Source: Neoroseomonas alkaliterrae (lineage in GTDB: Bacteria > Pseudomonadota > Alphaproteobacteria > Acetobacterales > Acetobacteraceae). Taken from it: 64,000 bases of DNA. The stretch is from the NCBI RefSeq assembly GCF_014199195.1, contig NZ_JACIJE010000003.1, positions 124,001 through 188,000 on the forward strand. Reading direction: 5' to 3'. Shown one piece after another: positions 1-64,000 of this stretch (the first letter of the stretch is position 1; each line of letters starts with the position of its first letter). A program made the position numbers and the translations under genes. The notes under the pieces are model-generated. The model was not told the origin of the DNA. It was given only the letters and a program-made list of their open reading frames with translations, and searched no databases.

Positions 1-387
1 GAAGAAGGGCGGAAAGGCGCTCTCGTCCGGGCGGAACACGTAAGTCAGCGCGACCGATTCGGCGTCGGTGAAGAGCCGGTCCTCCTGGATGCGGTAGACG
101 ATGCCGCGCGCGCGCCCCGCCGTGCCGGCCGAGAGGGCGCGCAGGAAGCCCGCGGGAAGCTGGAAGGCATGCGCGAAATCCGCGCGCGGCACGGCCGAGA
201 GGCGCGGCAGCGCCGCCTGCGCGGTGGCGAAGGACCAGGGATGGGCGGAGAGCAGCGCGTCGCGGGTGCCGGGATAGAGATTGGCCGCGACTTCGGCCTC
301 GGCCGTGCCCTCGTCGAGCGAGGCGACCGGCTGCGCGCCGATCCTGAGCAGCGCGCGCGAGCAGAGCGCGAGGGCGGAGAGCGCCAT
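1..387 (-). CDS. T7-like tail tubular protein A (gp11-like), C-terminus outside window
   Basis: The 129 codons from the ATG at 387 down to the window edge read as the N-terminus of a podoviral tail-tube / head-tail adaptor protein. Residues 1-50 contain ALCSRALLRIGAQPVASLD and a short helical stretch ending in AHPWSFA, the pattern remembered for tail tubular protein A of T7-like phages and prophages. It lies directly downstream of the capsid gene (75 bases), the same order as gene 10 then gene 11 in T7. The 3' part is missing, so completeness cannot be judged. The assignment rests on sequence resemblance plus gene order. Confidence 0.7.
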   Translation of the reverse strand, partial: MALSALALCSRALLRIGAQPVASLDEGTAEAEVAANLYPGTRDALLSAHPWSFATAQAALPRLSAVPRADFAHAFQLPAGFLRALSAGTAGRARGIVYRIQEDRLFTDAESVALTYVFRPDESAFPPFF

Positions 388-462
388 CGGTGGGAAACTC
401 CTGGTTGTCGCGGGAGAAGGCAGGGTGTGCCGGGGGAGGACGCCCCTCCCCCGGCCGCGCCG

Positions 463-1296
463 TCACTCCTTGGCGCGCATGCGCACGACGCCCGCCGGGT
501 CGATCATCACCGCGCCCTGGGACATCATGTTGTTCACGAAGTGCGCGGCGCGGTCGCCGTGCCAGGTGATGTCGGTCACCACCTCGCTCGCCACCGCATG
601 GCCGATCGCCGTCTTGTGGTAGAAGTAGCAGTAGCGCAGCGTGCCCGCCTTGGTCAGGCCGGAATGCGGCATCCACAGCGCGCCGAGCCAGCGTTTGGCT
701 TGCGTGCCCTTCCACGGCAGCGCGTCGTCGCCCACGTAGTCGGCGCGCGCGAACTCGTCGATCGAGAGCAGCTCGCTCCACTGCTTCCAGCCGACCACGG
801 CGAAGCGGTTGCCGTCGTCGGGCACGTCGGCCGCGCCGAGCATCTCGAAGGCCATCAGCACCTTCTGCCGGGTCAGCCCGTCATTGTCGGTCAGGCCGGT
901 GCCGGTGCCGGTCGCCTCCGCGGTGGCGGTGTCGAGGGCGGCGACGATCAGCTCGTCCGTCTTGCGCCCCAGCGCATAGGCGCCGGCATTGGCGATGACG
1001 GTGCGCTCGTCGATGTTGGACTTGATCTCGTCGAGCCGGTCGATCCACTCGCCCGCGTAGTAGTCCTGCAGGAAGCACTCGGCGTTCGAGTATTCGAGGT
1101 TCATCACCGGCACGACGCCGTTGCGCGCCTTGGCCGCGGCCGTGCCCTTGCCGACGCGCGGGAAGATGGTGGAGGCGCCCTTGACGCCCGTCTTGGAGCG
1201 CACGGTGGGGCGCAGCTTGCTGCCCTGGCGCTGGTAGGCCTCGGCGACCTCGGCCTCGAACTGCTTCACGAAGGCCTGCTCGATGGTGCCCGACAT
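463..1296 (-). CDS. phage major capsid protein (T7-like)
   Basis: A 277-residue protein beginning MSGTIEQAFVKQF. It has no signal peptide and no membrane segment, with composition typical of a soluble shell protein. The blocks around DYYAGEWIDRLDEIKSNID and HFVNNMMSQGAVMID, and the alanine-rich centre, resemble capsid proteins of podoviral prophages in Alphaproteobacteria; the type is non-HK97-annotated and T7 gp10-like. A good ribosome site (AAAGGAAA) lies 7 bases before the ATG. It follows scaffold and portal genes and precedes a tail-tube gene, so position strongly supports the call. A 13-bp-stem hairpin lies in the 243-base gap upstream. Confidence 0.82.
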   Translation of the reverse strand: MSGTIEQAFVKQFEAEVAEAYQRQGSKLRPTVRSKTGVKGASTIFPRVGKGTAAAKARNGVVPVMNLEYSNAECFLQDYYAGEWIDRLDEIKSNIDERTVIANAGAYALGRKTDELIVAALDTATAEATGTGTGLTDNDGLTRQKVLMAFEMLGAADVPDDGNRFAVVGWKQWSELLSIDEFARADYVGDDALPWKGTQAKRWLGALWMPHSGLTKAGTLRYCYFYHKTAIGHAVASEVVTDITWHGDRAAHFVNNMMSQGAVMIDPAGVVRMRAKE

Positions 1297-1539
1297 GCGG
1301 GTTTCCTTTCATGCGATGGGTGCGGGGGATGCGCCGCGCTCCGGTTGGCCGCGAGCGGGCCGGGCGGGGACGCGGCCCGCGCGCCGGAGGGCCGGTTCTG
1401 CGCGGGCGGGAACGGACGGGGCGGGCGGCGCTGCCTCTCTGCGGCGCGCCGCCCGCCCCCGGGCCTCCGCGCGGTCACGCGCGGGGCCGCCGGCGGGGCG
1501 AGCCGAGGGGGAGGCGCTCAAGCCCCGCCGGAAGGCGGA
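1297..1539. other. capsid-scaffold intergenic region with strong hairpin
   Basis: These 243 bases between the scaffold and capsid genes hold no convincing gene; open frames here are short and arginine/proline-rich in the way GC-rich noncoding DNA gives. The notable element is a perfect 13-bp inverted repeat (1418-1430 with 1447-1459, 16-base loop). There is no U-run after it on the transcribed minus strand, so it may be a processing or attenuation structure that raises capsid mRNA relative to upstream genes rather than a full terminator. That role is inference. Confidence 0.5.
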
Positions 1540-2277
1540 TCAGCCGCCGACCAGGCGGCGGAAGCCGTCGGTCACGCGGCGGACGAACTCGGGCTCGCGC
1601 GTGCGCCAATAGCGCGGGTCGCGCATCATCGCGCGCAGCTCCGCCTCGTCGGCGGCCGACGGCGCATCGGCGCGGCGGGCGAGGCCCGGCTCCTTGCCCT
1701 CCATCATCCGGTGCAGCGCGATCACGCCCTCGGCGGTGGTGGAGAGCGCCTCCATCACCGGCGGCGGCAGGTTGGCGCGGCCCCAGGCGGCGATCTGCGC
1801 GGCGATGCGGCGGAATCGCTCCTCGCCGCCGAAATGCTCGCGCAGCTTCTCGACCTGGCGCTCGGCCTCGAACTGCGAGGCGGCCTCGGCGATCAGCGGC
1901 AGCAGGCGCTCGGCGGCGAGGTCGTAGACGAGCTGCGCCTGGGCGCAGGTGAAGCCGGCCTCGTGCAGGCGGCGGTTCACCTCGTCATCGGCGCCGCACA
2001 GCTCGTGCTTCGGCTCGATGCGGTAGCCGTCGGGGCCGTCGGGCACGCCGATCGCGCGGCGGAAGCGGATGCGCTCCTCCTCCGGCGCGTCCTCGCCCGG
2101 GGGCGAGAGGCGCTGCGAGAGGCGCTTCTCGAGCTCGCGATAGGACTTCAGCAGCGCCTCCACGCGGATCGCGCTCGCCTCCTCGTCCCAGAACTTCTCG
2201 GGCACGTCGTCCGGGCGCGCACCCTTCCTCGGCGCGGCGGCCTCGGCCAGCGCGGTCTCCAGCAGGTCCTCGGGCAT
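1540..2277 (-). CDS. phage scaffolding / capsid assembly protein
   Basis: A 245-residue acidic, helix-rich protein with a charged central region (residues about 125-165, QFEAERQVEKLREHF) likely to form a coiled coil. Residues 24-60 carry VPEKFWDEEASAIRVEALLKS, a motif common at the N-terminus of podoviral scaffold proteins (PEKFWD...). It sits between portal and capsid genes, the T7 gp8-gp9-gp10 order, with only 7 bases between the portal stop and this ATG. Its expected role is to template procapsid assembly and then leave the shell. Function is inferred from motif and order. Confidence 0.75.
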   Translation of the reverse strand: MPEDLLETALAEAAAPRKGARPDDVPEKFWDEEASAIRVEALLKSYRELEKRLSQRLSPPGEDAPEEERIRFRRAIGVPDGPDGYRIEPKHELCGADDEVNRRLHEAGFTCAQAQLVYDLAAERLLPLIAEAASQFEAERQVEKLREHFGGEERFRRIAAQIAAWGRANLPPPVMEALSTTAEGVIALHRMMEGKEPGLARRADAPSAADEAELRAMMRDPRYWRTREPEFVRRVTDGFRRLVGG

Positions 2278-2284
2278 GAGGGGC

Positions 2285-3688
2285 TCACTCCTTCTCGGGG
2301 TTTGCGGGGGGGTTCAGCACCTCGGCCGGCGCGGAGAGCGTCCGGCCGAGCCAGCGGGCGGCGGCGGGCAGGTCCACCTGGGCGATCGCCTCGGGACCCA
2401 TGGCGCGCACCGCCTGCAGGAACAGCAGGGTGTTCGCCGCATCGGCACGGCCCTGCACCTGCGCGAGCGGGCTGCGGTAGCGCAGCACCGCCTCGCGCCC
2501 GTCGAGCAGCAGCGGCGGGATCTCCCCGCGCCGGCGCAGGATGGCGAGGCAGCGCGCCACCAGCGGCGTCAGCAGCTCGGCCTGCAGCCGGCCATAGGTC
2601 GCACCCAGCAGCCGCGCGGTCTGCGCCGAGCGTTCGAGCACCTCGGTCGCCGTCATGTGGTCCTCGCGCTGCGGGCCCAGCCGGTCGGCGAGCAGCGCGC
2701 CGCGGATGCGCGCGCGCAGGTCGTTCAGCACGAGCTGCGAGACGTCGAAATTCCCCGGCGCGGCCAGCGGCGTCAGCCCCGAGGATCCCGGCGCCTTGGG
2801 GATGATCGCCCCGGGTTCGAGCCGCACCGTCGCCGGGTTCAGCACGCCGTCGTCATCGGCCTGCCAGATGCCCGTCGCGGCGATGGAGGCGTTCTTGAGC
2901 ACCAGCTCCACCACCTTGTTGGCGGTGCGGATGTCGGGCAGCGCCTTGGCGACCGGCCCGCGGCCATAGACCTCGCCGGGCGCCTTGAGCCAGCGGAAGG
3001 CGATGAAGGGGCTTTCGGCGAAGCGGCCCTCGGCGAGCACCTCCGGCCCGCGCTCCCCGGCGAGGACGGCCATGAAGCGGTAGCCGGCGCGGTCGGGCCA
3101 GACCGCCTCGATCACGCGGTGCCGCGGCGCCTCGCTCTCCTCGGCAGCAGGCGCGGGCGCCGCCGGGTAGCGCGCGCGCAGCGCCGCATCGCTCAGCCGC
3201 GCGGCGCGGAACACGGTGTCGAGCCGGCCCGAGGGGCCCTCCTCGAGCACCGCCTCGCGCAGCGGCACGGCGGTGAAGCGCAGCGCGGAGGGCTCGCCCA
3301 CGGGCGCCTCCTCGACCAGCAACAGGCCGGTGCCGGCCACGACCAGGTCGAGGAAGCCCTGATGCATCTCGAGCGCGAAGTTGGAGCGGTCGAGATGCCC
3401 CTGCAGCACCTCCGCCGCATCCTCGAGCGCCACGGCGGCGGCCGTGTCGCCGTCCACAGCGCGCGAGGGGGCAAGGCCGAACCAGCGCGACCAGGGCGGG
3501 GTCAGCTCGGCGAGCAGGGAGGCGGCGAGCTGCTCGGCCGCATCCGCCGCCGTGGCGTCGAACAGCGCGACGCGCCCGCCGGTCGCGGGCGGCAGCACGT
3601 GGTCGTAACAGTCCTGCCACAGCGCCTCCTGGGCGCGGCGGGCATCGAGGGCGCGGGCGTGGCGCGCCAGGATCTCCTCGGGGCTCAT
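2285..3688 (-). CDS. phage portal (head-to-tail connecting) protein
   Basis: A 467-residue protein of the T7 gp8 / head-tail connector family. It opens with MSPEEILARHARALDARRA and keeps family landmarks such as LTPPWSRWFGL (about residues 63-73), a GTGLLLVEEAP block, a YGRGPVAKALPDI block, and FDVSQLVLNDLRARIRGALL followed by MTATEVLERS near residue 360. The frame is open a further 79 codons upstream, but that extension is low-complexity Pro/Arg/Ala. The ATG at 3688 follows the stop of the preceding small gene by 4 bases and is the natural start. Length is slightly below the usual 500-550 residues. Confidence 0.85.
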   Translation of the reverse strand: MSPEEILARHARALDARRAQEALWQDCYDHVLPPATGGRVALFDATAADAAEQLAASLLAELTPPWSRWFGLAPSRAVDGDTAAAVALEDAAEVLQGHLDRSNFALEMHQGFLDLVVAGTGLLLVEEAPVGEPSALRFTAVPLREAVLEEGPSGRLDTVFRAARLSDAALRARYPAAPAPAAEESEAPRHRVIEAVWPDRAGYRFMAVLAGERGPEVLAEGRFAESPFIAFRWLKAPGEVYGRGPVAKALPDIRTANKVVELVLKNASIAATGIWQADDDGVLNPATVRLEPGAIIPKAPGSSGLTPLAAPGNFDVSQLVLNDLRARIRGALLADRLGPQREDHMTATEVLERSAQTARLLGATYGRLQAELLTPLVARCLAILRRRGEIPPLLLDGREAVLRYRSPLAQVQGRADAANTLLFLQAVRAMGPEAIAQVDLPAAARWLGRTLSAPAEVLNPPANPEKE

Positions 3689-3692
3689 CGGC

Positions 3693-3929
3693 TCACTCCC
3701 CCAGCAGCGACTTGCGCGTCGCGGCGAAGTCGGCGCTGGCGCCGAGCAGCCCGCGGGCGGAGGTGGCGATGGTCCCGCCCAGGCCGCGGCGGGCGCGCTC
3801 GCGCGCCTCGACGCGGGAGGCGGCGGCGACGTCCTCGGCGGCCTGCGCCGGGCTGGCGGCCGGCGCGGGCGCCGGCGCCGGCGGGGGCGCGATGACGACA
3901 GGCTTCGGGGCACGGAACAGGCCACCCAT
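3693..3929 (-). CDS. small phage protein upstream of portal
   Basis: A 78-residue protein. Residues 1-45 are proline/alanine-rich, beginning MGGLFRAPKPVV, and a basic C-terminal part contains RRGLGGTIATSARGLLG and ends KSLLGE. Small proteins with an MG.LF.PK start and a terminal RK.LLG motif are regularly found just before the portal gene in podoviral prophages; no biochemical function is known to me. It ends 4 bases before the portal start, so the two are probably translated together. It is the first gene after the intrinsic terminator at 3992-4030. Confidence 0.65.
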   Translation of the reverse strand: MGGLFRAPKPVVIAPPPAPAPAPAASPAQAAEDVAAASRVEARERARRGLGGTIATSARGLLGASADFAATRKSLLGE

Positions 3930-3984
3930 GCGCGCGCGGCTCCTCTCGGTTGTCTCGGGTCACGCCCTCCCGCTCGCGCAGCCC

Positions 3985-4034
3985 GAAAAGCCCGCGGGCC
4001 CGCCCTCCGGTGAGGAGGACGGGCCCGCGGCAGG
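3985..4034 (-). terminator. intrinsic terminator inside the phage cassette
   Basis: On the minus strand a long GC-rich stem (3992-4008 pairing with 4014-4030, one mismatch, 5-base loop GGTGA on the plus strand) is followed by CTTTTC. It lies about 75 bases downstream of the 144-residue gene and before the small pre-portal gene. It therefore splits the two leading genes from the structural block unless antitermination or a second promoter operates. Confidence 0.7.
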
Positions 4035-4104
4035 TTCGGATGGGAACGGGAGGAAGGCCGCCGGGCGCACCTCGCCCCTTGGCGAGGGGATTGATACGGC
4101 AGGC

Positions 4105-4539
4105 TCAGCCCGCCGTCAAGACTTTTTTCCTATCCTCGCGAAGAATCTTCCGAAGCCCGAGGAACAGCCCGAAGGGCGTCACCGCGAAGGGCGCCCCGGC
4201 ACCGAGCAGGGCGCGGCACAGCCCCACGCAGCTCTGCGGCAGCAGCGGCGGCAGCCGGCGCGCCCGCACCGGCCCCGGCGCGAAGGGGCCGAGCACGGCA
4301 AGCCCCGCCCGGGCGTAGAAGCCCGGAAGGTCGTAGCCCGCGGGCACGGCGAGCCGCGCCACCAGCAGCCGGCCCGAGAGCGGTTCCACCACCGTCCAGC
4401 CCGCCTCGTCGCGCAGCGCGGCGAAGCAGTGGCGGAAGCCGCGGCGCAGCAGGCGCAGCCAGGGCTGGTCGGCCTCGCCTCCGAAGGCGATCCAGACCTC
4501 CTGCGGCGCCCCGCGCGCCGCCCTCAGCCGCGGCGTCAC
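4105..4539 (-). CDS. conserved prophage protein, possible permuted papain-like fold
   Basis: A 144-residue protein starting at a GTG (4539) that overlaps the stop of the preceding gene as GTGA. A longer open frame to 4722 exists, but it overlaps the upstream gene and is low complexity. Visible blocks are WLRLLRRGFRHCFAALRDE near residues 28-46 and LLPQSCVGLCRALLGAG near residue 110. Proteins of this type recur next to podoviral structural genes in Alphaproteobacteria. A conserved His followed far downstream by a Cys at a helix start resembles circularly permuted NlpC/P60-like (LRAT-like) enzymes. That enzymatic idea is speculative. Confidence 0.55.
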   Translation of the reverse strand: MTPRLRAARGAPQEVWIAFGGEADQPWLRLLRRGFRHCFAALRDEAGWTVVEPLSGRLLVARLAVPAGYDLPGFYARAGLAVLGPFAPGPVRARRLPPLLPQSCVGLCRALLGAGAPFAVTPFGLFLGLRKILREDRKKVLTAG

Positions 4540-4910
4540 GCCACGATCCCCTTCACGCGCAGCGGCCATTCCAGGCGGTTCATCGCCTCGCGCCACTGCG
4601 CCGCGTCCAGCCGCTCGGCGGGGTAGCGCGGGTCGGGCGCGCAGCCCCGCTCGCCCCAGACGCGCATCACGCGGGCATGGATCAGGTCGATGCGCCGCTG
4701 GCGATAGAGCCGGTCGAGGCACCTGATCACGTCATCCGGCTCGCAGGGCCGCAGCTTCTCGCCGCGCCCGGCGGCGACGCGCGCGCCGTCCCGCCGGGCG
4801 ATCAGCGCGGCCATGGTCCAGAGCCAGGCCTCCTCGGCCGAGCGGAAGGGCTCGGCGGCGGCGAGGCTGGCGAAACGGGGGGCGTGGGCGGCGCGGGGGG
4901 CGGGTCGCAT
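4536..4910 (-). CDS. conserved prophage protein, first gene after the SOS box
   Basis: A 124-residue protein from the ATG at 4910. An upstream in-frame ATG at 4973 would start inside the regulatory region and is rejected. The recognisable core is SAEEAWLWTMAALIARRDGAR, followed by CEPDDVIRCLDRLYRQRRID, and a C-terminal LRVKGIV. I recall the same core at the head of podoviral structural cassettes in alphaproteobacterial genomes, with no assigned function. It is mainly helical with no membrane segment. Its stop overlaps the next start (GTGA), so both genes are probably translated as a unit and share the promoter next to the LexA-type box. Confidence 0.6.
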   Translation of the reverse strand: MRPAPRAAHAPRFASLAAAEPFRSAEEAWLWTMAALIARRDGARVAAGRGEKLRPCEPDDVIRCLDRLYRQRRIDLIHARVMRVWGERGCAPDPRYPAERLDAAQWREAMNRLEWPLRVKGIVA

Positions 4911-4931
4911 GGGCGGTCTCGCGTCTGGGGT

Positions 4932-4946
4932 GAACAATACAAGAAC
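4932..4946 (-). promoter_or_regulatory. LexA/SOS box of alphaproteobacterial type
   Basis: The plus strand reads GAAC-N7-GAAC (GTTCTTGTATTGTTC on the minus strand). This is the direct-repeat operator known for LexA in Alphaproteobacteria. It lies 22 bases upstream of the first phage-cassette gene and about 145 bases upstream of the divergent S24 regulator. The match of all eight conserved bases and the exact spacing are seen directly; control by LexA is inferred. Confidence 0.7.
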
Positions 4947-4974
4947 ATTAACCGCCCGGGTTGCGCCGCGCAAG
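4946..4974 (-). promoter_or_regulatory. candidate promoter of the phage cassette
   Basis: On the minus strand, CTTGCG (4974-4969), a 17-base spacer and TTAATG (4951-4946) loosely match the alphaproteobacterial housekeeping promoter CTTGAC-N17-CTATAT. If correct, transcription would start inside or just after the LexA-type box, where bound repressor would block it. The match is partial, so this is a weak call. Confidence 0.35.
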
Positions 4975-5090
4975 ACGGAAAAGGAAGATAGACCTATTGC
5001 CTTCCGACACGAAGCCTAGGATGTTCTGCCCAGGACGCCCACCGCATCTGGATTCGCGTCCTGACCCGCCCCCATCGGGACAGCAGAACC

Positions 5091-5741
5091 ATGCGGCACG
5101 ACGACATCTGGCGCGCGCTCGACGCCCTCGCTGCGGAACACGGCCTTTCGGCCTCGGGCCTCGCCCGCAAGGCCGGGCTCGACCCCACCGCCTTCAACCC
5201 CTCCAAGCGCGTCGGCGCCGATGGCCGGGCCCGCTGGCCCTCGACCGAGAGCATCGCCAAGGTGCTCGATGCCGTCGGGCGCAGCATCGACGACTTCGCG
5301 AGCCTCGTCTCCGGCGTGCCCGCGCTCTCGCGCGGCAGCAGCCGCACCGGCGCGGGCCGCCGCATCCCGCTGATCGGCCTCGCCCAGGCCGGCGGGGACG
5401 GATACTTCGATGATGGCGGCTATCCGGTCGGCGGCTCCTGGGACGAGATCTCGCTGCCCGATATCGGCGACCCCAACGCCTATGCGCTCGAGATCTCCGG
5501 CGAGAGCATGGAGCCGGTCTTCCGCGACGGCGATGTCGTCATCGTCTCCCCCGCCGCCCCGGTGCGCCGCGGCGACCGCGTGGTGGTGCGCACCGCAAAG
5601 GGCGAGGTCATGGCCAAGGAACTGCGGCGCCAGTCGGCCAAGCGGATCGAACTCGCCAGCCTCAACCCGGCGCATCCCTCCTACAGTTTCGAACTGCCGG
5701 AGATCGCCTGGATGCACCGCATCGTCTGGGCGAGCCAGTAG
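5091..5741 (+). CDS. HTH / S24-family regulator (LexA/CI-like)
   Basis: A 216-residue protein. Residues 1-75 are a helix-turn-helix domain (MRHDDIWRALDAL, SGLARKAGLDPTAFNPSKR). Residues about 90-216 are an S24 peptidase-like domain with a possible Ala-Gly cleavage site (IGLAQAGG), catalytic Ser in SGESMEP and catalytic Lys in VMAKEL. Homologues with the same DPTAFNPSKR motif are chromosomal genes in many Rhizobiales and Rhodospirillales, so it need not be the repressor of the adjacent phage genes. It is divergent from the phage cassette across 180 bases that contain the LexA-type box. A role in DNA-damage-linked derepression is plausible but unproven. Confidence 0.8.
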   Translation: MRHDDIWRALDALAAEHGLSASGLARKAGLDPTAFNPSKRVGADGRARWPSTESIAKVLDAVGRSIDDFASLVSGVPALSRGSSRTGAGRRIPLIGLAQAGGDGYFDDGGYPVGGSWDEISLPDIGDPNAYALEISGESMEPVFRDGDVVIVSPAAPVRRGDRVVVRTAKGEVMAKELRRQSAKRIELASLNPAHPSYSFELPEIAWMHRIVWASQ

Positions 5742-5748
5742 CGCGCCG

Positions 5749-6855
5749 CTACGCCATTCCGCCCCGCGCCGAGACCGGCCACAGGCACTCGACCCGCCCC
5801 TTCCGCACGCCGACATACCAGTCGTAGCGATCCACCGTCGGGTCGCAATGCCCGGGGATCAGCCGCAGCTTCTCGCCCAGCGCCGGTGGTGCGCCGTCCT
5901 CGATCAGGATCTTGCCGTGCTCGTCCGAGGCGCCGGCATAGCGCAGCCCCGGCCGCCCCCACACGCCGGGCATGCCGGAATCCACCGCCACCCCCTTATG
6001 CCCGCAATCCACCACCGCGACGCCCGGCGTCGCGCGGCTCATCACCTGCGCCAGCACGAACAGCGCGTGGCGGAAGGGCGGCGCGTCGTCGTTCCGTGCA
6101 TAGTCCATGTCCATGAAGGCGTAGGACCCGGCCTGGATCTCGGTATAGACGCCGCTCGCCGCCTCGTGGCGGAAGGTGCCGGTGCCGGCGCCGCCGACGA
6201 TCGGGCATTCGAGGCCGCGCTGCTTCAACTGCTCCACCGTCCGGCGCGCCCGCGTTGCTGCTTCCGCGATGGCCGCCGCGCGCCCTTCGGGCGAGCGGAT
6301 GTGCTGCGCGGTGCCGTGATAGGCCTGCAGCCCGCCGAAGACGAGGTGCCTGCTCGCCGCGATGCGCTCTGCCAGCGCCACCGTGGGCGGGCCGTGTTCC
6401 ACGCCGGCGCGGCCCATGCCGACATCGATCTCCACCAGCACCGGCAGCCGCACGCCGGCCGCATCCGCCGCCTGCTCGGCAAGCGCGACCTGTTCGGCAT
6501 CGTCCACGCACAGCCCCACCTTGCACAGCCGTGCGAGTGCGGCGAGGCGCGCGATCTTGCGCGGGCTCACCACCTGGTTCGTCACCAGCACGTCCGGAAT
6601 GCCGCCCCAGGCCAAGGCCTCCGCCTCCGCCACCTTCTGCACGCATTGCCCGACGGCGCCGCGCGCCATCTGCAGCTTCGCGATCACGGCCGATTTGTGC
6701 GTCTTGGCATGCGCCCGCAGCCTCGCCCCCGTGGGCGCCAGCAGCGCGGCCATGGTGTCGAGGTTGTGCTCGAAGGCATCGAGGTCGAGCAGCAGCGCGG
6801 GCGTGTCCACCTCCTCCTCGCGCATGCCGGGTTCGGCGGGCGGCGGCTGCAGCAT
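5749..6855 (-). CDS. DSD1-family PLP enzyme (D-threonine / 3-hydroxy-D-aspartate aldolase-like)
   Basis: A 368-residue cytosolic alanine-racemase-fold enzyme. The N-terminal barrel holds LRAHAKTHKS with the likely PLP lysine at residue 51. Later blocks are EIDVGMGRAGV, GLQAYHGTAQH and GGAGTGTF (phosphate binding). Near residue 336 the metal-binding motif HCDPT supplies a His and an Asp ligand as in D-threonine aldolase. It would cleave D-beta-hydroxy amino acids to glycine and an aldehyde; D-serine dehydratase activity is the main alternative. It ends 7 bases from the convergent S24 gene and is divergent from the amine oxidase gene, 37 bases away. Confidence 0.8.
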   Translation of the reverse strand: MLQPPPAEPGMREEEVDTPALLLDLDAFEHNLDTMAALLAPTGARLRAHAKTHKSAVIAKLQMARGAVGQCVQKVAEAEALAWGGIPDVLVTNQVVSPRKIARLAALARLCKVGLCVDDAEQVALAEQAADAAGVRLPVLVEIDVGMGRAGVEHGPPTVALAERIAASRHLVFGGLQAYHGTAQHIRSPEGRAAAIAEAATRARRTVEQLKQRGLECPIVGGAGTGTFRHEAASGVYTEIQAGSYAFMDMDYARNDDAPPFRHALFVLAQVMSRATPGVAVVDCGHKGVAVDSGMPGVWGRPGLRYAGASDEHGKILIEDGAPPALGEKLRLIPGHCDPTVDRYDWYVGVRKGRVECLWPVSARGGMA

Positions 6856-6892
6856 GGTTCATCCCTTCTCCTTGCCGCGGCATGATGCGGCG

Positions 6893-8143
6893 ATGTTCCC
6901 TTCCGATCCAGACGCGCTCGTCATCGGCGCGGGCTGCGCCGGCATCGCCGCGGCACGCGCGCTCGCCGCCCGCGGCCGCTCCTGCATCGTGCTGGAAGGC
7001 GGCGCGCGCCCCGGGGGGCGCGCCTGGACGGAGAGCGAAAGCCTCGGCCTGCCCTTCGACCACGGCGCCTCCTGGCTGCACCAGGCGGACGACAATCCGC
7101 TGACACCCTTCGCCCATGCGCTCGGCTTCGCGCCGCTGGACCACGACCGCTTCCGCGAGCGCCTGCTCTCCGCCCATGGGCGCCTCGCGACGCGCGAGGA
7201 ACGCCGTGCCTTCGCCGCCGCCGAGGACGCCTTCTGGGCCGCCATCGAGGCCGCCGCCGCCGACGGCGCCCCCGACCGCCCGGCCGCCGAGGCCGCACCG
7301 CGCGGCGGGCCGTGGGACGCCACCATCGCCCATTGGGAAGGGGCGCAGATCTGCGCCGCGGAACTCTCCCGCATCTCGCTGCACGACCTCGCCGCGACCG
7401 CGCTCGACGGGCCGAACCTCGTCATGCGCGCCGGCGTCGGCGGCCTCGTCGCGCGCCTCGCCGAGGGCCTGCCGATCCGCCTGCACGCGCGCGTGGAGCG
7501 GCTGCGCTGGGGCCCGCGCGGCGTCACGGCGGAGGGCGCCTTCGGCGCGCTCGCGGCGCGCGCAGCCATCGTCACCGTCTCGACCGGCGTGCTGGCCGCC
7601 GGCGGCATCGCCTTCGACCCGCCGCTGCCGGTGGAGACGCAGGAGGCGATCCACGCCCTGCCCCTCGGCCTGCTGACCAAGATCGCCTTCCGCGCCGACC
7701 ACCCCGAGGCGCCCGATCTTCCGCCCTTCAACAGCCTGCGCCGCGCCGTCGAGCATGAGGGCGACCGGCCCATGTCCTGGATCTCCCGCCTCTTCGGCGA
7801 GCCGCTGATGATCGCCTTCTGCGGCGGCAGCCGCGCCTGGGAACTCGCGCACGACCCCGCCGCCGCCGAGGCCGCGGCGCGGGAGGAAGCCGCCCGAGTC
7901 TTCGGCGCGCGCGCCGCCGCCGCCCTCGGCCCTGCGGTGGTCACGCGCTGGGCGGAGGATCCGCTCTTCCGCGGCGCCTATTCGCACGCCGTACCGGGCG
8001 CGCGGGCGGCGCGCACAACGCTCGCCCGGCCGCTCGCGGATGGGCGGCTGGTCTTCGCGGGGGAGGCCTGCCACCCGCGCTATGCGGCGACGGTCGCCGG
8101 GGCGTGGCTCAGCGGGGCCGAGGCCGCGCGCAACCTGGCGTGA
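6893..8143 (+). CDS. FAD-dependent amine oxidase family protein
   Basis: A 416-residue flavoprotein starting at the ATG at 6893. An upstream in-frame ATG near 6854 would overlap the divergent gene. The N-terminus has the Rossmann dinucleotide motif VIGAGCAGIAAARALA (residues 9-24) followed by an ExG-type stretch with LEGGARPGGR. DHGASWLH near residue 55 matches the monoamine-oxidase substrate region, and the C-terminal FAGEACHPRYAATVAGA contacts FAD. The natural substrate (polyamine or other amine) cannot be told. No signal peptide is seen. Its last 35 bases overlap the convergent GGCT-like gene. Confidence 0.82.
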   Translation: MFPSDPDALVIGAGCAGIAAARALAARGRSCIVLEGGARPGGRAWTESESLGLPFDHGASWLHQADDNPLTPFAHALGFAPLDHDRFRERLLSAHGRLATREERRAFAAAEDAFWAAIEAAAADGAPDRPAAEAAPRGGPWDATIAHWEGAQICAAELSRISLHDLAATALDGPNLVMRAGVGGLVARLAEGLPIRLHARVERLRWGPRGVTAEGAFGALAARAAIVTVSTGVLAAGGIAFDPPLPVETQEAIHALPLGLLTKIAFRADHPEAPDLPPFNSLRRAVEHEGDRPMSWISRLFGEPLMIAFCGGSRAWELAHDPAAAEAAAREEAARVFGARAAAALGPAVVTRWAEDPLFRGAYSHAVPGARAARTTLARPLADGRLVFAGEACHPRYAATVAGAWLSGAEAARNLA

Positions 8144-8528
8144 GGCGCGCGGCATGCCGCCACCCCAATGGTGGACAACGCTCCGCCACCGGCCAGGGGC
8201 GCGCGGGATCGGCCCGCCAGGGCGCGGCGATCCAGGCACGCGCGCGCACCGCGCCGCGCGCCGTCGCGACCGTGACCGGCACCAGGGCATAGGCGCTGCC
8301 CTCATAGGCCGCGAGCCGCGCGCGCGCCGCCTCCCCCGCCCGCAGCACGGCGCCCTCGACCGCCGAAGCCGGGTCGCGCAGCAGCGTCGGATAGGGCGTG
8401 CCGCGCAGGAAGACCCGCCGCCAGCCCGCCAGCCGTGCCGGACGCATCCGCCGCGCCAGCGTCTGCTCCCCCGCCATGCGCGCGAGCACGCCGGGATCGA
8501 GCAGCGTGCCGTAGAGGAACAGGATCAC
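8109..8528 (-). CDS. gamma-glutamylcyclotransferase-like (AIG2) protein
   Basis: A 139-residue protein starting at a GTG (8528) that overlaps the stop of the upstream binding-protein gene (GTGA). The start VILFLYGTLLDPGVLARM carries the YGTLL substrate-pocket motif. AYEGSAYALVPVTV has the conserved Glu expected as catalytic residue, and the fold is small with no membrane segment. Family members release 5-oxoproline from gamma-glutamyl compounds, but many AIG2-like proteins have unknown substrates. The last 35 bases overlap the convergent amine-oxidase gene. The basic C-terminal tail (GCARPRPR) lies in that overlap and is probably non-essential. Confidence 0.72.
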   Translation of the reverse strand: MILFLYGTLLDPGVLARMAGEQTLARRMRPARLAGWRRVFLRGTPYPTLLRDPASAVEGAVLRAGEAARARLAAYEGSAYALVPVTVATARGAVRARAWIAAPWRADPARPWPVAERCPPLGWRHAARLTPGCARPRPR

Positions 8529-9505
8529 TCCGGCCTGAGGTTCACGCTGACCACGAGATCGCGGATCTTCGCCGCCTGCGCGCGGACCATCGCGCCGAAG
8601 CTCTCGGAATCCGAGCCCACCGGCTCGGCGCCCACCTCCTCGCAGCGCCGCACCAGATCGGGGTGGCGCGCGGCGGCGGCGATCTCGCGCTGCAGCCGCG
8701 CGAGCACCGGCGCGGGCGTGCGCGCGGGCGCGAAGAAGCCGTTCCATCCCTCGAGTTCGAGGGCCGGCAGCCCCTGCTCGCGCACCGTCGGCACGTCCGG
8801 CAGCACGGGCGCGCGGCGCGAGGCGACATTCGCCAGCCCCTTCAGCGCCCCGGACCGCACATGGCCGAGCGAGGTCGAGATCTGGTCGCCGCCGAACTGC
8901 ACCCGCCCCGCGATCAGCTCCTGCACCAGCGGCGCGGCGCCGCGGAAGGGCACGTGCTCCATGCGGATGCCCGTCTCGCGCTTCATCACCTCGCCGACCA
9001 TGTTCATGAAGGAGCCAGGGCCGGTCGAGCCGTAGAAGACGGGGTTCGCCTGGCCCCGCGCCCAGTCGAGGAAGCCGCGCAGGTCGTTCGCCGGCACGGC
9101 GGGATTGGCGAGCAGGATGAGCGGCACGTTGGCGCCGAGCGAGACGGGCGCGAAGTCGCGCTCGATGTCGTGCGGCGGCCGCCCGGCGAGCGCCATCGTC
9201 GCCGTGGTGGTCGGGAAGGTGATGTTGTGCATCAGCAGCGTGTAGCCATCCGGCGCCGCCTTCGCGACGACATCGGCGCCGATCGAGCCGCCGCCGCCGC
9301 CGCGGTTCTCGACCACGACGGACTGGCCCATCGTCTCGCTCATCCGCTGCGCGAAGAGGCGCGCCAGCAGATCGGTCGTGCCGCCCGCGGGGAAGGGCAC
9401 GACGATGCGGATGGGCCGTGTCGGGAAGTCCTGCGCGCGCGCGAGGCCCGGCGCGGCAAGGGTGGCACCGGCGGACAGCAGCAGCGAACGGCGTCGGATG
9501 GTCAT
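8525..9505 (-). CDS. Bug-family (TctC-like) tripartite tricarboxylate transporter substrate-binding protein
   Basis: A 326-residue periplasmic binding protein. The export signal is MTIRRRSLLLSAGATLAAPGLARA with cleavage near residue 25; the RRRSLLL stretch may be a Tat signal. The mature part begins with FPTRPIRIVVPFPAGG, the Bug signature, and contains NRGGGGGSIGADVVAKAAPDG and the late RAPVLPDVPTVREQG block. These proteins bind carboxylates for TctAB permeases. No tctA/tctB gene is adjacent, so like most Bug proteins it is an orphan. The ribosome site GGAGGAGA precedes the ATG. Confidence 0.88.
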   Translation of the reverse strand: MTIRRRSLLLSAGATLAAPGLARAQDFPTRPIRIVVPFPAGGTTDLLARLFAQRMSETMGQSVVVENRGGGGGSIGADVVAKAAPDGYTLLMHNITFPTTTATMALAGRPPHDIERDFAPVSLGANVPLILLANPAVPANDLRGFLDWARGQANPVFYGSTGPGSFMNMVGEVMKRETGIRMEHVPFRGAAPLVQELIAGRVQFGGDQISTSLGHVRSGALKGLANVASRRAPVLPDVPTVREQGLPALELEGWNGFFAPARTPAPVLARLQREIAAAARHPDLVRRCEEVGAEPVGSDSESFGAMVRAQAAKIRDLVVSVNLRPE

Positions 9506-9683
9506 TCCCGGATCTCCTCCCGCGCCCCGTTTCTCCGGGCGCTGGAGGGAGAGGCTAGACCGTCTCGCGCGGGCGGGAGAAGCCGCGATCGCTCGCCAGG
9601 CGGCAACCGTGGGGCACGCGGCCGCTGATCATCCCGATCCGCGCGCGCCGCGGCCCCGGCATCAACGCGGCGAACAGCGCCGC

Positions 9684-9701
9684 GGACGGCTTGCGCCGTC
9701 C
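9684..9701 (-). terminator. hairpin downstream of phosphomannomutase gene
   Basis: A 7-bp stem (GGACGGC/GCCGTCC) with a TTGC loop lies 10 bases past the phosphomannomutase stop. There is no U-tract, so termination is only likely, not certain. The rest of 9506-9710 shows nothing beyond the ribosome site of the binding-protein gene. Confidence 0.4.
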
Positions 9702-9710
9702 CCGGCCGCG

Positions 9711-11123
9711 TCAGTGCCCCGCATTCTCGCCCGAGAAATCCGGCGCTTCGAGCCCGCTCGCGACAAGCTGCTTCACGAGCTGCGCCTTCAGCCGCTCGAG
9801 ACCGGCCTCGGAGGAGGCCTCGCAGCGCGCCACAAGCACCGCCTGGGTGTTGGAGGCGCGCAGCAGCCACCATCCGTCCTCGGTCAGCACGCGCACGCCG
9901 TCCACGTCCTGCACCTTGGCGCCTTCGGCCGCGAGGCGCTCCTTCACCTCGCGCACCACCTCGAACTTGCGCGCCTCCTCGCAGTTGAAGCGCAGTTCCG
10001 GCGTGTTGATCACCTGCGGCAGCGCGGCGCGCACCTTCGACAGCGGCTCGGCCATGCGCGCGACGATGCCGAGCAGCCGCACGGCGGAATAGGGCGCGTC
10101 GTCGAAGCCGTACCACTTGTCGGCGAAGAAGATGTGGCCGGACATCTCTCCGGCGAGCGGGCTGCCGGTCTCGGCCATCTTCGCCTTGATCAGCGAATGG
10201 CCGGTCTTCCACATCAGCGGCTGGCCGCCGGCCTTGGCCACCTCGTCGAACAGCACCTGGGAGGCCTTCACGTCGGCGATGATCGTCGCGCCGGGCCGCG
10301 CCTTCAGCACGTCGCGCGCCAGCACGATCAGCAACTGGTCGCCGAACAGGATGTGGCCCTCGTCGTCCACCACGCCGATGCGGTCGCCATCGCCGTCGAA
10401 GGCGATGCCGAGATCGGCCTTCTCCCGCTTCACCTCGGCGATGAGCTGCTCGAGGTTCTTCGCCACCGTCGGGTCGGGATGGTGGTTGGGGAAGGTGCCG
10501 TCCACGTCGCCGTTGATGACGAAATGCATCCCCGGCAGACGCGCGGCCAGCGCCTTGACGATCGGCCCGGCCGAGCCGTTGCCCGGGTCCCACACCACCT
10601 TCAGCTTGCGCTCGCCGCCATCCCAATCCTTCAGCACGCGGTCCGCATAGCGGCCGGCGATGTCCACGGCGCGGTCGGTCCCGGCCTTCTCCGGCACCAC
10701 GTCGCCCTCCGCGGCCATGCGCCCGATCGCCTGGATGGCGCTGCCGTAGAAGGGCTTCTTGCCGATCATCATCTTGAAGCCGTTGTAGTCCGGCGGGTTG
10801 TGGCTGCCCGTGACCATCGCCGCGCCGTCCGCCTCCTGGTCGTAGGCGGCGAAATACAGCATCGGCGTCGCGCAGAGGCCGATCCGGATCACCTCGAGCC
10901 CGCAGGCGCGCAGCCCGGCGACGAGCTGCGCCTCGAGCTCGGGCGAATGCAGCCGCCCGTCATAGCCGACCGCGACCCGCGTCCCGCCCTCGCGCACCAC
11001 GACGGAGCCGAAGCAGCGGCCGATCGCGAAGGCGTCCTCGGGCTTCAGCGTTTTCCCCACGATGCCGCGGATGTCGTATTCGCGCAGGACCGTGGAGTCG
11101 AAGCGATGGCGGAAGACGGTCAT
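9711..11123 (-). CDS. phosphomannomutase/phosphoglucomutase
   Basis: A 470-residue alpha-D-phosphohexomutase starting [20 protein letters not shown]. The phosphoserine loop is [13 protein letters not shown] (Ser near residue 105), the metal loop is DGDGDRIG, the sugar-binding loop is GEMSGH, and the C-terminal phosphate-binding region is LRASNTQ. It interconverts hexose 6- and 1-phosphates to feed nucleotide-sugar synthesis. It follows the UDP-glucose dehydrogenase gene by 10 bases, so both probably supply precursors for exopolysaccharide or LPS. The AlgC/ManB-type dual specificity is inferred from family. Confidence 0.9.
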
Positions 11124-11133
11124 GGTCACTCCC

Positions 11134-12438
11134 TCACGGGCGGCCGATGGAGGAATAGGTGAAGCCCGCCGCGCGCATCGCCGCCGGGTCCCACACATTG
11201 CGCAGATCGAGAATCACGTCGCCCTTCATGGCGGCCTTGAGGCGGTTCGGTGGCAGCGCGCGGAACTCGTTCCACTCCGTCAGCACCACCAGCGCATCCG
11301 CTCCCTCGGCGGCGCCGAGCGCGCTCTCGGCGAAGCCGACCGCCGCCGGCAGCGCCTGGCGCGCATGGGCGGGCTGCGGGTCGAAGGCGACGACCGAGAC
11401 GCCGGCGGCGACCAGCCTCGGCAGGATCACGAGCGAGGGCGCATCGCGCATGTCGTCCGTCTCGGGCTTGAAGGTCACGCCGAGCACGGCGACGCGCTTG
11501 CCCTTCGGATCGGGGCCGAGCGCGGCGAGGATGCGCTCGGCCATCCGGGCCTTGCGCGCCTCGTTCACCGCGATGGTGGTCTCGACCAGCCGCACCGGGC
11601 TGCCCGCATCCTGCGCGGTGCGCGCGAGCGCCAGCGTGTCCTTCGGGAAGCAGGAGCCGCCATAGCCCGGCCCGGGATGAAGGAACTTCCGCCCGATCCG
11701 CCCGTCGAGGCCCATCCCCCGCGCCACGTCGTGCACGTCGGCGCCGACCTTCTCGCACAGGTCGGCGATCTCGTTGATGAAGGTGATCTTGGTCGCGAGG
11801 AAGGCGTTGGCGGCGTACTTGATCAGCTCCGCGCTCTCGATGCTGACCGAGAGCACCGGCGTCTCGATCAGATAGAGCGGGCGATAGAGCCGCTTCAGCA
11901 CCGCCTCGGCGCGCGCGTCGTCCACGCCGATCACCACGCGGTCCGGGCGCATGAAGTCGCCGATCGCGCTGCCCTCGCGCAGGAATTCGGGGTTGGAGGC
12001 GACGCTGATGCCTGCATCGGGCCGCACGCGGCGCACGATCGCCTGCACCTCGCGCCCGGTGCCCACCGGCACGGTTGATTTGGTGACCAGCACGAGCGGC
12101 CCCTCGGCCGCCTTCGCCACCTGCTCGGCCGCGGCGTAGACATAGGTGAGGTCCGCATGCCCGTCGCCGCGCCGGGTCGGCGTCCCGACCGCGAGGAACA
12201 CCGCATCCGCCCCGCGCACTGCCTCGGCAAGGTCGGTGGTGAAGGAAAGGCGGCCGTTCTTCACGTTCTCGGCGACCAGCGTGTCGAGGCCCGGCTCGTA
12301 GATCGGCATCCGGCCGGCACGCAGCCCCGCGATCCGGTCGGGATCGACATCCATCACGGTCACATCGACGCCGAACTCGGCGAAGCAGGCGCCGGAGACG
12401 AGGCCGACATAGCCGGCGCCGATCATGGCGATGCGCAT
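11134..12438 (-). CDS. ugd: UDP-glucose 6-dehydrogenase
   Basis: A 434-residue enzyme starting [19 protein letters not shown] (NAD Rossmann motif). Catalytic landmarks are [21 protein letters not shown], the lysine in [15 protein letters not shown], and the active-site Cys in [12 protein letters not shown] near residue 260, as in the UDPGDH family. It oxidises UDP-glucose twice to UDP-glucuronate in the cytosol. It lies 66 bases downstream of mprF and 10 bases upstream of the phosphomannomutase gene, suggesting an envelope-polysaccharide operon. Confidence 0.93.
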
Positions 12439-12504
12439 CAGGGTCCCTCGTGGCTCATCAAGGCGGCTGTGCAATGACGCTTCGGGGCGGCTCTGGCAAG
12501 CCGG

Positions 12505-14463
12505 TCAGGGCGCATCCTGCTCTCCCGGCAGCAGCGGCAGCAGCGCCTCGAGGTCGCGCTCGGGACGGCAGGCGAGGAAGCGCGCGCCCTCAGCACCACC
12601 GGCCAGCGGCAGCACCGTCAGCCCGATATCGGCATAGACGCGCGCGAGTTCCGGGCCCACGCGCCAGAAGGCGGGGTCCACGCGCGCCGCCTCGCAGATG
12701 TCGCGGAACCGCCAGATGGCGGAAACCCTGTCGGCCGCCTCGCCCGCGGGATCGCCGAGACCGAGCCAGATGCCGTCGCGCTTGACGAAGGCGAAGCCCG
12801 CCCGCCCGGCCTCGCCGAACACCGCGCCGTCGGCCTCGCCCGGCGGCGGCGCCAGCGCGCCGAGCGCGGCCAGGCGCTGCCGCGTCGCCTCGTCATAGGG
12901 CACCGCCGGCGGCCGGGCCGGGCGCAGCAGCCGCACCGCGGCCACCAGCAGCAGCACGCCCGCGACCCCGACCGCGAAGCGCAGCGTGTGCGGCGTGTTG
13001 CCCGACAGCGCGACGCCCCACCACGACATCTCCGCATACCGTCCGGCATAGGCGACCGAGGCGAGCGTCAGCGCACAGACCGCGAGCGCGGCGAGCGCCG
13101 CCGCCGTGCCCTCGCTCAGCGGCTCGGCCGTCAGGCGCGCGCGGCGGTAGAAGGCCGGGCGCACGGTCGCGAGCAGCCCGACCAGCAGCAGGAATCCCCC
13201 CGTCAGCCACCAGGGCTCGCCGCGCAGCCACACCACCAGCGCGCCGTTGAGCAGCAGCACGATCCCCGCCCACCAGGCGAGCGCGAGCCGCCGCATCAGC
13301 CCATAGGCTGCGACCAGCAGCAGCGAGCCGACGACGGATGCGGCGAAGTGGCTCGACATCTCGTGCAGCAGGTCCGAGTAGCCGGCGAGCGGGCTTGCCT
13401 TGGGCGGCAGCGCGCCGATGAAGATCAGTGTCATCGCGCCCAGCACCGTGAGCGCGGCCATCGCCGGCACCTCGAAGGAGATCGCGACGCCGCGCTCCGG
13501 CGCCCAGCGTTCGAAGAGGTGGCGGCGCTGGCTCATCTCGAAGCCCGCGAACATCACGCCCGCGAGGAACAGCGGCACGATGTAGTAGTAGAGGCGGAAC
13601 AGCAGGATCGCGCCGAACACCTCGGGCGCCGGCAGATAGCCCGAAAGCCCGAGCAGCATCGCGCCGTCGAAGACCCCGATCCCGCCCGGCACGTTGGCCA
13701 GGATCCCGGCCGAGAGCGCGAGAACGTAGATGCCGAGGAAATGCAGGAAGGTCAGCCCCTCGGCCGGCGGCAGCAGCGCCCAGAAGATCAGCGCCGTCAC
13801 CGCCACATCGGCCGAGGCCAGCGCCGTCTGCGTCAGCGCCATGCGGAAGCCCGGCAGGTCTATCTGGTATCCGGCCAGGCGGAAATGCGGCACGAAGCGC
13901 GCGAGCAGCACATAGGCAGCGACCACCGCCCACATCAGCAGCCCCGCCGCCTGCATCAGCCAGCGCGGCGCGCCATCCCCGAAGAAGGGCAGCACCTCGG
14001 GCTCCACGAGCAGCACGAGCCCGCCCAGCGCGAGCCCGCCGAGCCCGAAGGTGAGCGAGGTGAAGGCCACCACCTTCGCGATCGCGATCGGCGGCAGCCC
14101 CCAGGCGGCATAGAAGCGGTAGCGCACCGCCGCGCCGGAGACCGTCGCGAAGCCGAGATTGTTCGCCAGCGAATAGGCGACGAAGGAGGCGAGCGAGGTC
14201 CGCAGGTAGGACACCGGATGCCCCGCATAGACCGAGCCCAGCCGGTCATAGGCGGTCAGGATCAGGTAGGCGAGCACGGTGAAGCCCGCCGCCCCCCACA
14301 GGGCCGAGGCCGGCGTCGCGGCGAGCGCGCCCTGGATGTCGCGCCAGGACAGGCTGCGGAACTCCCGCTGCACCACGTAGAGCGCGGCCACGAGCAGCAG
14401 CAGGCCGAACACCGTCGGCCCGTGCCGCTTCAGCGCGGCGAGGACGCGCCCGCCTGCGCTCAC
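12505..14463 (-). CDS. mprF: MprF-like flippase with truncated transferase domain
   Basis: A 652-residue integral membrane protein starting at a GTG that overlaps the lysS stop (GTGA). Residues 1 to about 515 form the multi-span MprF flippase module ([36 protein letters not shown]). Residues about 520-650 match only the first GNAT-like half of the synthase domain, up to [11 protein letters not shown], then the frame ends. Full MprF/LpiA proteins are about 840-870 residues and carry a second, catalytic, tRNA-using half. That half is absent, and the 66 bases before ugd contain no remnant. It may flip lipids without making lysyl-phosphatidylglycerol. Confidence 0.85.
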
Positions 14464-16085
14464 GCGCCCGGCCGCTCCCCGCGCGCGAGCGCCGTCTCGA
14501 TCAGCCCGATCGTCCCGGCGATGCCGTAGAGCGCGACGAAGCCGCCGAAGCGCGGACCTTCCTCCTGCCCGAGCAGCACCTGATAGAGCGCGTTGAACCA
14601 GGCGCGCGAGACACCCATCGTCCCGTCCTTGTTCGGCTGCAGGAAGGGCGGGCGGCGTCCCGCGTCATAGACCAGGTCCTGGATCGCCCTGGCGCGCTCC
14701 TCCGGTTCCATCGCCTCGAGATCCGCCGCGCGGTCGCGCAAGGCGGACATCAGCGCGGCCAGCGCCTCGCGCTCGGCATCGGTGGGGGCGCGGAAGCGCT
14801 TCGTCGGCGCCACGAAATCCCGGTAGTAATGCACTGCGTGCTCCACCAGCTTGCCGAGCAGCGGCTGCGAGGCCGGCGTCGCGCCGGGCGCGTAACGGCG
14901 CAGGAAGCCCCAGAGCATCTCCGGGTCGTCCGCATTCACGACCGAGGCGAGGTTGAGCAGCATGGTGAAGGAGACCGGCGGCTCCGGGTCGTTCGGCGCC
15001 GTCCCGCCATGGATGTGCCAGGCCGGGTTGGCCGGGTCGGCGGCCGCGCGCAGCCGCGCCCGGTGCTGCAGGTATTCGTCCACCGCGCGCGGGATCTGGT
15101 CGAAGTAGAGCCGCTTGGCCCGCTGCGGCTGGTTGAACATGAACTGCGCGAGGCTCTCGGGCGGCGCGTAGCGCAGCCATTCCTCGATGGTCAGCCCGTT
15201 GCCCTTGGACTTGCTGATCTTCTGGCCCTCGGCGTCGAGGAACAGCTCGTAGGTGAAGCTCTCGGGCGGCTCGCCGCCCAGCACGCGGCAGATCGCGGAG
15301 GAGAGCTTCACGGAATCGATCAGGTCCTTGCCCGACATCTCGTAGTCCACGCCGAGGGCGAACCAGCGCAGCGCCCAGTCGGCCTTCCACTGCGCCTTGC
15401 AGTGCCCGCCCGTGATGCGGGTGGCGAAGCGTTCGCCGCTTTCGGGGTCGCGCCAGATCAGCTCGTCGCGCTCGGGCCGCACCTCCTCCATCGGCACCTG
15501 CATCACGACGCCCGTCCTCGGATGGATCGGCAGGAAGGGCGAATAGGTGGCGCGGCGCTCGGGGCCCAGCGTCGGCAGGATGACCGCGCGCACCTCCTCG
15601 TGCCGCTCGGCCATGCGCAGCAGCGCCGCGTCGAACCGGCCGGACCGGTAGTAGTCGGAGGAACTCGCGAACTCGTAGTCGAAGCCGAAGGCGTCGAGGA
15701 AGGCGCGCAGCCGGGCGTTGTTGTGGTGCCCGAAACTCTCATGCGTGCCGAAGGGGTCGGGCACCGCCGTCACCGGCCGGCCCAGATGCTGCGCCAGCAT
15801 CTCCCGGTTCGGCACGTTGTCCGGCACCTTGCGCAAGCCGTCCATGTCGTCGCTGAAGGCGACGAGGCGGGAGCGCTTGCCCGTCAGCATCTCGAAGGCG
15901 CGGCGCACCCAGGTGGTGCGCGCCACCTCCCCGAAGGTGCCGATATGCGGCAGGCCTGAGGGGCCGTAGCCGGTCTCGAACAGCGCCACGTCCTTGCCGG
16001 ATCGCTCCAGGCGCGCGGCGACCTTGCGCGCCTCCTCGAAGGGCCAGGCCTTCACGGCGGAAAGGTCGGTCGGGGCGGTCGTCAC
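14460..16085 (-). CDS. lysS: lysyl-tRNA synthetase, class I
   Basis: A 541-residue archaeal-type (class I) LysRS, common in Alphaproteobacteria. The class I signatures are [10 protein letters not shown] (HIGH motif at residues 46-49) and KISKSKG (KMSKS motif from residue 289). The start is the GTG at 16085; the frame extends further upstream without coding character. The stop overlaps the mprF GTG start, so the two are translationally coupled. It is divergent from asd across 180 bases. Nothing suggests loss of function. Confidence 0.93.
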
Positions 16086-16265
16086 GGTCGCGCACTCATC
16101 CACGGCAGAGGGTGGCGCGTTATAGGTGCCCGCGCGCCCGGATGCGACCCCGCCGCGCCGCCATGCCGCCCGCCGGGGGCCGCATCCGCCGGAAAGCATT
16201 GGTCCCGCGCGCCCGTTGCGCTATGCAACCGGCCCCTTCCAGCCGTCGAAAGGACAGAGAGGGAC

Positions 16266-17279
16266 ATGCGTGTCGGTATTGTCGGCGCCACCGGTGCGGT
16301 GGGCCGCGAGCTCGTGGACGTCCTGGGGCGCCGGGCCTTCCCGGTCACCTCGCTGAGGCTCTTCGCCTCCGCCCGCAGCGCCGGCACGAAAACGAAGACG
16401 CCCTTCGGCGAGGTCGCGATCGAGGAGTTCTCCGACGCCGCCGTGCGCGACCTCGACCTCGCCCTGCTCGCCGTCTCCGGGGACTTCGCCAAGGCCCATG
16501 CGCCGCGGATGGTCGAGGCCGGCGTGACGGTGATCGACAATTCCTCCGCCTTCCGCCTGCAGGAGGGCGTGCCGCTGGTGGTGCCGGAGGTGAACGCCTC
16601 GGCCATCGGCGCCCATCGCCTGATCGCCAATCCCAACTGCACCACCGCGATCCTGGTCGTGGCGCTCGAGCCGCTCCGCCAGGCCTTCGGCCTCAGGCGC
16701 GTGATCGTCTCGACGTATCAGGCCGCCTCGGGCGCCGGCGCCGAAGGCATGGCGGAACTCGAGCGCGAGACCCGCCGCGTCCTGGTCGAGGGTGCGAAGC
16801 CGCAGGCCGAGGTCTTCCGCTGGCCGCTCGCCTTCAACGTCATCCCGCAGATCGATGTCTTCCAGCCCAATGGCTACACGAAGGAAGAGATGAAGGTCGT
16901 GTGGGAGAGCCGGAAGATCATGGGCCTGCCCGACCTGCCCATCTCCTGCACCGCCGTCCGCATCCCGACGATGCGCGTGCACGCCGAGGCCGTAACCATC
17001 GAGACCGAGCGCCCCGTCACGCCCGAGGCCGCGCGCGAGGTGCTGCGCCGCGCCCATGGCGTGAAGGTGGTGGACGACCCGGCGAACGGCCTCTACCCGA
17101 TGCCGCTCACCGCGACCGGCCAGGACGATGTCGAGGCCGGGCGCATCCGCGCAAACCCGGTCTTCGGCGATCACGGGCTCGATTTCTTCCTCTGCGGGGA
17201 CCAGCTCCTGAAGGGCGCGGCGCTGAACGCGGTGCAGATCGCCGAGCGTCTGCCGATGGTGGCTCGCAAGGCGGCGTGA
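16266..17279 (+). CDS. asd: aspartate-semialdehyde dehydrogenase
   Basis: A 337-residue enzyme of lysine, threonine and methionine biosynthesis. It begins [20 protein letters not shown] (NADP-binding), has the catalytic cysteine in NPNCTT at residue 125, the substrate segment [14 protein letters not shown], and the late active-site histidine in TMRVHAEAV. Length is standard. It reduces aspartyl phosphate to the semialdehyde. It is monocistronic in appearance: divergent from lysS upstream and followed within 2 bases by a conserved double hairpin. Confidence 0.94.
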
Positions 17280-17281
17280 CG

Positions 17282-17340
17282 CTGGAGGGGCGCCGCCCCT
17301 CCAGGCCTCCCCGGCAAAGGCCGAAGGGCCTTTGCAAACC
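17282..17340 (+). repeat. double-hairpin repeat family, copy A
   Basis: Hairpin 1 pairs 17282-17291 with 17295-17304; hairpin 2 pairs CAAAGGC (17315-17321) with GCCTTTG (17328-17334). It begins 2 bases after the asd stop and runs in the same direction. It shares core sequence with copies B-F. Confidence 0.8.
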
Positions 17341-17379
17341 ATCATCTGGCGCCAACCCTGTGCCCGGGGAACCCGATCT

Positions 17380-17448
17380 CCAGGTTCCCAAAGGCCTTTC
17401 GGCCTTTGGCGGAGAGAGGTGCGGAGAGGGGCAGCGCCCCTCTCCGGC
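17380..17448 (-). repeat. double-hairpin repeat family, copy B (inverted)
   Basis: The reverse-orientation copy has hairpin 2 at 17388-17409 and hairpin 1 (CGGAGAGGGGC pairing with GCCCCTCTCCG) at 17422-17446. With copy A it makes an inverted pair filling most of the 195-base asd-helicase gap. Unlike the other copies it does not follow a gene end on its own strand. Confidence 0.78.
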
Positions 17449-17474
17449 CACGCCTGCCCCTGCTAGGCTGCCTC

Positions 17475-20258
17475 ATGCCCTCGGCCCCGCGACTCCTCCT
17501 CCCCGGCGTGCCTTCGCTCGTCGCGGGCTTCGGCCGCGCCGTCCTGCTCACCACCGACGGCGAGATCGAGATCCTCGACAGCGAGGCGGCCGCGAAGGCT
17601 GTGCGGGACACCGCCCCCCTTCTCGTCCACGCCCCCGCCACCGCCCGCCGCCTCGGCCTGCCGGGCTTCGACGCAGCGCATGACCTCCTCGACCTCTTCG
17701 CCTTCTGCCGCCCGGCCGAACCCTGCGCCCCCACCCCGCGTGGCCTCGCCCTCGCGCTCGATCTGCCGCAGCCGCCCGACGACGAAGCCGCCGTCGCCCT
17801 GCTGCCGGAGATCGCCACCCACCTGCTGCGCCACCTGGCCGACACGCGCGAACACCCCCGCAACCGCGACGCCCCGGGCTTGGCCGCCCGCATGGGGGAG
17901 GCGGGCTGGCCCTGGGCGCCCTCGGTCCTCGCCGCCCTCGGCGAGCCCGGGGCAAAGCCCGATGCGCGCGCCTACAAGGTCTGGCGCCGCCTCCCCGAAT
18001 GGGAGGACACCGCCCCGCCCCCACCGCCCGCTACCTTCGCCGTGGAGCCGGCCGAGGCCCGCCGCCGCCTCGCCGAGATCCTGGGCCCCGGCGCCGAGCA
18101 GCGCCCGCAGCAGGCCGACTACGCCTCCGCCGCCGCCGCCGCCTTCGCCCCTCGCGCCCATCCCGGCGCCCCCGCGCTGGTCCTGGCCGAAGCGGGGACC
18201 GGCACGGGCAAGACGCTCGGCTATGTCGCGCCCGCCAGCCTCTGGGCCGAGAGGAACGGCGCGCCGGTCTGGATCAGCACCTACACCCGCAACCTGCAGC
18301 GCCAGATCGACCAGGAGACCGCCCGCCTCTTCCCGGACCCGGAGGAGCGCCGCCGCCGCGTGGTGCTCCGCAAGGGCCGCGAGAACTACCTCTGCCTGCT
18401 GAACCTCGATGACCTGACGGCCGCCATCCCCGCGCCGCACCTCGCCATCCCGCTCGGCCTCGTCGCGCGCTGGGCGCTGTTCACGCGCGACGGGGACCTG
18501 CTCGGCGGCGACTTCCCCGGCTGGATCGCGGAACTCTTCGGCCCTGCCGCTGTCCTGCCGCTCGCCGACCGGCGCGGCGAATGCATCCATTCCGCCTGCC
18601 CGCACTACAAGACATGCTTCGTCGAGCATTCCGTCCGCCGCGCGAAATCGGCGCGGATCGTCGTCGCCAACCACGCGCTGGTCATGGTCCAGGCCGCGCT
18701 CGGCGGCGGGGAGGACGGCCCGCCGCTGCGCCTCGTCTTCGACGAGGGCCACCACCTCTTCGACGCCGCCGATTCCGCCTTCTCCGCCGACCTCACCGGC
18801 GCCGAGATGGCCGAGATGCGCCGCTGGCTGCTGGGCGCGGAAGGCGGCCGCTCCCGTGCCCGCGGCCTGCGCCGGCGGCTGGAGGAACTGATCGCCGACC
18901 GCCCGGACCTCGCCGCGCAACTGGATGCAGCCCTGCAGGCCGCGCGCGCCCTGCCCGTCCCCGGCTGGCCCTCCCGCCTCGGCGGCGGAGCCGTGGCGCG
19001 CCCCGAGGAGGCACCCAACCCGGCGGAAGCCTTCCTCCGCGCCGTGCGCGAGCAGGTGCTCGCCCGCACCCGCGAGCGCCGCGACGCCGGCCTCTACGAT
19101 TCCGAATGCGACCTGTTTCCCGTGACGGAGGCGCTGCCGCCCGCCGCCGAGGCCCTCGCCCGCGCGCTCGCCCGCCTCGAACAGCCGGCTCGCGCGCTGC
19201 GCGACCGTCTCACCGCCCGGCTGGAGGAGGAGGCGGCGGACCTCGAAACCGGCGATCGCATCCGCATCGAGGCCGCCTGCCGCGCCATCGAGCGCCGCGT
19301 TCTCATGCCCTGCGAGGCCTGGCAGGGCATGCTCGCCACCATCCAGGCCGCTCCGCCCGAACCCGGCGAGCGCCCCGCCTTCGTGGACTGGCTCTCCCTC
19401 GAACGCCGCGGCGGCGCGGATACCGATGCCGGGATGCACCGCCACCACCTCGACCCGACCGAGCCCTTCGCCCGCGCCGTCGCGGCCCCGGCGCACGGGC
19501 TGCTGATCACCTCCGCCACCCTGCGCGACGAGGCCGAGACCGGCGCCGACCCCGAATCCGCCTGGCACGAGGCCGAGGCCCGCACCGGCGCGATCCACCT
19601 GCCGAGCCCGGCGATCCGCGCCGCCGTCCCCTCCCCCTTCGACTACGCCGCGCAGACGCGCTGCCTCGTCGTGACCGATGTGGCGAAGGAGGAACCCGCC
19701 CAGGTCGCCGCCGCCTTCCAGGCGCTGTTCCTGGCCGCAGGCGGCGGCGCGCTCGGCCTGTTCACCGCCATCCGCCGCCTGCGCGAGGTCCATGCCCGCA
19801 TCGCGGCCCCGCTCGAGAATGCCGGCATCCCGCTCTACGCCCAGCATGTGGACGCAATGGACAATGCGACGCTCGTGGATGTCTTCCGCGCCGAGGAGCA
19901 TGCCTGCCTGCTCGGCACCGATGCCATGAGGGACGGCGTGGACGTGCCCGGCCGGGCGCTGCGCCTGCTGGTCTTCGACCGCGTGCCCTGGCCGCGCCCG
20001 ACCATCCTGCACCGCGAGCGCCGGCTGCACCTCTCGGGCGGGCGGCCGAAGGACTACGACGACCGGGTGGCCCGCCACCGGCTGCGCCAGGCCTTCGGCC
20101 GGCTGGTTCGCCGCGCCGACGACCGCGGCGTCTTCGTCATGCTCGACGCCCGCTGCCCCTCGCGCCTGCTGCACGGCCTGCCGCCGGGCGTGCTGATCCG
20201 CCGCCTCGGCCTCGCGCAGGCGGTGGCCGAGACGCGCGCCTTCCTGGCCGAAACCTGA
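17475..20258 (+). CDS. DinG/XPD-family ATP-dependent DNA helicase
   Basis: A 927-residue superfamily 2 helicase. Walker A is EAGTGTGKT near residue 240. An iron-sulfur-type cysteine set follows, with one Cys in NYLCLLN and three in CIHSACPHYKTC near residues 371-382. Motif II is DEGHH and motif VI is QAFGRLVRRADDRG near the C-terminus. The first about 200 residues resemble a degenerate DnaQ/PolA-type exonuclease fold (HAPATARRLGL, DLLDLFAF) without an intact acidic active site that I can identify. It probably unwinds DNA 5' to 3' in repair. The ATG at 17475 avoids a low-complexity extension. Confidence 0.88.
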   Translation: MPSAPRLLLPGVPSLVAGFGRAVLLTTDGEIEILDSEAAAKAVRDTAPLLVHAPATARRLGLPGFDAAHDLLDLFAFCRPAEPCAPTPRGLALALDLPQPPDDEAAVALLPEIATHLLRHLADTREHPRNRDAPGLAARMGEAGWPWAPSVLAALGEPGAKPDARAYKVWRRLPEWEDTAPPPPPATFAVEPAEARRRLAEILGPGAEQRPQQADYASAAAAAFAPRAHPGAPALVLAEAGTGTGKTLGYVAPASLWAERNGAPVWISTYTRNLQRQIDQETARLFPDPEERRRRVVLRKGRENYLCLLNLDDLTAAIPAPHLAIPLGLVARWALFTRDGDLLGGDFPGWIAELFGPAAVLPLADRRGECIHSACPHYKTCFVEHSVRRAKSARIVVANHALVMVQAALGGGEDGPPLRLVFDEGHHLFDAADSAFSADLTGAEMAEMRRWLLGAEGGRSRARGLRRRLEELIADRPDLAAQLDAALQAARALPVPGWPSRLGGGAVARPEEAPNPAEAFLRAVREQVLARTRERRDAGLYDSECDLFPVTEALPPAAEALARALARLEQPARALRDRLTARLEEEAADLETGDRIRIEAACRAIERRVLMPCEAWQGMLATIQAAPPEPGERPAFVDWLSLERRGGADTDAGMHRHHLDPTEPFARAVAAPAHGLLITSATLRDEAETGADPESAWHEAEARTGAIHLPSPAIRAAVPSPFDYAAQTRCLVVTDVAKEEPAQVAAAFQALFLAAGGGALGLFTAIRRLREVHARIAAPLENAGIPLYAQHVDAMDNATLVDVFRAEEHACLLGTDAMRDGVDVPGRALRLLVFDRVPWPRPTILHRERRLHLSGGRPKDYDDRVARHRLRQAFGRLVRRADDRGVFVMLDARCPSRLLHGLPPGVLIRRLGLAQAVAETRAFLAET

Positions 20259-20317
20259 CCCCTTCCTTCCGCGCGCGGCGGGGAGCAATCTCCTCTCCGG
20301 ACCGAGGCGGGAGGAGA

Positions 20318-20836
20318 ATGCCCATGCCCATGACGCTCGATGATTTCGTCAGCCGCGCCCGCGCCGCGCTGAAGGACCACCCCGGCACCGAAGGCCGCCG
20401 GATGGTCTGCGACCTCGTGCGCGAGGCCCTGAAGGACCCCGCCTTCGTTGCCGCGCACATCAACGACGCGACGCCCGAGCGCAAGGTGCTCTACGAGGAT
20501 CCCGAACTCGGCTTCACCGTCCTCGCCCATGCCTACAAGGACGCCAAGACCACCGGCCCGCACGACCACGGCCCCTCCTGGGCGATCTACGGCCAGGCCG
20601 CGGGCGAGACCATCATGACCGACTGGGAATGCCTCGCCCGCCCGACCGAGACCACGCCGGGCAAGGCCAGGCGCATCCGCGACTACGCCATGAAGCCGGG
20701 CGACGCCTATCTCTACGAGCCCGGCGTGCTGCATTCCCCGCGCCGCGACGGCCCCACGCGCCTGCTGCGGATCGAGGGCATGAACATGGACCGGGTGAAG
20801 CGCCTGCCCTACCAGCCGGTGGACGCCGCGGCCTGA
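20318..20836 (+). CDS. cupin-fold protein, cysteine-dioxygenase-like
   Basis: A 172-residue soluble protein with three close ATGs (20318, 20324, 20330); the first is best placed for GAGGAG. The cupin core includes GPHDHGPSWAIYGQAAGE (metal-binding His residues near 84-86) and the second motif with GDAYLYEPGVLHSP. This pattern resembles the cysteine dioxygenase / 3-mercaptopropionate dioxygenase superfamily, but the substrate is unknown. It follows the helicase gene by 59 bases in the same direction and could share its transcript. Confidence 0.65.
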   Translation: MPMPMTLDDFVSRARAALKDHPGTEGRRMVCDLVREALKDPAFVAAHINDATPERKVLYEDPELGFTVLAHAYKDAKTTGPHDHGPSWAIYGQAAGETIMTDWECLARPTETTPGKARRIRDYAMKPGDAYLYEPGVLHSPRRDGPTRLLRIEGMNMDRVKRLPYQPVDAAA

Positions 20837-20850
20837 GGCCGCCGGGCCGG

Positions 20851-20887
20851 ACCCGGCGGGCGAAGGACCAGCCTCTGCCCGCCGGGT
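20851..20887. terminator. bidirectional hairpin between convergent genes
   Basis: ACCCGGCGGGC (20851-20861) pairs perfectly with GCCCGCCGGGT (20877-20887). It lies between the cupin gene (plus) and the crotonase-like gene (minus), so it can end transcription from both sides. Confidence 0.6.
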
Positions 20888-20920
20888 GACGGGCCCTGCT
20901 GCCGCACGCCTTCGTACGGA

Positions 20921-21658
20921 TCAGCCGCGCCCGCGCTGCGCCGTCGCCTGCGCCCGGTATGCCTCCACCCGCGCCTTGAGGCCGGGCCGCGCGACCGAGC
21001 GCGCCAGCGCCGCGAGATCGCCCGCATCATCGGCCCGCCGCGTGCGCGCATGCAGCGCGGCCACCGTCGCGGCATCGAGGCGCGTGGCCGCCTCCGCCGC
21101 CGCGGCCACCGCCTCCGCCGCATCCGCGACCACCGCCGTCGCGAGGCCGATCGCGAGCGCCCGCGCGGCGCCGACGCTCGCGCCCGCCAGGAGCAGGCGC
21201 CGCGCCGTTCCATCCCCCACCAGCCCGGCCAGCCGGCCCGTCCCGAGCACCAACCCGAAGCCCGGCCCGGGGAAGGCGAAGGACGCCCCTTCCAGCGCGA
21301 TGCGATGGTCGCAGGCGGCGAAAAGGTCCGCCCCCGCGCCGAAGACCCGCCCGCCCGCCACCGCGACGGTCGTCACCGGCAAGGCATGGATCCGCTGCAG
21401 CAGGATCTCGATGCGCAGGATGCGCAGCGCGAGGTCGCCCTCGCTCGTCTCCGCAAGGCCCGACAGGTCGAGCCCGGTGCAGAAATTGCGCCCCTCCCCG
21501 CGCAGCACGATGCAGCGCGCGCCCGCCGCCTCGGCGGCATCGAGCGCCGCCTCGATCCCCGCCACCATCCCCGGCCCCAGCGCGTTGCCCCGCTCAGGAC
21601 GCGCGAGGGTGATGGTCGCGATCGCGCCATCGAGCCTGCTCAACACCTCCTCCGTCAT
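20921..21658 (-). CDS. enoyl-CoA hydratase/isomerase family protein
   Basis: A 245-residue crotonase-fold protein. Oxyanion-hole elements are visible in RNFCTGLDLSGL and GGRVFGAGADLFAACDHRIA. However, the two glutamates used by true enoyl-CoA hydratases are not in place: the FPE position reads FPG, and the second Glu is Arg in TARRLLLAG. So a hydratase reaction is doubtful, and an isomerase, hydrolase or other crotonase activity should be considered. Its ATG overlaps the stop of the amidohydrolase gene (ATGA), pointing to a joint pathway. Confidence 0.78.
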   Translation of the reverse strand: MTEEVLSRLDGAIATITLARPERGNALGPGMVAGIEAALDAAEAAGARCIVLRGEGRNFCTGLDLSGLAETSEGDLALRILRIEILLQRIHALPVTTVAVAGGRVFGAGADLFAACDHRIALEGASFAFPGPGFGLVLGTGRLAGLVGDGTARRLLLAGASVGAARALAIGLATAVVADAAEAVAAAAEAATRLDAATVAALHARTRRADDAGDLAALARSVARPGLKARVEAYRAQATAQRGRG

Positions 21659-22842
21659 GCCGACAGCACCCCGTCCCGCGCGACGACGCGCCCGGCCGAG
21701 ACGACAAGGCGGCGAACAGGGCGCGCCACCACCGCCTCGGCCAGCGTCCGCGCCTCGACCAGCACGAGATCGGCGCGCGCGCCGGGCAGGAGGCCGTGGT
21801 CGGAAAATCCGCACCCCTGCGCCCCCGCCGCGCTGACGCAATCGAAGGCCAGCGCCACCTCGTCATCCCGCCGGAAGTTGTTGCGCAGGCCGATGAGCAT
21901 CGCGCGCTCGAGCATGTCGGGCGAGCCATAGGGCGTCCAGGTATCGCGGATGCCGTCATTGCCGCCGAAGATCGTCACCCCCGCCGCGCGGCAGGCGGCG
22001 ACAGGCGGCACGGGGCGCGAGGCCGGCGCCGTCGTCGCGATGGCGACGCCGAGCTGCGCCATGCGCGCCAGCAGCGCATCGCGCTCGCGTTCGGCGATGT
22101 CGCCCAGGCAGAAGGCGTGGCTCACCACCACCTTGCCCTCCATGCCGAGCGCGCGCGTGCGTTCGAGAATGAGGTCGAGCGAGAAGGCCCCCATCGTCCC
22201 CGGCTCGTGCAGATGGATGTCCACCGGCTTGCCGTGCCTCTCCGCCAGCCCGAACACGATATCGAGGTGCCGCACCGGATCGCGCTCGATGGCGCAGGGA
22301 TCGAGCCCGCCGACGATGTCCGCCCCCATCGCCAGCGCCGCATCGAGCAGCCTCTCCGTCCCCTGCCGGGCGAGGATGCCCGATTGCGGGAAGGCGACGA
22401 TCTGGATCTCCTGCAGCCCGCGCATCGCCTCGCGGGTTTCCAGCACGCGCGCGACATGGCGCGTCCCGCCCACCGTATCCACGTCCACATGGCTGCGGAT
22501 GCGTGTCGTCCCCGCCGCGAGGAAGGCGCGCGCCAGCGCCAGCGAGGCAGCCCCGGCATCATGCCCGGTGCGCGCGCGCCATTCGCGCTCGGTGTCGATC
22601 TTGTCCTCGATGCGCGGCCCGACCGCGTTCACCAGCCAGTCCGGCAGGTGGATGGTCGTCTTGTCGAGATGGGTGTGCCCCTCGACGAAGCCGGGCAGCA
22701 ACAGCATGCCGCGCCCGTCCTCGCTCGGCTCCCCGGCCGGCGGCGCGGCGGGCGCGATGGCGGCGATCCGCCCGCCCGTGATCGACACCGTCGCCGCCGC
22801 GCCGCCCATGGGGCGGACATTCGTCAGATGCCAGGTCGTCAT
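21655..22842 (-). CDS. amidohydrolase, cytosine deaminase-like
   Basis: A 395-residue metal-dependent hydrolase. The metal motif is GFVEGHTHLDKT near residues 51-62. The second His is in VDIHLHE, another in SHAFCLGD, and the catalytic Asp is in GGNDGIRD. The order and the TWTPYGSPDMLERAM segment match CodA-type cytosine/isoguanine deaminases and related N-heterocycle amidohydrolases. The substrate is unknown. It is translationally coupled to the crotonase gene and follows the threonine-dehydratase-like gene by 34 bases, suggesting catabolism of an N-containing compound. Confidence 0.8.
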   Translation of the reverse strand: MTTWHLTNVRPMGGAAATVSITGGRIAAIAPAAPPAGEPSEDGRGMLLLPGFVEGHTHLDKTTIHLPDWLVNAVGPRIEDKIDTEREWRARTGHDAGAASLALARAFLAAGTTRIRSHVDVDTVGGTRHVARVLETREAMRGLQEIQIVAFPQSGILARQGTERLLDAALAMGADIVGGLDPCAIERDPVRHLDIVFGLAERHGKPVDIHLHEPGTMGAFSLDLILERTRALGMEGKVVVSHAFCLGDIAERERDALLARMAQLGVAIATTAPASRPVPPVAACRAAGVTIFGGNDGIRDTWTPYGSPDMLERAMLIGLRNNFRRDDEVALAFDCVSAAGAQGCGFSDHGLLPGARADLVLVEARTLAEAVVARPVRRLVVSAGRVVARDGVLSA

Positions 22843-22876
22843 GGGCGGATCCTTCCCGTCGTCGCGGCGGGCGGGA

Positions 22877-23836
22877 TCAGGCCGCCGCCATCACCCAGTC
22901 GCGGAACAGGTCGAGGTCGATATTGCCCCCGCACAGCACGAGCCCGACGCGCCGGCCGCGCATCGCGGCGCGTTCCTGCATCAGCGCCGCGAGCGGCGCC
23001 GCACCCGCCCCTTCCGCAAGGTTGTGCGTGTCCTGCCAATAGGCGCGGATCGCCGCGGCGACCTCCTCATCCGTCACCGTCACGATGCGCGCGGCGCCGC
23101 GGCGGATGATCGCGAGCGCCTCGGCATCCGGCACGCGCGTCGCCATCCCGTCCGCGCGCGTCTCGGCCTTCGGCGTCGTCACCACATGCCCGGCCGCGAA
23201 GGACAGCGCGTAGGACGGCGCGCCCGCGCTCTGCACGCCGATGATCTCGGTGCCGAGGCCGAGAAGGTCGCGCGCCAGGATGCAGCCGCAGATGCCCGAA
23301 CCCATGCCGATCGGCACATACAGCACATCGAGCGGCGGGCTGCCGCGGAAGAACTCCAGCGCATAGGTCGCCACACCCAGCACGAGGTCGGGCGCGAAGG
23401 AGGGCGCGAACTCCAGCCCCTCGGCGGCAGCGAGGCGCGCCGCCTCCTCGCGCGCGGCGTCGAAATCCGCGCCGTGCTCCACGAGGCGCGCCCCGAAGGC
23501 GCGCATCGCCGCGTTCTTCTCCGCGCTGTTGCCGTGCGGGACCAGGATCGTCACCGGCACGCCATGCAGCCTGCCGGCATAGGCCAGCGACTGGCCGTGA
23601 TTGCCGCGCGTCGCGCTGACCACGCCGCGCACCTGCGGCCGCTCGCGCTTCAGGCGTTCCATGTAGACCAGGCCGCCGCGCAGCTTGAAGGCGCCGGTCG
23701 GCGTGTGGTTCTCGTGCTTGACCCAGACCTCCGCGCCGGTCCGCGCCGCGAGGAGCGGCCAGGCGACCTGCGGCGTCGGCGCGAAGGCCCGGTGGACGAG
23801 GCGCGCCGCTTCCTCGAGCGCGTCCAGCGTGAACAT
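22877..23836 (-). CDS. threonine dehydratase family PLP enzyme
   Basis: A 319-residue fold-type II PLP enzyme starting MFTLDALEEAARLVHRAF. The PLP lysine is in KHENHTPTGAFKLRGG near residue 51, the substrate loop is SATRGNHGQSLA, and the phosphate-binding glycine loop is PIGMGSGICG. It lacks the C-terminal ACT regulatory domain of biosynthetic IlvA and is of catabolic size. It resembles the EutB-type dehydratase of ectoine-degradation clusters, but no ectoine genes are nearby, so serine/threonine deamination is the safer reading. Confidence 0.83.
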   Translation of the reverse strand: MFTLDALEEAARLVHRAFAPTPQVAWPLLAARTGAEVWVKHENHTPTGAFKLRGGLVYMERLKRERPQVRGVVSATRGNHGQSLAYAGRLHGVPVTILVPHGNSAEKNAAMRAFGARLVEHGADFDAAREEAARLAAAEGLEFAPSFAPDLVLGVATYALEFFRGSPPLDVLYVPIGMGSGICGCILARDLLGLGTEIIGVQSAGAPSYALSFAAGHVVTTPKAETRADGMATRVPDAEALAIIRRGAARIVTVTDEEVAAAIRAYWQDTHNLAEGAGAAPLAALMQERAAMRGRRVGLVLCGGNIDLDLFRDWVMAAA

Positions 23837-23856
23837 CGGCGAGGCGGCGCGCGCCC

Positions 23857-24060
23857 TCAGATGGTCTTGAGGTTGACCGCGGCCGCCTTGCCGCGCTCCG
23901 TCGCCACGTCGTAGCTGACCTTCTGGTTCTCGTTCAGCCCGGTCAGCCCCGCCTTCTGCACGGCGGTGATGTGCACGAAGACATCCTTGCCGCCGTCCTG
24001 CGGCACGATGAACCCGTAGCCCTTGGTCGCGTTGAACCACTTCACGGTACCGATCGCCAT
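23857..24060 (-). CDS. cold-shock protein (CspA family)
   Basis: A 67-residue single cold-shock domain, MAIGTVKWFNATKGYGFI, with both RNA-binding motifs (KGYGFI and DVFVHI). The ATG at 24060 is the family start; the frame is open upstream but without similarity. It binds single-stranded RNA or DNA and acts as an RNA chaperone. It lies 20 bases upstream of the threonine-dehydratase-like gene on the same strand. The 250-base region upstream could hold a long leader, as is usual for csp genes, but I see no decisive structure. Confidence 0.92.
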   Translation of the reverse strand: MAIGTVKWFNATKGYGFIVPQDGGKDVFVHITAVQKAGLTGLNENQKVSYDVATERGKAAAVNLKTI

Positions 24061-24257
24061 GCGGCGGGCCTCCTTGCCTTGCCGGCGCGCGGGATGCGCC
24101 GGGATCGCCCAGCCGTGCCCGGGATCGGCTTGGAGGCGCCCGGGCATCCGGAGGCACGGCAAGGCGAGGCAAGGCGCGATGGGTGCGTAGATGACACGCA
24201 GATCATGACAGCCACGTCAACCGAAGCGTCCCGCTGCTCCGCGCAGCCGCGAAACGG

Positions 24258-24288
24258 AAACGGGGCGGCCCCGAAGGACCGCCCCGCC
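24258..24288 (-). terminator. groEL intrinsic terminator
   Basis: A stem (CGGGGCGG 24261-24268 with CCGCCCCG 24279-24286, extended by two pairs after a mismatch) is followed on the minus strand by GTTTCCGTTTC, about 25 bases after the groEL stop. Confidence 0.7.
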
Positions 24289-24312
24289 CCGGCTCCGACC
24301 GGCTGGCGCCGA

Positions 24313-25953
<1,641 letters not shown>

Positions 25954-26001
25954 CTACCTCTCGAAAACTCTGGATGGATCGGGGAAGGCGGAAGCGGCGC
26001 C

Positions 26002-26316
26002 TCAGGCAGCCTTCTTCGCCTCGGCGGTGACCTCGAGGATGCCCATGATGTCGCTCTCCTTCATGATCAGGAGCTCCTCGCCATCGAGCTTCACCTCGGT
26101 GCCCGACCACTTGCCGAACAGGATGCGGTCGCCGGGCTTCACGTCGAGCGGGCGCACCTCGCCCTTCTCGTTGATCGTGCCGGCGCCGACGGCGATCACC
26201 TCGCCCTCCTGCGGCTTCTCCTTCGCGGTGTCCGGGATGATGATGCCGCCGCGCGTCTTCTCCTCCGCCTCGATGCGGCGGACGAGAACGCGGTCGTGCA
26301 GGGGACGGAACTTCAT
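26002..26316 (-). CDS. groS: co-chaperonin GroES
   Basis: A 104-residue co-chaperonin, [20 protein letters not shown], with the mobile loop [18 protein letters not shown] (residues about 22-39) that docks on GroEL, and the C-terminal [14 protein letters not shown] block. It is slightly longer than the usual 95-97 residues because of an alanine/lysine tail (VTAEAKKAA). It is first gene of the groESL operon; promoter and operators lie 80-170 bases upstream. Confidence 0.96.
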
Positions 26317-26395
26317 CGGGATGTCCTCTCCTGAGCCTCGGGTTGGTGACGGCTCGCCCTGGGAAGCCTGGCCGGTCGCCGGAACGCCCCGGCCG

Positions 26396-26422
26396 TTAGC
26401 ACTCCCCCCAGAGGAGTGCCAG
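26396..26422. promoter_or_regulatory. CIRCE operator 1 (HrcA site)
   Basis: TTAGCACTC-N9-GAGTGCCAG; the left arm is perfect and the right arm differs from GAGTGCTAA in the last bases. It sits just downstream of the groES -10 element, overlapping the expected transcription start. Confidence 0.85.
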
Positions 26423-26424
26423 CG

Positions 26425-26453
26425 ATCTAGAGCCCGCCTGCCCGATCGTCAAG
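26425..26453 (-). promoter_or_regulatory. groS: groESL promoter
   Basis: On the minus strand, CTTGAC (26453-26448), a 17-base spacer and CTAGAT (26430-26425) match the alphaproteobacterial housekeeping promoter CTTGAC-N17-CTATAT almost perfectly. It lies between the two CIRCE elements. Confidence 0.75.
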
Positions 26454-26460
26454 CGATCCG

Positions 26461-26487
26461 GCAGCACTCGCGAAGCGCGAGTGCTAA
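26461..26487. promoter_or_regulatory. CIRCE operator 2 (HrcA site)
   Basis: GCAGCACTC-N9-GAGTGCTAA; the right arm is perfect and the left arm lacks only the two terminal T bases. It lies 8 bases upstream of the groES -35 element and 131 bases upstream of the divergent usg ATG. Confidence 0.85.
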
Positions 26488-26618
26488 CATCTTGATCCTC
26501 AACAATTTTTCTTGCCATGCGCTGCACCGCACATGTCATCCTGATGACGGCGACGGGCCCTTGCGCGGCCCCGCCCGGTCGAAACCGCAGGGCTCAACCC
26601 AGCCAGGGAAGGGACAGA

Positions 26619-26897
26619 ATGACGGTGCTGCAGGGACTGGAACCGATCATCCGCATCCGCGACTGGCGGATGACCACCGCCGAACTCCTCTACCACATGC
26701 CGGACCACCCCCACGTCCTGCAGGCCTATGTCTGGCAGAAGATCGACCACGCGCCGGACTTCCCGGAACTGACGCGCTTCCTCGAGTTCTGGCGCCGCGA
26801 GATCGACGGCCCCCTCCACTCCGTGCGCGTCGCCACCGCCGCCCTGACCCGGCCGGCGGAACTGCGCTACGCCAACGGCGTCTTCACCCTGCACTGA
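26619..26897 (+). CDS. usg: Usg family protein
   Basis: A 92-residue protein starting [29 protein letters not shown], matching the Usg family described upstream of the trp genes in Caulobacter and widespread in Alphaproteobacteria; its function is not established. The central [22 protein letters not shown] block is the family hallmark. The ATG at 26619 follows AGGGAAGGG; an upstream in-frame ATG at 26517 would add unrelated sequence. It is divergent from groES and could share its HrcA control, which is inference. Confidence 0.85.
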
Positions 26898-26904
26898 GAA
26901 CGGG

Positions 26905-26961
26905 AGCCGGAGAGGGGCGCCGCCCCTCTCCCCGCCGAAGGCCGAAGGGCCTTCGGGAACC
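26905..26961 (+). repeat. double-hairpin repeat family, copy C
   Basis: Hairpin 1 is GGAGAGGGGC/GCCCCTCTCC (26909-26931); hairpin 2 is CGAAGGCC/GGCCTTCG (26936-26955). It begins about 10 bases after the usg stop, in the same direction. Confidence 0.8.
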
Positions 26962-26977
26962 GCTGCCGGGCTCGCGG

Positions 26978-28168
26978 TCAGGCCCGCAGCCTTGAGGGCG
27001 CAGCGGCCGGGCCGGGCGCGTCCATCAGATGCGCCACGATCGCCCGCCGCACCGGCGCGAGCACGGCCCCCGCGCCGATCAGCGCCGCGCGCGCCAGCCG
27101 CGCCGGCGCCCGGTCATCGGAATAGAGCCGCGCCACCGCATTGGTCGCGAGGAACAGGGGCAGCGTCGCCCGCCGCAGCGCGGCGCCGTAGCGCGCCAGC
27201 GGCGCCGCCTCGCCCGGATCGGCCGCCCGGCGGACGAGGCCCGCCAGCATCTCCGCCCCCAGCAGGCCGAAATTGAAGCCATGCGCGGTCACGGGATGCA
27301 TCCCCACCGCCGCATCCCCGAGCAGCGCGAATCGCCGCCCCGCGAAGCGGTGCGCATAGGTCGCGACCAGCGGATAGGCATGCCGCGTCCCCGCCGCCCG
27401 CATCGCGCCGAGCCGCCCCTCGTAACGCCGCGTCACCTCGGCGGCGAAATCCTCCGCCGCCATGGCCATCAGCCGCTCGGCCGCGGCCGGCGGGACCGTC
27501 AGCACCACGGAGGAGACATCGCCCGGCAGCGGCAGCATCGCGATGGTCTGGCCATGGGCGAACCATTCCGTCGCCACGCCGCCATGCGGCCGCTCATGCG
27601 CGAGGCGCGCGACGATCATGGTGCGCCCGAAATCGAGCATCTGCGCCCCGATGCCGGCCCGACGCCGCGCCTCGGAGAAGCGCGAATCGGCCGCCACCAC
27701 CAGCCGGGCGCGGAGTTGCCGCCCGTCATCGAGCACGAGCCGCGCGCCCGCGGCCTCGAGCACGAGGCCCGCCACCGCCCGGCCGGCGACCAGCCGCGCC
27801 TCGCCCGCCTCCGCCATCGTCTCGAACAGCGCCCGGCGGATCATGTGGTTCGGCACCAGCCGCCCGAGCGGCTCCCCGCCGCCGCCCGGCGCGAAGCGCA
27901 GCGCGAGCGGCGAGGCGCCATTCAGCACCCGCGCCTCGCGCAGCGGCGCCGTCTCCCCCGCCGGGATGCGCGCCCAGGCCCCGAGATCCCGCAGGATCGC
28001 CTGGGAGCGATGGGTCAGCGCGATCTCCCGCCCGTCGAAGCCCGGTTCGGCGATGGCCGCTTCCGGCGCCTTCTCGAACAGGGTGACGGCAACGCCGCTG
28101 CCCCTGAGCGCGCAGGCGAGCGCCAGCCCGGCCGGCCCCGCCCCGATGATCGCGACATCCGTGTCCAT
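26978..28168 (-). CDS. ubiM: 5-demethoxyubiquinol 5-hydroxylase, UbiM type
   Basis: A 396-residue FAD monooxygenase of the UbiH/UbiF/Coq6 superfamily, starting [21 protein letters not shown]. Landmarks are [25 protein letters not shown], the motif [15 protein letters not shown], and the second FAD site [21 protein letters not shown]. The combination [10 protein letters not shown] with the short AADSRFS block is how I recognise UbiM rather than UbiH, UbiF or UbiL. It hydroxylates the ubiquinone ring. The start at 28168 gives the family N-terminus; the frame continues upstream only as a shadow of the next gene. Confidence 0.82.
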
Positions 28169-28293
28169 GCCGTCCCTCCTGCCCCGGCCCGCGGCTGGCG
28201 TCCATGACGAAGCGCAAGGCCGCCGCCCGGCCCCGCGGCGGTGTCCGCGCCCGGCGGTATCGCGAGCCTCCGCCCCCCGGAACGGTCGCCGTC

Positions 28294-29001
28294 CTAGTCC
28301 TCGTCCAGCGCCCGGCCCGCCTGGTGCCGGCGCAGCAGCATCAGCCCGATCCCCGCCGAGACGACGAACAGCGCCACCGCGAGGCCGAGCTGCCACGCGC
28401 CATCCACCCGTATGCCCTTGCCCAGCAGCGCGAAGACCACGGTCTGCGGCAGGTAGCCGATGGCCGAGGCGGCCAGGAAGGGCAGCAGGCGGATCCCCGC
28501 CATCCCCGCCAGCAGGTTGAGCGCGAGGTTGTTGCCCACCGGCAGCAGCCGCAGCGCCAGGGTGGCGCCGAAGGGGCTGACCGCGAGCACGTCGCGCAGC
28601 GGCCGCAACCGGTGCCCGAACCGCCCGGCGAGCCGCCGCTCCGCCCAGGACCGCCCGACCGCCCGCGCCCAGGCATAGGAGAGCGCGCATCCGGCCACCT
28701 GCGCCGCGAGCGCGAGCAGGCTGCCCTGCAGCGCGCCGAAGGCGTATCCGCCGAGGAAGGCCACCCCCTGCCGAGGCGCGCCCGCCGCCGTCGCCGCCGC
28801 GCCCATGGCGACGAAGGCGAGATCCCCTGCCAGCCCCTGGCCGAGCACCCAGCGATCCACCCATTCGGTGCCCGGCGCGAAGCCCACGCTGCGCAGCAGC
28901 AGCCCCGCCGCCGCGAGGCCCGCCCCGAGCAGGGCCAGCTTCAGCACCGCCCGCCGCCGCCGCCCCGCCGCGGCCGCGGGCGGCGCGGTCCGCGCGGTCA
29001 T
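28294..29001 (-). CDS. TVP38/TMEM64 (VTT-domain) membrane protein
   Basis: A 235-residue protein with a basic N-terminus, one hydrophobic segment at about residues 19-37, and the VTT (DedA-like) domain. Family marks are GYAFGALQGSLLALAAQVAG and a ...FGATLALRLLPVGNNLALNLLAG core followed by FLAASAIGYLPQTVVF. Such proteins sit in the inner membrane and are linked to lipid scrambling or transport. Its ATG overlaps the stop of the glycosyltransferase gene (ATGA), suggesting that the two act together, for example on polyprenyl-linked sugars. Confidence 0.85.
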   Translation of the reverse strand: MTARTAPPAAAAGRRRRAVLKLALLGAGLAAAGLLLRSVGFAPGTEWVDRWVLGQGLAGDLAFVAMGAAATAAGAPRQGVAFLGGYAFGALQGSLLALAAQVAGCALSYAWARAVGRSWAERRLAGRFGHRLRPLRDVLAVSPFGATLALRLLPVGNNLALNLLAGMAGIRLLPFLAASAIGYLPQTVVFALLGKGIRVDGAWQLGLAVALFVVSAGIGLMLLRRHQAGRALDED

Positions 29002-29786
29002 GGGCCGGCATCCTCCTCGACCGCCGGGCGGCGCCCCCGGCGCTGCAGCCAGGCCACGCCCACCAGGTCGAAGATGCCCACCAGCAGCCTGTCCAGCGTC
29101 CCGTAGTTCGAGGCGCCGCGCACCCGCGGCCGGTGGTTCACCGGCTCGCTGACCACATGCCCGCCCGCGCGCAGCGTCAGCGCCGGCAGGTAGCGGTGCA
29201 TGTGGTCGAAATGCGGGAAGTCGAGGAACAGGTCACGCGGGAAGACCTTGAGGCCGCACCCCGTATCGGGCGTCGCATCGCGCAGGGCCCAGGCGCGCAC
29301 GGCGTTGGCGATGCGGCTCGTGACCCGCTTCACGCCGCTGTCCTTGCGGCTGACGCGATGCCCCGCCACCAGGGTGCGCCGCCCGGCCGCCGCCTCGGCC
29401 TCGGCGCGGGCGAACAGGCGCGGGATGTCGGCCGGGTCGTTCTGCCCGTCCCCGTCGAGTGTCGCGATCCAGCGCCCGCGCGCCGCCTTCACCCCGGTCA
29501 CGATCGCCGCGGACTGCCCGCAGGAGGAAGCGTGCCGCAGCACCCGCACCGGCGCGCCCGCCGCCCGCGCCGCGCGCAGCGCGTCTGCCGTCCCGTCGCT
29601 GGAGCCGTCGTCCACATAGACGATCTCGTGCGGCAGGGCGCCGAGCGCGGCCTCGATCTCCGCGACCAGCGGCGCGATGTTCGGCGCCTCGTTGCGGACC
29701 GGGATGACGACGGAGAGGATCGGTGGCGCGGCGGTCCCAGGTCCCGCCGCGGCGGCCCCGGTTCCGTCGCGGGGTGCGGCGGGCAT
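28998..29786 (-). CDS. family 2 glycosyltransferase, dolichol/undecaprenyl-phosphate type
   Basis: A 262-residue GT-A enzyme. The N-terminal 20 residues are a Gly/Ala/Pro-rich linker, then LSVVIPVRNEAPNI, the DDGSSDGT motif, and the metal/acceptor motif DGDGQNDP near residue 115. The conserved DTGCGLKVFPRDLF block and HRPRVRGASNYG are typical of DPM1-like polyprenyl-phosphate sugar transferases. No C-terminal membrane spans are present. It is coupled to the VTT protein downstream. The sugar transferred is unknown. Confidence 0.85.
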   Translation of the reverse strand: MPAAPRDGTGAAAAGPGTAAPPILSVVIPVRNEAPNIAPLVAEIEAALGALPHEIVYVDDGSSDGTADALRAARAAGAPVRVLRHASSCGQSAAIVTGVKAARGRWIATLDGDGQNDPADIPRLFARAEAEAAAGRRTLVAGHRVSRKDSGVKRVTSRIANAVRAWALRDATPDTGCGLKVFPRDLFLDFPHFDHMHRYLPALTLRAGGHVVSEPVNHRPRVRGASNYGTLDRLLVGIFDLVGVAWLQRRGRRPAVEEDAGP

Positions 29787-30061
29787 GGCGCGGGCGGGTA
29801 GCAGCCCCGCCCCGGCGGGGCAAGCGTATGGGGCGCGGCCCTGGCCCGCCCGGCCGGATCATGCGCCGCCCGCGCGCCCGGGTCCGCCCCCGCCAGCATC
29901 CGCCTTGAAGACTCGCTGCCGCCGCCGCTCCGGCGCGCAGGGCTGCGCCCCGCCTCGCGTGGGTGCGGCGCGTCGCCTCTCCAGCAAGGCCGGACACGCG
30001 TGGGCGCGCCCCGGCCGGCGCGGCGGGTGCGCGGGGCCGCCCTCTCCCCTATATCGCCGCC

Positions 30062-31162
30062 ATGCCCTTCGATGCCCGCACCCTCCCCCCGCAGACCACC
30101 GGAACCGCCACGCGCGACGCCCGCGCCGTCGCCCGCTGGCTGCTGCTCGTCGCCGCCCTGGTCTGGATCATGGTGGCCATCGGCGGCGCCACCCGGCTGA
30201 CCGGCTCGGGCCTGTCCATCATGGAATGGGCGCCGATCGCCGGGATCCTTCCGCCCCTGAGCGATGCCGAGTGGCAGAGGCTTTACGATCTGTATCGCAC
30301 CATCCCCCAGTATCAGCTCGTGAACCAGGGATTCGGGATGGAGGGCTTCAAGCAGATCTTCTGGCTGGAATGGATCCACCGCTTCTGGGGGCGGCTGATC
30401 GGCCTCGCCTATGTCGCCGGCCTCGCCTGGTTCTGGGCCAGCGGCCGCATTCCTGCCGGGCTCAAGCCGCGGCTGTTGCTGCTGCTCGCCCTGGGCGGGC
30501 TGCAGGGGGCGATCGGCTGGTTCATGGTCGCCTCGGGCTTCGAGGCTGACCGCACCGCCGTCTCGCCCTACCGGCTCGTGCTGCATCTCGGCATGGCCTT
30601 CCTGCTCTACGCCATGCTGGTCTGGACCGCGCTCTCGCTGCTGCGCCCCGCGCCGGCCGAGCCGCCCCCGGTGGCGATCCGCCGCTGGACCCATGCGGCG
30701 GCGGGCCTTGCCATCCTCGCCATGCTCGCCGGCGGCTTCGTTGCCGGGATCAAGGCCGGCTTCTCGTACAACACCTTCCCGCTGATGGACGGGCGGCTGG
30801 TGCCGGAGGGCTACTGGGACCTCTCCCCCGCCTGGACGAACTTCACCGCCAATATCCCGGCGGTGCAGTTCAACCACCGGCTTCTCGCGACCCTGGCCCT
30901 GCTCTCCGCCGGCTGGGCCGCCTGGCTCGCCTGGCGCTCGCTGCCGCGCGGCAGGCTGCGCGGCGCCGTCATGGGCCTCGCCGCCGCGGTCGCGCTGCAA
31001 TACGCGCTCGGCGTCGCGACGCTGCTCGCGGTGGTGCCGGTCTGGCTCGGGACGCTCCATCAGGCCGTGGCCGTCCTCGTGCTGACCGGCGCGCTGTTCG
31101 CCATGCATGCGCTGCGCCGGCCCGCCCGGCCGCCGGCCGCCGCAAGGGCCGCGCCGGTGTGA
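30062..31162 (+). CDS. ctaA: heme A synthase
   Basis: A 366-residue polytopic COX15/CtaA protein (about eight spans). The start MPFDARTLPPQTTG at 30062 is chosen over an upstream ATG that adds Arg/Gly-rich sequence. Signature blocks are GATRLTGSGLSIMEW, the first conserved His in WLEWIHRFWGR, a second in LVLHLGMAFLLY, a third in VQFNHRLLA, and the last in LGTLHQAVAV. It oxidises heme O to heme A for aa3-type cytochrome oxidase. Its stop overlaps the kinase start (GTGA). Confidence 0.94.
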   Translation: MPFDARTLPPQTTGTATRDARAVARWLLLVAALVWIMVAIGGATRLTGSGLSIMEWAPIAGILPPLSDAEWQRLYDLYRTIPQYQLVNQGFGMEGFKQIFWLEWIHRFWGRLIGLAYVAGLAWFWASGRIPAGLKPRLLLLLALGGLQGAIGWFMVASGFEADRTAVSPYRLVLHLGMAFLLYAMLVWTALSLLRPAPAEPPPVAIRRWTHAAAGLAILAMLAGGFVAGIKAGFSYNTFPLMDGRLVPEGYWDLSPAWTNFTANIPAVQFNHRLLATLALLSAGWAAWLAWRSLPRGRLRGAVMGLAAAVALQYALGVATLLAVVPVWLGTLHQAVAVLVLTGALFAMHALRRPARPPAAARAAPV

Positions 31163-33801
31163 CCCCCGGGGAGGCAGCCCTCCGCGCCTTCGAGGCCCTG
31201 CCCCATGCGATGATGGTGGCCGACGGGCAGGACCGGCTCGTCATCGCCAATGCCGCCCTGTGGGGCGAGGCCGGCGCCGATCCCGCCCGCTTTCCGCCCG
31301 GCACGCCGCTGCGCGACCTGATGCGGCTCTTGGCCTTCCGCGGCATGCTCGGCCCCGGCGACCCCGCCGCGCTGGCCGAGGCGGCGCTGGCCGAGGACCG
31401 CTCGATCCTGCAGGTCCGCCACCGCCGCAGCGCCGATGGCGCCCGACTGTCGGAAGTGACCACCTTCCCCCTGCCTGGCGGCGGCTTCGTGCTCTGCGCG
31501 GTGGACATCACCGCCCTCAACCGCGCCGAGGCCACCGCGCGCAGCCGCGCCGCGCTGCTCGAACGCGTGCTGAACGCGCAGCGCAGCGGCATCGCGCTGT
31601 TCGACGCCGAGCGCCGCCTCGTCCTCCACAATGCGTCCTACCGCCGGCATTCCGGCGCGACGGCGGAGCTCCTCGCCGGCCGGCCCGCGCTGGGCGACAT
31701 CCTCGAGGGGCTCGAGCGCGCGGGCGAGTTCCACGCCCTGCGCGACCGGGGCCACCTGCGCGCGGTGCTCGCCGCCGACCGCAGCCGGCCGCGCCAGTCC
31801 GAACGCGAGCGCGCCGACGGCACGGTGGTCCGCTTCACCAGCACGCCCTCCCCCGATGGCGGCTTCCTGCTCGAGACCGAGGACGTCACCGACCTCCGCC
31901 GCGCCGAGGCCGAGGCGCGCCGCCGCGCGGCCATCCTCGACGGCGTGCTGGAGGCGCTGCCGCACGGCATCTGCGTCTGGGGCCCGGACCGCCGGGTGGC
32001 GCTGTTCAACGACGCCTATCTCAGGCTGATGGAAGGCGCGCCGCTGCAGGTCGGCGACACGCTCGAGGAGGTGATCCGCCGCCGCGCCGAGGCCGGCGAA
32101 TACGGGCCCGGCGAGGCCGCCGCGGTCTATGCGCGGGAGATGGCGCGCGACCTCTCCGTCCCGCAGGAGCGCCGCCGGCGCCGCGCCAACGGCACCGCGC
32201 TCGACGTGCGGACCGCGCCGCTGCCCGATGGCGGGCATGTCTCGGTCGTCACCGACGTCACGGCGCTGTGGAAGGCCGAGGAGGAGGCGCGCCGCCGGGC
32301 GATGCTGCTCGAGACCGCGCTCGCCTCGATGCGCCACGGCTTCACCCTCTACGACGCCGCATCGCGTGTCGTGGTGGCGAATGCGCTGGCCGAGCGCCTC
32401 GGGGGCCTCAGCCCCGGCGCCCTCGCCCCCGGCCGCCGCTTCGAGGAGGTGGTGCGCGAGCAGGTCGCCTCCGGCGCCCTCGGCTCGGGCGAGGAGGCCG
32501 AGGCGATCGCCGCCGCCGCCATCGCGCTCGACCGCACGCGCCCGCACCGGATGCGCCGCCGCACCGAAGAGGGGCAGGTGCTCGAGATCGCCTCCGACCC
32601 CACGCCCGATGGCGGCTTCGTCGTGACGCATGTGGACGTCACCGCCCTCGCGGCCGCGGAGGCCGAGGCCCAGGCGCGGGCCGGGATCCTGCGCGTGATG
32701 CTCGACAACACGCGGCACGGCATCTGCCTCTTCGATGCCACCGGGCACATCGTGGCGGTGAACGCACTCGCCGCGCGCATGTGCGGCCTCGCGCCCGAGC
32801 AGATGGCTCCGGGCCGCCACCTGCTCGATGTCCGCGACGAGCAGATCGCCGCCGGGGAGTTCGGCGACCCCGCCGCGGCGGCGCGCTTCGTCGGGGCGCG
32901 CAGCGAGGAGCCCTGGCGCGGGCCGGACCGCTACACGCGCCGCCGCCCCGACGGGACGATGCTCGAGATCACCACGGACCCCACCCCCGATGGCGGCTTC
33001 GTGCGCACCTACACCGACGTCACCGAGGACCGCCGCATCCGCGACGAGCTGGAACGCGCGCGCGCCGCCGCCGGGGCGGCGAGCGAGGCGAAGTCCCGCT
33101 TCCTCGCCACCATGAGCCACGAGCTGCGCACGCCGCTCTCGGCCGTGATCGGCTTCGCCGAGGCGATCCTCGCCGAGACCGAGCCCGGGCGCGTCGCCAC
33201 CTATGCCGGCGAGGTGCGCGATGCCGGGCGGCACCTGCTGGCCCTGATCGAGGACATCCTCGAAGTCGCGCGCGCCGGCGGGCCGGAGGCAGGCGCGGGC
33301 GAGACCCTCCTCGACCCGGCCGCGCTGGTCGCGAGCCTCGCCGCCGCCCATGGCGAGGCGGCGAAGGCCGCGGGCATCGCGTTCGAGGCCACAGCCGCCC
33401 CCGCCCTGCCGCCGCTGCGCAGCGACGAGCGCCGCCTGCGCCGCATCCTGCGCGCGCTGCTCGACAATGCGCTGAAGTTCACACCCGCGGGCGGCACGGT
33501 GCGCCTTGCCGCCGCGGCGGATCAGGCCGGCGGCCTCGTCTTCACCGTCTCCGACACCGGCATCGGCATGGCAGGCGAGGACATTCCCCGCGCCTTCGAG
33601 CCCTTCACCCAGCTCGACGGCTCGAGGGCGCGGCGCTACGCCGGCTCCGGCCTCGGCCTGCACCTCGCCCGGCTGCTCGCCCAGGCGATTCGGGCCGATC
33701 TCGCATTGGAGAGCGCGCCCGGCCGGGGCACCATCGCCACCCTTCGCCTGCCGCCCGGCATCACCATCTCGGCGCAAGAGGCGCCCGAGGAGACTGCATG
33801 A
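31159..33801 (+). CDS. cytosolic histidine kinase with five tandem PAS domains
   Basis: An 880-residue protein with no membrane segment. Five PAS repeats of about 125 residues start near residues 12, 133, 259, 383 and 510. Each carries a HGI/HGF-type motif followed by a terminal PDGGF/PDGGH block and a DVTAL-type link. The HisKA domain follows with the phospho-acceptor His in MSHELRTPL (residue 654). The ATPase domain has the N box DNALKF (Asn770), DTGIGM and GSGLGL. No receiver domain and no response-regulator gene are near. It starts at a GTG within the ctaA stop and ends overlapping the tldD start, so it belongs to that operon. Confidence 0.92.
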   Translation: MTPGEAALRAFEALPHAMMVADGQDRLVIANAALWGEAGADPARFPPGTPLRDLMRLLAFRGMLGPGDPAALAEAALAEDRSILQVRHRRSADGARLSEVTTFPLPGGGFVLCAVDITALNRAEATARSRAALLERVLNAQRSGIALFDAERRLVLHNASYRRHSGATAELLAGRPALGDILEGLERAGEFHALRDRGHLRAVLAADRSRPRQSERERADGTVVRFTSTPSPDGGFLLETEDVTDLRRAEAEARRRAAILDGVLEALPHGICVWGPDRRVALFNDAYLRLMEGAPLQVGDTLEEVIRRRAEAGEYGPGEAAAVYAREMARDLSVPQERRRRRANGTALDVRTAPLPDGGHVSVVTDVTALWKAEEEARRRAMLLETALASMRHGFTLYDAASRVVVANALAERLGGLSPGALAPGRRFEEVVREQVASGALGSGEEAEAIAAAAIALDRTRPHRMRRRTEEGQVLEIASDPTPDGGFVVTHVDVTALAAAEAEAQARAGILRVMLDNTRHGICLFDATGHIVAVNALAARMCGLAPEQMAPGRHLLDVRDEQIAAGEFGDPAAAARFVGARSEEPWRGPDRYTRRRPDGTMLEITTDPTPDGGFVRTYTDVTEDRRIRDELERARAAAGAASEAKSRFLATMSHELRTPLSAVIGFAEAILAETEPGRVATYAGEVRDAGRHLLALIEDILEVARAGGPEAGAGETLLDPAALVASLAAAHGEAAKAAGIAFEATAAPALPPLRSDERRLRRILRALLDNALKFTPAGGTVRLAAAADQAGGLVFTVSDTGIGMAGEDIPRAFEPFTQLDGSRARRYAGSGLGLHLARLLAQAIRADLALESAPGRGTIATLRLPPGITISAQEAPEETA

Positions 33802-35228
33802 CCGCCCTTGCCACCACCGACGCCCTGTTCTTCGGCCTGCTCGACCGCGACGCCGCCGCGCGCCGCCTGCGCGAGGCCACCGCCGGCTGCGAGGACGGGG
33901 AGCTCTTCCTCGAATACCGGGAGAGCGAGGCGATCGCGATCGACGACGGGCGCATCCGCTCGGCCTCCTACGACGCCACGCGCGGATTCGGCCTGCGCGC
34001 CGTGAGCGGGGAGGCGGCCGGCTACGCCCATGCCGGCGAACTCTCCGACGCCGCCCTCGCCCGCGCGGCGGAGGCGGTGAAGGCCGTCCGCCAGGGCCGC
34101 TCCGGGACGCTGGAAGCCGGCCCGCGCGCGACCAACGCCCGGCTCTACACCGACGCCAACCCGCTCGCGCAGATGGATTTCGCCGCCAAGACCGCGCTGC
34201 TGCAGGAGATCGACGCCTTCGCCCGCGCCGCCGACCCGCGCGTGGTGCAGGTGATGGCCTCCATCACCGGCGAATGGCAGGCGGTGCAGATCCTGCGCCC
34301 GGACGGCCAGCGCGTGGCGGATCTCCGCCCGCTGGTGCGCTTCTCCGTCTCGGTGGTGGTGGAGAAGGACGGAAGGCGCGAGAGCGGCACCTTCGGTACC
34401 GGCGGGCGTTTCGACTACGCCCGCATCCTCGCCGGCGGCGCCTGGAAGGCCGGGGTGACGGAGGCCCTGCGCCAGGCGCTCGTGAACCTCGAGAGCATCC
34501 CCGCCCCGGCCGGCGAGATGGAGGTGGTGCTCGGCCCCGGCTGGCCCGGCATCCTCCTGCATGAGGCGATCGGGCACGGGCTGGAGGGCGACTTCAACCG
34601 CAAGAAGACCTCGGCCTTCGCCGGGCTGCTCGGAAGCCGCATCGCCGCCCCCGGCGTGACGGTGGTGGATGACGGCACCATCCCCGACCGCCGCGGCTCG
34701 CTCACCGTGGACGACGAGGGCACGCCGACCGGCCGCACCGTGCTGATCGAGGACGGGATCCTGACGGGCTTCCTCCAGGACCGGCAGAACGCGCGGCTGA
34801 TGGGCGTCGCCCCCACCGGCAATGGCCGCCGCCAGTCGCACGCGCATATCCCGATGCCGCGCATGACCAACACGGTGATGCTCGGCGGCAGCCACACGCC
34901 GGAGGAGGTGATCGCGAGCGTCAGGCGCGGCCTCTACGCCGTCAACTTCGGCGGCGGGCAGGTGGACATCACCTCGGGCAAGTTCGTGTTCAGCGCCTCC
35001 GAGGCCTACCTGATCGAGGACGGCAGGATCGGCCCGCCGGTCAAGGGCGCGACGCTGATCGGCAACGGCCCCGATGCGCTGACCAAGGTGGCGATGGTGG
35101 CCAACGACATGGCGCTCGACCCCGGGATCGGCACCTGCGGCAAGCAGGGCCAGGGCGTGCCCGTGGGCGTCGGCCAGCCGACCCTCAAGATGACCGGCCT
35201 GACGGTGGGCGGCACCGCGCTGGCCTGA
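33798..35228 (+). CDS. tldD: metalloprotease TldD
   Basis: A 476-residue member of the TldD/PmbA family starting MTALATTDALFFG, with the zinc motif HEAIGH at residues 255-260 followed by GLEGDFNRKKTSAF. The conserved C-terminal GTCGKQGQGVPVGVGQP is intact. With TldE/PmbA it forms a heterodimeric protease that degrades unfolded peptides and processes peptide modifiers; the partner gene is not in this window. The ATG overlaps the kinase stop (ATGA). Its TGA stop is also the first three bases of a repeat element. Confidence 0.93.
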   Translation: MTALATTDALFFGLLDRDAAARRLREATAGCEDGELFLEYRESEAIAIDDGRIRSASYDATRGFGLRAVSGEAAGYAHAGELSDAALARAAEAVKAVRQGRSGTLEAGPRATNARLYTDANPLAQMDFAAKTALLQEIDAFARAADPRVVQVMASITGEWQAVQILRPDGQRVADLRPLVRFSVSVVVEKDGRRESGTFGTGGRFDYARILAGGAWKAGVTEALRQALVNLESIPAPAGEMEVVLGPGWPGILLHEAIGHGLEGDFNRKKTSAFAGLLGSRIAAPGVTVVDDGTIPDRRGSLTVDDEGTPTGRTVLIEDGILTGFLQDRQNARLMGVAPTGNGRRQSHAHIPMPRMTNTVMLGGSHTPEEVIASVRRGLYAVNFGGGQVDITSGKFVFSASEAYLIEDGRIGPPVKGATLIGNGPDALTKVAMVANDMALDPGIGTCGKQGQGVPVGVGQPTLKMTGLTVGGTALA

Positions 35229-35356
35229 TACCCTGCTGACACAGGTCGATCCTTTGTCTGCAGGGTATCAGGATTTGGTTCCGCGCGCGGCCGCCCCATG
35301 AGCCCCGCGCGCCATACCATCGGGCGATATGTCAGCCCCTTCGACCGCTGGCCTGA
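35226..35356 (+). repeat. stop-codon-anchored intergenic repeat, copy 1
   Basis: A 131-bp element beginning at the tldD TGA. The left inverted repeat is TGATACCCTGC (35226-35236) with GCAGGGTATCA (35260-35270). The central block is GCGCGCGGCCGCCCC, then CCCCGCGCGCCATACCA, and the end is CCGCTGGCCTGA. It aligns along its whole length with the reverse complement of copy 3 and with the ends of copy 2. Confidence 0.8.
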
Positions 35357-35382
35357 CGGCCCGCGGCGGCCCCTCTCCCGGC

Positions 35383-35412
35383 CCCGCGCCATGAACGGCT
35401 TCATGGCGCGGG
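35383..35412. terminator. perfect 13-bp hairpin after tldD repeat
   Basis: CCCGCGCCATGAA (35383-35395) pairs perfectly with TTCATGGCGCGGG (35400-35412) around a CGGC loop. It lies between the repeat copy and the small gene at 35458. A second small inverted repeat (ATCGCG/CGCGAT) follows. It is a likely terminator or mRNA-stabilising structure. Confidence 0.5.
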
Positions 35413-35457
35413 ATCGCGTTGCGCGATAAGAACGATCGCGCTTCCGAGGAGGCCCGC

Positions 35458-35733
35458 ATGAGCGAGATCCCGCCCCCGACCCCCGACCCGTCCGCCGAGG
35501 AGGCGCAGCGGGAGGAAGCCCGCCGCGCGAGCGAGGCCGGCGGCGCGGATGGCGTTGCGGACGGCGTCGGCACCGCGCTCGATCTCGTCGCGCATGGCGC
35601 GCTCGACCTCGCCGTCACGGCAGCCGATGCCGCGCTCGATGCCGCGAGCGCGACCGTCCAGGCCGGCGCCGCGGTCGCCAAGGTGTCGCTCGAGGTGATC
35701 GGCGGCATCGTCAGCGGCGTCGCCGACCTCTGA
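35458..35733 (+). CDS. small acidic alanine-rich protein of unknown function
   Basis: A 91-residue protein with a good ribosome site (GAGGAG) before the ATG at 35458. Residues 1-30 are Pro/Glu-rich and charged. Residues 35-91 are an alanine/valine-rich, probably helical stretch (LDLVAHGALDLAVTAADAAL) ending IGGIVSGVADL, which could associate with membranes. I recognise no family. It is isolated between two copies of the stop-anchored repeat, and its own TGA begins copy 2. Third-position GC bias and the ribosome site support it being real. Confidence 0.55.
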   Translation: MSEIPPPTPDPSAEEAQREEARRASEAGGADGVADGVGTALDLVAHGALDLAVTAADAALDAASATVQAGAAVAKVSLEVIGGIVSGVADL

Positions 35734-35825
35734 TGCCCTGCGGACAAAGGATCGCCCCTTGTCCGCAGGGTATCAGGATCTGGGTCCGCGCGCGGCCGCC
35801 CCACCAGACCTGCCCGCTGGCATGA
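35731..35825 (+). repeat. stop-codon-anchored intergenic repeat, copy 2 (shortened)
   Basis: A 95-bp element beginning at the TGA of the small gene. The left arms are TGCCCTGCGGACAA and TTGTCCGCAGGGTA, followed by TCAGGATCTGGGTCCGCG and GCGGCCGCCCC, then directly CCGCTGGCATGA. It lacks about 36 internal bases present in copies 1 and 3. Confidence 0.78.
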
Positions 35826-35844
35826 CGGCGCCGCCGCACGCGCG

Positions 35845-35871
35845 GCGGAGACGGGAACGGCCCGTCTCCGC
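35845..35871. terminator. bidirectional 11-bp hairpin
   Basis: GCGGAGACGGG (35845-35855) pairs perfectly with CCCGTCTCCGC (35861-35871). It is 24 bases after the stop of the minus-strand cyclase gene and downstream of the small plus-strand gene, so it may serve both. Confidence 0.6.
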
Positions 35872-35894
35872 TGGTCCCGGACGGCGAACCGGCC

Positions 35895-36926
35895 TCAGCG
35901 GATCGCGACCGGGTTGATGATCGCCTGCACCGCGCCGCGATAGAGCGGCTGGCCGAGCACGAACATGAACTCGCTCGCCCCGTCCGCCACCAGCCCGCGC
36001 GTGTCGAGGTTCTCGAGGATGTAGATCCCGTTGCGCGCGAGCAGGACCTGGTGCCCCTGCCAGACCACGTTCGGGTTCCTGAAGGGCACCGCCTCGACCC
36101 CCCAGGTGTCGGCGCCGACCGCCAGCGGCTGCAGCGAGGCGAGGTATTCCGCCCCCGGCCCGTCGATCCCCGGCTCCTGGCTGCCGAAGAGCTGGGGATT
36201 CTCCGTCAGCACCGAGAGCCAGCCCGTGTGCAGAACCACCACATCGCCCGGCGTCACGCGCACATTCTGCTGCGCCATGGCCTGGCGCAGTTCGTCCGCC
36301 GTGACGAGCTCGCCGCCGTCAAGGCGCGGCTTGCCCTTGAACCGCGCGAGGTCCACCAGCACGCCGCGGGTGACGAAGGGCGGGATGTTCTCGATGCCGA
36401 GCTTCGTCACTCCCGTGGTGCGCACGAAGTCGCGCGCGCGGTTGCCGTTGTAGAAGACGTTGTCGATGCCGAGATGCGCCAGGCTGTCGATCTGCGTGCC
36501 GACGCCGAGCCAGCCATTCACCATGTCGTCCACATACGACATGCGGTTGGCGCCGAAGGTCTGCCCGTCCTCCTGGCCCGGCATGAAGACCGTGACGCTG
36601 AAGTTGCGCGGCGGGAAGGCCGGCGTGCTGCGGTCCACCGCGATCCCCATGCGGTAGGTCTTGCCCTCCCGCACCAGCCGCGTCGCCTCCTGCACCTTGG
36701 CCGGCGTCAGCAGGTTGGCCGCGCCCAGCTGGTCATCCGGCCCCCAGCGGGAAGGGAACCAGTTGCCTCCGGCCGCGCCTGCGGCCGGCGCCTGGGCCTG
36801 CGCGAGCCTGACGCCCGAACCGGCCTGGATCGCGACGCATCCGGCGCAGGCCGCGCCCATCAGGCCACGCCGTGTCATCCCGCCGGCCTCGGCCGGGCCG
36901 GACTGCAAACGCCGCATCATTCGCAT
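35895..36926 (-). CDS. exported cyclase-family (kynurenine formamidase-like) hydrolase
   Basis: A 343-residue protein with an N-terminal export signal that contains TRRGLMGAACAGC (Tat-like RR) and ends near AQAQA at about residue 46. The body is a PF04199-type cyclase: WGPDDQLGAANLLTP, the metal motif region GTQIDSLAHLG, and VVVLHTGW near residue 210. Relatives hydrolyse amides or lactones such as N-formylkynurenine or isatin; the substrate here is unknown. The first ATG follows GGGAGG at 8 bases and is preferred, although an internal MTRRG start would give a cleaner Tat signal. Confidence 0.78.
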   Translation of the reverse strand: MRMMRRLQSGPAEAGGMTRRGLMGAACAGCVAIQAGSGVRLAQAQAPAAGAAGGNWFPSRWGPDDQLGAANLLTPAKVQEATRLVREGKTYRMGIAVDRSTPAFPPRNFSVTVFMPGQEDGQTFGANRMSYVDDMVNGWLGVGTQIDSLAHLGIDNVFYNGNRARDFVRTTGVTKLGIENIPPFVTRGVLVDLARFKGKPRLDGGELVTADELRQAMAQQNVRVTPGDVVVLHTGWLSVLTENPQLFGSQEPGIDGPGAEYLASLQPLAVGADTWGVEAVPFRNPNVVWQGHQVLLARNGIYILENLDTRGLVADGASEFMFVLGQPLYRGAVQAIINPVAIR

Positions 36927-37017
36927 GTCGCTTCCCTCCCGTCTCGCCGGTCGTGCCGCCGGCGGACGGAAGGGTGGCGAATCCAGGCGGCGTTATACAA
37001 TCACCACGTGCAGACGG

Positions 37018-38361
37018 TCAGATCGCCGCCTCCGAGAAGATGCGCGCGACATCGCCGCCCCAGGCCGTGGCGCAGCGCTCCAGCCAGCGGTCCGCCTGGG
37101 TCTGTCCGGTCGCGACCACGGCATCGAGCGGGTCGAGGAACATCTCCTCCCCGAGCCCGCGCGCCTTGAGCCCGTCGCGCGCGATCGCGAGCACGTCGCG
37201 CGCCACATCCCGCAGCCGCCGCCCGCGGATGCTCGCCTCGAGCGCCTGCTCGGGAACGGCGTTGCGCAGCGCGACGATCTCCGCCACCGACCACTCCCGG
37301 GTCAGGGCGCGGGCCGCCTTCTGCGCCGCGTCGTCGTAGATCAGCCCCACCCAGAAGGCGGGCAGCGCGGTCAGGAAGGCCGGCGCGCCCGCATCCGCCC
37401 CGCGCATCTCGAGGAAGCGCTTGAGCCGCACATCGGTGAAGACCGTCGTGACGTGGTCCGCCCAGTCGCCCATCGTGGCGGCGTGGCCCTTGAGCTTCTC
37501 CGCCCGCCCCTCGAGGAAGGCGCGGAAGGACATGCCCGCCGCGTCGATCCACTGCCCCTCGCGCATGATGAAGTACATCGGCACGTCGAGAACCCAGTCC
37601 GCGAAGCGCTCGAAGCCGAAGCCGTCCTCGAACACCACGGCCGGGATGCCGGTGCGGTCGGGATCGGTGTCGGTCCAGACCTTGGCGCGCAGGCTGCGGT
37701 AGCCGTTCGGCCTGCCTTCGGAGAACGGCGAATTGGCGAAGAGCGCGGTGGCGAGCGGCTGCAGCGCGAGGCTGACGCGCAGCTTCTCGACCATGTCGGC
37801 CTCGTCGCCGAAATCGAGGTTCACCTGCACCGTGCAGGTGCGCAGCATCATGTCGAGGCCCATGGAGCCCACGCGCGGCATGTATTGCCGCATGATGGCG
37901 TAGCGGCCCTTGGGCATCCAGGGCATGTCCTCCCGCCTGGCCAGCGGATGGAAGCCGAGCGGCGCGAAGCCGAGGCCGAGCGGTCCGGCGACCTCCCGCA
38001 CCTCGCGCAGATGGTCGGCGATCTCGTCGCGCGTCTCCTGCAGGCTCGCGAGCGGCGCGCCGGAGAGTTCGAACTGCCCTCCCGGCTCGAGCGAGACCGA
38101 CGCCTCCCCGCGCTTGAGCCCGATCGGATTGCCGCGGTCGAGGATGGGCTCCCAGCCGAAGCGCATCAGCCCTTCGAGCATGGCGCGGATGCCGCCGGGC
38201 TCGTAGGGCGGCGGGGCGAGGTCCGCGCGGCGGAAGCCGAACTTCTCGTGCTCGGTGCCGATGCGCCAGCGCTCGCGCGGCTTGCTGCCGGCGGCGAACC
38301 ACTCGGCAAGCTGTCGCGCCGAGGTGATCGGCGTGGGATCCGACTCGCCGGGATTCGACAT
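37018..38361 (-). CDS. gshA: glutamate-cysteine ligase, plant/alphaproteobacterial type
   Basis: A 447-residue GCS2-family enzyme. The ATP/Glu-binding block is RIGTEHEKFGF near residues 37-47, GGQFELSGAPL follows, and later blocks are CTVQVNLDFGDEADM and ANSPFSEGRPNGYRSLRAKVW. This is the form shared by plants and Alphaproteobacteria rather than E. coli GshA. It makes gamma-glutamylcysteine, the first step of glutathione synthesis. It follows rsmE by 36 bases on the same strand, a common alphaproteobacterial pair. Confidence 0.92.
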   Translation of the reverse strand: MSNPGESDPTPITSARQLAEWFAAGSKPRERWRIGTEHEKFGFRRADLAPPPYEPGGIRAMLEGLMRFGWEPILDRGNPIGLKRGEASVSLEPGGQFELSGAPLASLQETRDEIADHLREVREVAGPLGLGFAPLGFHPLARREDMPWMPKGRYAIMRQYMPRVGSMGLDMMLRTCTVQVNLDFGDEADMVEKLRVSLALQPLATALFANSPFSEGRPNGYRSLRAKVWTDTDPDRTGIPAVVFEDGFGFERFADWVLDVPMYFIMREGQWIDAAGMSFRAFLEGRAEKLKGHAATMGDWADHVTTVFTDVRLKRFLEMRGADAGAPAFLTALPAFWVGLIYDDAAQKAARALTREWSVAEIVALRNAVPEQALEASIRGRRLRDVARDVLAIARDGLKARGLGEEMFLDPLDAVVATGQTQADRWLERCATAWGGDVARIFSEAAI

Positions 38362-38397
38362 GCAGCCCTTCCTCGGACGCCGCAGGACACGGCGCGG

Positions 38398-39123
38398 TCA
38401 GGTCGCGGTCCAGTCCCCCGCCAGCGCCTGGAGCACCGCAAGGCCCGCGACCGCCGCCGTCTCCGCCCGCAGGATGCGGGGGCCGAGGGCGACCGCGGTA
38501 ACAAAGGCACGTCGCGTCGCGTCGTCAAGTTCGGCGCCCTCGAAACCACCCTCCGGGCCCACGAGCCAGCCGCAGGGCAGGCGCAGGCCCGACGCAACGC
38601 TCGCGACCGGAGCGGCGCCGCGGCGCTCGGCCGCGACCAGCAGCGGCGCTCCGTCCCATCCATCAAGCGCGCGATGCAACGGCATGGCGGGCCGCAGCGC
38701 GGGCACGGATAGCCTCTCGCACTGCTCGGCCGCGCCGCGCGCGATGGCCGAGAGGCGCTCGGTGTTCACCCGCTCGGCCACCGTGCGCCGCGTGAGGACG
38801 GGCTGGATGACCGAGACGCCGAGTTCGGTCGCCTTCTCCACCACCCAGTCGAGCGCATCACGCTTCAGCGCGGCGACCACGAGGCGCAGGTCGGGCTCGG
38901 GGCCGGGCGCGCGCAGCCGCGGCCCGAGCGCGAAGGCGCAGCGGTCCTTGCGCAGATGGGCGATGGTCGCGGCGAACTCGCCATCGCGCGCATTGAACAC
39001 GCGCACGGCCTCCCCCACGCCGCGCCGCAGCACAGTGCCGAGGTGGTGCGCCTGCGCCGCCGTTCCGTGCCGTTCCGCGCCTTCGGCCAGCGCGTCGTCG
39101 AGGAAGAGTCGCGGGGTGGACAT
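38398..39123 (-). CDS. rsmE: 16S rRNA (uracil-1498-N3)-methyltransferase
   Basis: A 241-residue SPOUT methyltransferase. The N-terminal PUA-like part begins MSTPRLFLDDALAEG and contains HHLGTVLRRGVG. The SPOUT core has KRDALDWVVEKATELGV and the knot motifs VGPEGGFEGAEL and ALGPRILRAETAAVAGLA. It methylates U1498 of 16S rRNA using SAM. It is divergent from ubiA with only 11 bases between start codons, so their promoters must overlap each other's coding starts. Confidence 0.93.
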   Translation of the reverse strand: MSTPRLFLDDALAEGAERHGTAAQAHHLGTVLRRGVGEAVRVFNARDGEFAATIAHLRKDRCAFALGPRLRAPGPEPDLRLVVAALKRDALDWVVEKATELGVSVIQPVLTRRTVAERVNTERLSAIARGAAEQCERLSVPALRPAMPLHRALDGWDGAPLLVAAERRGAAPVASVASGLRLPCGWLVGPEGGFEGAELDDATRRAFVTAVALGPRILRAETAAVAGLAVLQALAGDWTAT

Positions 39124-39134
39124 GGCGGGTCTCC

Positions 39135-40052
39135 ATGCCCCTTATACGGCGCGTGAGCGGATACACCGACATCCGCGCCGGCGGCTGGGTGGCGCGCCTG
39201 CCCGAAGCCTGGCGCCCCTATGCGCTGCTGATGCGCCTCGACCGGCCGATCGGCTCCTGGCTGCTGGTGCTGCCGGGCTTCTGGGCCTTCGCCATGGCCG
39301 CACCCTCCTGGGGGCGTGGGCTGTGGCTCGCGGCGCTGTTCGGCCTCGGCGCCGTGCTGATGCGCGGCGCGGGCTGCGTGGTGAACGACCTGTGGGACCG
39401 CGACCTCGACCGCCAGGTCGAGCGCACGGCGGGGCGGCCGCTCGCCTCGGGCATGGTCACGCCGAAGCAGGCGCTGGCCTTCCTTCTGGTGCTGCTGGCC
39501 GTCTCCTTCCTCATCCTGATCCAGTTGCCCTGGGCGGCGATCCTGCTCGGCGTGCTCTCGCTGGTGCCGATCGTGCTCTATCCACTGGCCAAGCGCGTGA
39601 CGGACTGGCCGCAGGCGGTGCTTGGGCTGGTGTTTTCCTGGGCCGCGCCGACCGGCTACGCGGCGGCGACGGGCGGGCTCGACGCGGCGGCCTTCGCCCT
39701 CTGGGCGGCGGGCTTCTTCTGGATCCTGGGCTACGACACGATCTACGCGCACCAGGACCGCGAGGACGATGCGCTGGTCGGCATCCGCTCCACCGCGCTC
39801 AAATTCGGCGAGCGCACGCGGCCCTTTCTCGCCGCCTGCTATGCCGTGACCCTCGCGCTGCTGCTGCTCGCTGGCGTGCTGGCCGGCCTGTCCTGGTGGT
39901 TCGCGCCGGCGCTGCTGCTGCCCGCGGCACTGCTCGCCCGCCAGGTCGTGCGGCTCGACATCCGCGACCCCGCACTGTGCCTGCGCCTGTTCAAGGCGAA
40001 CCGCGATGTCGGCCTGGCCGTCGCGGCGGCGTTCCTGATCGGCCGGCTGTGA
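39135..40052 (+). CDS. ubiA: 4-hydroxybenzoate polyprenyltransferase
   Basis: A 305-residue membrane prenyltransferase with about eight or nine spans. The first Asp-rich motif is NDLWDRDLDRQVERTAGRPL near residues 84-103, and the second is YDTIYAHQDREDD near 201-213. It joins the polyprenyl chain to 4-hydroxybenzoate in ubiquinone synthesis. The ATG at 39135 is only 11 bases from the divergent rsmE start, and a GTG 15 bases later is possible. The stop overlaps the methyltransferase start (GTGA). Confidence 0.93.
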   Translation: MPLIRRVSGYTDIRAGGWVARLPEAWRPYALLMRLDRPIGSWLLVLPGFWAFAMAAPSWGRGLWLAALFGLGAVLMRGAGCVVNDLWDRDLDRQVERTAGRPLASGMVTPKQALAFLLVLLAVSFLILIQLPWAAILLGVLSLVPIVLYPLAKRVTDWPQAVLGLVFSWAAPTGYAAATGGLDAAAFALWAAGFFWILGYDTIYAHQDREDDALVGIRSTALKFGERTRPFLAACYAVTLALLLLAGVLAGLSWWFAPALLLPAALLARQVVRLDIRDPALCLRLFKANRDVGLAVAAAFLIGRL

Positions 40053-40690
40053 CGGCCGAGGAGTTCGTCCGCGCCCACACCGCCGTCGGGCATGCGCCGC
40101 TGGTGCCCGAGATCGCGCTGCACCTCGCCAGCGAGATCACGCCCATCTGGCAGGCCACCGAGGCGTGGCTCGCGGAACGCAACATCGAGCCGCCCTTCTG
40201 GGCCTTCGCCTGGCCCGGCGGGCAGGCCACGGCGCGGTTGCTGCTCGATGAACCGGCGCGCGTCGCCGGCCGGCGCGTGCTCGATTTCGCGGCCGGCTGC
40301 GGCATCGCCGCCATCGCCGCCGCGCGTGCCGGCGCCGCGCTGGTCGAGGCCGCCGAGATCGACCCGCTGGCGCTCGCCGCCGTGCGGCTGAACGCCGCGC
40401 TGAACGGCGTGCGCGTGGAAACGCCGGAAGGCGACATCGTGGGCGCGCCCTGCCGCTGGGACGTCATCCTCGCCGGCGATGTCTGCTACGAGGCGCCGAT
40501 GACGGCGCATATCCTGCCCTGGCTGCGCGCCATGGCAGCGTCCGGCGCCGAGGTGCTGCTCGCCGATCCGGGCCGCGCCTACCTCCCGCGCGAAGGGCTC
40601 GAGCCACTCGCGCGCCATGCCGTCCCGACCACGCTGGAACTCGAGGACCGCACGCTGCGCGAGGTGGTGCTCTATCGCCTCCTGCCCTAG
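40049..40690 (+). CDS. class I methyltransferase, ETF-beta lysine methyltransferase-like (METTL20 type)
   Basis: A 213-residue seven-beta-strand methyltransferase starting at a GTG inside the ubiA stop. SAM motif I is LDFAAGCGIAAIAAARAGA and the acidic motif is AAEIDPLALAAVRLNA. The post-II motif DVCYE is characteristic of METTL20-like enzymes, which methylate lysines of electron-transfer flavoprotein beta; bacterial relatives also act on ribosomal L7/L12. WPGGQATARLLLDEP is also typical. The target here is inferred. Coupling to ubiA links it to electron transport to ubiquinone. Confidence 0.72.
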   Translation: MTAEEFVRAHTAVGHAPLVPEIALHLASEITPIWQATEAWLAERNIEPPFWAFAWPGGQATARLLLDEPARVAGRRVLDFAAGCGIAAIAAARAGAALVEAAEIDPLALAAVRLNAALNGVRVETPEGDIVGAPCRWDVILAGDVCYEAPMTAHILPWLRAMAASGAEVLLADPGRAYLPREGLEPLARHAVPTTLELEDRTLREVVLYRLLP

Positions 40691-41949
40691 CGCGTCGCCT
40701 GCTCGAGGAACCGCAGCAGCGCCGCCATGTCCTCCGGGTTCTCGACGCGCTGCACCGGCATCTTGGTCCCTGGCGTCACCACGTCCGGCCCGCGGGTGAA
40801 GAGGTCCGCCACCGTCTCGGGCGTCCAGACGATGTCCCCGCGCGCCAGCCGCTCGGAATAGGCATAGCCCGCGACGGAGCCCATGCGCCGGCCGAACAGC
40901 CCATGCAGGTGCGGCCCGGCCATGTTGCCCGCATCCGGCCGCAGCGCATGGCAGGCCGCGCAGGCGCGGAAGACCCGCGCGCCGTGCGGGTCGAGGCCGG
41001 CGGGCAGCGCCTCCTCCACCGCCTCGCCCACCGGGCCGATCGCTCGCCCGGCCAGCGTATCCCAGCGCCGCACGCGGCGATCCGCGCCGCCGGTCCACAG
41101 CGTTCGCCCATCCGCATCGAAGGCCACGGACCAGACGGGCGTGCCCGGACCCTGCAAGGTTTGCAGCAGGCGCCCCTCCGGCAGGCCGAGGATCGCGACA
41201 CTGCCGCCCAGCCCTGCGGCCGCCAGCAGCGTGCCGCGCGCATTCGCCGCGAGCGCCACCACCGGCCGGCTGCCGGCATGGACCTCGCGCGCCTCGCCAT
41301 TGGCGGAGAGCAGCCTCACCGTGCCATCCACCCCGCCCACCGCCAGCGCGCCATCCGGCAGGGCGGCGAGGGCGTTCTGCGGCAGGCCGAACTCCGCGAT
41401 GACGTCCGGGACGCCATCGGCGCCCCAGGCCCGCACCGTGCCGTCGAAGCCCGCGCTCACCACCACGCCATCGGCGCGGAAGACCACCGCGTTGACGTTG
41501 CCGCGGTGCCCCCGCAGCACCCGCGCCGCACCGTCCGGCGACCAGAGTCGCACCGTCTCGTCCCAGGCCGCCGAGGCGATGGCGCCGCCGCGCGCGGCAA
41601 GCGCCGCGACCGGCCCCTCATGGCCTTCGAGCACGCGCGCGGGCGCGCGCCCCTCGGTCCCGCGCGGCCAGATGGCGATGCGCCCGTCCTCCCCGCCCGA
41701 GGCGACGGCGCCATCGGGCAGCGCCGCCAGCGCGTTCACCGCCCCCGCATGCCAGCGCGCCACCGCCCGCGCCCGCCCGGCGGCGAGATCCCAGAAGATC
41801 ACCGACTGGTCGAAGCCCGCCGAGGCCAGCGCCCCGCCCTCGGGCGCGAGTGCCAGCGCGCGCACCGGCCCGCCATGCACTGCCGCCTGGTCCTGCGCCG
41901 CCGCCGGCGCGGCGAGCAGCGCAAGCAGGGCGATAAGGCGAAGGATCAC
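40687..41949 (-). CDS. secreted WD40-repeat protein fused to cytochrome c
   Basis: A 420-residue protein with a GTG start overlapping the SDR stop (GTGA). The signal peptide ILRLIALLALLAAPAAAQ is cleaved near residue 19. Residues about 25-320 are seven WD40-like blades (repeats of a SAGFDQSVIFWDL / SGGEDGRIAIW pattern). Residues 325-420 form a class I cytochrome c with the heme site CAACH (330-334) and likely axial Met397 in GTKMPV. It should be a periplasmic electron carrier with a propeller scaffold; its partner is unknown. Its end overlaps the convergent methyltransferase by 4 bases. Confidence 0.85.
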   Translation of the reverse strand: MILRLIALLALLAAPAAAQDQAAVHGGPVRALALAPEGGALASAGFDQSVIFWDLAAGRARAVARWHAGAVNALAALPDGAVASGGEDGRIAIWPRGTEGRAPARVLEGHEGPVAALAARGGAIASAAWDETVRLWSPDGAARVLRGHRGNVNAVVFRADGVVVSAGFDGTVRAWGADGVPDVIAEFGLPQNALAALPDGALAVGGVDGTVRLLSANGEAREVHAGSRPVVALAANARGTLLAAAGLGGSVAILGLPEGRLLQTLQGPGTPVWSVAFDADGRTLWTGGADRRVRRWDTLAGRAIGPVGEAVEEALPAGLDPHGARVFRACAACHALRPDAGNMAGPHLHGLFGRRMGSVAGYAYSERLARGDIVWTPETVADLFTRGPDVVTPGTKMPVQRVENPEDMAALLRFLEQATR

Positions 41950-42695
41950 ACCACCACCCCGCCGCTCACATGGATCACTTGCCCGGTGACGTAGCCCGCG
42001 CCGGGCGAGGCGAGGAAGGCCACGGCCGCCGCCACGTCCTCCGGCCGGCCGAGCCGCCGCATCGGGATGCGCGCCGTGATGGCCTCCCACTGCGCCGGAT
42101 CGAGCGCGGCATGCGCGCCGGGGTCCTTCTGCGTGTAGCCCGGCGCCACGGCGTTGACCGTCACCGCCGGCGCCCATTCCAGCGCCAGCGCCTTGACCAG
42201 CGCCTCGACTGCGGCCTTCGCCGCGGCCGAGGCCGGGAAGATGGTGGCGTCGTTGCGGAAGAGGTGCGCGACGAAGGAAGAGACGGCGATCAGCCGCGGA
42301 TCGCGCCCCTCGCGCAGGATCGGCCCCGCCTCGCGCGCGAGGCGCAGGAAGGCGAGCGCGATCGCGTCATGGCTGCGCGCGAAGGCCGCATCCGTGAGCG
42401 AGGCGACCGGCGTGCGGTCCGCGAAGCCGGCATTGGAGACCACCACGTCGAGCCCGCCGAGCAGCCCCGCCGCCTCCTGCACCGCGCGCTCCGGCGCGCC
42501 GGGCTCGGCGAGGTCGCAGAAGATCTCGAAGGCCTCGCCGCCTTTCGCGCGCACCGCCTCGGCGGTCCGGGCCGCGCCTTCGCGGTTGCCGCGCGTATGC
42601 ACGACGATCGCCGCATCCGGCCCGGCGAGTGCCCGGCAGCAGGCCGCGCCGATGCCGCTCGCCGCGCCGGTGACCAGCACCCTGCGTTCCGCCAT
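41946..42695 (-). CDS. SDR-family oxidoreductase
   Basis: A 249-residue short-chain dehydrogenase, MAERRVLVTGAASGIGAACC. It has the cofactor motif TGAASGIG, the structural NAG in VVSNAGFAD, and a C-terminal VTGQVIHVSGG typical of FabG-like enzymes. The active-site Tyr is not obvious: the region usually reading YxxxK gives FPASAAAKAAVEAL, so Tyr may be replaced by Phe or Ser while the Lys remains. The catalytic Ser lies in VSSFVAH. It is translationally coupled to the WD40-cytochrome gene. Confidence 0.8.
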   Translation of the reverse strand: MAERRVLVTGAASGIGAACCRALAGPDAAIVVHTRGNREGAARTAEAVRAKGGEAFEIFCDLAEPGAPERAVQEAAGLLGGLDVVVSNAGFADRTPVASLTDAAFARSHDAIALAFLRLAREAGPILREGRDPRLIAVSSFVAHLFRNDATIFPASAAAKAAVEALVKALALEWAPAVTVNAVAPGYTQKDPGAHAALDPAQWEAITARIPMRRLGRPEDVAAAVAFLASPGAGYVTGQVIHVSGGVVV

Positions 42696-42799
42696 CGCCC
42701 CTGTCCTCTCGGCTGACACGCCCATCATACCAGGGCGCCGATGGACAGCCACCAGGCGACGCCGCATCCTCCGCCGCGCCACCGCCCGGAGGAACCGTC

Positions 42800-43810
42800 G
42801 TGACGCTGACCGTGCTCGAGCCCGAGGGGCTCTATCCCGACACCTCGCTCGAGCAGCGGATCATGGGCCCTTCCGTCCGCATCCTGCAGGGGGCGTGCAA
42901 GGCCTCGCTCGCCGAGCTCCCCGACGCACTCTGCGAACAGGCCGACGCGCTGATGACGCTGCGCATGGCCGTGCCCGCCGAGCAGATCGCGCGCTTCCCG
43001 AAGCTGCGCGTCATCCTCCGCATGGGCGTCGGCTACGACCGCGTGGACCGCGCCGCGGCGGCCGCGCGCGGCATCAAGGTCTGCAACGTGCCCGATTACG
43101 GCACGCAGGAGGTCGCGGAATTCGCCGTGCTGATGGCGCTCGCGCTGCGCCGCGGCCTCACCCTCTACCACGACACCCAGCGCGACCCCTCCCCGGCGCG
43201 CTGGGGCGTGATGCCGCACCCCGCCGTGCGCCGGCAGGAGGTGCAGACCTTCGGCATCCTCGGCATGGGCCGCATCGGCACGGCGGCGGCGCTGCGCGCC
43301 AAGGCGTTCGGCTACCGCGTCGCCTTCTTCGACCCCGCGCTGCCGAACGGAGCCGACCGCGCCATCGGCGTGACGCGCTGCCGCACGCTCGACGAGCTGC
43401 TGGCGAAGTCGGACGTGCTCTCCATCCACTGCCCGCTCACGCGCAACACGCGCGGCCTGATCGGCGAGCGCGAGCTGCGCCTGCTGCCGCAGGACGCGGT
43501 GGTCATCAACACCGCGCGCGGGCCCATCCTCGACATCGAGGCGCTGGAGCGCGTGATGCGGGAAGGCCATGTCGCCGCGGCGGGGCTCGACGTGCTGCCG
43601 GTCGAACCCCCGGCCGAGCCCGTCCCCGCCCTGCTGCGCGCCTATCGCGACCGCGAGGAGTGGCTGAACGGGCGCCTCATCGTCACGCCGCACATCGCTT
43701 TCCACACGCCGCAAGCCTGGGACGACATCCGGCTGAAGAGCGCCGAGACGATGCGCGACGTGCTGGTGGAAGGGCTGAACACCAACGTCATTCCGCCCGA
43801 TAGCGACTGA
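42800..43810 (+). CDS. D-isomer-specific 2-hydroxyacid dehydrogenase, CtBP-like
   Basis: A 336-residue NAD-dependent enzyme starting at a GTG after GGAGGA. The cofactor motif is GILGMGRIGTAAALRAKAFG, the substrate-binding Arg is in INTARGPI, the catalytic Glu follows near VEPPAEP, and the His is in TPHIAFHTP. The ...LRMGVGYDRVD N-terminal part resembles the C-terminal-binding-protein branch of phosphoglycerate dehydrogenase-like enzymes. Substrate unknown. A double-hairpin repeat begins directly after its stop. Confidence 0.83.
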   Translation: MTLTVLEPEGLYPDTSLEQRIMGPSVRILQGACKASLAELPDALCEQADALMTLRMAVPAEQIARFPKLRVILRMGVGYDRVDRAAAAARGIKVCNVPDYGTQEVAEFAVLMALALRRGLTLYHDTQRDPSPARWGVMPHPAVRRQEVQTFGILGMGRIGTAAALRAKAFGYRVAFFDPALPNGADRAIGVTRCRTLDELLAKSDVLSIHCPLTRNTRGLIGERELRLLPQDAVVINTARGPILDIEALERVMREGHVAAAGLDVLPVEPPAEPVPALLRAYRDREEWLNGRLIVTPHIAFHTPQAWDDIRLKSAETMRDVLVEGLNTNVIPPDSD

Positions 43811-43875
43811 TGGCCTTTGGAGGGGCCTTGCCCCTCCAAGCCACCCCACCAAAGGCCGAAAGGCCTTTGGGAACC
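43811..43875 (+). repeat. double-hairpin repeat family, copy D
   Basis: Hairpin 1 is TTGGAGGGG/CCCCTCCAA (43817-43839); hairpin 2 is CCAAAGGCC/GGCCTTTGG (43849-43870). It starts 6 bases after the dehydrogenase stop, same direction. Confidence 0.8.
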
Positions 43876-43939
43876 GATACCGTGCATGGCGCTTGCCCGG
43901 ATGGGGGCGGGGGATTTCGGCACGCGCGATGGAGGCAGG

Positions 43940-45076
43940 ATGATCCGCAACCCCGAGACCCACGCCGCCCGCCTCGCCGCCGCCCGCGCCCTCGTGGACA
44001 CCGTTCTGATCCCCGCCGAGGCGCGCATGGACGCCGAGGACCGCCTGCCCGACGAAGCCCGCGCGGCGCTGCGCGCCCACGGCCTCTTCGGCATTTCCAT
44101 CCCCGAGACGCATGGCGGCCTCGGCCTGACGATGGAGGAGGAGGCGGAGCTGATGCTCGTGCTCGGCCGCGCCGCGCCCGGCTTCCGCGCCGTCTATGCG
44201 CTGAACTCCGGCGGCGCGGCGCAGATCCTGCTGCGCGCCGGCACCGAGGCGCAGAAGCGGCGCTGGCTGCCGTGGCTTGCGTCGGGGGAGCGGATCGCCT
44301 GCTTCTGCCTCTCCGAGCCCGGCGCCGGCTCGGATGCCGCCGCGCTGGCCACCACCGCCCGGCGCGACGGCGACGGCTGGGTGCTCGACGGGCACAAGCG
44401 ATGGGTCACGAACGCGCCCGAAGCCGGCATGCTGATGGTCATGGCCCGCACCGGCGGCGAGGGCGCGCGCGGCATATCGGCCTTCGCGCTCGACCCCGCC
44501 ACGCCCGGCGTCCATGTCCTGCCCGACCAGCCGAAGATGGGCATGCGCAGCGCCCGCGTCGCCGACATCCTGTTCGAGAAGGCGCGCATTCCCGCCGATG
44601 CGCTGGTCGGCGCCGAGGGCGAGGGGCTGAAGCTCGCGCTCGCCGGGCTCGACAAGGTGCGCCTGCACCTCGCCGCACTCTCCGCCGGGCTGATGGAGCG
44701 GCTGATCGAGGAGGGCCGCGCCCATGCGCTGCGCCGCACGCAGTTCGGCAGGCCGCTTGCGGAACAGCCCGCGATCATGGCGCTGCTCGCCGACAGCGCG
44801 GCCGAGGCGCTCGCCGCGCGCTGCATGGCCCTCGAACTCGCCCGCGCGCGGGATGAAGGCCGGCTCCGCCCGGCCGAGGCGGCGGCGGCCAAGCTCTTCG
44901 CCACCGAGGCGCTCGGCCGCGTCGCCGACCGCGTGCTGCAGGCCCATGGCGGGGAGGGCTACATGCAGGGCAGCGCGGTGGAGCGGCTCTATCGCGACGC
45001 GCGCGTGCTGCGCATCCTCGACGGCACCTCCGAGATCCAGCGCCTCGTCGTCGCGCGCGGGCTGCTCTCAGCCTGA
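43940..45076 (+). CDS. acyl-CoA dehydrogenase family protein
   Basis: A 378-residue flavoprotein with the ATG at 43940 after GGAGG. Landmarks are the FAD-binding CFCLSEPGAGSDAAAL, WVLDGHKRWVTNA, PKMGMRSARVADILF, RTQFGRPLAEQPAIM, and the C-terminal QAHGGEGYMQGSAVERLYRD. The usual catalytic Glu in YEGTSEIQ is replaced: the protein reads ILDGTSEIQ, with Asp at the Glu position, and the alternative isovaleryl-type Glu position reads DKVRL. Activity may be altered. The gene overlaps the convergent MATE gene by 9 bases. Confidence 0.87.
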   Translation: MIRNPETHAARLAAARALVDTVLIPAEARMDAEDRLPDEARAALRAHGLFGISIPETHGGLGLTMEEEAELMLVLGRAAPGFRAVYALNSGGAAQILLRAGTEAQKRRWLPWLASGERIACFCLSEPGAGSDAAALATTARRDGDGWVLDGHKRWVTNAPEAGMLMVMARTGGEGARGISAFALDPATPGVHVLPDQPKMGMRSARVADILFEKARIPADALVGAEGEGLKLALAGLDKVRLHLAALSAGLMERLIEEGRAHALRRTQFGRPLAEQPAIMALLADSAAEALAARCMALELARARDEGRLRPAEAAAAKLFATEALGRVADRVLQAHGGEGYMQGSAVERLYRDARVLRILDGTSEIQRLVVARGLLSA

Positions 45077-46447
45077 AAGGCGCCGCCAGCGCAGCAGCAT
45101 CAGCCCCGCGACGATGGCGAGGCCGACGCCGAGCCCGACCCAGATGCCCGGCGGCCCGAACCCTGCCGGATGGGCCAGCGCCAGCCCGACCGGCAGCCCC
45201 AGCACCCAGTAGCCCAGCGCCGCGAACAGCATCGGCACGCGCGTGTCCTTGAGCCCGCGCAGCGCGCCGGCGGCGACCACCTGGACGCCGTCCCCGAGCT
45301 GGAAGAAGCCGGCGATGACGAGCAGCGTCGCGCCCAGCGCCGCGACCTCCGCCGCCCGCGGATCCGTCGCGTCGAGGAAGGCCCAGGCGATGAACGGCGA
45401 GGCGAGCACCAGCGTCACCGCCATGCTCGCCATGAATGCGGCGCCGAGGGCCACCGCCGACCAGCCGGCCCGCGCCGCGCCGGCGCGGTCGCCGCCGCCG
45501 ATCGCAAGCCCCACCCGCGCCGTCGCCGCCTGGCCGATCCCCATCGGCACCATGAAGGTCGCCGAGGCGGCCTGGATCGCGATCGCATGGGCGGCCACCG
45601 CCACCGCGCCGAACCAGCCCATCGCCAGCGCCGCCGCCGAGAAGACGCCGATCTCGAGCACCAGGACGCCGGAGATCGGCAGGCCCACGACGAAAACCTC
45701 GCGGATGCGCGGCCAGTCGGGCCGCCACAGCCGGCCGAGCAGCGCGAAGCGACGGAACACCCTGTCGCGCAGCACCACAAGCACCAGCGCGGCGAGCATC
45801 CCGCCATTGGCGATCGCGATGGAGAGCCCCGCCCCGAACACGCCGAGCCCGGCCGGGAAGATCAGCGCCCAGGCGAGCGGCACGTTCAGCGCGACCGCGC
45901 CGAAGGAGATCCACATCGCCGCCGCCGGCCGCTCCATCGCCGCGAGGAAGCCGCGCAGCACCACGAAGCCGCAGAAGGCGGGCATGCCGAACAGCGCGGC
46001 GCGGGTGTAGTCCTGCGCGAGCGCGGCGAGCGCCGGCTCCTGGCCCAGCGCGCGCAGCACCGCCGCCGCCTCCCACAGCAGGATCCAGGCCGGCAGCAGC
46101 GCGATCGCGGCCGCCCACAGCGCCGCCCGGCTCGCCCGCCGCATCGCGCGCACCCAGCCGCGCCCCGCCCCGCCGCCCAGCCGCCCGGCGCCGCGCGCCT
46201 GGGCCTGCAGCGGCGCTGCCGCCAGCGCCAGCCCGAAGCCCGGCGCCAGCAGGGCGAACTGCAGGCTGACGGCGAGCATCCCCGCCGCCAGTTCCCGCGT
46301 GCCCAGCCGGCCGAGCATCAGCGTCTCGGTCAGCGCGAGCGCGATCTGCGACAGGTTCGTCAGCACGATCGGGCCGGCGAGGGCCGCGGTCGCGCGGGCC
46401 TCGGCCGCCCAGCCCGGCCGTGCCGGCAGCGTTGTCCCGGCGTCCAT
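45068..46447 (-). CDS. MATE-family multidrug exporter
   Basis: A 459-residue, about 12-span transporter starting MDAGTTLPARPGWAAEARAT. The family pattern of two six-span halves is clear. The first half begins LAGPIVLTNLSQIALALTETLMLGRLGTRELA, and an internal repeat begins near GLPISGVLVLEIGVFSAAALAMGWFG. It would export cationic drugs or metabolites using Na+ or H+. It is NorM-like; the substrate is not predictable. Confidence 0.9.
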   Translation of the reverse strand: MDAGTTLPARPGWAAEARATAALAGPIVLTNLSQIALALTETLMLGRLGTRELAAGMLAVSLQFALLAPGFGLALAAAPLQAQARGAGRLGGGAGRGWVRAMRRASRAALWAAAIALLPAWILLWEAAAVLRALGQEPALAALAQDYTRAALFGMPAFCGFVVLRGFLAAMERPAAAMWISFGAVALNVPLAWALIFPAGLGVFGAGLSIAIANGGMLAALVLVVLRDRVFRRFALLGRLWRPDWPRIREVFVVGLPISGVLVLEIGVFSAAALAMGWFGAVAVAAHAIAIQAASATFMVPMGIGQAATARVGLAIGGGDRAGAARAGWSAVALGAAFMASMAVTLVLASPFIAWAFLDATDPRAAEVAALGATLLVIAGFFQLGDGVQVVAAGALRGLKDTRVPMLFAALGYWVLGLPVGLALAHPAGFGPPGIWVGLGVGLAIVAGLMLLRWRRLSG

Positions 46448-46525
46448 CCGCCCCCGTCTAGGCCGGGACCGTGCGCGACGCCACCCGGCGCGCTATCTTC
46501 GGCGCCGAGACGCAACGAGGCCGCC

Positions 46526-47569
46526 ATGAACCGACGCGCCCTGATCGCCGCCCCCATCGCCGCGCCGCTGCTCGCCGGCGCGGCCGCCGCCCAGACGCCG
46601 AGCCTGGTGACGGAGGAATACATGCTGCCCGCGGGCGACCCGGGCATCGAACTCTTCGTCCGCAACAAGCGCCCCGAATCGCTGACCGCCTTCGCGCCCT
46701 CGCGCACGCTGCTCTTCGTGCATGGCGCGACCTATCCGGCCCATACCGCCTTCGACCTGCCCCTCGGCGGGCTTTCCTGGATGGACTACATCGCCTCGCG
46801 CGGCTTCGACGTGTGGTGCATGGACATCCGCGGCTATGGCCGCAGCACCCGCCCGCCCGAGATGGCCCAGCCGCCCGAGGCCAATCCGCCGATCGTGCGC
46901 GGGGACACGGCGGTCGCCGACATCTCAGCGGTCGCCGCCTTCATCCGCGCCCACCGGGGCCTGCCGCGCATCGTCCACATGGGCTGGTCCTGGGGGGCGA
47001 CGCTGATGGGCCGCTTCGCCGCGGACAACCCGGCCGCGGTCGAGCGCCTGGTTTTGTTCGCACCGCCCTGGCTGCGCGAGGGCGCGAGCCCCGCCGCGGC
47101 CGGCGCGGGCGCGACGCTCGGCGCCTGGCGCGCCGTGACGCAGGCCCAGGCGCGCGAGCGCTGGCTGAACGGCGTGCCGGAGGCCAAGCGCGCCGGCCTG
47201 ATCCCGCCCGGCTGGTTCGAGCACTGGGCCGGCGTGACCTGGGCGACCGACCCCGAGGGGCTGCGCCGCAACCCGCCCGTGCTGCGCGCCCCGAACGGCG
47301 TGCTGCTCGACAGCCGCGAATACGCCCAGGCCGGCCGGCCCTATTGGGATCCGGCGAAGGTCACCGCGCCGACGCTGCTCGTCGTCGCGGAATGGGACCG
47401 CGACACGCCGCCCTCCATGGCCGCGGCGATCTTCCCGCTGCTGACGAACAGCCCCGGCAAGCGGCTCGTCATGCTCGGGGAGGGCACGCACACCATCCTG
47501 ATGGAACGCAACCGCGGCCTGCTGTTCCAGACCGTGCAGGGCTTCCTCGAGGAGGCCGCCGCGGCCTGA
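46526..47569 (+). CDS. exported alpha/beta hydrolase
   Basis: A 347-residue protein with signal peptide MNRRALIAAPIAAPLLAGAAAAQ, cleaved around residue 22. The alpha/beta-hydrolase core has LLFVHGATYPAH (oxyanion region), DIRGYGRSTRP, the nucleophile elbow GWSWGA with Ser155, the acid in AEWDRDTPP and the His in GEGTHTILME. The triad is complete. The substrate (ester, amide or other) is unknown. No operon partner is apparent; the 280-base gap downstream contains no recognised element. Confidence 0.85.
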   Translation: MNRRALIAAPIAAPLLAGAAAAQTPSLVTEEYMLPAGDPGIELFVRNKRPESLTAFAPSRTLLFVHGATYPAHTAFDLPLGGLSWMDYIASRGFDVWCMDIRGYGRSTRPPEMAQPPEANPPIVRGDTAVADISAVAAFIRAHRGLPRIVHMGWSWGATLMGRFAADNPAAVERLVLFAPPWLREGASPAAAGAGATLGAWRAVTQAQARERWLNGVPEAKRAGLIPPGWFEHWAGVTWATDPEGLRRNPPVLRAPNGVLLDSREYAQAGRPYWDPAKVTAPTLLVVAEWDRDTPPSMAAAIFPLLTNSPGKRLVMLGEGTHTILMERNRGLLFQTVQGFLEEAAAA

Positions 47570-47849
47570 CGCGGTTCATCGCGGCGGGTGGCGTGGTCGC
47601 GCTGCCGTGATCCGTCGCCGCAGTGGCGGTGCAGGGCGGCCGCCACCCTGTCCGTGGCCCGCATCCTCATTCATCGCGGCACGCCCGCATCGGCGGCGAT
47701 TCTCCGCGCCGCCATCCTGGACGCGGCGGTGGTCCGAAACCTCGGGCCCGGCCGCTCCACCAGCCCCGCGCGCGGGCATGGGCGCCGATTGACAGCCCCC
47801 GCGGCGCCCGCCCAGGCTTTGCCCGACAACGGTGCCGAGGGGAAACGCG
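47570..47849. other. 280-base gap without recognised gene
   Basis: Between the hydrolase and the dehydratase gene I find no coding frame with credible composition, no repeat-family copy and no clear promoter. A ribosome site (GAGGGGAAA) precedes the ATG at 47850. The promoter of the sugar-acid cluster should lie here. Confidence 0.5.
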
Positions 47850-49640
47850 ATGGCTGCTGAAGACCAGACGAAACGGCCATTCAAGCTGCGCAGCCAGCGC
47901 TGGTTCGACGACCCGACCGACCCGGGCATGACCTCGCTCTACATCGAGCGCATGCTCAATTTCGGCATGACGCGCGGGGAGCTGCAGTCCGGCCGCCCGA
48001 TCATCGGCATCGCCCAGACCGGATCCGACATCGCCCCCTGCAACCGCCACCACATCGCGCTGGCCGAGCGCGTGAAGGCGGGCATCCGCGACGCCGGCGG
48101 CGTGCCGCTCGAGTTCCCGATCCACCCGATCCAGGAGACGCTGAAGCGCCCCACCGCCTCGCTGGACCGCAACCTGCAATACCTCTCGCTGGTCGAGATC
48201 CTGCACGGCTACCCGATGGACGGGGTGGTGCTGACACTCGGCTGCGACAAGACGACGCCCGCGCAGCTCATGGCCGCGGCGACGGTGAACATCCCCGCGA
48301 TCGGCCTCTCGGGGGGGCCGATGCTGGACGGCTACTGGAAGGGGCGGCTCGCGGGCTCCGGCACCATCGTGTGGGAAGCGCGCAAGATGCTCGCCGCCGG
48401 GGAGATCGACAACGACACCTTCATCGAGATGGTGGCCGCGAGCGCGACGAGCGTCGGCCATTGCTCGACCATGGGCACGGCGCTTTCGATGAACTCGCTG
48501 GCCGAGGCGGTGGGCATGTCGCTGACCGGCTGCGCCGCCATCCCCGGCCCCTATCGCCAGCGCGGGCAGATCGCCTACGAGACCGGCAAGCGCATCGTGC
48601 GCATGGTGGAGGAGAGGCTCCGCCCCTCCGACATCATGACGAAGAAGGCCTTCGAGAACGCGGTGGCGGTGGCCTCGGCGATAGGCGCTTCCTCCAACTG
48701 CCCGATCCACATGGTCGCCATCGCCCGCCACATGGGCGTGGACCACACGGTCGAGGACTGGCAGCGCGTCGGCGCCGACATCCCGCTGCTGGTGGATTGC
48801 CAGCCCGCCGGCCGGTTCCTCGGCGAGGCCTTCTATCGTGCCGGCGGCGTGCCGGCGGTGATGAAACAACTGCTCGACGCCGGCCTGCTGCATGGCGACG
48901 TGATGACGGTCACCGGCCGCACGCTCGCCGAGAACGTCGCCAACATCCCCGACCCGGACCCGGAGGTCATCCGCCCGCTGTCGAAGCCGATGAAGGAGCG
49001 CGCGGGCTTCGTCGTGCTCTCGGGCAACCTGTTCGACAACGCGGTGATGAAGATCAGCGTGATCGACAAGGCCTTCCGCGAGCGCTTTCTCTCCGACCCG
49101 CCCGACGTGTTCGAGGGCAAGGTCGCGGTCTTCGAAGGCCCCGAGGACTACCACGCGCGCATCGAGGACCCCGCCCTCGGCATCGACGAGAAGACGGTCC
49201 TGGTGATCCGCAACTGCGGCCCCGTGGGCTATCCGGGTGCTGCGGAGGTGGTGAACATGCAGCCGCCCGCCGCGCTGATCAAACGCGGGATCACCGCGCT
49301 GCCCACCATGGGCGACGGGCGGCAGTCGGGCACCTCGGGCTCGCCCTCGATCCTCAACGTCTCGCCGGAAGCCGCGGTCGGCGGCGGCCTCGCGCTGCTC
49401 AAGGACGGCGACCCGATCCGCATCGACCTCAAGGCGCGCAAGGTGGACGTGCTGATCCCCGCCGAGGAACTGGCCGCCCGCCGCGCCGCCTGGAAGGCGC
49501 CCGAGATCGTGAACAAGACGCCGTGGGAGGAGATCTACCGCTCCATGGTCGGCAGCCTCGGCACCGGCGGCTGCCTCGAACCCGCCACCCTTTTCCTCAA
49601 CATCCTGGAGACGCGCGGCGAAAGCCGGCACAACCACTGA
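47850..49640 (+). CDS. IlvD/Edd-family sugar-acid dehydratase
   Basis: A 596-residue iron-sulfur dehydratase starting [20 protein letters not shown]. Three conserved cysteines typical of [2Fe-2S] pentonate dehydratases are visible in [21 protein letters not shown] and [10 protein letters not shown]. The latch [17 protein letters not shown] is intact. It resembles L-arabinonate/pentonate dehydratases more than biosynthetic IlvD (RSQRWFDDP start). It would dehydrate an aldonate to a 2-keto-3-deoxy acid. The SDR gene starts 1 base after its stop, so they work in sequence. Confidence 0.87.
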
Positions 49641-49641
49641 C

Positions 49642-50391
49642 ATGAGCGGACGTCTTTCCGGCAAGCGCTGCTTCGTCACCGCCGCGGGCCAGGGCATCGG
49701 CCGTGCGGCCGCCCTCGCCATGGCGGCGGAAGGGGCGACCGTGATCGCCACCGACAAGGACGCGCACAAGGTCGGCGACCTCGGCGCGCGCGGCATCACG
49801 CATGTGCCGCTCGACGTGCTCGACGATGCGGCGGTGGAGCGCGTCGCGCGGGAAGCCGGGCCGATCGACGTGCTGTTCAACTGCGCGGGCTTCGTCCACC
49901 AGAACAACGTGCTGACCTGCACCGACGAGGAATGGGACTTCGGCTTCGCGCTGAACGTGCGCGCCATGTGGAAGGTGGCGCGCGCCTTCATCCCCGGGAT
50001 GCTCGAACGCAAGGCGGGCTCGATCATCAACATGTCGAGCGCCTGTTCCTCGGTGAAGGGCGCGCCCAACCGCTTCCTCTACGGCACCACCAAGGCGGCG
50101 GTAGTGGGGATGACGAAATCCATCGCCACCGACTACGTGACGCAGGGCATTCGCTGCAACTGCCTCTGCCCCGGAACGGTGGACACGCCGTCCCTGCATG
50201 AGCGCATCGCGGCCAATGCCGCCGCGGCGGGCTCGGTGGAGGCGGCGCGCGCGGCCTTCGTCGCGCGGCAGGCCATGGGCCGGCTCGCCACGCCGGAGGA
50301 AATGGCAGCGCTCGTCGTCTATCTCGCGGCCGACGAGAGCGCCTTCGTCACCGGCCAGGCCATCGTCATAGACGGCGGCTGGACGTTGTGA
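49642..50391 (+). CDS. SDR dehydrogenase, likely 2-keto-3-deoxy-sugar-acid 4-dehydrogenase
   Basis: A 249-residue short-chain dehydrogenase. Motifs are TAAGQGIGRAAALAM (cofactor), NCAGFV, the catalytic Ser in NMSSACSS, Tyr/Lys in YGTTKAAVVGMTKS, and the C-terminal FVTGQAIVIDGGW. It resembles DHRS6/2-keto-3-deoxy-L-fuconate dehydrogenases. Next to an aldonate dehydratase and an FAH-family hydrolase, oxidation of a 2-keto-3-deoxy acid to a 2,4-diketo acid is the most coherent role. Substrate stereochemistry cannot be told from sequence. Confidence 0.82.
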   Translation: MSGRLSGKRCFVTAAGQGIGRAAALAMAAEGATVIATDKDAHKVGDLGARGITHVPLDVLDDAAVERVAREAGPIDVLFNCAGFVHQNNVLTCTDEEWDFGFALNVRAMWKVARAFIPGMLERKAGSIINMSSACSSVKGAPNRFLYGTTKAAVVGMTKSIATDYVTQGIRCNCLCPGTVDTPSLHERIAANAAAAGSVEAARAAFVARQAMGRLATPEEMAALVVYLAADESAFVTGQAIVIDGGWTL

Positions 50392-50424
50392 CCATGATCC
50401 GGAACGACAGGAAGGAGGCATCAC

Positions 50425-50664
50425 ATGGGCTTTGAACTCGCGGTCCCCCTCCTCGCCATGATGGGCGCGGTGGTGCTTGCCGGCATGGTGGACGAGGCGG
50501 CGATGCCGGCCTTCATGACGCTGGGCAGCCTCTGCATGCTGGTCGCGCTCCTGATCTGGAACGGCACCATCCAGATGCCGCCGCAGCAGGCCATCGCCCT
50601 CGGCTTCGTCGCCGCCGGCTTCGCGCTGTTCGGCCATGTCCGTGGCGCGCCGCGCCGCGTCTGA
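50425..50664 (+). CDS. small membrane protein in sugar-acid cluster
   Basis: A 79-residue protein with a good ribosome site (GGAAGGAGG, 8 bases before the ATG). Hydrophobic segments are at about residues 5-22, 29-46 and 57-70, so two or three spans are expected, with a short basic tail GAPRRV. No family is recognised. It lies between the dehydrogenase and hydrolase genes of the cluster. It could be a subunit of a small transporter or simply a small orphan. Confidence 0.6.
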   Translation: MGFELAVPLLAMMGAVVLAGMVDEAAMPAFMTLGSLCMLVALLIWNGTIQMPPQQAIALGFVAAGFALFGHVRGAPRRV

Positions 50665-50745
50665 TCCGGCGCGGGGGCGGCCCTTCCGGCCGCCGCCTTC
50701 CCCTGGCATGGTGTCGGTCCCGAAGAATCAGGCAGGACCACACCC

Positions 50746-51594
50746 ATGAAGCTGCTGCGCTACGGACCCGCCGGGCAGGAGAAGCCCGGCCTTCTGGATT
50801 CCGACGGCGGCATCCGCGACCTTTCGGGCGTCATCCCCGACCTGACGGGCGATGCACTCTCCCCGGCCTCCCTCGCACGGCTCGCGGCCCTCGACCCGGC
50901 CTCGCTGCCCAGGGTCGAGGGCAATCCGCGCCTCGGCCCGCCGGTGACGGGCATGAAGAACCTCGTCTGCATCGGGCTGAACTACGCCGACCACGCGGCC
51001 GAGACTGGCGCGCCCATCCCCAAGGAACCGATCGTCTTCCTCAAGTCGCTGAACGCGCTGAGCGGCCCGAACGACGACGTCATCATCCCGCGCGGCAGCG
51101 TGAAGACGGACTGGGAGGTGGAGCTCGCGGTCATCATCGGCACCCGCGCGAAATACGTGAGCGAGGAGAACGCTCTCGACCACGTGGCCGGCTATGCCGT
51201 CGGCAACGACGTGAGCGAGCGCGAATGGCAGGCCGAGCGCGGCGGCGCCTGGGACAAGGGCAAGGGCTTCGACACCTTCGGCCCGCTCGGCCCCTGGCTG
51301 GTCACGAAGGACGAGATCCCGGACCCGCAGAACCTCTCGATGTTCTGCGATGTGGACGGCGTGCGCCAGCAGGACGGCTCGACGCGCACCATGATCTTCG
51401 GCGTCAAGCAGATCATCGCCTATGTCAGCCAGTGCATCACGCTGAACCCGGGCGACGTGATCTTCACCGGCACGCCGCCCGGCGTGGGGCTCGGCAAGAA
51501 GCCGACGCCGGTCTTCCTCAAGCCGGGGCAGGTGATGCGCCTCGGCATCCAGGGGCTGGGCGAGCAGCAGCAGCGGCTCGTTGCCTCGGCATGA
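50746..51594 (+). CDS. fumarylacetoacetate hydrolase family protein (2,4-diketo-3-deoxy acid hydrolase-like)
   Basis: A 282-residue FAH-fold enzyme. Its short N-terminal domain begins MKLLRYGPAGQEKPGL. Catalytic and metal residues lie in IGLNYADHAAETG, DWEVELAVIIGTRA, GNDVSEREWQ and GPLGPWLVTKDE. FTGTPPGVGLGKKP is the usual C-terminal block. The MKLLRYG start and overall length match L-2,4-diketo-3-deoxy-sugar-acid hydrolases (annotated as ureidoglycolate lyase by similarity). It would split the diketo acid into pyruvate and a hydroxyacid. Its stop overlaps the next start (ATGA). Confidence 0.85.
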   Translation: MKLLRYGPAGQEKPGLLDSDGGIRDLSGVIPDLTGDALSPASLARLAALDPASLPRVEGNPRLGPPVTGMKNLVCIGLNYADHAAETGAPIPKEPIVFLKSLNALSGPNDDVIIPRGSVKTDWEVELAVIIGTRAKYVSEENALDHVAGYAVGNDVSEREWQAERGGAWDKGKGFDTFGPLGPWLVTKDEIPDPQNLSMFCDVDGVRQQDGSTRTMIFGVKQIIAYVSQCITLNPGDVIFTGTPPGVGLGKKPTPVFLKPGQVMRLGIQGLGEQQQRLVASA

Positions 51595-52049
51595 TGCGCG
51601 CGGCAGCCCTCGCCCTGGTCCTGCTCGCGCCCGGCCTCGCCGCGGCGCAGCAGCAGCGCCAGCAGCAGCCGCGGCAGGACGACCTCGCCCAGCAGGTTGA
51701 TCGCAACATGCGCACCTGCATGGGCAATTCGCAGGACACGGCGCTCGCCGCCCGCTGCATGGAGGGGCAGCGCGCAGCGGTGGCGCCGCGGCTTGAGCGC
51801 GCGGTGGAACGGCTGCTCGCGACGCAGCAGGACCCGGCCCGGCGCGCGGCGCTGGCCGATGTGCAGGCGGCCTGGGTGACCTATCGCGACAAGCGGTGCG
51901 ACTTCGCCGGCACCAACCCGGAACGCGGCGCCGACGCCGCCGCCGACCGCGCCGCCTGCTACCTGCAGTTCGACCTCGGCCGCGTCATGGAGATCGAGCG
52001 CCTGCTTGAACCGCCGCCGCCACCCCGCCAGCAGCAGCAGCGCCGGTGA
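51591..52049 (+). CDS. LprI-like (DUF1311) exported protein
   Basis: A 152-residue protein with signal peptide MMRAAALALVLLAPGLAAAQ, followed by Gln/Arg-rich linkers at both ends. The core has DDLAQQVDRNMRTCMGNSQDT and later RAALADVQAAWVTYRDKRCDF, with paired cysteines and the WxxYRDxxC pattern of the lysozyme-inhibitor LprI / DUF1311 family. It is periplasmic. The role is unknown; lysozyme inhibition applies to one family member only. It is coupled by overlap to the FAH gene and to the next gene (GTGA). Confidence 0.7.
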   Translation: MMRAAALALVLLAPGLAAAQQQRQQQPRQDDLAQQVDRNMRTCMGNSQDTALAARCMEGQRAAVAPRLERAVERLLATQQDPARRAALADVQAAWVTYRDKRCDFAGTNPERGADAAADRAACYLQFDLGRVMEIERLLEPPPPPRQQQQRR

Positions 52050-52360
52050 CGGAAGGGCCGACACTTCTCATCTTCGACTTCCCCGCCCGCCCGCCCGGCG
52101 GGCCGGAGCAGGTTGCCGCATTGCGCGCCCTGGCCAAGGACATCGCCGCCGAACCCGGCCTGCTGTGGAAGATCTGGACGGAATCGGCGGAGGAGAAGCG
52201 CGCCGGAGGCGTCTACCTCTTCCGATCCCGCGCCGCGGCCGAGGCGTATCACGCCAGGCACGCCGCCCGCCTCGCGAAGGCCGGCATCACCGAAATCGAG
52301 GCGACCTATCGCGACGTGAACGAGACGCTGAGCCGGGTGACCCGCGCCCCGCTCGGATAG
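52046..52360 (+). CDS. YdhR-like putative monooxygenase
   Basis: A 104-residue ferredoxin-like (dimeric alpha-beta barrel) protein with a GTG start inside the previous stop. LLIFDFPARPPGGPEQ, GLLWKIWTESAEEKRAGGVYLF and AYHARHAARLAKAGIT match YdhR-type proteins, annotated as monooxygenases by fold resemblance to ActVA-Orf6. No enzymatic activity is established. It is last gene of the overlapping FAH-LprI-YdhR run. The intergenic space after it is filled by repeat copy 3. Confidence 0.72.
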   Translation: MTEGPTLLIFDFPARPPGGPEQVAALRALAKDIAAEPGLLWKIWTESAEEKRAGGVYLFRSRAAAEAYHARHAARLAKAGITEIEATYRDVNETLSRVTRAPLG

Positions 52361-52361
52361 C

Positions 52362-52493
52362 TCACACCAGCGGGCGAATGGTTTGACCTTTCGCCCGCTG
52401 GTATGGCGCGCGGGGCTTGTGGGGGCGGCCGCGCGCGAAGGCAAATCCTGCAGCCTTGCGGACCAAGGTCGATCCTGTGTGCGCAGGGCATCA
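52362..52493 (-). repeat. stop-codon-anchored intergenic repeat, copy 3
   Basis: A 132-bp element read on the minus strand from the TGA of the FkbM gene: TGATGCCCTGCGCAC, then CAGGATCGACC, GCGCGCGGCCGCCCCC, CCCCGCGCGCCATACCA, a right hairpin CCAGCGGGCGAA/TTCGCCCGCTGG (52367-52404 on plus), and a terminal GTGTGA. It fills the whole gap between two convergent genes. It aligns with copy 1 end to end with scattered differences. Confidence 0.8.
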
Positions 52494-53387
52494 AAGCGGT
52501 TCGAGCCGTTCGCAGCGCAGCGCCTCGATGATGTCCTGCCGATCCGACCGGCAGGCCAGGAAGTTGGGGCCGCGGAAGTCCTCGTCCTGCGGCATGTAGG
52601 GCCCAAAGGTCACGCCCTCGGGGAAGATCTTGCCCAGGACGAAGCCCCGTTCCTCGAAGAAGCGGTGGAAATCCCCGAGCAGGAAGCGCGTCTGGAGGTT
52701 CGCAGGCCCGTATTCGAACTGGACCATGGTGATCATCCCGCGCGCGAAGCAGCCTGCGAAGCCCTCGAGAACGCGCGGCTCCGCGCCTTCGACGTCGATC
52801 TTCAGCAGATCGATGCGGGCGAGCCCATGCTTCGCGACATAGGCATCACCCGTCGTCACCTTCACGGTCTTCTCGACACGGCCCTCCGCGCCCGCATCCA
52901 GCATGGTGGTCGCGGTGTTCTCCTCGGGCCGCACAAAGATGCGGACCTCGCCCTCCACATCGGCCAGCCCGATCGGATTCAGGATGAGTCCCGGCGCATC
53001 CTTCAGGCGCTCGGCGAACAGCGCGGCGGTATCGGGGTCTATCTCGAAGGCGTGCAGCGCGGCATCGGGCATGGCCTCGCGCACCGCGAGGCACCAGTCC
53101 CCGGCATTCGCGCCCACATCGAACAGCACCGCGGGCGCGAAGCGCGCGAGCCGCCGCAGCAAGGCGGCTTCGCCATTGAGGGCGACGTCATACTGGCGGT
53201 TCTTCCAGGCGGAGAGCGCCTCCTCGAAAAAGCCGGCCAGGATGCGCGCATCCTCGGCGTAGCGGTCCTGCATGATCCGGCGGGCGAGCCAGCTCCGTTC
53301 GCCCCTGGACAGCCGCGCCAGCGCACGCGCCAGCATCTGGATGCTGGCATGGGTCGCACCGCCGGCGGCCCTGGAGACGAGCGACAT
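52491..53387 (-). CDS. FkbM-family methyltransferase
   Basis: A 298-residue SAM-dependent methyltransferase. The N-terminal 85 residues are helical. SAM motif I is VLFDVGANAGDWCLAV (near residues 92-107), the acidic residue is in HAFEIDPDTAALF, and LLKIDVEGAEPRVLEGF is the FkbM signature. The family O-methylates sugars or polyketides; the target here is unknown. There are no glycan genes next to it. Its TGA stop forms the first bases of repeat copy 3. Confidence 0.85.
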   Translation of the reverse strand: MSLVSRAAGGATHASIQMLARALARLSRGERSWLARRIMQDRYAEDARILAGFFEEALSAWKNRQYDVALNGEAALLRRLARFAPAVLFDVGANAGDWCLAVREAMPDAALHAFEIDPDTAALFAERLKDAPGLILNPIGLADVEGEVRIFVRPEENTATTMLDAGAEGRVEKTVKVTTGDAYVAKHGLARIDLLKIDVEGAEPRVLEGFAGCFARGMITMVQFEYGPANLQTRFLLGDFHRFFEERGFVLGKIFPEGVTFGPYMPQDEDFRGPNFLACRSDRQDIIEALRCERLEPL

Positions 53388-53487
53388 TCAGGCAACTCCG
53401 TTCATGGCTGTGTGTTGACTCCGCGGCGGGCTCCAGGCTGCGATCATGCGGCGAAGGCGCAGCCGACCGCCTGCCCGGCAGCACCCG

Positions 53488-55023
53488 TCACATCGTCGCC
53501 CCGAGCACCCAGGGCGCGAATTCCTGCGCGCCGAAGCCCATCGCCTCGCTCTTCGTCCTCTCGCCCGAGGCCACGCGCAGCATCAGGTCGAAGATGCGCT
53601 GTCCGCATTCCTCCACGCTCTCCCCGCCGCTGACGATCTCCCCGCAATTGATGTCCATGTCCTCGGAAAGGCGCTCATACATCGGCGTGTTCGTCGCGAG
53701 CTTGATGGACGGCGCCGGCTTCATCCCGAACACCGAGCCGCGCCCCGTCGTGAAGCAGACGAGGTTCGCCCCGCCCGCCACCTGGCCCGTCGCGCCCACC
53801 GGGTCGTAGCCCGGCGTGTCCATGAAGACGAAGCCCTTGGCGGTGACCGGCTCGGCATAGCGATAGACCTCGACCAGGTTGGTCGTCCCGGCCTTGGCCA
53901 TGGCGCCGAGCGACTTCTCCAGGATGGTCGTCAGCCCGCCCGCCTTGTTGCCGGGGGAGGGGTTGGCGTTCATCTCTGCCCCCTCGCGGGCGGTGTAGTC
54001 CTCCCACCACTTCATCACGTCCACGAGCTTCTGCCCGACCTCGCGCGAGACGGCGCGGCGCGTCAGCAGGTGTTCCGCGCCATAGGTCTCGGGGGATTCG
54101 GAGAGGATCACCGTGCCGCCATGCCGCACCACGAGGTCGCTCGCCGCGCCCAGCGCCGGGTTCGCCGTGATGCCCGAATACCCGTCAGAGCCACCGCATT
54201 GCAGCGCGACGCAGAGTTCGCTGGCCGGCACAGGCACGCGCGTGACGGCGTTCGATTCCGCCAGCACCTCCTTCACGAAGTCCATGCCCTTCAGCACGGT
54301 CGCGCGCGAGCCGCCGCTGTCCTGGATGTCCATGCTGCGCAGCCGGCCGGTCAGCTTCTGCTCCTCGAGCATCGGGCCGAGCTGGTTCACCTCGCAGCCG
54401 AGGCCGATGGCGATGACGTGGGAGAAGTTCGCATGCCGCGCGAAGCCCGCGAGCGTGCGGCGCAGCACGCGCAGTGGCTCATCCATCGTCATGCCGCAGC
54501 CGGTCTTGTGCGTCAGCGCCACCACCCCGTCCACATTCGGCCAGGCTGCCAGCGGATCATGGCCGGTGATCGGGTTGCGCTCGAACTGCCGGGCAATGAG
54601 TTCGGCCACATGCGCCGAACAGTTCACGGAAGTGATGATGCCGATGTAGTTGCGCGTCGCCGCGCGCCCGTCGGCGCGGCGAATGCCCATGAAAGTCGCC
54701 GGCGCAGCGACGTAGTCCGTAGGCTTTGCATCCGCGCCCCAGGCGTAGTCGCGGGCGAAATCCCCCATCTCGCAATTGTGGGTGTGAACCCAGGCACCCG
54801 GCTCGATCGCATCCGTCGCGAAGCCGATGATCTGGCCGTAGCGGCGGATCGGCTCGCCCTTCGCATGGGGGCGGACTGCCACCTTGTGGCCGGCCGGGAT
54901 GCGTCGCTCGCCCACGCTGATGCCGGGGGCCACCTCGGTGCCCGGCGGCAGCACCGTGCGGGCGATCACCACCCCGTCGTCGGGGTGCAGGCGGATCACC
55001 GGCGGCAGGGTGGTCGTCGTCAT
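53488..55023 (-). CDS. UxaA-family dehydratase (altronate/galactarate dehydratase-like)
   Basis: A 511-residue protein with an N-terminal SAF domain (VIRLHPDDGVVIA, residues 8-100) and a C-terminal UxaA/GarD domain. Visible motifs are NYIGIITSVNCSAHVAELI, HKTGCGMTM, GLGCEVNQLGPML, CGGSDGYSGITANPALG and FTTGRGSVFGMKPAPSIK. It would dehydrate a hexonate or related hydroxyacid with an iron cofactor. It lies 2 kb from the IlvD-SDR-FAH cluster but on the other strand and may supply another entry to sugar-acid degradation. The ATG at 55023 (MTTTTLPP) is preferred to one 18 codons upstream. Confidence 0.86.
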   Translation of the reverse strand: MTTTTLPPVIRLHPDDGVVIARTVLPPGTEVAPGISVGERRIPAGHKVAVRPHAKGEPIRRYGQIIGFATDAIEPGAWVHTHNCEMGDFARDYAWGADAKPTDYVAAPATFMGIRRADGRAATRNYIGIITSVNCSAHVAELIARQFERNPITGHDPLAAWPNVDGVVALTHKTGCGMTMDEPLRVLRRTLAGFARHANFSHVIAIGLGCEVNQLGPMLEEQKLTGRLRSMDIQDSGGSRATVLKGMDFVKEVLAESNAVTRVPVPASELCVALQCGGSDGYSGITANPALGAASDLVVRHGGTVILSESPETYGAEHLLTRRAVSREVGQKLVDVMKWWEDYTAREGAEMNANPSPGNKAGGLTTILEKSLGAMAKAGTTNLVEVYRYAEPVTAKGFVFMDTPGYDPVGATGQVAGGANLVCFTTGRGSVFGMKPAPSIKLATNTPMYERLSEDMDINCGEIVSGGESVEECGQRIFDLMLRVASGERTKSEAMGFGAQEFAPWVLGATM

Positions 55024-55120
55024 CGCGCAATCCTCCATCGCTCGCCGCCATCCTAGCCGAGCGGCCGGGCCGCGCATCCCCGCCCTTGCGCGGCGGCGCG
55101 AAGCGGTGCATCCAAGGCGA

Positions 55121-55216
55121 GGACACCTTGGGGAGCCCCGTCGGGGGCTGAGAGGCGGGCTTCACCCGCGACCCATGGAACCTGATCCGGTTCGGACCGG
55201 CGAAGGGAACGGTGCC
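55121..55216 (+). promoter_or_regulatory. TPP (thiamine pyrophosphate) riboswitch
   Basis: A classical THI-box aptamer: P1 pairs GGACACC (55121-55127) with GGTGCC (55211-55216), the stem GGGGAGCCCC lies opposite GGGGGCTGAGA, the invariant CTGAGA is at 55148-55153, GGAACCTGATCCGG lies at 55177-55190, and ACCGGCGAAGGGAA follows. All conserved blocks are in the right order and spacing. About 90 bases downstream a hairpin could pair TCCCC (55282-55286) with GGGGA just before the ATG at 55308, so control of translation is likely. It is on the strand of the binding-protein gene. Confidence 0.92.
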
Positions 55217-55307
55217 ACCCGTTCGTCCGCGCGTTCCCTCCCCGCTCGCGGGGCGACGCGCGGCCGCGACCGGGCCTCCGCTCCCCATCCCGGCCATGGA
55301 GGGGACG

Positions 55308-56888
55308 ATGCTCAACCGCCGCTCGCTGCTCGCCGCCGCCGCCGCCCTGCCCTTGGCGCGCGCCGCCCATGCCCAGCCCGCCCGCTCGCGCGTGCTGCGC
55401 TTCATGCCGCAGGCCGCCCTCGCCTCGCTCGACCCGGTGTTCAGCCCGAGCACCATCATCACCACCCATGCCTATTGCGTGTTCGACACGCTCTACGGCG
55501 CCGACCGCGCGCTGCGCCCGCGACCGCAGATGGCCGAGGGCCACGCGATCGAGGATGACGGCCGCACGGTGCGCATCCGCCTGCGCGACGGCTTGCGCTG
55601 GCACGACGGGGAGCCGGTGCGCGCGGCCGATTGCGTCGCCTCGATCAAGCGCTGGGGCAGCCGCGACGCCTTCGGCCAGGTGCTGATGCGTGCCACCGCC
55701 GAGCTCGCCGCCGAGGACGACCGCACCATCCGCTTCCGCCTGCACCGGCCCTTCCCCGCGCTCTTCGACGCGCTCGCCAAGCCTGGCGCCTCGCCCTGCT
55801 TCATGATGCCCGAGCGCATCGCGAACCTGCCCGCCGACCGCCCGCTCGGCGTGGAGCACATGGTCGGTTCCGGCCCCTGGCGCTTTGTCGGCGCCGAATA
55901 CGTGCAGGGCAGCCGCAGCGTCTATCTGCGCAACGAGGCCTATGTCCCGCGCGAGGAACCGGCCGAGGCGGCCGCGGGCGGCAAGCGCGTGCATTTCGAC
56001 CGTCTGGAACTGATCTGGATCCCCGATGGCGGCACGGCGGCGGCCGCGCTGCGCACCGGAGAGATCGACTGGATCGAATACCCGCTGCCCGACCTCGTGC
56101 CGCTGCTCGAGCGCGACCGCAACACGCGCACGCAGATCTACGACCCGAACGGCTTCCTCGGCTTCCTGCGCTTCAACCACCTCCATCCGCCCTTCAGCGA
56201 TGTGCGGGTGCGCCGCGCCATCCGCGACGTGATCGTGCAGTCCGATTTCATGTCGGCTGTGGCGCTCGAGGGCGACTGGCAGGAATGCCACGCCATGTTC
56301 CCCTGCGGCCTGCCCGGCGTGATCGAGTTCCCCCCCGCCCCGCGCGGCGCGGCGGCGATGGAGCGCGCCCGCGCCGCGCTGCGCGAGGCCGGGTACAACG
56401 GCGAGCCGATCGTGCACATCAACCCCTCCGACTTCCCGGCCGTGACGCAGCAGGGGCGGCTGACGGTGGAGCTGATGCGCCGGCTCGGGGTGAACATCCA
56501 GCCGGTGGAGAGCGACTGGGCCTCCATCCTCGCCCGCCGCAACAACCGCACCCCGCCGACGCAGGGAGGCTGGAACCTGCACAACACCAACGGCCCGGCC
56601 GCGACCATCGCCAACCCGGCCGTCTCCTTCGTCATCCGCATGAACGGGGAGCGCGCCTGGCCCGGCTGGCCGACCGACGCAGCGGTGGAGGAACAGGTCG
56701 AGGCCTGGATCATGGCCGCCGACGCCGAGGCCCAGGCGCGGGCCATGCGCCGGCTGCAGGAACTCGCCTGGGATGCCGTGCCCTTCGCGCCGACCGGCCT
56801 GTTCCGCCTGCGCACCGCCTTCCGGCGGGAGATCACTGGCGTGCTGCAGGGGCCGAACCCCTTCGTGTGGAACCTCCGCCGCGGGTAG
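55308..56888 (+). CDS. family 5 ABC solute-binding protein under TPP riboswitch
   Basis: A 526-residue periplasmic binding protein of the DppA/OppA family. The signal peptide is MLNRRSLLAAAAALPLARAAHA, followed by mature QPARSRVLRFMPQ. Family blocks are LASLDPVFSPSTIITTHAY, RIRLRDGLRWHDGEPVRAADC, GSGPWRFVGAEY and FNHLHPPFSDVRVRRAI. The ATG at 55308 has GGAGGGG 5 bases upstream; the ATG at 55296 lacks such a site. No permease or ATPase gene is adjacent. The riboswitch upstream implies that the ligand is thiamine or a precursor. A peptide ligand is the default family alternative. Confidence 0.88.
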   Translation: MLNRRSLLAAAAALPLARAAHAQPARSRVLRFMPQAALASLDPVFSPSTIITTHAYCVFDTLYGADRALRPRPQMAEGHAIEDDGRTVRIRLRDGLRWHDGEPVRAADCVASIKRWGSRDAFGQVLMRATAELAAEDDRTIRFRLHRPFPALFDALAKPGASPCFMMPERIANLPADRPLGVEHMVGSGPWRFVGAEYVQGSRSVYLRNEAYVPREEPAEAAAGGKRVHFDRLELIWIPDGGTAAAALRTGEIDWIEYPLPDLVPLLERDRNTRTQIYDPNGFLGFLRFNHLHPPFSDVRVRRAIRDVIVQSDFMSAVALEGDWQECHAMFPCGLPGVIEFPPAPRGAAAMERARAALREAGYNGEPIVHINPSDFPAVTQQGRLTVELMRRLGVNIQPVESDWASILARRNNRTPPTQGGWNLHNTNGPAATIANPAVSFVIRMNGERAWPGWPTDAAVEEQVEAWIMAADAEAQARAMRRLQELAWDAVPFAPTGLFRLRTAFRREITGVLQGPNPFVWNLRRG

Positions 56889-56905
56889 CGCGGGCGGCCG
56901 GCGTG

Positions 56906-57124
56906 TCAGGCGCTCTCCGCGTCGAAGGGCCGGACGGGCAGGCGGCGGATCGCGGCCGCCGCACGCAGCGCGCCCTCCGCCCGCGCGGCGCCGATGGCGC
57001 CCTTCTCCTCGCCCGCCGTCATCGCGACGATGCGCGCCGCATCCACCGACGCCGCGTGCATCTCCTCCTGGCCGCGGCGCCAGGCGCGCTCCAGCGCCGC
57101 GCGCATGGCCGGCTCGTTCAGCAC
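56906..57124 (-). CDS. small helical protein coupled to eipB
   Basis: A 72-residue protein with a GTG start overlapping the eipB stop by 7 bases (GTGCTGA). An internal ATG 6 codons later is an alternative. The sequence is Ala/Arg/Glu-rich and helical (AMRAALERAWRRGQEEMHA, then EEKGAIGAARAEGALRAAAAI) with no signal peptide and no recognised family. Coupling suggests expression with EipB. It ends 18 bases from the convergent binding-protein gene. Reality rests on position and composition only. Confidence 0.5.
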   Translation of the reverse strand: MLNEPAMRAALERAWRRGQEEMHAASVDAARIVAMTAGEEKGAIGAARAEGALRAAAAIRRLPVRPFDAESA

Positions 57125-57978
57125 CCGCCGGGCACAGGCTCCAGCCGGATGAGCTGCCCGGCGACGACGAACTCCCTGAAATCCATCATCAGCTCGTCCG
57201 CCACGCCGTTCTCCCAGTAGCGCAGCGAGACCTCGTAGGACGGCGTGGTCGCGCCGCCGCCCTGCTGCTGGGCCTCGCGGTCGAAGAAGGCGATGCGCAT
57301 CCGCGCCGAGCCGAGCGGGGAGAGCGCGGGGAACCCTGCCACCTCGCGCGGCGCGTCCCAGGGCGAGAAGACCGAAGTGGTGTCCTGCGCCCCTTCAGCG
57401 GAGGTGCCGTCGAAGAGGGGCGCGACCAGCAGCCGCCGCCCCTCTCGCACCGCGTTCAGCGCGAGGATGGTGTGCATGTTGGGCAGCAGCGTGCCGGGCG
57501 GCAGGCGTTCCTCCTTCGCCTCGGGCTCGGTGTAGCGGGCGATGCCGCTGCCGTCGGGGCCGATCTCCGCCTCGCCCGCGATGCGCTGGGTCACGGCGCC
57601 CTGGGTCATCTGCGTCAGGGTGAAGCGCAGCCGGCGGCCGTCCTTCGTCTCCCAGGTCGCGTAGTCCGAGGCTGTCTCCATCTCGGTCCCGTCGCCGTCG
57701 GTGAGCGTGAGGGAGAAGCGCTGGCGCGTCGCCCAGCCGTCGCAGGCATCCACGATCTCGTAGAGCATCGCGCCCTCGGCGCGGGCGATGTTCGCCGTCT
57801 CCCGCACGCGGGCCAGGGAGAGCCGGTAGGCGGCCCGGTGCGGGGCGAGGTGCCGCGCCTCGATCGGCTGACCCTGCGGCACGGAGGCCGCCGGCGCGGC
57901 GGCCGGGGCCTGGGCGCGGGCGGCGTGGCCCGCGGCGAGGCCCGCGAGAAGGACGGCAATCAGCAGGCGCAACCGCAT
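57118..57978 (-). CDS. eipB: cell-envelope integrity protein EipB (DUF1849)
   Basis: A 286-residue periplasmic protein. The signal peptide is MRLRLLIAVLLAGLAAGHAARAQ (residues 1-23). The body carries LAPHRAAYRLSL, DACDGWATRQRFSL, DYATWETKDGRRLRF and LLPNMHTILALNAV, matching EipB of Brucella and other Alphaproteobacteria. The family fold is a beta-spiral closed by one disulfide. Only two cysteines remain after the signal, in DACDGW and at the C-terminal residue (PGGC), exactly the expected pair. It contributes to envelope stability. Confidence 0.88.
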   Translation of the reverse strand: MRLRLLIAVLLAGLAAGHAARAQAPAAAPAASVPQGQPIEARHLAPHRAAYRLSLARVRETANIARAEGAMLYEIVDACDGWATRQRFSLTLTDGDGTEMETASDYATWETKDGRRLRFTLTQMTQGAVTQRIAGEAEIGPDGSGIARYTEPEAKEERLPPGTLLPNMHTILALNAVREGRRLLVAPLFDGTSAEGAQDTTSVFSPWDAPREVAGFPALSPLGSARMRIAFFDREAQQQGGGATTPSYEVSLRYWENGVADELMMDFREFVVAGQLIRLEPVPGGC

Positions 57979-58009
57979 CGCGGGCTCCAGATCCGGGGAC
58001 GAGCCGAAT

Positions 58010-59812
58010 TTAGGGTGCCTTGGGCGCCGGCGCACCCTTGGGCGGCGGCAGATCGAGGCGGATATGCAGTTCCTTGAGCCTCTCGGGCGGCACGCGCGCC
58101 GGGGCCTGCATCATCAGATCCTCGCCCTGCTGGTTGAGGGGGAAGAGGATCACCTCGCGGATGTTCGGCTCGTCGGCCAGAAGCATCACGATGCGGTCGA
58201 TGCCCGGGGCCGAGCCGCCATGCGGCGGCGCGCCGTAGCGGAAGGCGTTGAGCATGCCGCCGAAGCGGTCCTCGACATCCTGCGCCGTGTAGCCCGCGAT
58301 CTCGAAGGCGCGGATCATGATGTCCGGGCGGTGGTTGCGGATCGCGCCGCTGGAGAGTTCCACCCCGTTGCACACGATGTCGTACTGGAACGCCTTGATG
58401 TCCAAGGGGTTCATCGTGTTCAGCGCCTCGAGCCCGCCCTGCGGCATGCTGAACGGGTTATGGCTGAAGTCGATCTGCCCGGTTTCCTCGTTCAGCTCGT
58501 ACATCGGGAAATCGACGATCCAGCAGAAGCGGAACTCGTCGGTCGCGATGAGGTCGAGTTCCTCGCCAAGCCGCGTGCGGACCTTGCCGGCGAATTTCGG
58601 CGCCTCGTCCTTCTTGCCGGCGGCGAAGAAGACGGCATCGCCCGCGTTCAGCCCGCAGGCGGCGCGGATCGCCTCCACGCGGTCGGCCTCGAGGTTCTTC
58701 GCGATCGGCCCCTTCGGCCCGTCGGCGGCGAACTGGATGTAGCCGAGCCCGCCCGCGCCCTCGGCGCGCGCCCATTCGTTCAGCTTGTCGAAGAAGCCGC
58801 GCGGCTTGTCGGCCGCGCCCGGCGCGGGGATGGCGCGGACCACGCCGCCCGCGGCCGCGATCTTCGCGAACAGCCCGAAGCCCGAGCCGGCGAAGTGCTC
58901 GGTGACATCCGCGATCTTCAGCGGGTTGCGCAGGTCCGGCTTGTCCGAGCCATAGACGAGCATGGCCTCGTCATAGGGAATGCGCGGGAAGGGCGCGCCG
59001 AACACCTTCCGCCCGTTGGCGAACTCCTCGAAGACGCCCGCGATCACCGGCTCGATGGCGGCGAAGACGTCCTCCTGCGTGACGAAGCTCATCTCGAAGT
59101 CGAGCTGGTAGAACTCGCCGGGCGAGCGGTCGGCGCGGGAGGCCTCGTCGCGGAAGCAGGGCGCGATCTGGAAGTAGCGGTCGAAGCCCGCGACCATGCA
59201 GAGCTGCTTGAACTGCTGCGGCGCCTGCGGCAGCGCGTAGAACTTGCCCGGATGCAGGCGGGAGGGCACGAGGAAGTCGCGCGCGCCCTCGGGGGAGGAG
59301 GCCGTCAGGATCGGCGTCTGGAACTCGGTGAAGCCCTGCTCGATCATGCGACGGCGGATCGAGGCGATCACGTTCGCGCGCAGCATGATGTTGCGGTGCT
59401 GGCGTTCGCGCCGCAGGTCGAGGAAGCGGTAGCGCAGGCGCAGATCCTCGGGGAATTCCTGCTCGCCCGCGACCTGGATGGGCAGCATCTCGGCGGCGGA
59501 CTGCACCACCACCTCGCGCACGCGCAGCTCGATCTCGCCGGTGGGCAGTTTCGGGTTCACCGTGCCGGGCTCGCGCAGCACCACCTCGCCGGTCACGGTG
59601 ATGACGCTCTCGGGCCGCACCTCCTCGAGCGTGGCAAGCATGGGCGAGCCGGCGGCGACCACGCATTGCGTCATGCCGTAATGGTCGCGCAGGTCCACGA
59701 AGAGCAGCCCGCCATGGTCGCGCTTGCGGTGCACCCAGCCGGAAAGGCGGACGGTCTTGCCGGCGTCGGCGGCGCGCAGCGCGGCGCAGGTATGGGTGCG
59801 GTAGGCGTGCAT
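58010..59812 (-). CDS. aspS: aspartyl-tRNA synthetase, probably non-discriminating
   Basis: A 600-residue bacterial-type AspRS. The anticodon domain ([12 protein letters not shown]...) contains [18 protein letters not shown]. Class II motif 2 is [11 protein letters not shown], a GAD insertion lies in the middle, and motif 3 is [12 protein letters not shown]. The His in RDHGG (Leu in discriminating enzymes such as E. coli) marks the non-discriminating type that also charges tRNA-Asn, later amidated by GatCAB. This is known for Pseudomonas and inferred here. It is divergent from rnd after the intervening aldo/keto reductase gene. Confidence 0.94.
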
Positions 59813-59919
59813 GGCGGATGACCGTGATCGTCGGTGAAGGAAGGCGGCGCAGAGGGACCGAGAGGGGCCGGGCTGTCAAGCAGGCCCGCCCCCGCCATGC
59901 TTGCCGCCCACCGAAGCCC

Positions 59920-59985
59920 GGTCTCCCAAGGCCCTGCGGCCCTTGGCGGGCGGAGGTTCCGGGGGAGGGCGGCGCCATCCCCCGT
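59920..59985 (-). repeat. double-hairpin repeat family, copy F (diverged)
   Basis: Hairpin 2 (CCAAGGCC, CTGCG, GCCCTTGG) is at 59926-59946 and hairpin 1 (CGGGGGAGGG with CATCCCCCG) at 59960-59984, in reverse orientation. It lies 7 bases past the stop of the minus-strand aldo/keto reductase gene. The sequence is less conserved than in copies A-E. Confidence 0.6.
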
Positions 59986-59991
59986 GCCGTC

Positions 59992-60942
59992 TCAGGCGCT
60001 GGCCGCGTCGAGCGCCGCCATCTCCTCCGCCCCCAGCGCGACATCCGCCGCCCTGGCCAGTTCCGCCAGTTGTTCCGGGCTGGTCGCGGACGCGATCGGC
60101 GCCGTGATCCCCGGCCGGGCGATCTGCCAGGCCAGCGCGATCGCCGCCGGCCCCACCCCGTGGCGCCTGGCTGCGGCGTCGAGGGCGGCCAGCACCCGCT
60201 CCCCCTTCGGCCCCATGTGCTTCGCCACGCTGCGCGGCCCGCGCACCGATTTCCCGAGATCCGCCTCCGAGCGGTACTTGCCCGTCAGGAAGCCCGAGGC
60301 CAGGGCCGAATAGGTGATGACCCCGACGCCCTCGGCCCGGCAGAGTGGCAGCAGATCGGCCTCGATGCCGCGGTCCATCAGGTTGTAGACGGGCTGGTGG
60401 CTCTCGAAGCGCGGCAGGCCCTGCGCGGCGGAAAGGTCGAGCGCCGCCTTCAGCCGCGCCGCCGTGTAGTTGGAGGAACCGATCGCGCGCACCTTGCCGG
60501 CCTCGATCAGCCGGGCGAATGCGCCGAGGGTCTCGGCGAGCGGAACGCTCTCGTCGTCCTTGTGCGCCTGGTAGAGGTCTATGCGCTCGATGCCGAGACG
60601 GCGGAGCGAGGCCTCGCAGGCCGTCGCGATCCAGGCGGGGGAGAGGCCCTTGCCCTGCCCCGGCATCTCCATGCCGCACTTGGTCAGGATCAGCACCTTC
60701 TCCCGCGCCCCGGGCCGGGCCTTGAGCCATTCGCCGATGATGGTTTCCGATTCGCCGCCCGAATGGCCGGGCGCCCAGGCCGAATAGACATCGGCCGTGT
60801 CGATCGCGACGAGGCCGCGTTCGAGGCAGGCATCGAGCAGGCGGAAGGACATCGCCCGGTCCGCCGTCCAGCCGAAGACATTGCCGCCGAACACCACCGG
60901 CGGGACCGAAAGCCCCGACCGCCCCAGGGCGCGCATCTGCAT
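59992..60942 (-). CDS. aldo/keto reductase
   Basis: A 316-residue TIM-barrel NADPH reductase beginning MQMRALGRSGLSVPPVVFGG. Catalytic residues are Asp in FDTA-like AIDTADVYSAW (with Tyr), Lys in LILTKCGMEM, and His in DLYQAHKDD. GSSNYTAARL and the C-terminal ITAPIASATSPEQLAEL are standard. It resembles the YajO/Tas-like general aldo/keto reductases. The frame runs 75 codons further upstream over the rnd promoter region, which is rejected. Substrate unknown. Confidence 0.87.
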   Translation of the reverse strand: MQMRALGRSGLSVPPVVFGGNVFGWTADRAMSFRLLDACLERGLVAIDTADVYSAWAPGHSGGESETIIGEWLKARPGAREKVLILTKCGMEMPGQGKGLSPAWIATACEASLRRLGIERIDLYQAHKDDESVPLAETLGAFARLIEAGKVRAIGSSNYTAARLKAALDLSAAQGLPRFESHQPVYNLMDRGIEADLLPLCRAEGVGVITYSALASGFLTGKYRSEADLGKSVRGPRSVAKHMGPKGERVLAALDAAARRHGVGPAAIALAWQIARPGITAPIASATSPEQLAELARAADVALGAEEMAALDAASA

Positions 60943-61042
60943 GAGCCATCCTCCTGTGCTTCGCGTCCAGCATGCGCCCCGGCCGGCGGGCCGGCCAGCC
61001 CCGGCTTTCCCTGGCCCTGCGCCGGGTTTATGACGCGACGCA

Positions 61043-62230
61043 ATGAGCCGCCGTCCCGCCGCCGCCGCCGAGTCCCCGCCCGTCCTGATCACCGAGACCG
61101 AGGCCCTTGCCGCGCTCTGCGAGCGGCTCAGGACCGAGACCTTCGTGACCGTGGACACCGAGTTCATGCGCGAACGGACCTACTGGCCCGAGCTCTGCCT
61201 CGTGCAGCTCGCCTCGGATGCCGAGGTGGCGCTCGTGGACACGCTCGCCCCAGGACTCGACCTCGCCCCGCTCGGCGCGCTGCTGGCGGACCCCGCCGTG
61301 CTCAAGGTGTTCCATGCCGCGCGCCAGGACGTGGAGATCTTCCTGCTGAAGTTCGGCGCGGTGCCCGCGCCGCTGTTCGACACGCAGGTCGCGGCCATGG
61401 TCGCGGGCTATGGGGACCAGGTCTCCTATGACGGCCTGTGCCGCTCGCTCGCCGGGACGCAGATCGACAAGGCGCACCGCTTCAGCGACTGGTCGGCGCG
61501 CCCGCTCTCGGCCGCGCAGATGGCCTATGCCGCGGCCGACGTGACGCATCTGCGGCGGATCTATCGCGCGCTCGACGAGAAGCTGCGGCGGGAGGGGCGC
61601 CTCGCCTGGGTGGCCGAGGAGATGGCCGCGCTGACCGACCCCGCGACCTACCGGCTGGACCCCGAGACGGCATGGGAAAGGCTGCGCCCGCGCACGGGCA
61701 ACCGGCGCTTCCTCGGCGTGCTGCGCTCGGTCGCCGCCTGGCGGGAGCGCGAGGCGCAGCGGATCAACATCCCGCGCCAGCGGCTGGTGAAGGACGAGAC
61801 GCTGCTCGAGATCGCCGCGACCATGCCCGAGACGGTCGCGGACCTCAGCCGCGCGCGCGGCATCTCGGAGGGTTTCGCCAAGGGCCGCTCGGGCGCGGGG
61901 CTGCTGGCCGCGGTGAAGGCGGGCAAGGAGCTGCCGGAGGCCGAACTGCCCGAGGCCCCGCGCGACCGCGCCGGCCCGCCCGTCTCCCCCGCGCTGGTGG
62001 CGCTGCTGAAGGTGCTGCTGGCCGCGAAGAGCGAGGAGCACCACGTCGCGCCGAAACTGCTCGCGAGCAGCGAGGACCTCGACCGGCTGGCGGCGGGCGA
62101 GGCCGCCGACGTGCCGGCGCTGCATGGCTGGCGGCGCGAGGTGTTCGGCGAGGCGGCGCTGGCGCTGAAGGCCGGGCGGCTGGCGCTCGGGGTGGACGGG
62201 AAGCGGGTGAAGCTGATCCGGGCGGGGTGA
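61043..62230 (+). CDS. rnd: ribonuclease D
   Basis: A 395-residue 3'-5' exoribonuclease. The DEDDy site is complete: VDTEFMRERTYWPELCLVQL (Asp/Glu), HAARQDVEIF (Asp), and the YAAADVTHLRRIY block with Tyr and Asp. An HRDC domain follows at about residues 210-290 (RERAQRINIPRQRLVKDETL pattern) and a second C-terminal HRDC-like part. It matures stable RNAs. Its position close to aspS is typical of Alphaproteobacteria. Confidence 0.93.
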   Translation: MSRRPAAAAESPPVLITETEALAALCERLRTETFVTVDTEFMRERTYWPELCLVQLASDAEVALVDTLAPGLDLAPLGALLADPAVLKVFHAARQDVEIFLLKFGAVPAPLFDTQVAAMVAGYGDQVSYDGLCRSLAGTQIDKAHRFSDWSARPLSAAQMAYAAADVTHLRRIYRALDEKLRREGRLAWVAEEMAALTDPATYRLDPETAWERLRPRTGNRRFLGVLRSVAAWREREAQRINIPRQRLVKDETLLEIAATMPETVADLSRARGISEGFAKGRSGAGLLAAVKAGKELPEAELPEAPRDRAGPPVSPALVALLKVLLAAKSEEHHVAPKLLASSEDLDRLAAGEAADVPALHGWRREVFGEAALALKAGRLALGVDGKRVKLIRAG

Positions 62231-62319
62231 GGCCCATCGCCGGGGGCGCGGGACGTTCGGACCATCGGCTTCCGGCGCAGCCCACGCGGACGGGGTATCC
62301 CCACGGTGCGGCTCCCGGT

Positions 62320-62388
62320 GATGGTGTCCAGAGGCCCTTCGGCCTCTGGTGGGGAGAGGCCCGGAGAGGGGCAAAGCCCCTCTCCGGA
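62320..62388 (-). repeat. double-hairpin repeat family, copy E
   Basis: Reverse orientation: hairpin 2 CCAGAGGCC/GGCCTCTGG (62328-62349), hairpin 1 CCGGAGAGGGGC/GCCCCTCTCCGG (62361-62387). It lies 8 bases past the ppx stop on the ppx strand. The rest of 62231-62395 shows nothing else. Confidence 0.8.
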
Positions 62389-62395
62389 CCCATAC

Positions 62396-63916
62396 TCAGC
62401 CCGCGAGTTCCACCACAGCCTCCAGCCCCAGCGTCGCCGCCAGCGCCTCGACCCGCCGCAGCACGCTCTCGCCCGCGAAGACGCCGCTGCCTTCCACCAG
62501 CCTGAGCACGAGCCGCCCGCCGCTGCGGTCGAGCGCCGTGCCCGCCAGCAGCTCGGGCGTGCCGCCCGACAGCGTGTAGGCGAGCCGCAGCGCCGCCCCC
62601 AGGATTTCCGCCCGCCGCACCGCCGCGACATCGAGCAGCACGCGCGCGGCCTGCAGGAAGGGCGCATCCGCGCCGGCCTCGTAGCGCAGCGCCACCGCGA
62701 GCGCGAGGAAGGCGCGCGCATGGTGGTCGAGCCCCACGCCCGGCTGGCGCAGCACGCGGAAATAGGCGTGCTCGGCGCGGTAGTCCGGGTGGTCGTGGCT
62801 GCCGATGTCGCTCACCCAGCAGGCGGCGGCGCGCAGCGCGGCTTCGGCCACGCCCTCGCGCTCGAAAAGCCCGGCGGTCCATTGCGCGAGGGCGGGCGGC
62901 AGGCGCGGGTCGCGGCCGAAGCGGGCGGCAAGGTCCTGCGCGGCGGCGAGCAGCGGCTCGCGCCGGCGCTCCTCGGCGGCGATCTGGCGGGCATACCAGC
63001 CCTCGCGCAGCCCGTTGGCGCTGAACACCACGCGCCGCGCGCCCGAGGCGCGGATCAGCCGGCGCATCACCATCGCCGCCCAGGGCAGGTCCTGCAGGCG
63101 CTTGGTCGGCGCGCCGGGCATGCGTTCGAGCGTGCGGCGGGTCGCGGCCATCACCACGCCGGCGAGGTCGCGCGCCTCCTCCCGCGACAGCACGTAGTGG
63201 TGCACGATCGAGAGCGGATAGGCGGTCTGGGCGATGTGCATGCGCGCGAGCGCGCGCCACGCCCCTCCGACGAGGTAGAGATCCCGCCCCTGCCCCTCCG
63301 GCAGCCAGGCGATGCGGCCGAGTTCCTCGGTGGCGATGGCCCGCCCGCGCTGGATCTCCCCGCCCGCGCGTTCGGCGAGGCGGATGGCCCCGAGCGGCAG
63401 GCTGGCCGAGCGCCCCGCGCGGCCATGGGCGAGTTCCACCAGTTCGAGCGAACCGCCGCCGATGTCGCCCAGCACGCCGTCCGCATCGGGGAAGCCGAGC
63501 AACACGCCCTCGGCCGAGAGCATCGCCTCCTGCTGACCGGTCAGGATGCGGATCGTGAGGTCGGGCAGCCGCGCGCGCAGCGCCTCGACGAAGGCCGGGC
63601 CGTTCGCCGCGTCGCGCACGGCCGCGGTGGCGAGCACCTCGACCGGCTCCGCGCCCATGGCGCGCGCGACGGTGTGGTAGCGCACCATCACCGTGACGGC
63701 CTGTTCCACCGCCTCCTCGTTCAGCCGGCCCGTGGTCACGAGGCCGCGGCCGAGGCCGAGCACCGCCTTCTCGTTGAAGATGGTCAGCGGGTTGCGCGCC
63801 CGCCCCTCGAACACCACGAGGCGGACGGAGTTAGAACCGAGATCCACCACCGCCGCTCGCGGCTGGCGCAGCCCGGCCTCGGCCGGGGCCGGCCTTTCAC
63901 GGGTGAGTTGGCTCAA
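62396..63916 (-). CDS. ppx: exopolyphosphatase (Ppx/GppA family)
   Basis: A 506-residue ASKHA-fold phosphatase. The phosphate-1 loop is AVVDLGSNSVRLVVFEG (residues 22-38), followed by ATAAVRDAANGPAF, the phosphate-2 loop GVLGDIGGGSLELVEL, and a C-terminal HD-like helical domain with DIGSHDHPDYRAEHAYF. It shortens polyphosphate; a role in pppGpp hydrolysis is a family alternative. It lies 4 bases after the end of the partial upstream gene, in keeping with a ppk-ppx operon. Confidence 0.9.
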   Translation of the reverse strand: MSQLTRERPAPAEAGLRQPRAAVVDLGSNSVRLVVFEGRARNPLTIFNEKAVLGLGRGLVTTGRLNEEAVEQAVTVMVRYHTVARAMGAEPVEVLATAAVRDAANGPAFVEALRARLPDLTIRILTGQQEAMLSAEGVLLGFPDADGVLGDIGGGSLELVELAHGRAGRSASLPLGAIRLAERAGGEIQRGRAIATEELGRIAWLPEGQGRDLYLVGGAWRALARMHIAQTAYPLSIVHHYVLSREEARDLAGVVMAATRRTLERMPGAPTKRLQDLPWAAMVMRRLIRASGARRVVFSANGLREGWYARQIAAEERRREPLLAAAQDLAARFGRDPRLPPALAQWTAGLFEREGVAEAALRAAACWVSDIGSHDHPDYRAEHAYFRVLRQPGVGLDHHARAFLALAVALRYEAGADAPFLQAARVLLDVAAVRRAEILGAALRLAYTLSGGTPELLAGTALDRSGGRLVLRLVEGSGVFAGESVLRRVEALAATLGLEAVVELAG

Positions 63917-63920
63917 GGCG

Positions 63921-64000
63921 TCAGTCCTGCAGCACGCGGTCCTGCCGCGGCCGCCGCGCGCTGCCCTTGAGCGCGCTGCCGCGGCCGGACAGCGAGGGGT
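63921..64000 (-). CDS. C-terminal end of a gene upstream of ppx, possibly polyphosphate kinase
   Basis: Only the last 26 codons are inside the window. They read SLSGRGSALKGSARRPRQ and end DRVLQD before a TGA, a basic tail with no domain. Its stop is 4 bases before the ppx start, so the genes are co-transcribed. Polyphosphate kinase often precedes ppx in Alphaproteobacteria. That is context inference, as the residues themselves are not diagnostic. Confidence 0.35.
   Translation of the reverse strand, partial: PSLSGRGSALKGSARRPRQDRVLQD

Follow-up and report, generated by a model that had tools for sequence, protein, structure and literature searches.

A lone gene for a family 5 solute-binding protein downstream of a predicted TPP riboswitch in Neoroseomonas alkaliterrae: a candidate binder of a vitamin B1 precursor

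The window analysed here is a stretch of 64,000 nucleotides from the genome of Neoroseomonas alkaliterrae (contig NZ_JACIJE010000003.1, positions 124,001 to 188,000), and positions are those of the window unless a contig is named. Scanning the whole window against Rfam at the gathering threshold gave a single match, a TPP riboswitch (RF00059), which lies upstream of the gene for a family 5 solute-binding protein (SBP5). The features of the locus are as follows.

53488-55077, strand opposite to the SBP5 gene: galactarate/altronate dehydratase-like gene.
55119-55226, + strand: complete TPP riboswitch aptamer (THI element, RF00059), identified by cmscan, the sole TPP match in the genome, with covariation in its helices.
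55227-55307, + strand: leader from the aptamer to the start codon, a predicted expression platform from the sequence, with the ribosome-binding site GGAGGGG at 55298-55304.
55308-56888, + strand: family 5 solute-binding protein gene (SBP_bac_5), 526 residues, predicted to be exported, with twin arginines at residues 4-5.
57118-58035, strand opposite to the SBP5 gene: EipB-like gene.

The initial annotation of this DNA, made from the sequence, described a complete THI-box aptamer ahead of a DppA/OppA-type binding protein, and both parts of this description are borne out. In cmscan the aptamer reaches 68.2 bits (E of 2.8e-11), above the curated gathering score of 54.3, and it covers model positions 1-105 of 105 and is thus complete. 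A genome-wide search for TPP riboswitches returned one match in the 4.24 Mb assembly (50 contigs, completeness of 100 according to the tool used), and it is the one upstream of the SBP5 gene. CTGAGA and GAACCTGAT, which we take to be the conserved core motifs of the TPP riboswitch, are invariant across 38 aptamers. Over the 35 distinct aptamers, four of the five pair measures of covariation exceeded those of 500 of 500 shuffles and the fifth exceeded 495 of 500; all pair measures also exceeded the slid controls and 92.3% of the cells were paired, for a structure derived from the window row, a choice that favours that structure.

The aptamer ends 81 nucleotides before the start codon of the SBP5 gene. 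We read the gene from the ATG at 55308, which is preceded by GGAGGGG at 55298, to the stop at 56888. The mechanical start call was a GTG at 55212, inside the aptamer, and this overlap makes it the less likely start; a GGAGG-like site and the start region align in 16 leaders. Simple scans of the leader found neither an intrinsic terminator nor a promoter-like site. In folding calculations the Shine-Dalgarno region was mostly paired both with and without the aptamer enforced, the stability of the leader was not above that of shuffles (z of 0.25) and no clear switching or expression platform was seen. As no terminator was found, translation is the likely level of control, although the folds do not show this control. 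The presence of the aptamer predicts that the gene is under TPP control.

The SBP5 protein matches PF00496 with 194.8 bits, the only Pfam family that it matches, and both the profile cut-off and the fold place it in family 5. A scan against NCBIfam at E of 0.001 returned only models of the family 5 type. There was no match to PF09084 (NMT1/THI5-like) or to an NCBIfam thiamine-binding model, so the protein does not class with ThiY or ThiB. The NCBIfam equivalog for DppA (NF043070) gave 41.5 of the required 1005 bits. Fold matches included DppA and OppA as well as binders of opines, sialic acid and nickel. The N-terminus, MLNRRSLLAAAAALPLARAAHA (55308-55373, + strand), holds the twin arginines, which are kept in at least 90% of 41 relatives and may direct export by the Tat route.

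Both flanking genes lie on the opposite strand, and the SBP5 gene therefore stands alone. As the initial annotation had noted, nothing adjacent looks like a partner: the eight proteins scanned between 47.8 and 58.0 kb include no permease, ABC ATPase or thiamine enzyme. Further upstream, genes for an ILVD/EDD dehydratase, a short-chain dehydrogenase and an FAA hydrolase stand in a row (47832-51591, + strand) that resembles a cluster for sugar-acid breakdown; the FAA hydrolase reaches 447 of the 500 bits for 2,4-didehydro-3-deoxy-L-rhamnonate hydrolase.

Queried with the SBP5 protein, genome contigs yielded 79 loci; judging by their titles, almost all belong to Roseomonas-like Acetobacteraceae or to alphaproteobacterial metagenome-assembled genomes (MAGs). 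We built a covariance model from the 38 aptamers and ran it on the window and the 79 loci (80 sources); a strong match (E of 1.5e-17 or better) lay shortly upstream of the SBP gene in 60 of the 80, 22 of them outside the model-building set. The 79 loci comprise 72 orthologous and seven paralogue loci (L076-L082, 43-46% identity), and 69 of the 72 could be assessed, since L043, L067 and L075 have almost no upstream DNA. The switch precedes the gene at 59 of these 69 orthologous loci, compared with none of the seven paralogue loci. Together with the single TPP match in the genome, this places the adjacency of aptamer and SBP5 gene above chance. The ten orthologues lacking the switch (L051, L054, L055, L057, L058, L059, L060, L063, L069 and L072) are mostly from Belnapia and Roseicella: they come from Belnapia, two Roseicella, Paeniroseomonas, Paracraurococcus ruber and one Siccirubricoccus. 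Several MAGs titled Microbispora sp. (L045) or Asaia bogorensis (L016, L019, L071 and L075) carry SBP5 orthologues of the Roseomonas type, with the switch in all of them except L075, which lacks upstream DNA; these MAGs look misnamed or misbinned.

In a maximum-likelihood tree, built by a quick method without bootstrapping and with some long paralogue branches, the orthologues and four more distant ones form one clade of 76 rows (SH-aLRT of 100). The switch is present in 64 of these rows, absent from ten and unknown in two, and the label needs five changes on the tree. The window neighbours were followed across 86 loci, three of which are repeats of contigs already included: the EipB-like gene was found at 43, the dehydratase-like gene at 41 and a further neighbour, a putative aspartyl-tRNA synthetase gene, at 40. 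The neighbours are thus found at only about half of the loci, and the pair persists through changes in its neighbourhood. The pairing, seen in one sequence by the initial annotation, recurs in relatives both here and in the genome survey that follows.

The survey covered 150 genomes of Acetobacteraceae, each at least 90% complete. A TPP match at E of 0.001 was found in 142 of them (122 over the cut-off), and ThiC was present in 111 and absent from 39. An SBP5 orthologue (60% identity or more) occurs in 23 genomes, in one of them (G078) as a partial sequence, and a TPP match lies directly upstream of it in 18, of which 16 were recognised from match positions across the genomes and two (G109 and G143) by examining the upstream DNA. 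The model found no switch upstream of the orthologue in the stretch examined for G100, G022, G147, G106 and G078, and all five of these genomes have ThiC.

ThiC is kept in 13 of the 18 genomes with the pair, so the SBP5 gene is not tied to auxotrophy; among the matches listed, 12 of the 13 have a separate TPP match before thiC, G143 being the exception. This bears on the idea that the riboswitch was left behind by thiC or another thi gene since lost, and stands only by chance upstream of an SBP gene that has nothing to do with it. Such a history would suit the N. alkaliterrae genome, where ThiC was not found and no thi gene adjoins the switch, but it leaves unexplained the genomes that hold the pair and ThiC side by side, each with its own TPP match in all listed cases but one, and an aptamer that has remained complete, with covarying helices, throughout the clade despite the changes of neighbours. 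We rejected the leftover reading on the ThiC count and consider it very improbable.

The five genomes that have the pair and lack ThiC (N. alkaliterrae, G137, G040, G109 and G122) each contain exactly one TPP match. For TPP targets away from ThiC and the SBP gene, part of the listed matches was examined and the first genes were classed against Pfam-checked representatives. The classed targets in the relatives were ThiXYZ-like importers, ThiO, ThiD, ThiM, PnuT-like proteins and TonB receptors, the last in some cases accompanied by an NMT1 protein; a few targets, such as L131, L139 and L206, matched no class. Across the 39 genomes without ThiC the TPP target is SBP5 in five, a ThiXYZ-like importer in 11 (weak in G132) and a TonB receptor in 12, and the remainder have no TPP match (seven), a match at a contig end (one, G115) or fall outside the classification (G017, G045 and G072). 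As the five SBP5 genomes have no other TPP match, the SBP5 gene occupies the place that another TPP-controlled importer takes in the relatives.

Two further arrangements were seen among these targets. Behind the TPP riboswitch at L128, L140, L141, L145, L149, L191, L195 and L196, mostly in relatives without ThiC, a TonB receptor is followed by an NMT1-type protein, which may be another two-part uptake module under TPP control. At L131 (G058 C23) and L139 (G120 C319) the switch precedes a frame with an odd N-terminal stretch that was matched by no representative used; by eye, the L131 frame runs into ThiG-like sequence.

The thiamine genes of N. alkaliterrae itself suggest which compound would need to be imported. 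ThiC gave no match in this genome, although the same search detected it in 13 of the 14 genomes used as controls. ThiE (PF02581, 188 bits; TIGR00693, 171.4 over 145.1), ThiD (311.8 bits; TIGR00097, 311.7 over 204.95) and ThiG (359 bits) with an adjoining ThiS (61.1 bits) are all present. The genome thus keeps the thiazole branch and the step that joins the two halves, whereas no enzyme was detected for the pyrimidine branch; with ThiD, ThiE, ThiG and ThiS present and ThiC not detected, its gene content is that of a pyrimidine (HMP) auxotroph. A search with the ThiY of a relative found no orthologue in this genome (best hit with 26% identity and 40.2 bits). About 3 kb separate the thiS-thiG pair (C8:147760-151825) from a different family 5 transporter system, and biotin carboxylase genes lie in the interval.

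From these data we propose that the stand-alone SBP5 behind the predicted TPP riboswitch captures a B1 precursor, most likely HMP, which would enter the cell by a permease probably encoded elsewhere in the genome, and we give this reading an even chance of being right. Its closest rival is intact thiamine: SBP5 would bind thiamine or its phosphates and bring them in by the hub described below or by another permease, and the cell would then pyrophosphorylate the thiamine. Both kinds of importer, those for thiamine and those for its precursors, are controlled by TPP riboswitches (PMC3766115, in the text available), and the comparative data fit thiamine as well as they fit HMP. However, ThiD, ThiE, ThiG and ThiS, which are kept, would be needless under a pure thiamine importer, and the only missing step detected is the pyrimidine step. 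The two ligands are not firmly told apart by these data; we regard thiamine as rather unlikely and HMP as the better candidate.

Family 5 is best known for peptides, and the fold matches to DppA and OppA, together with the eight members of the subfamily in one genome, which suggest general nutrient uptake, would fit a protein that binds peptides or another nutrient and was merely brought under TPP control, for example to match the uptake of peptides with metabolism that depends on TPP. The binding site argues otherwise. According to the available text of the E. coli DppA study (PMC12136057), the carboxyl end of the dipeptide is bound by R383 and the amino end by D436, and a charge-swapped double mutant binds no dipeptide. 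In alignment with the K-12 protein, the window protein has no arginine at R383, a column that holds a gap or P/A/N. D436 aligns with His425 in one alignment, and there is an aspartate in none of the 41 rows; the surrounding segment, GGWNLHNTNGPA, has no aspartate, and while two alignments differ in register here, residues 420-431 hold none either. The opine, sialic acid and nickel binders in the fold list allow for other ligands, and the TPP switches of Acetobacteraceae that were examined and classed otherwise precede thiamine genes or vitamer importers. We therefore judge a peptide or other nutrient to be decidedly unlikely, and the suggestion in the initial annotation that the ligand might be a thiamine-containing peptide has lost ground, as has any other peptide.

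The pocket does not by itself point to B1. His425, Asn426 and Asn428 are invariant among the 70 core orthologues and occur in none of 14 paralogues, and the four basal switched orthologues keep Asn428 alone, so that two of the three fixed residues are not kept there. The paralogues likewise lack the clamp residues of DppA; the missing clamp consequently argues against ordinary dipeptides for the subfamily rather than for B1 in particular.

If SBP5 captures HMP it needs a permease, and the wider complement of the genome offers a candidate. The genome has 32 SBP5 matches and 64 PF00528 matches. By script, 12 of the 32 SBP5 genes have no PF00528 match within 6 kb; the first gene of a tandem array is among them, which leaves 11 of 32 isolated. 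We thus discarded the notion that an orphan SBP is special: the orphan status noted in the initial annotation is common in this genome and says little by itself. The subfamily of the window protein (40% identity or more) numbers eight SBP5 proteins in this genome: four are isolated, the window gene included, and four stand in tandem before permB-permC-atpD-atpF at C4:283-294 kb, in the following operon.

C4:282500-295500 (L155, 1-13001), elsewhere in the N. alkaliterrae genome: conserved hub operon of tandem family 5 binding-protein genes followed by one permease and two ATPase genes, with its permease part at C4:290-294 kb.

This is the only permease near any member of the subfamily in the genome. 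At six of the seven paralogue loci of other species (L076-L081), three or four SBP genes are arrayed before a permB that is 87-89% identical to the hub permB, and the binding proteins are far more varied between species than permB; the seventh locus (L082) has no permease in its stretch of DNA. Judging from this linkage of the paralogues, the hub permease is the likely partner of the window SBP5. That more than one SBP can use a single permease has been described for DppA1-A5 of Pseudomonas aeruginosa (PMC4206461, in the text available). An E-R pair similar to the scoop motif of DppB (E41 and R42) was found by eye in only one of the 14 aligned permB-type permeases of the genome (C10:8452), so this motif says nothing about whether the hub permB matches SBP5.

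Several known systems resemble parts of this arrangement. ThiXYZ, an ABC importer with the NMT1-type ThiY, likewise places a TPP switch before an ABC-import gene, and is listed as an importer of the pyrimidine precursor (or of B1) in the available text of PMC10881298; it differs in that ThiY belongs to PF09084 and the window protein to PF00496, and in that a permease and an ATPase adjoin thiY, with none beside the window gene. ThiV of Pelagibacterales (PMC10881298, same text) occurs with the genotype seen in N. alkaliterrae, thiG and thiE without thiC and one TPP-linked pyrimidine importer, but it is a sodium:solute symporter and not a binding protein. Unlike E. coli DppA and P. aeruginosa DppA1-A5, the window protein lacks R383 and D436, falls far below the DppA cut-off and is encoded by a gene behind a TPP switch. 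GbpA of Pasteurellaceae resembles the window protein in being a family 5 subfamily confined to a clade, whose ligand lies outside the ordinary peptides of DppA; GbpA binds glutathione, however, and the available text of PMC3295651 reports no TPP switch for it. The closest solved structure is PDB entry 8vdx (385 bits, 39-40% identity), an SBP from Bordetella bronchiseptica RB50; its title gives no ligand or function, and a literature search found no paper about the structure.

A 2013 survey of riboswitch regulons counted 19 orthologue groups of TPP-controlled transporters for thiamine or its precursors (PMC3766115, in the text available). The proteins named for B1 acquisition in the available text of PMC10881298 and PMC12442306 are ThiB(PQ), ThiT, ThiY/ThiXYZ, ThiV, CytX, YkoF, Omr1, ThiPerm and PnuC, with no family 5 protein among them. 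The open-access PMC literature, as far as its text was available, yielded no report that links a TPP riboswitch with a protein of family 5; the 19 groups are not itemised in that text of PMC3766115, and absence from print is hence uncertain.

For the TPP response, the export, the ligand and the permease partner we infer the following mechanism, with the sequence, its conservation and the gene content as its basis. At low TPP the leader would let SBP5 be translated, and at high TPP it would shut translation off. In the periplasm, SBP5 would bind the vitamer after its own export and pass it to the multi-SBP hub permease (C4:290-294 kb). Inside the cell, ThiD would phosphorylate the HMP taken up, for ThiE to combine with thiazole of the cell's own making. 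The proposal in the initial annotation of a thiamine or precursor binder from a non-classical family, with its permease encoded elsewhere, is in part supported at the level of sequence by the conserved pair, the failure to detect ThiC, the alternation with ThiXYZ-like importers and TonB receptors, and the hub permease; its choice between thiamine and a precursor now leans towards HMP. More broadly, and somewhat more tentatively than HMP capture itself, we suggest a new class of B1-precursor importer, in which a TPP-switched family 5 protein dedicated to HMP works on a shared hub permease and replaces ThiXYZ or TonB receptors in Roseomonas-like bacteria without ThiC; this possibility falls a little short of an even chance.

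If this is true, the Acetobacteraceae would have a further type of B1-vitamer importer, made by giving a permease already in use one additional, switched binding protein. It would also give a first ligand to one branch, that of PDB entry 8vdx, of a large SBP5 family with 32 members in this genome alone, and it would explain how pyrimidine is supplied in bacteria that have neither thiC nor a recognised TPP-controlled importer.
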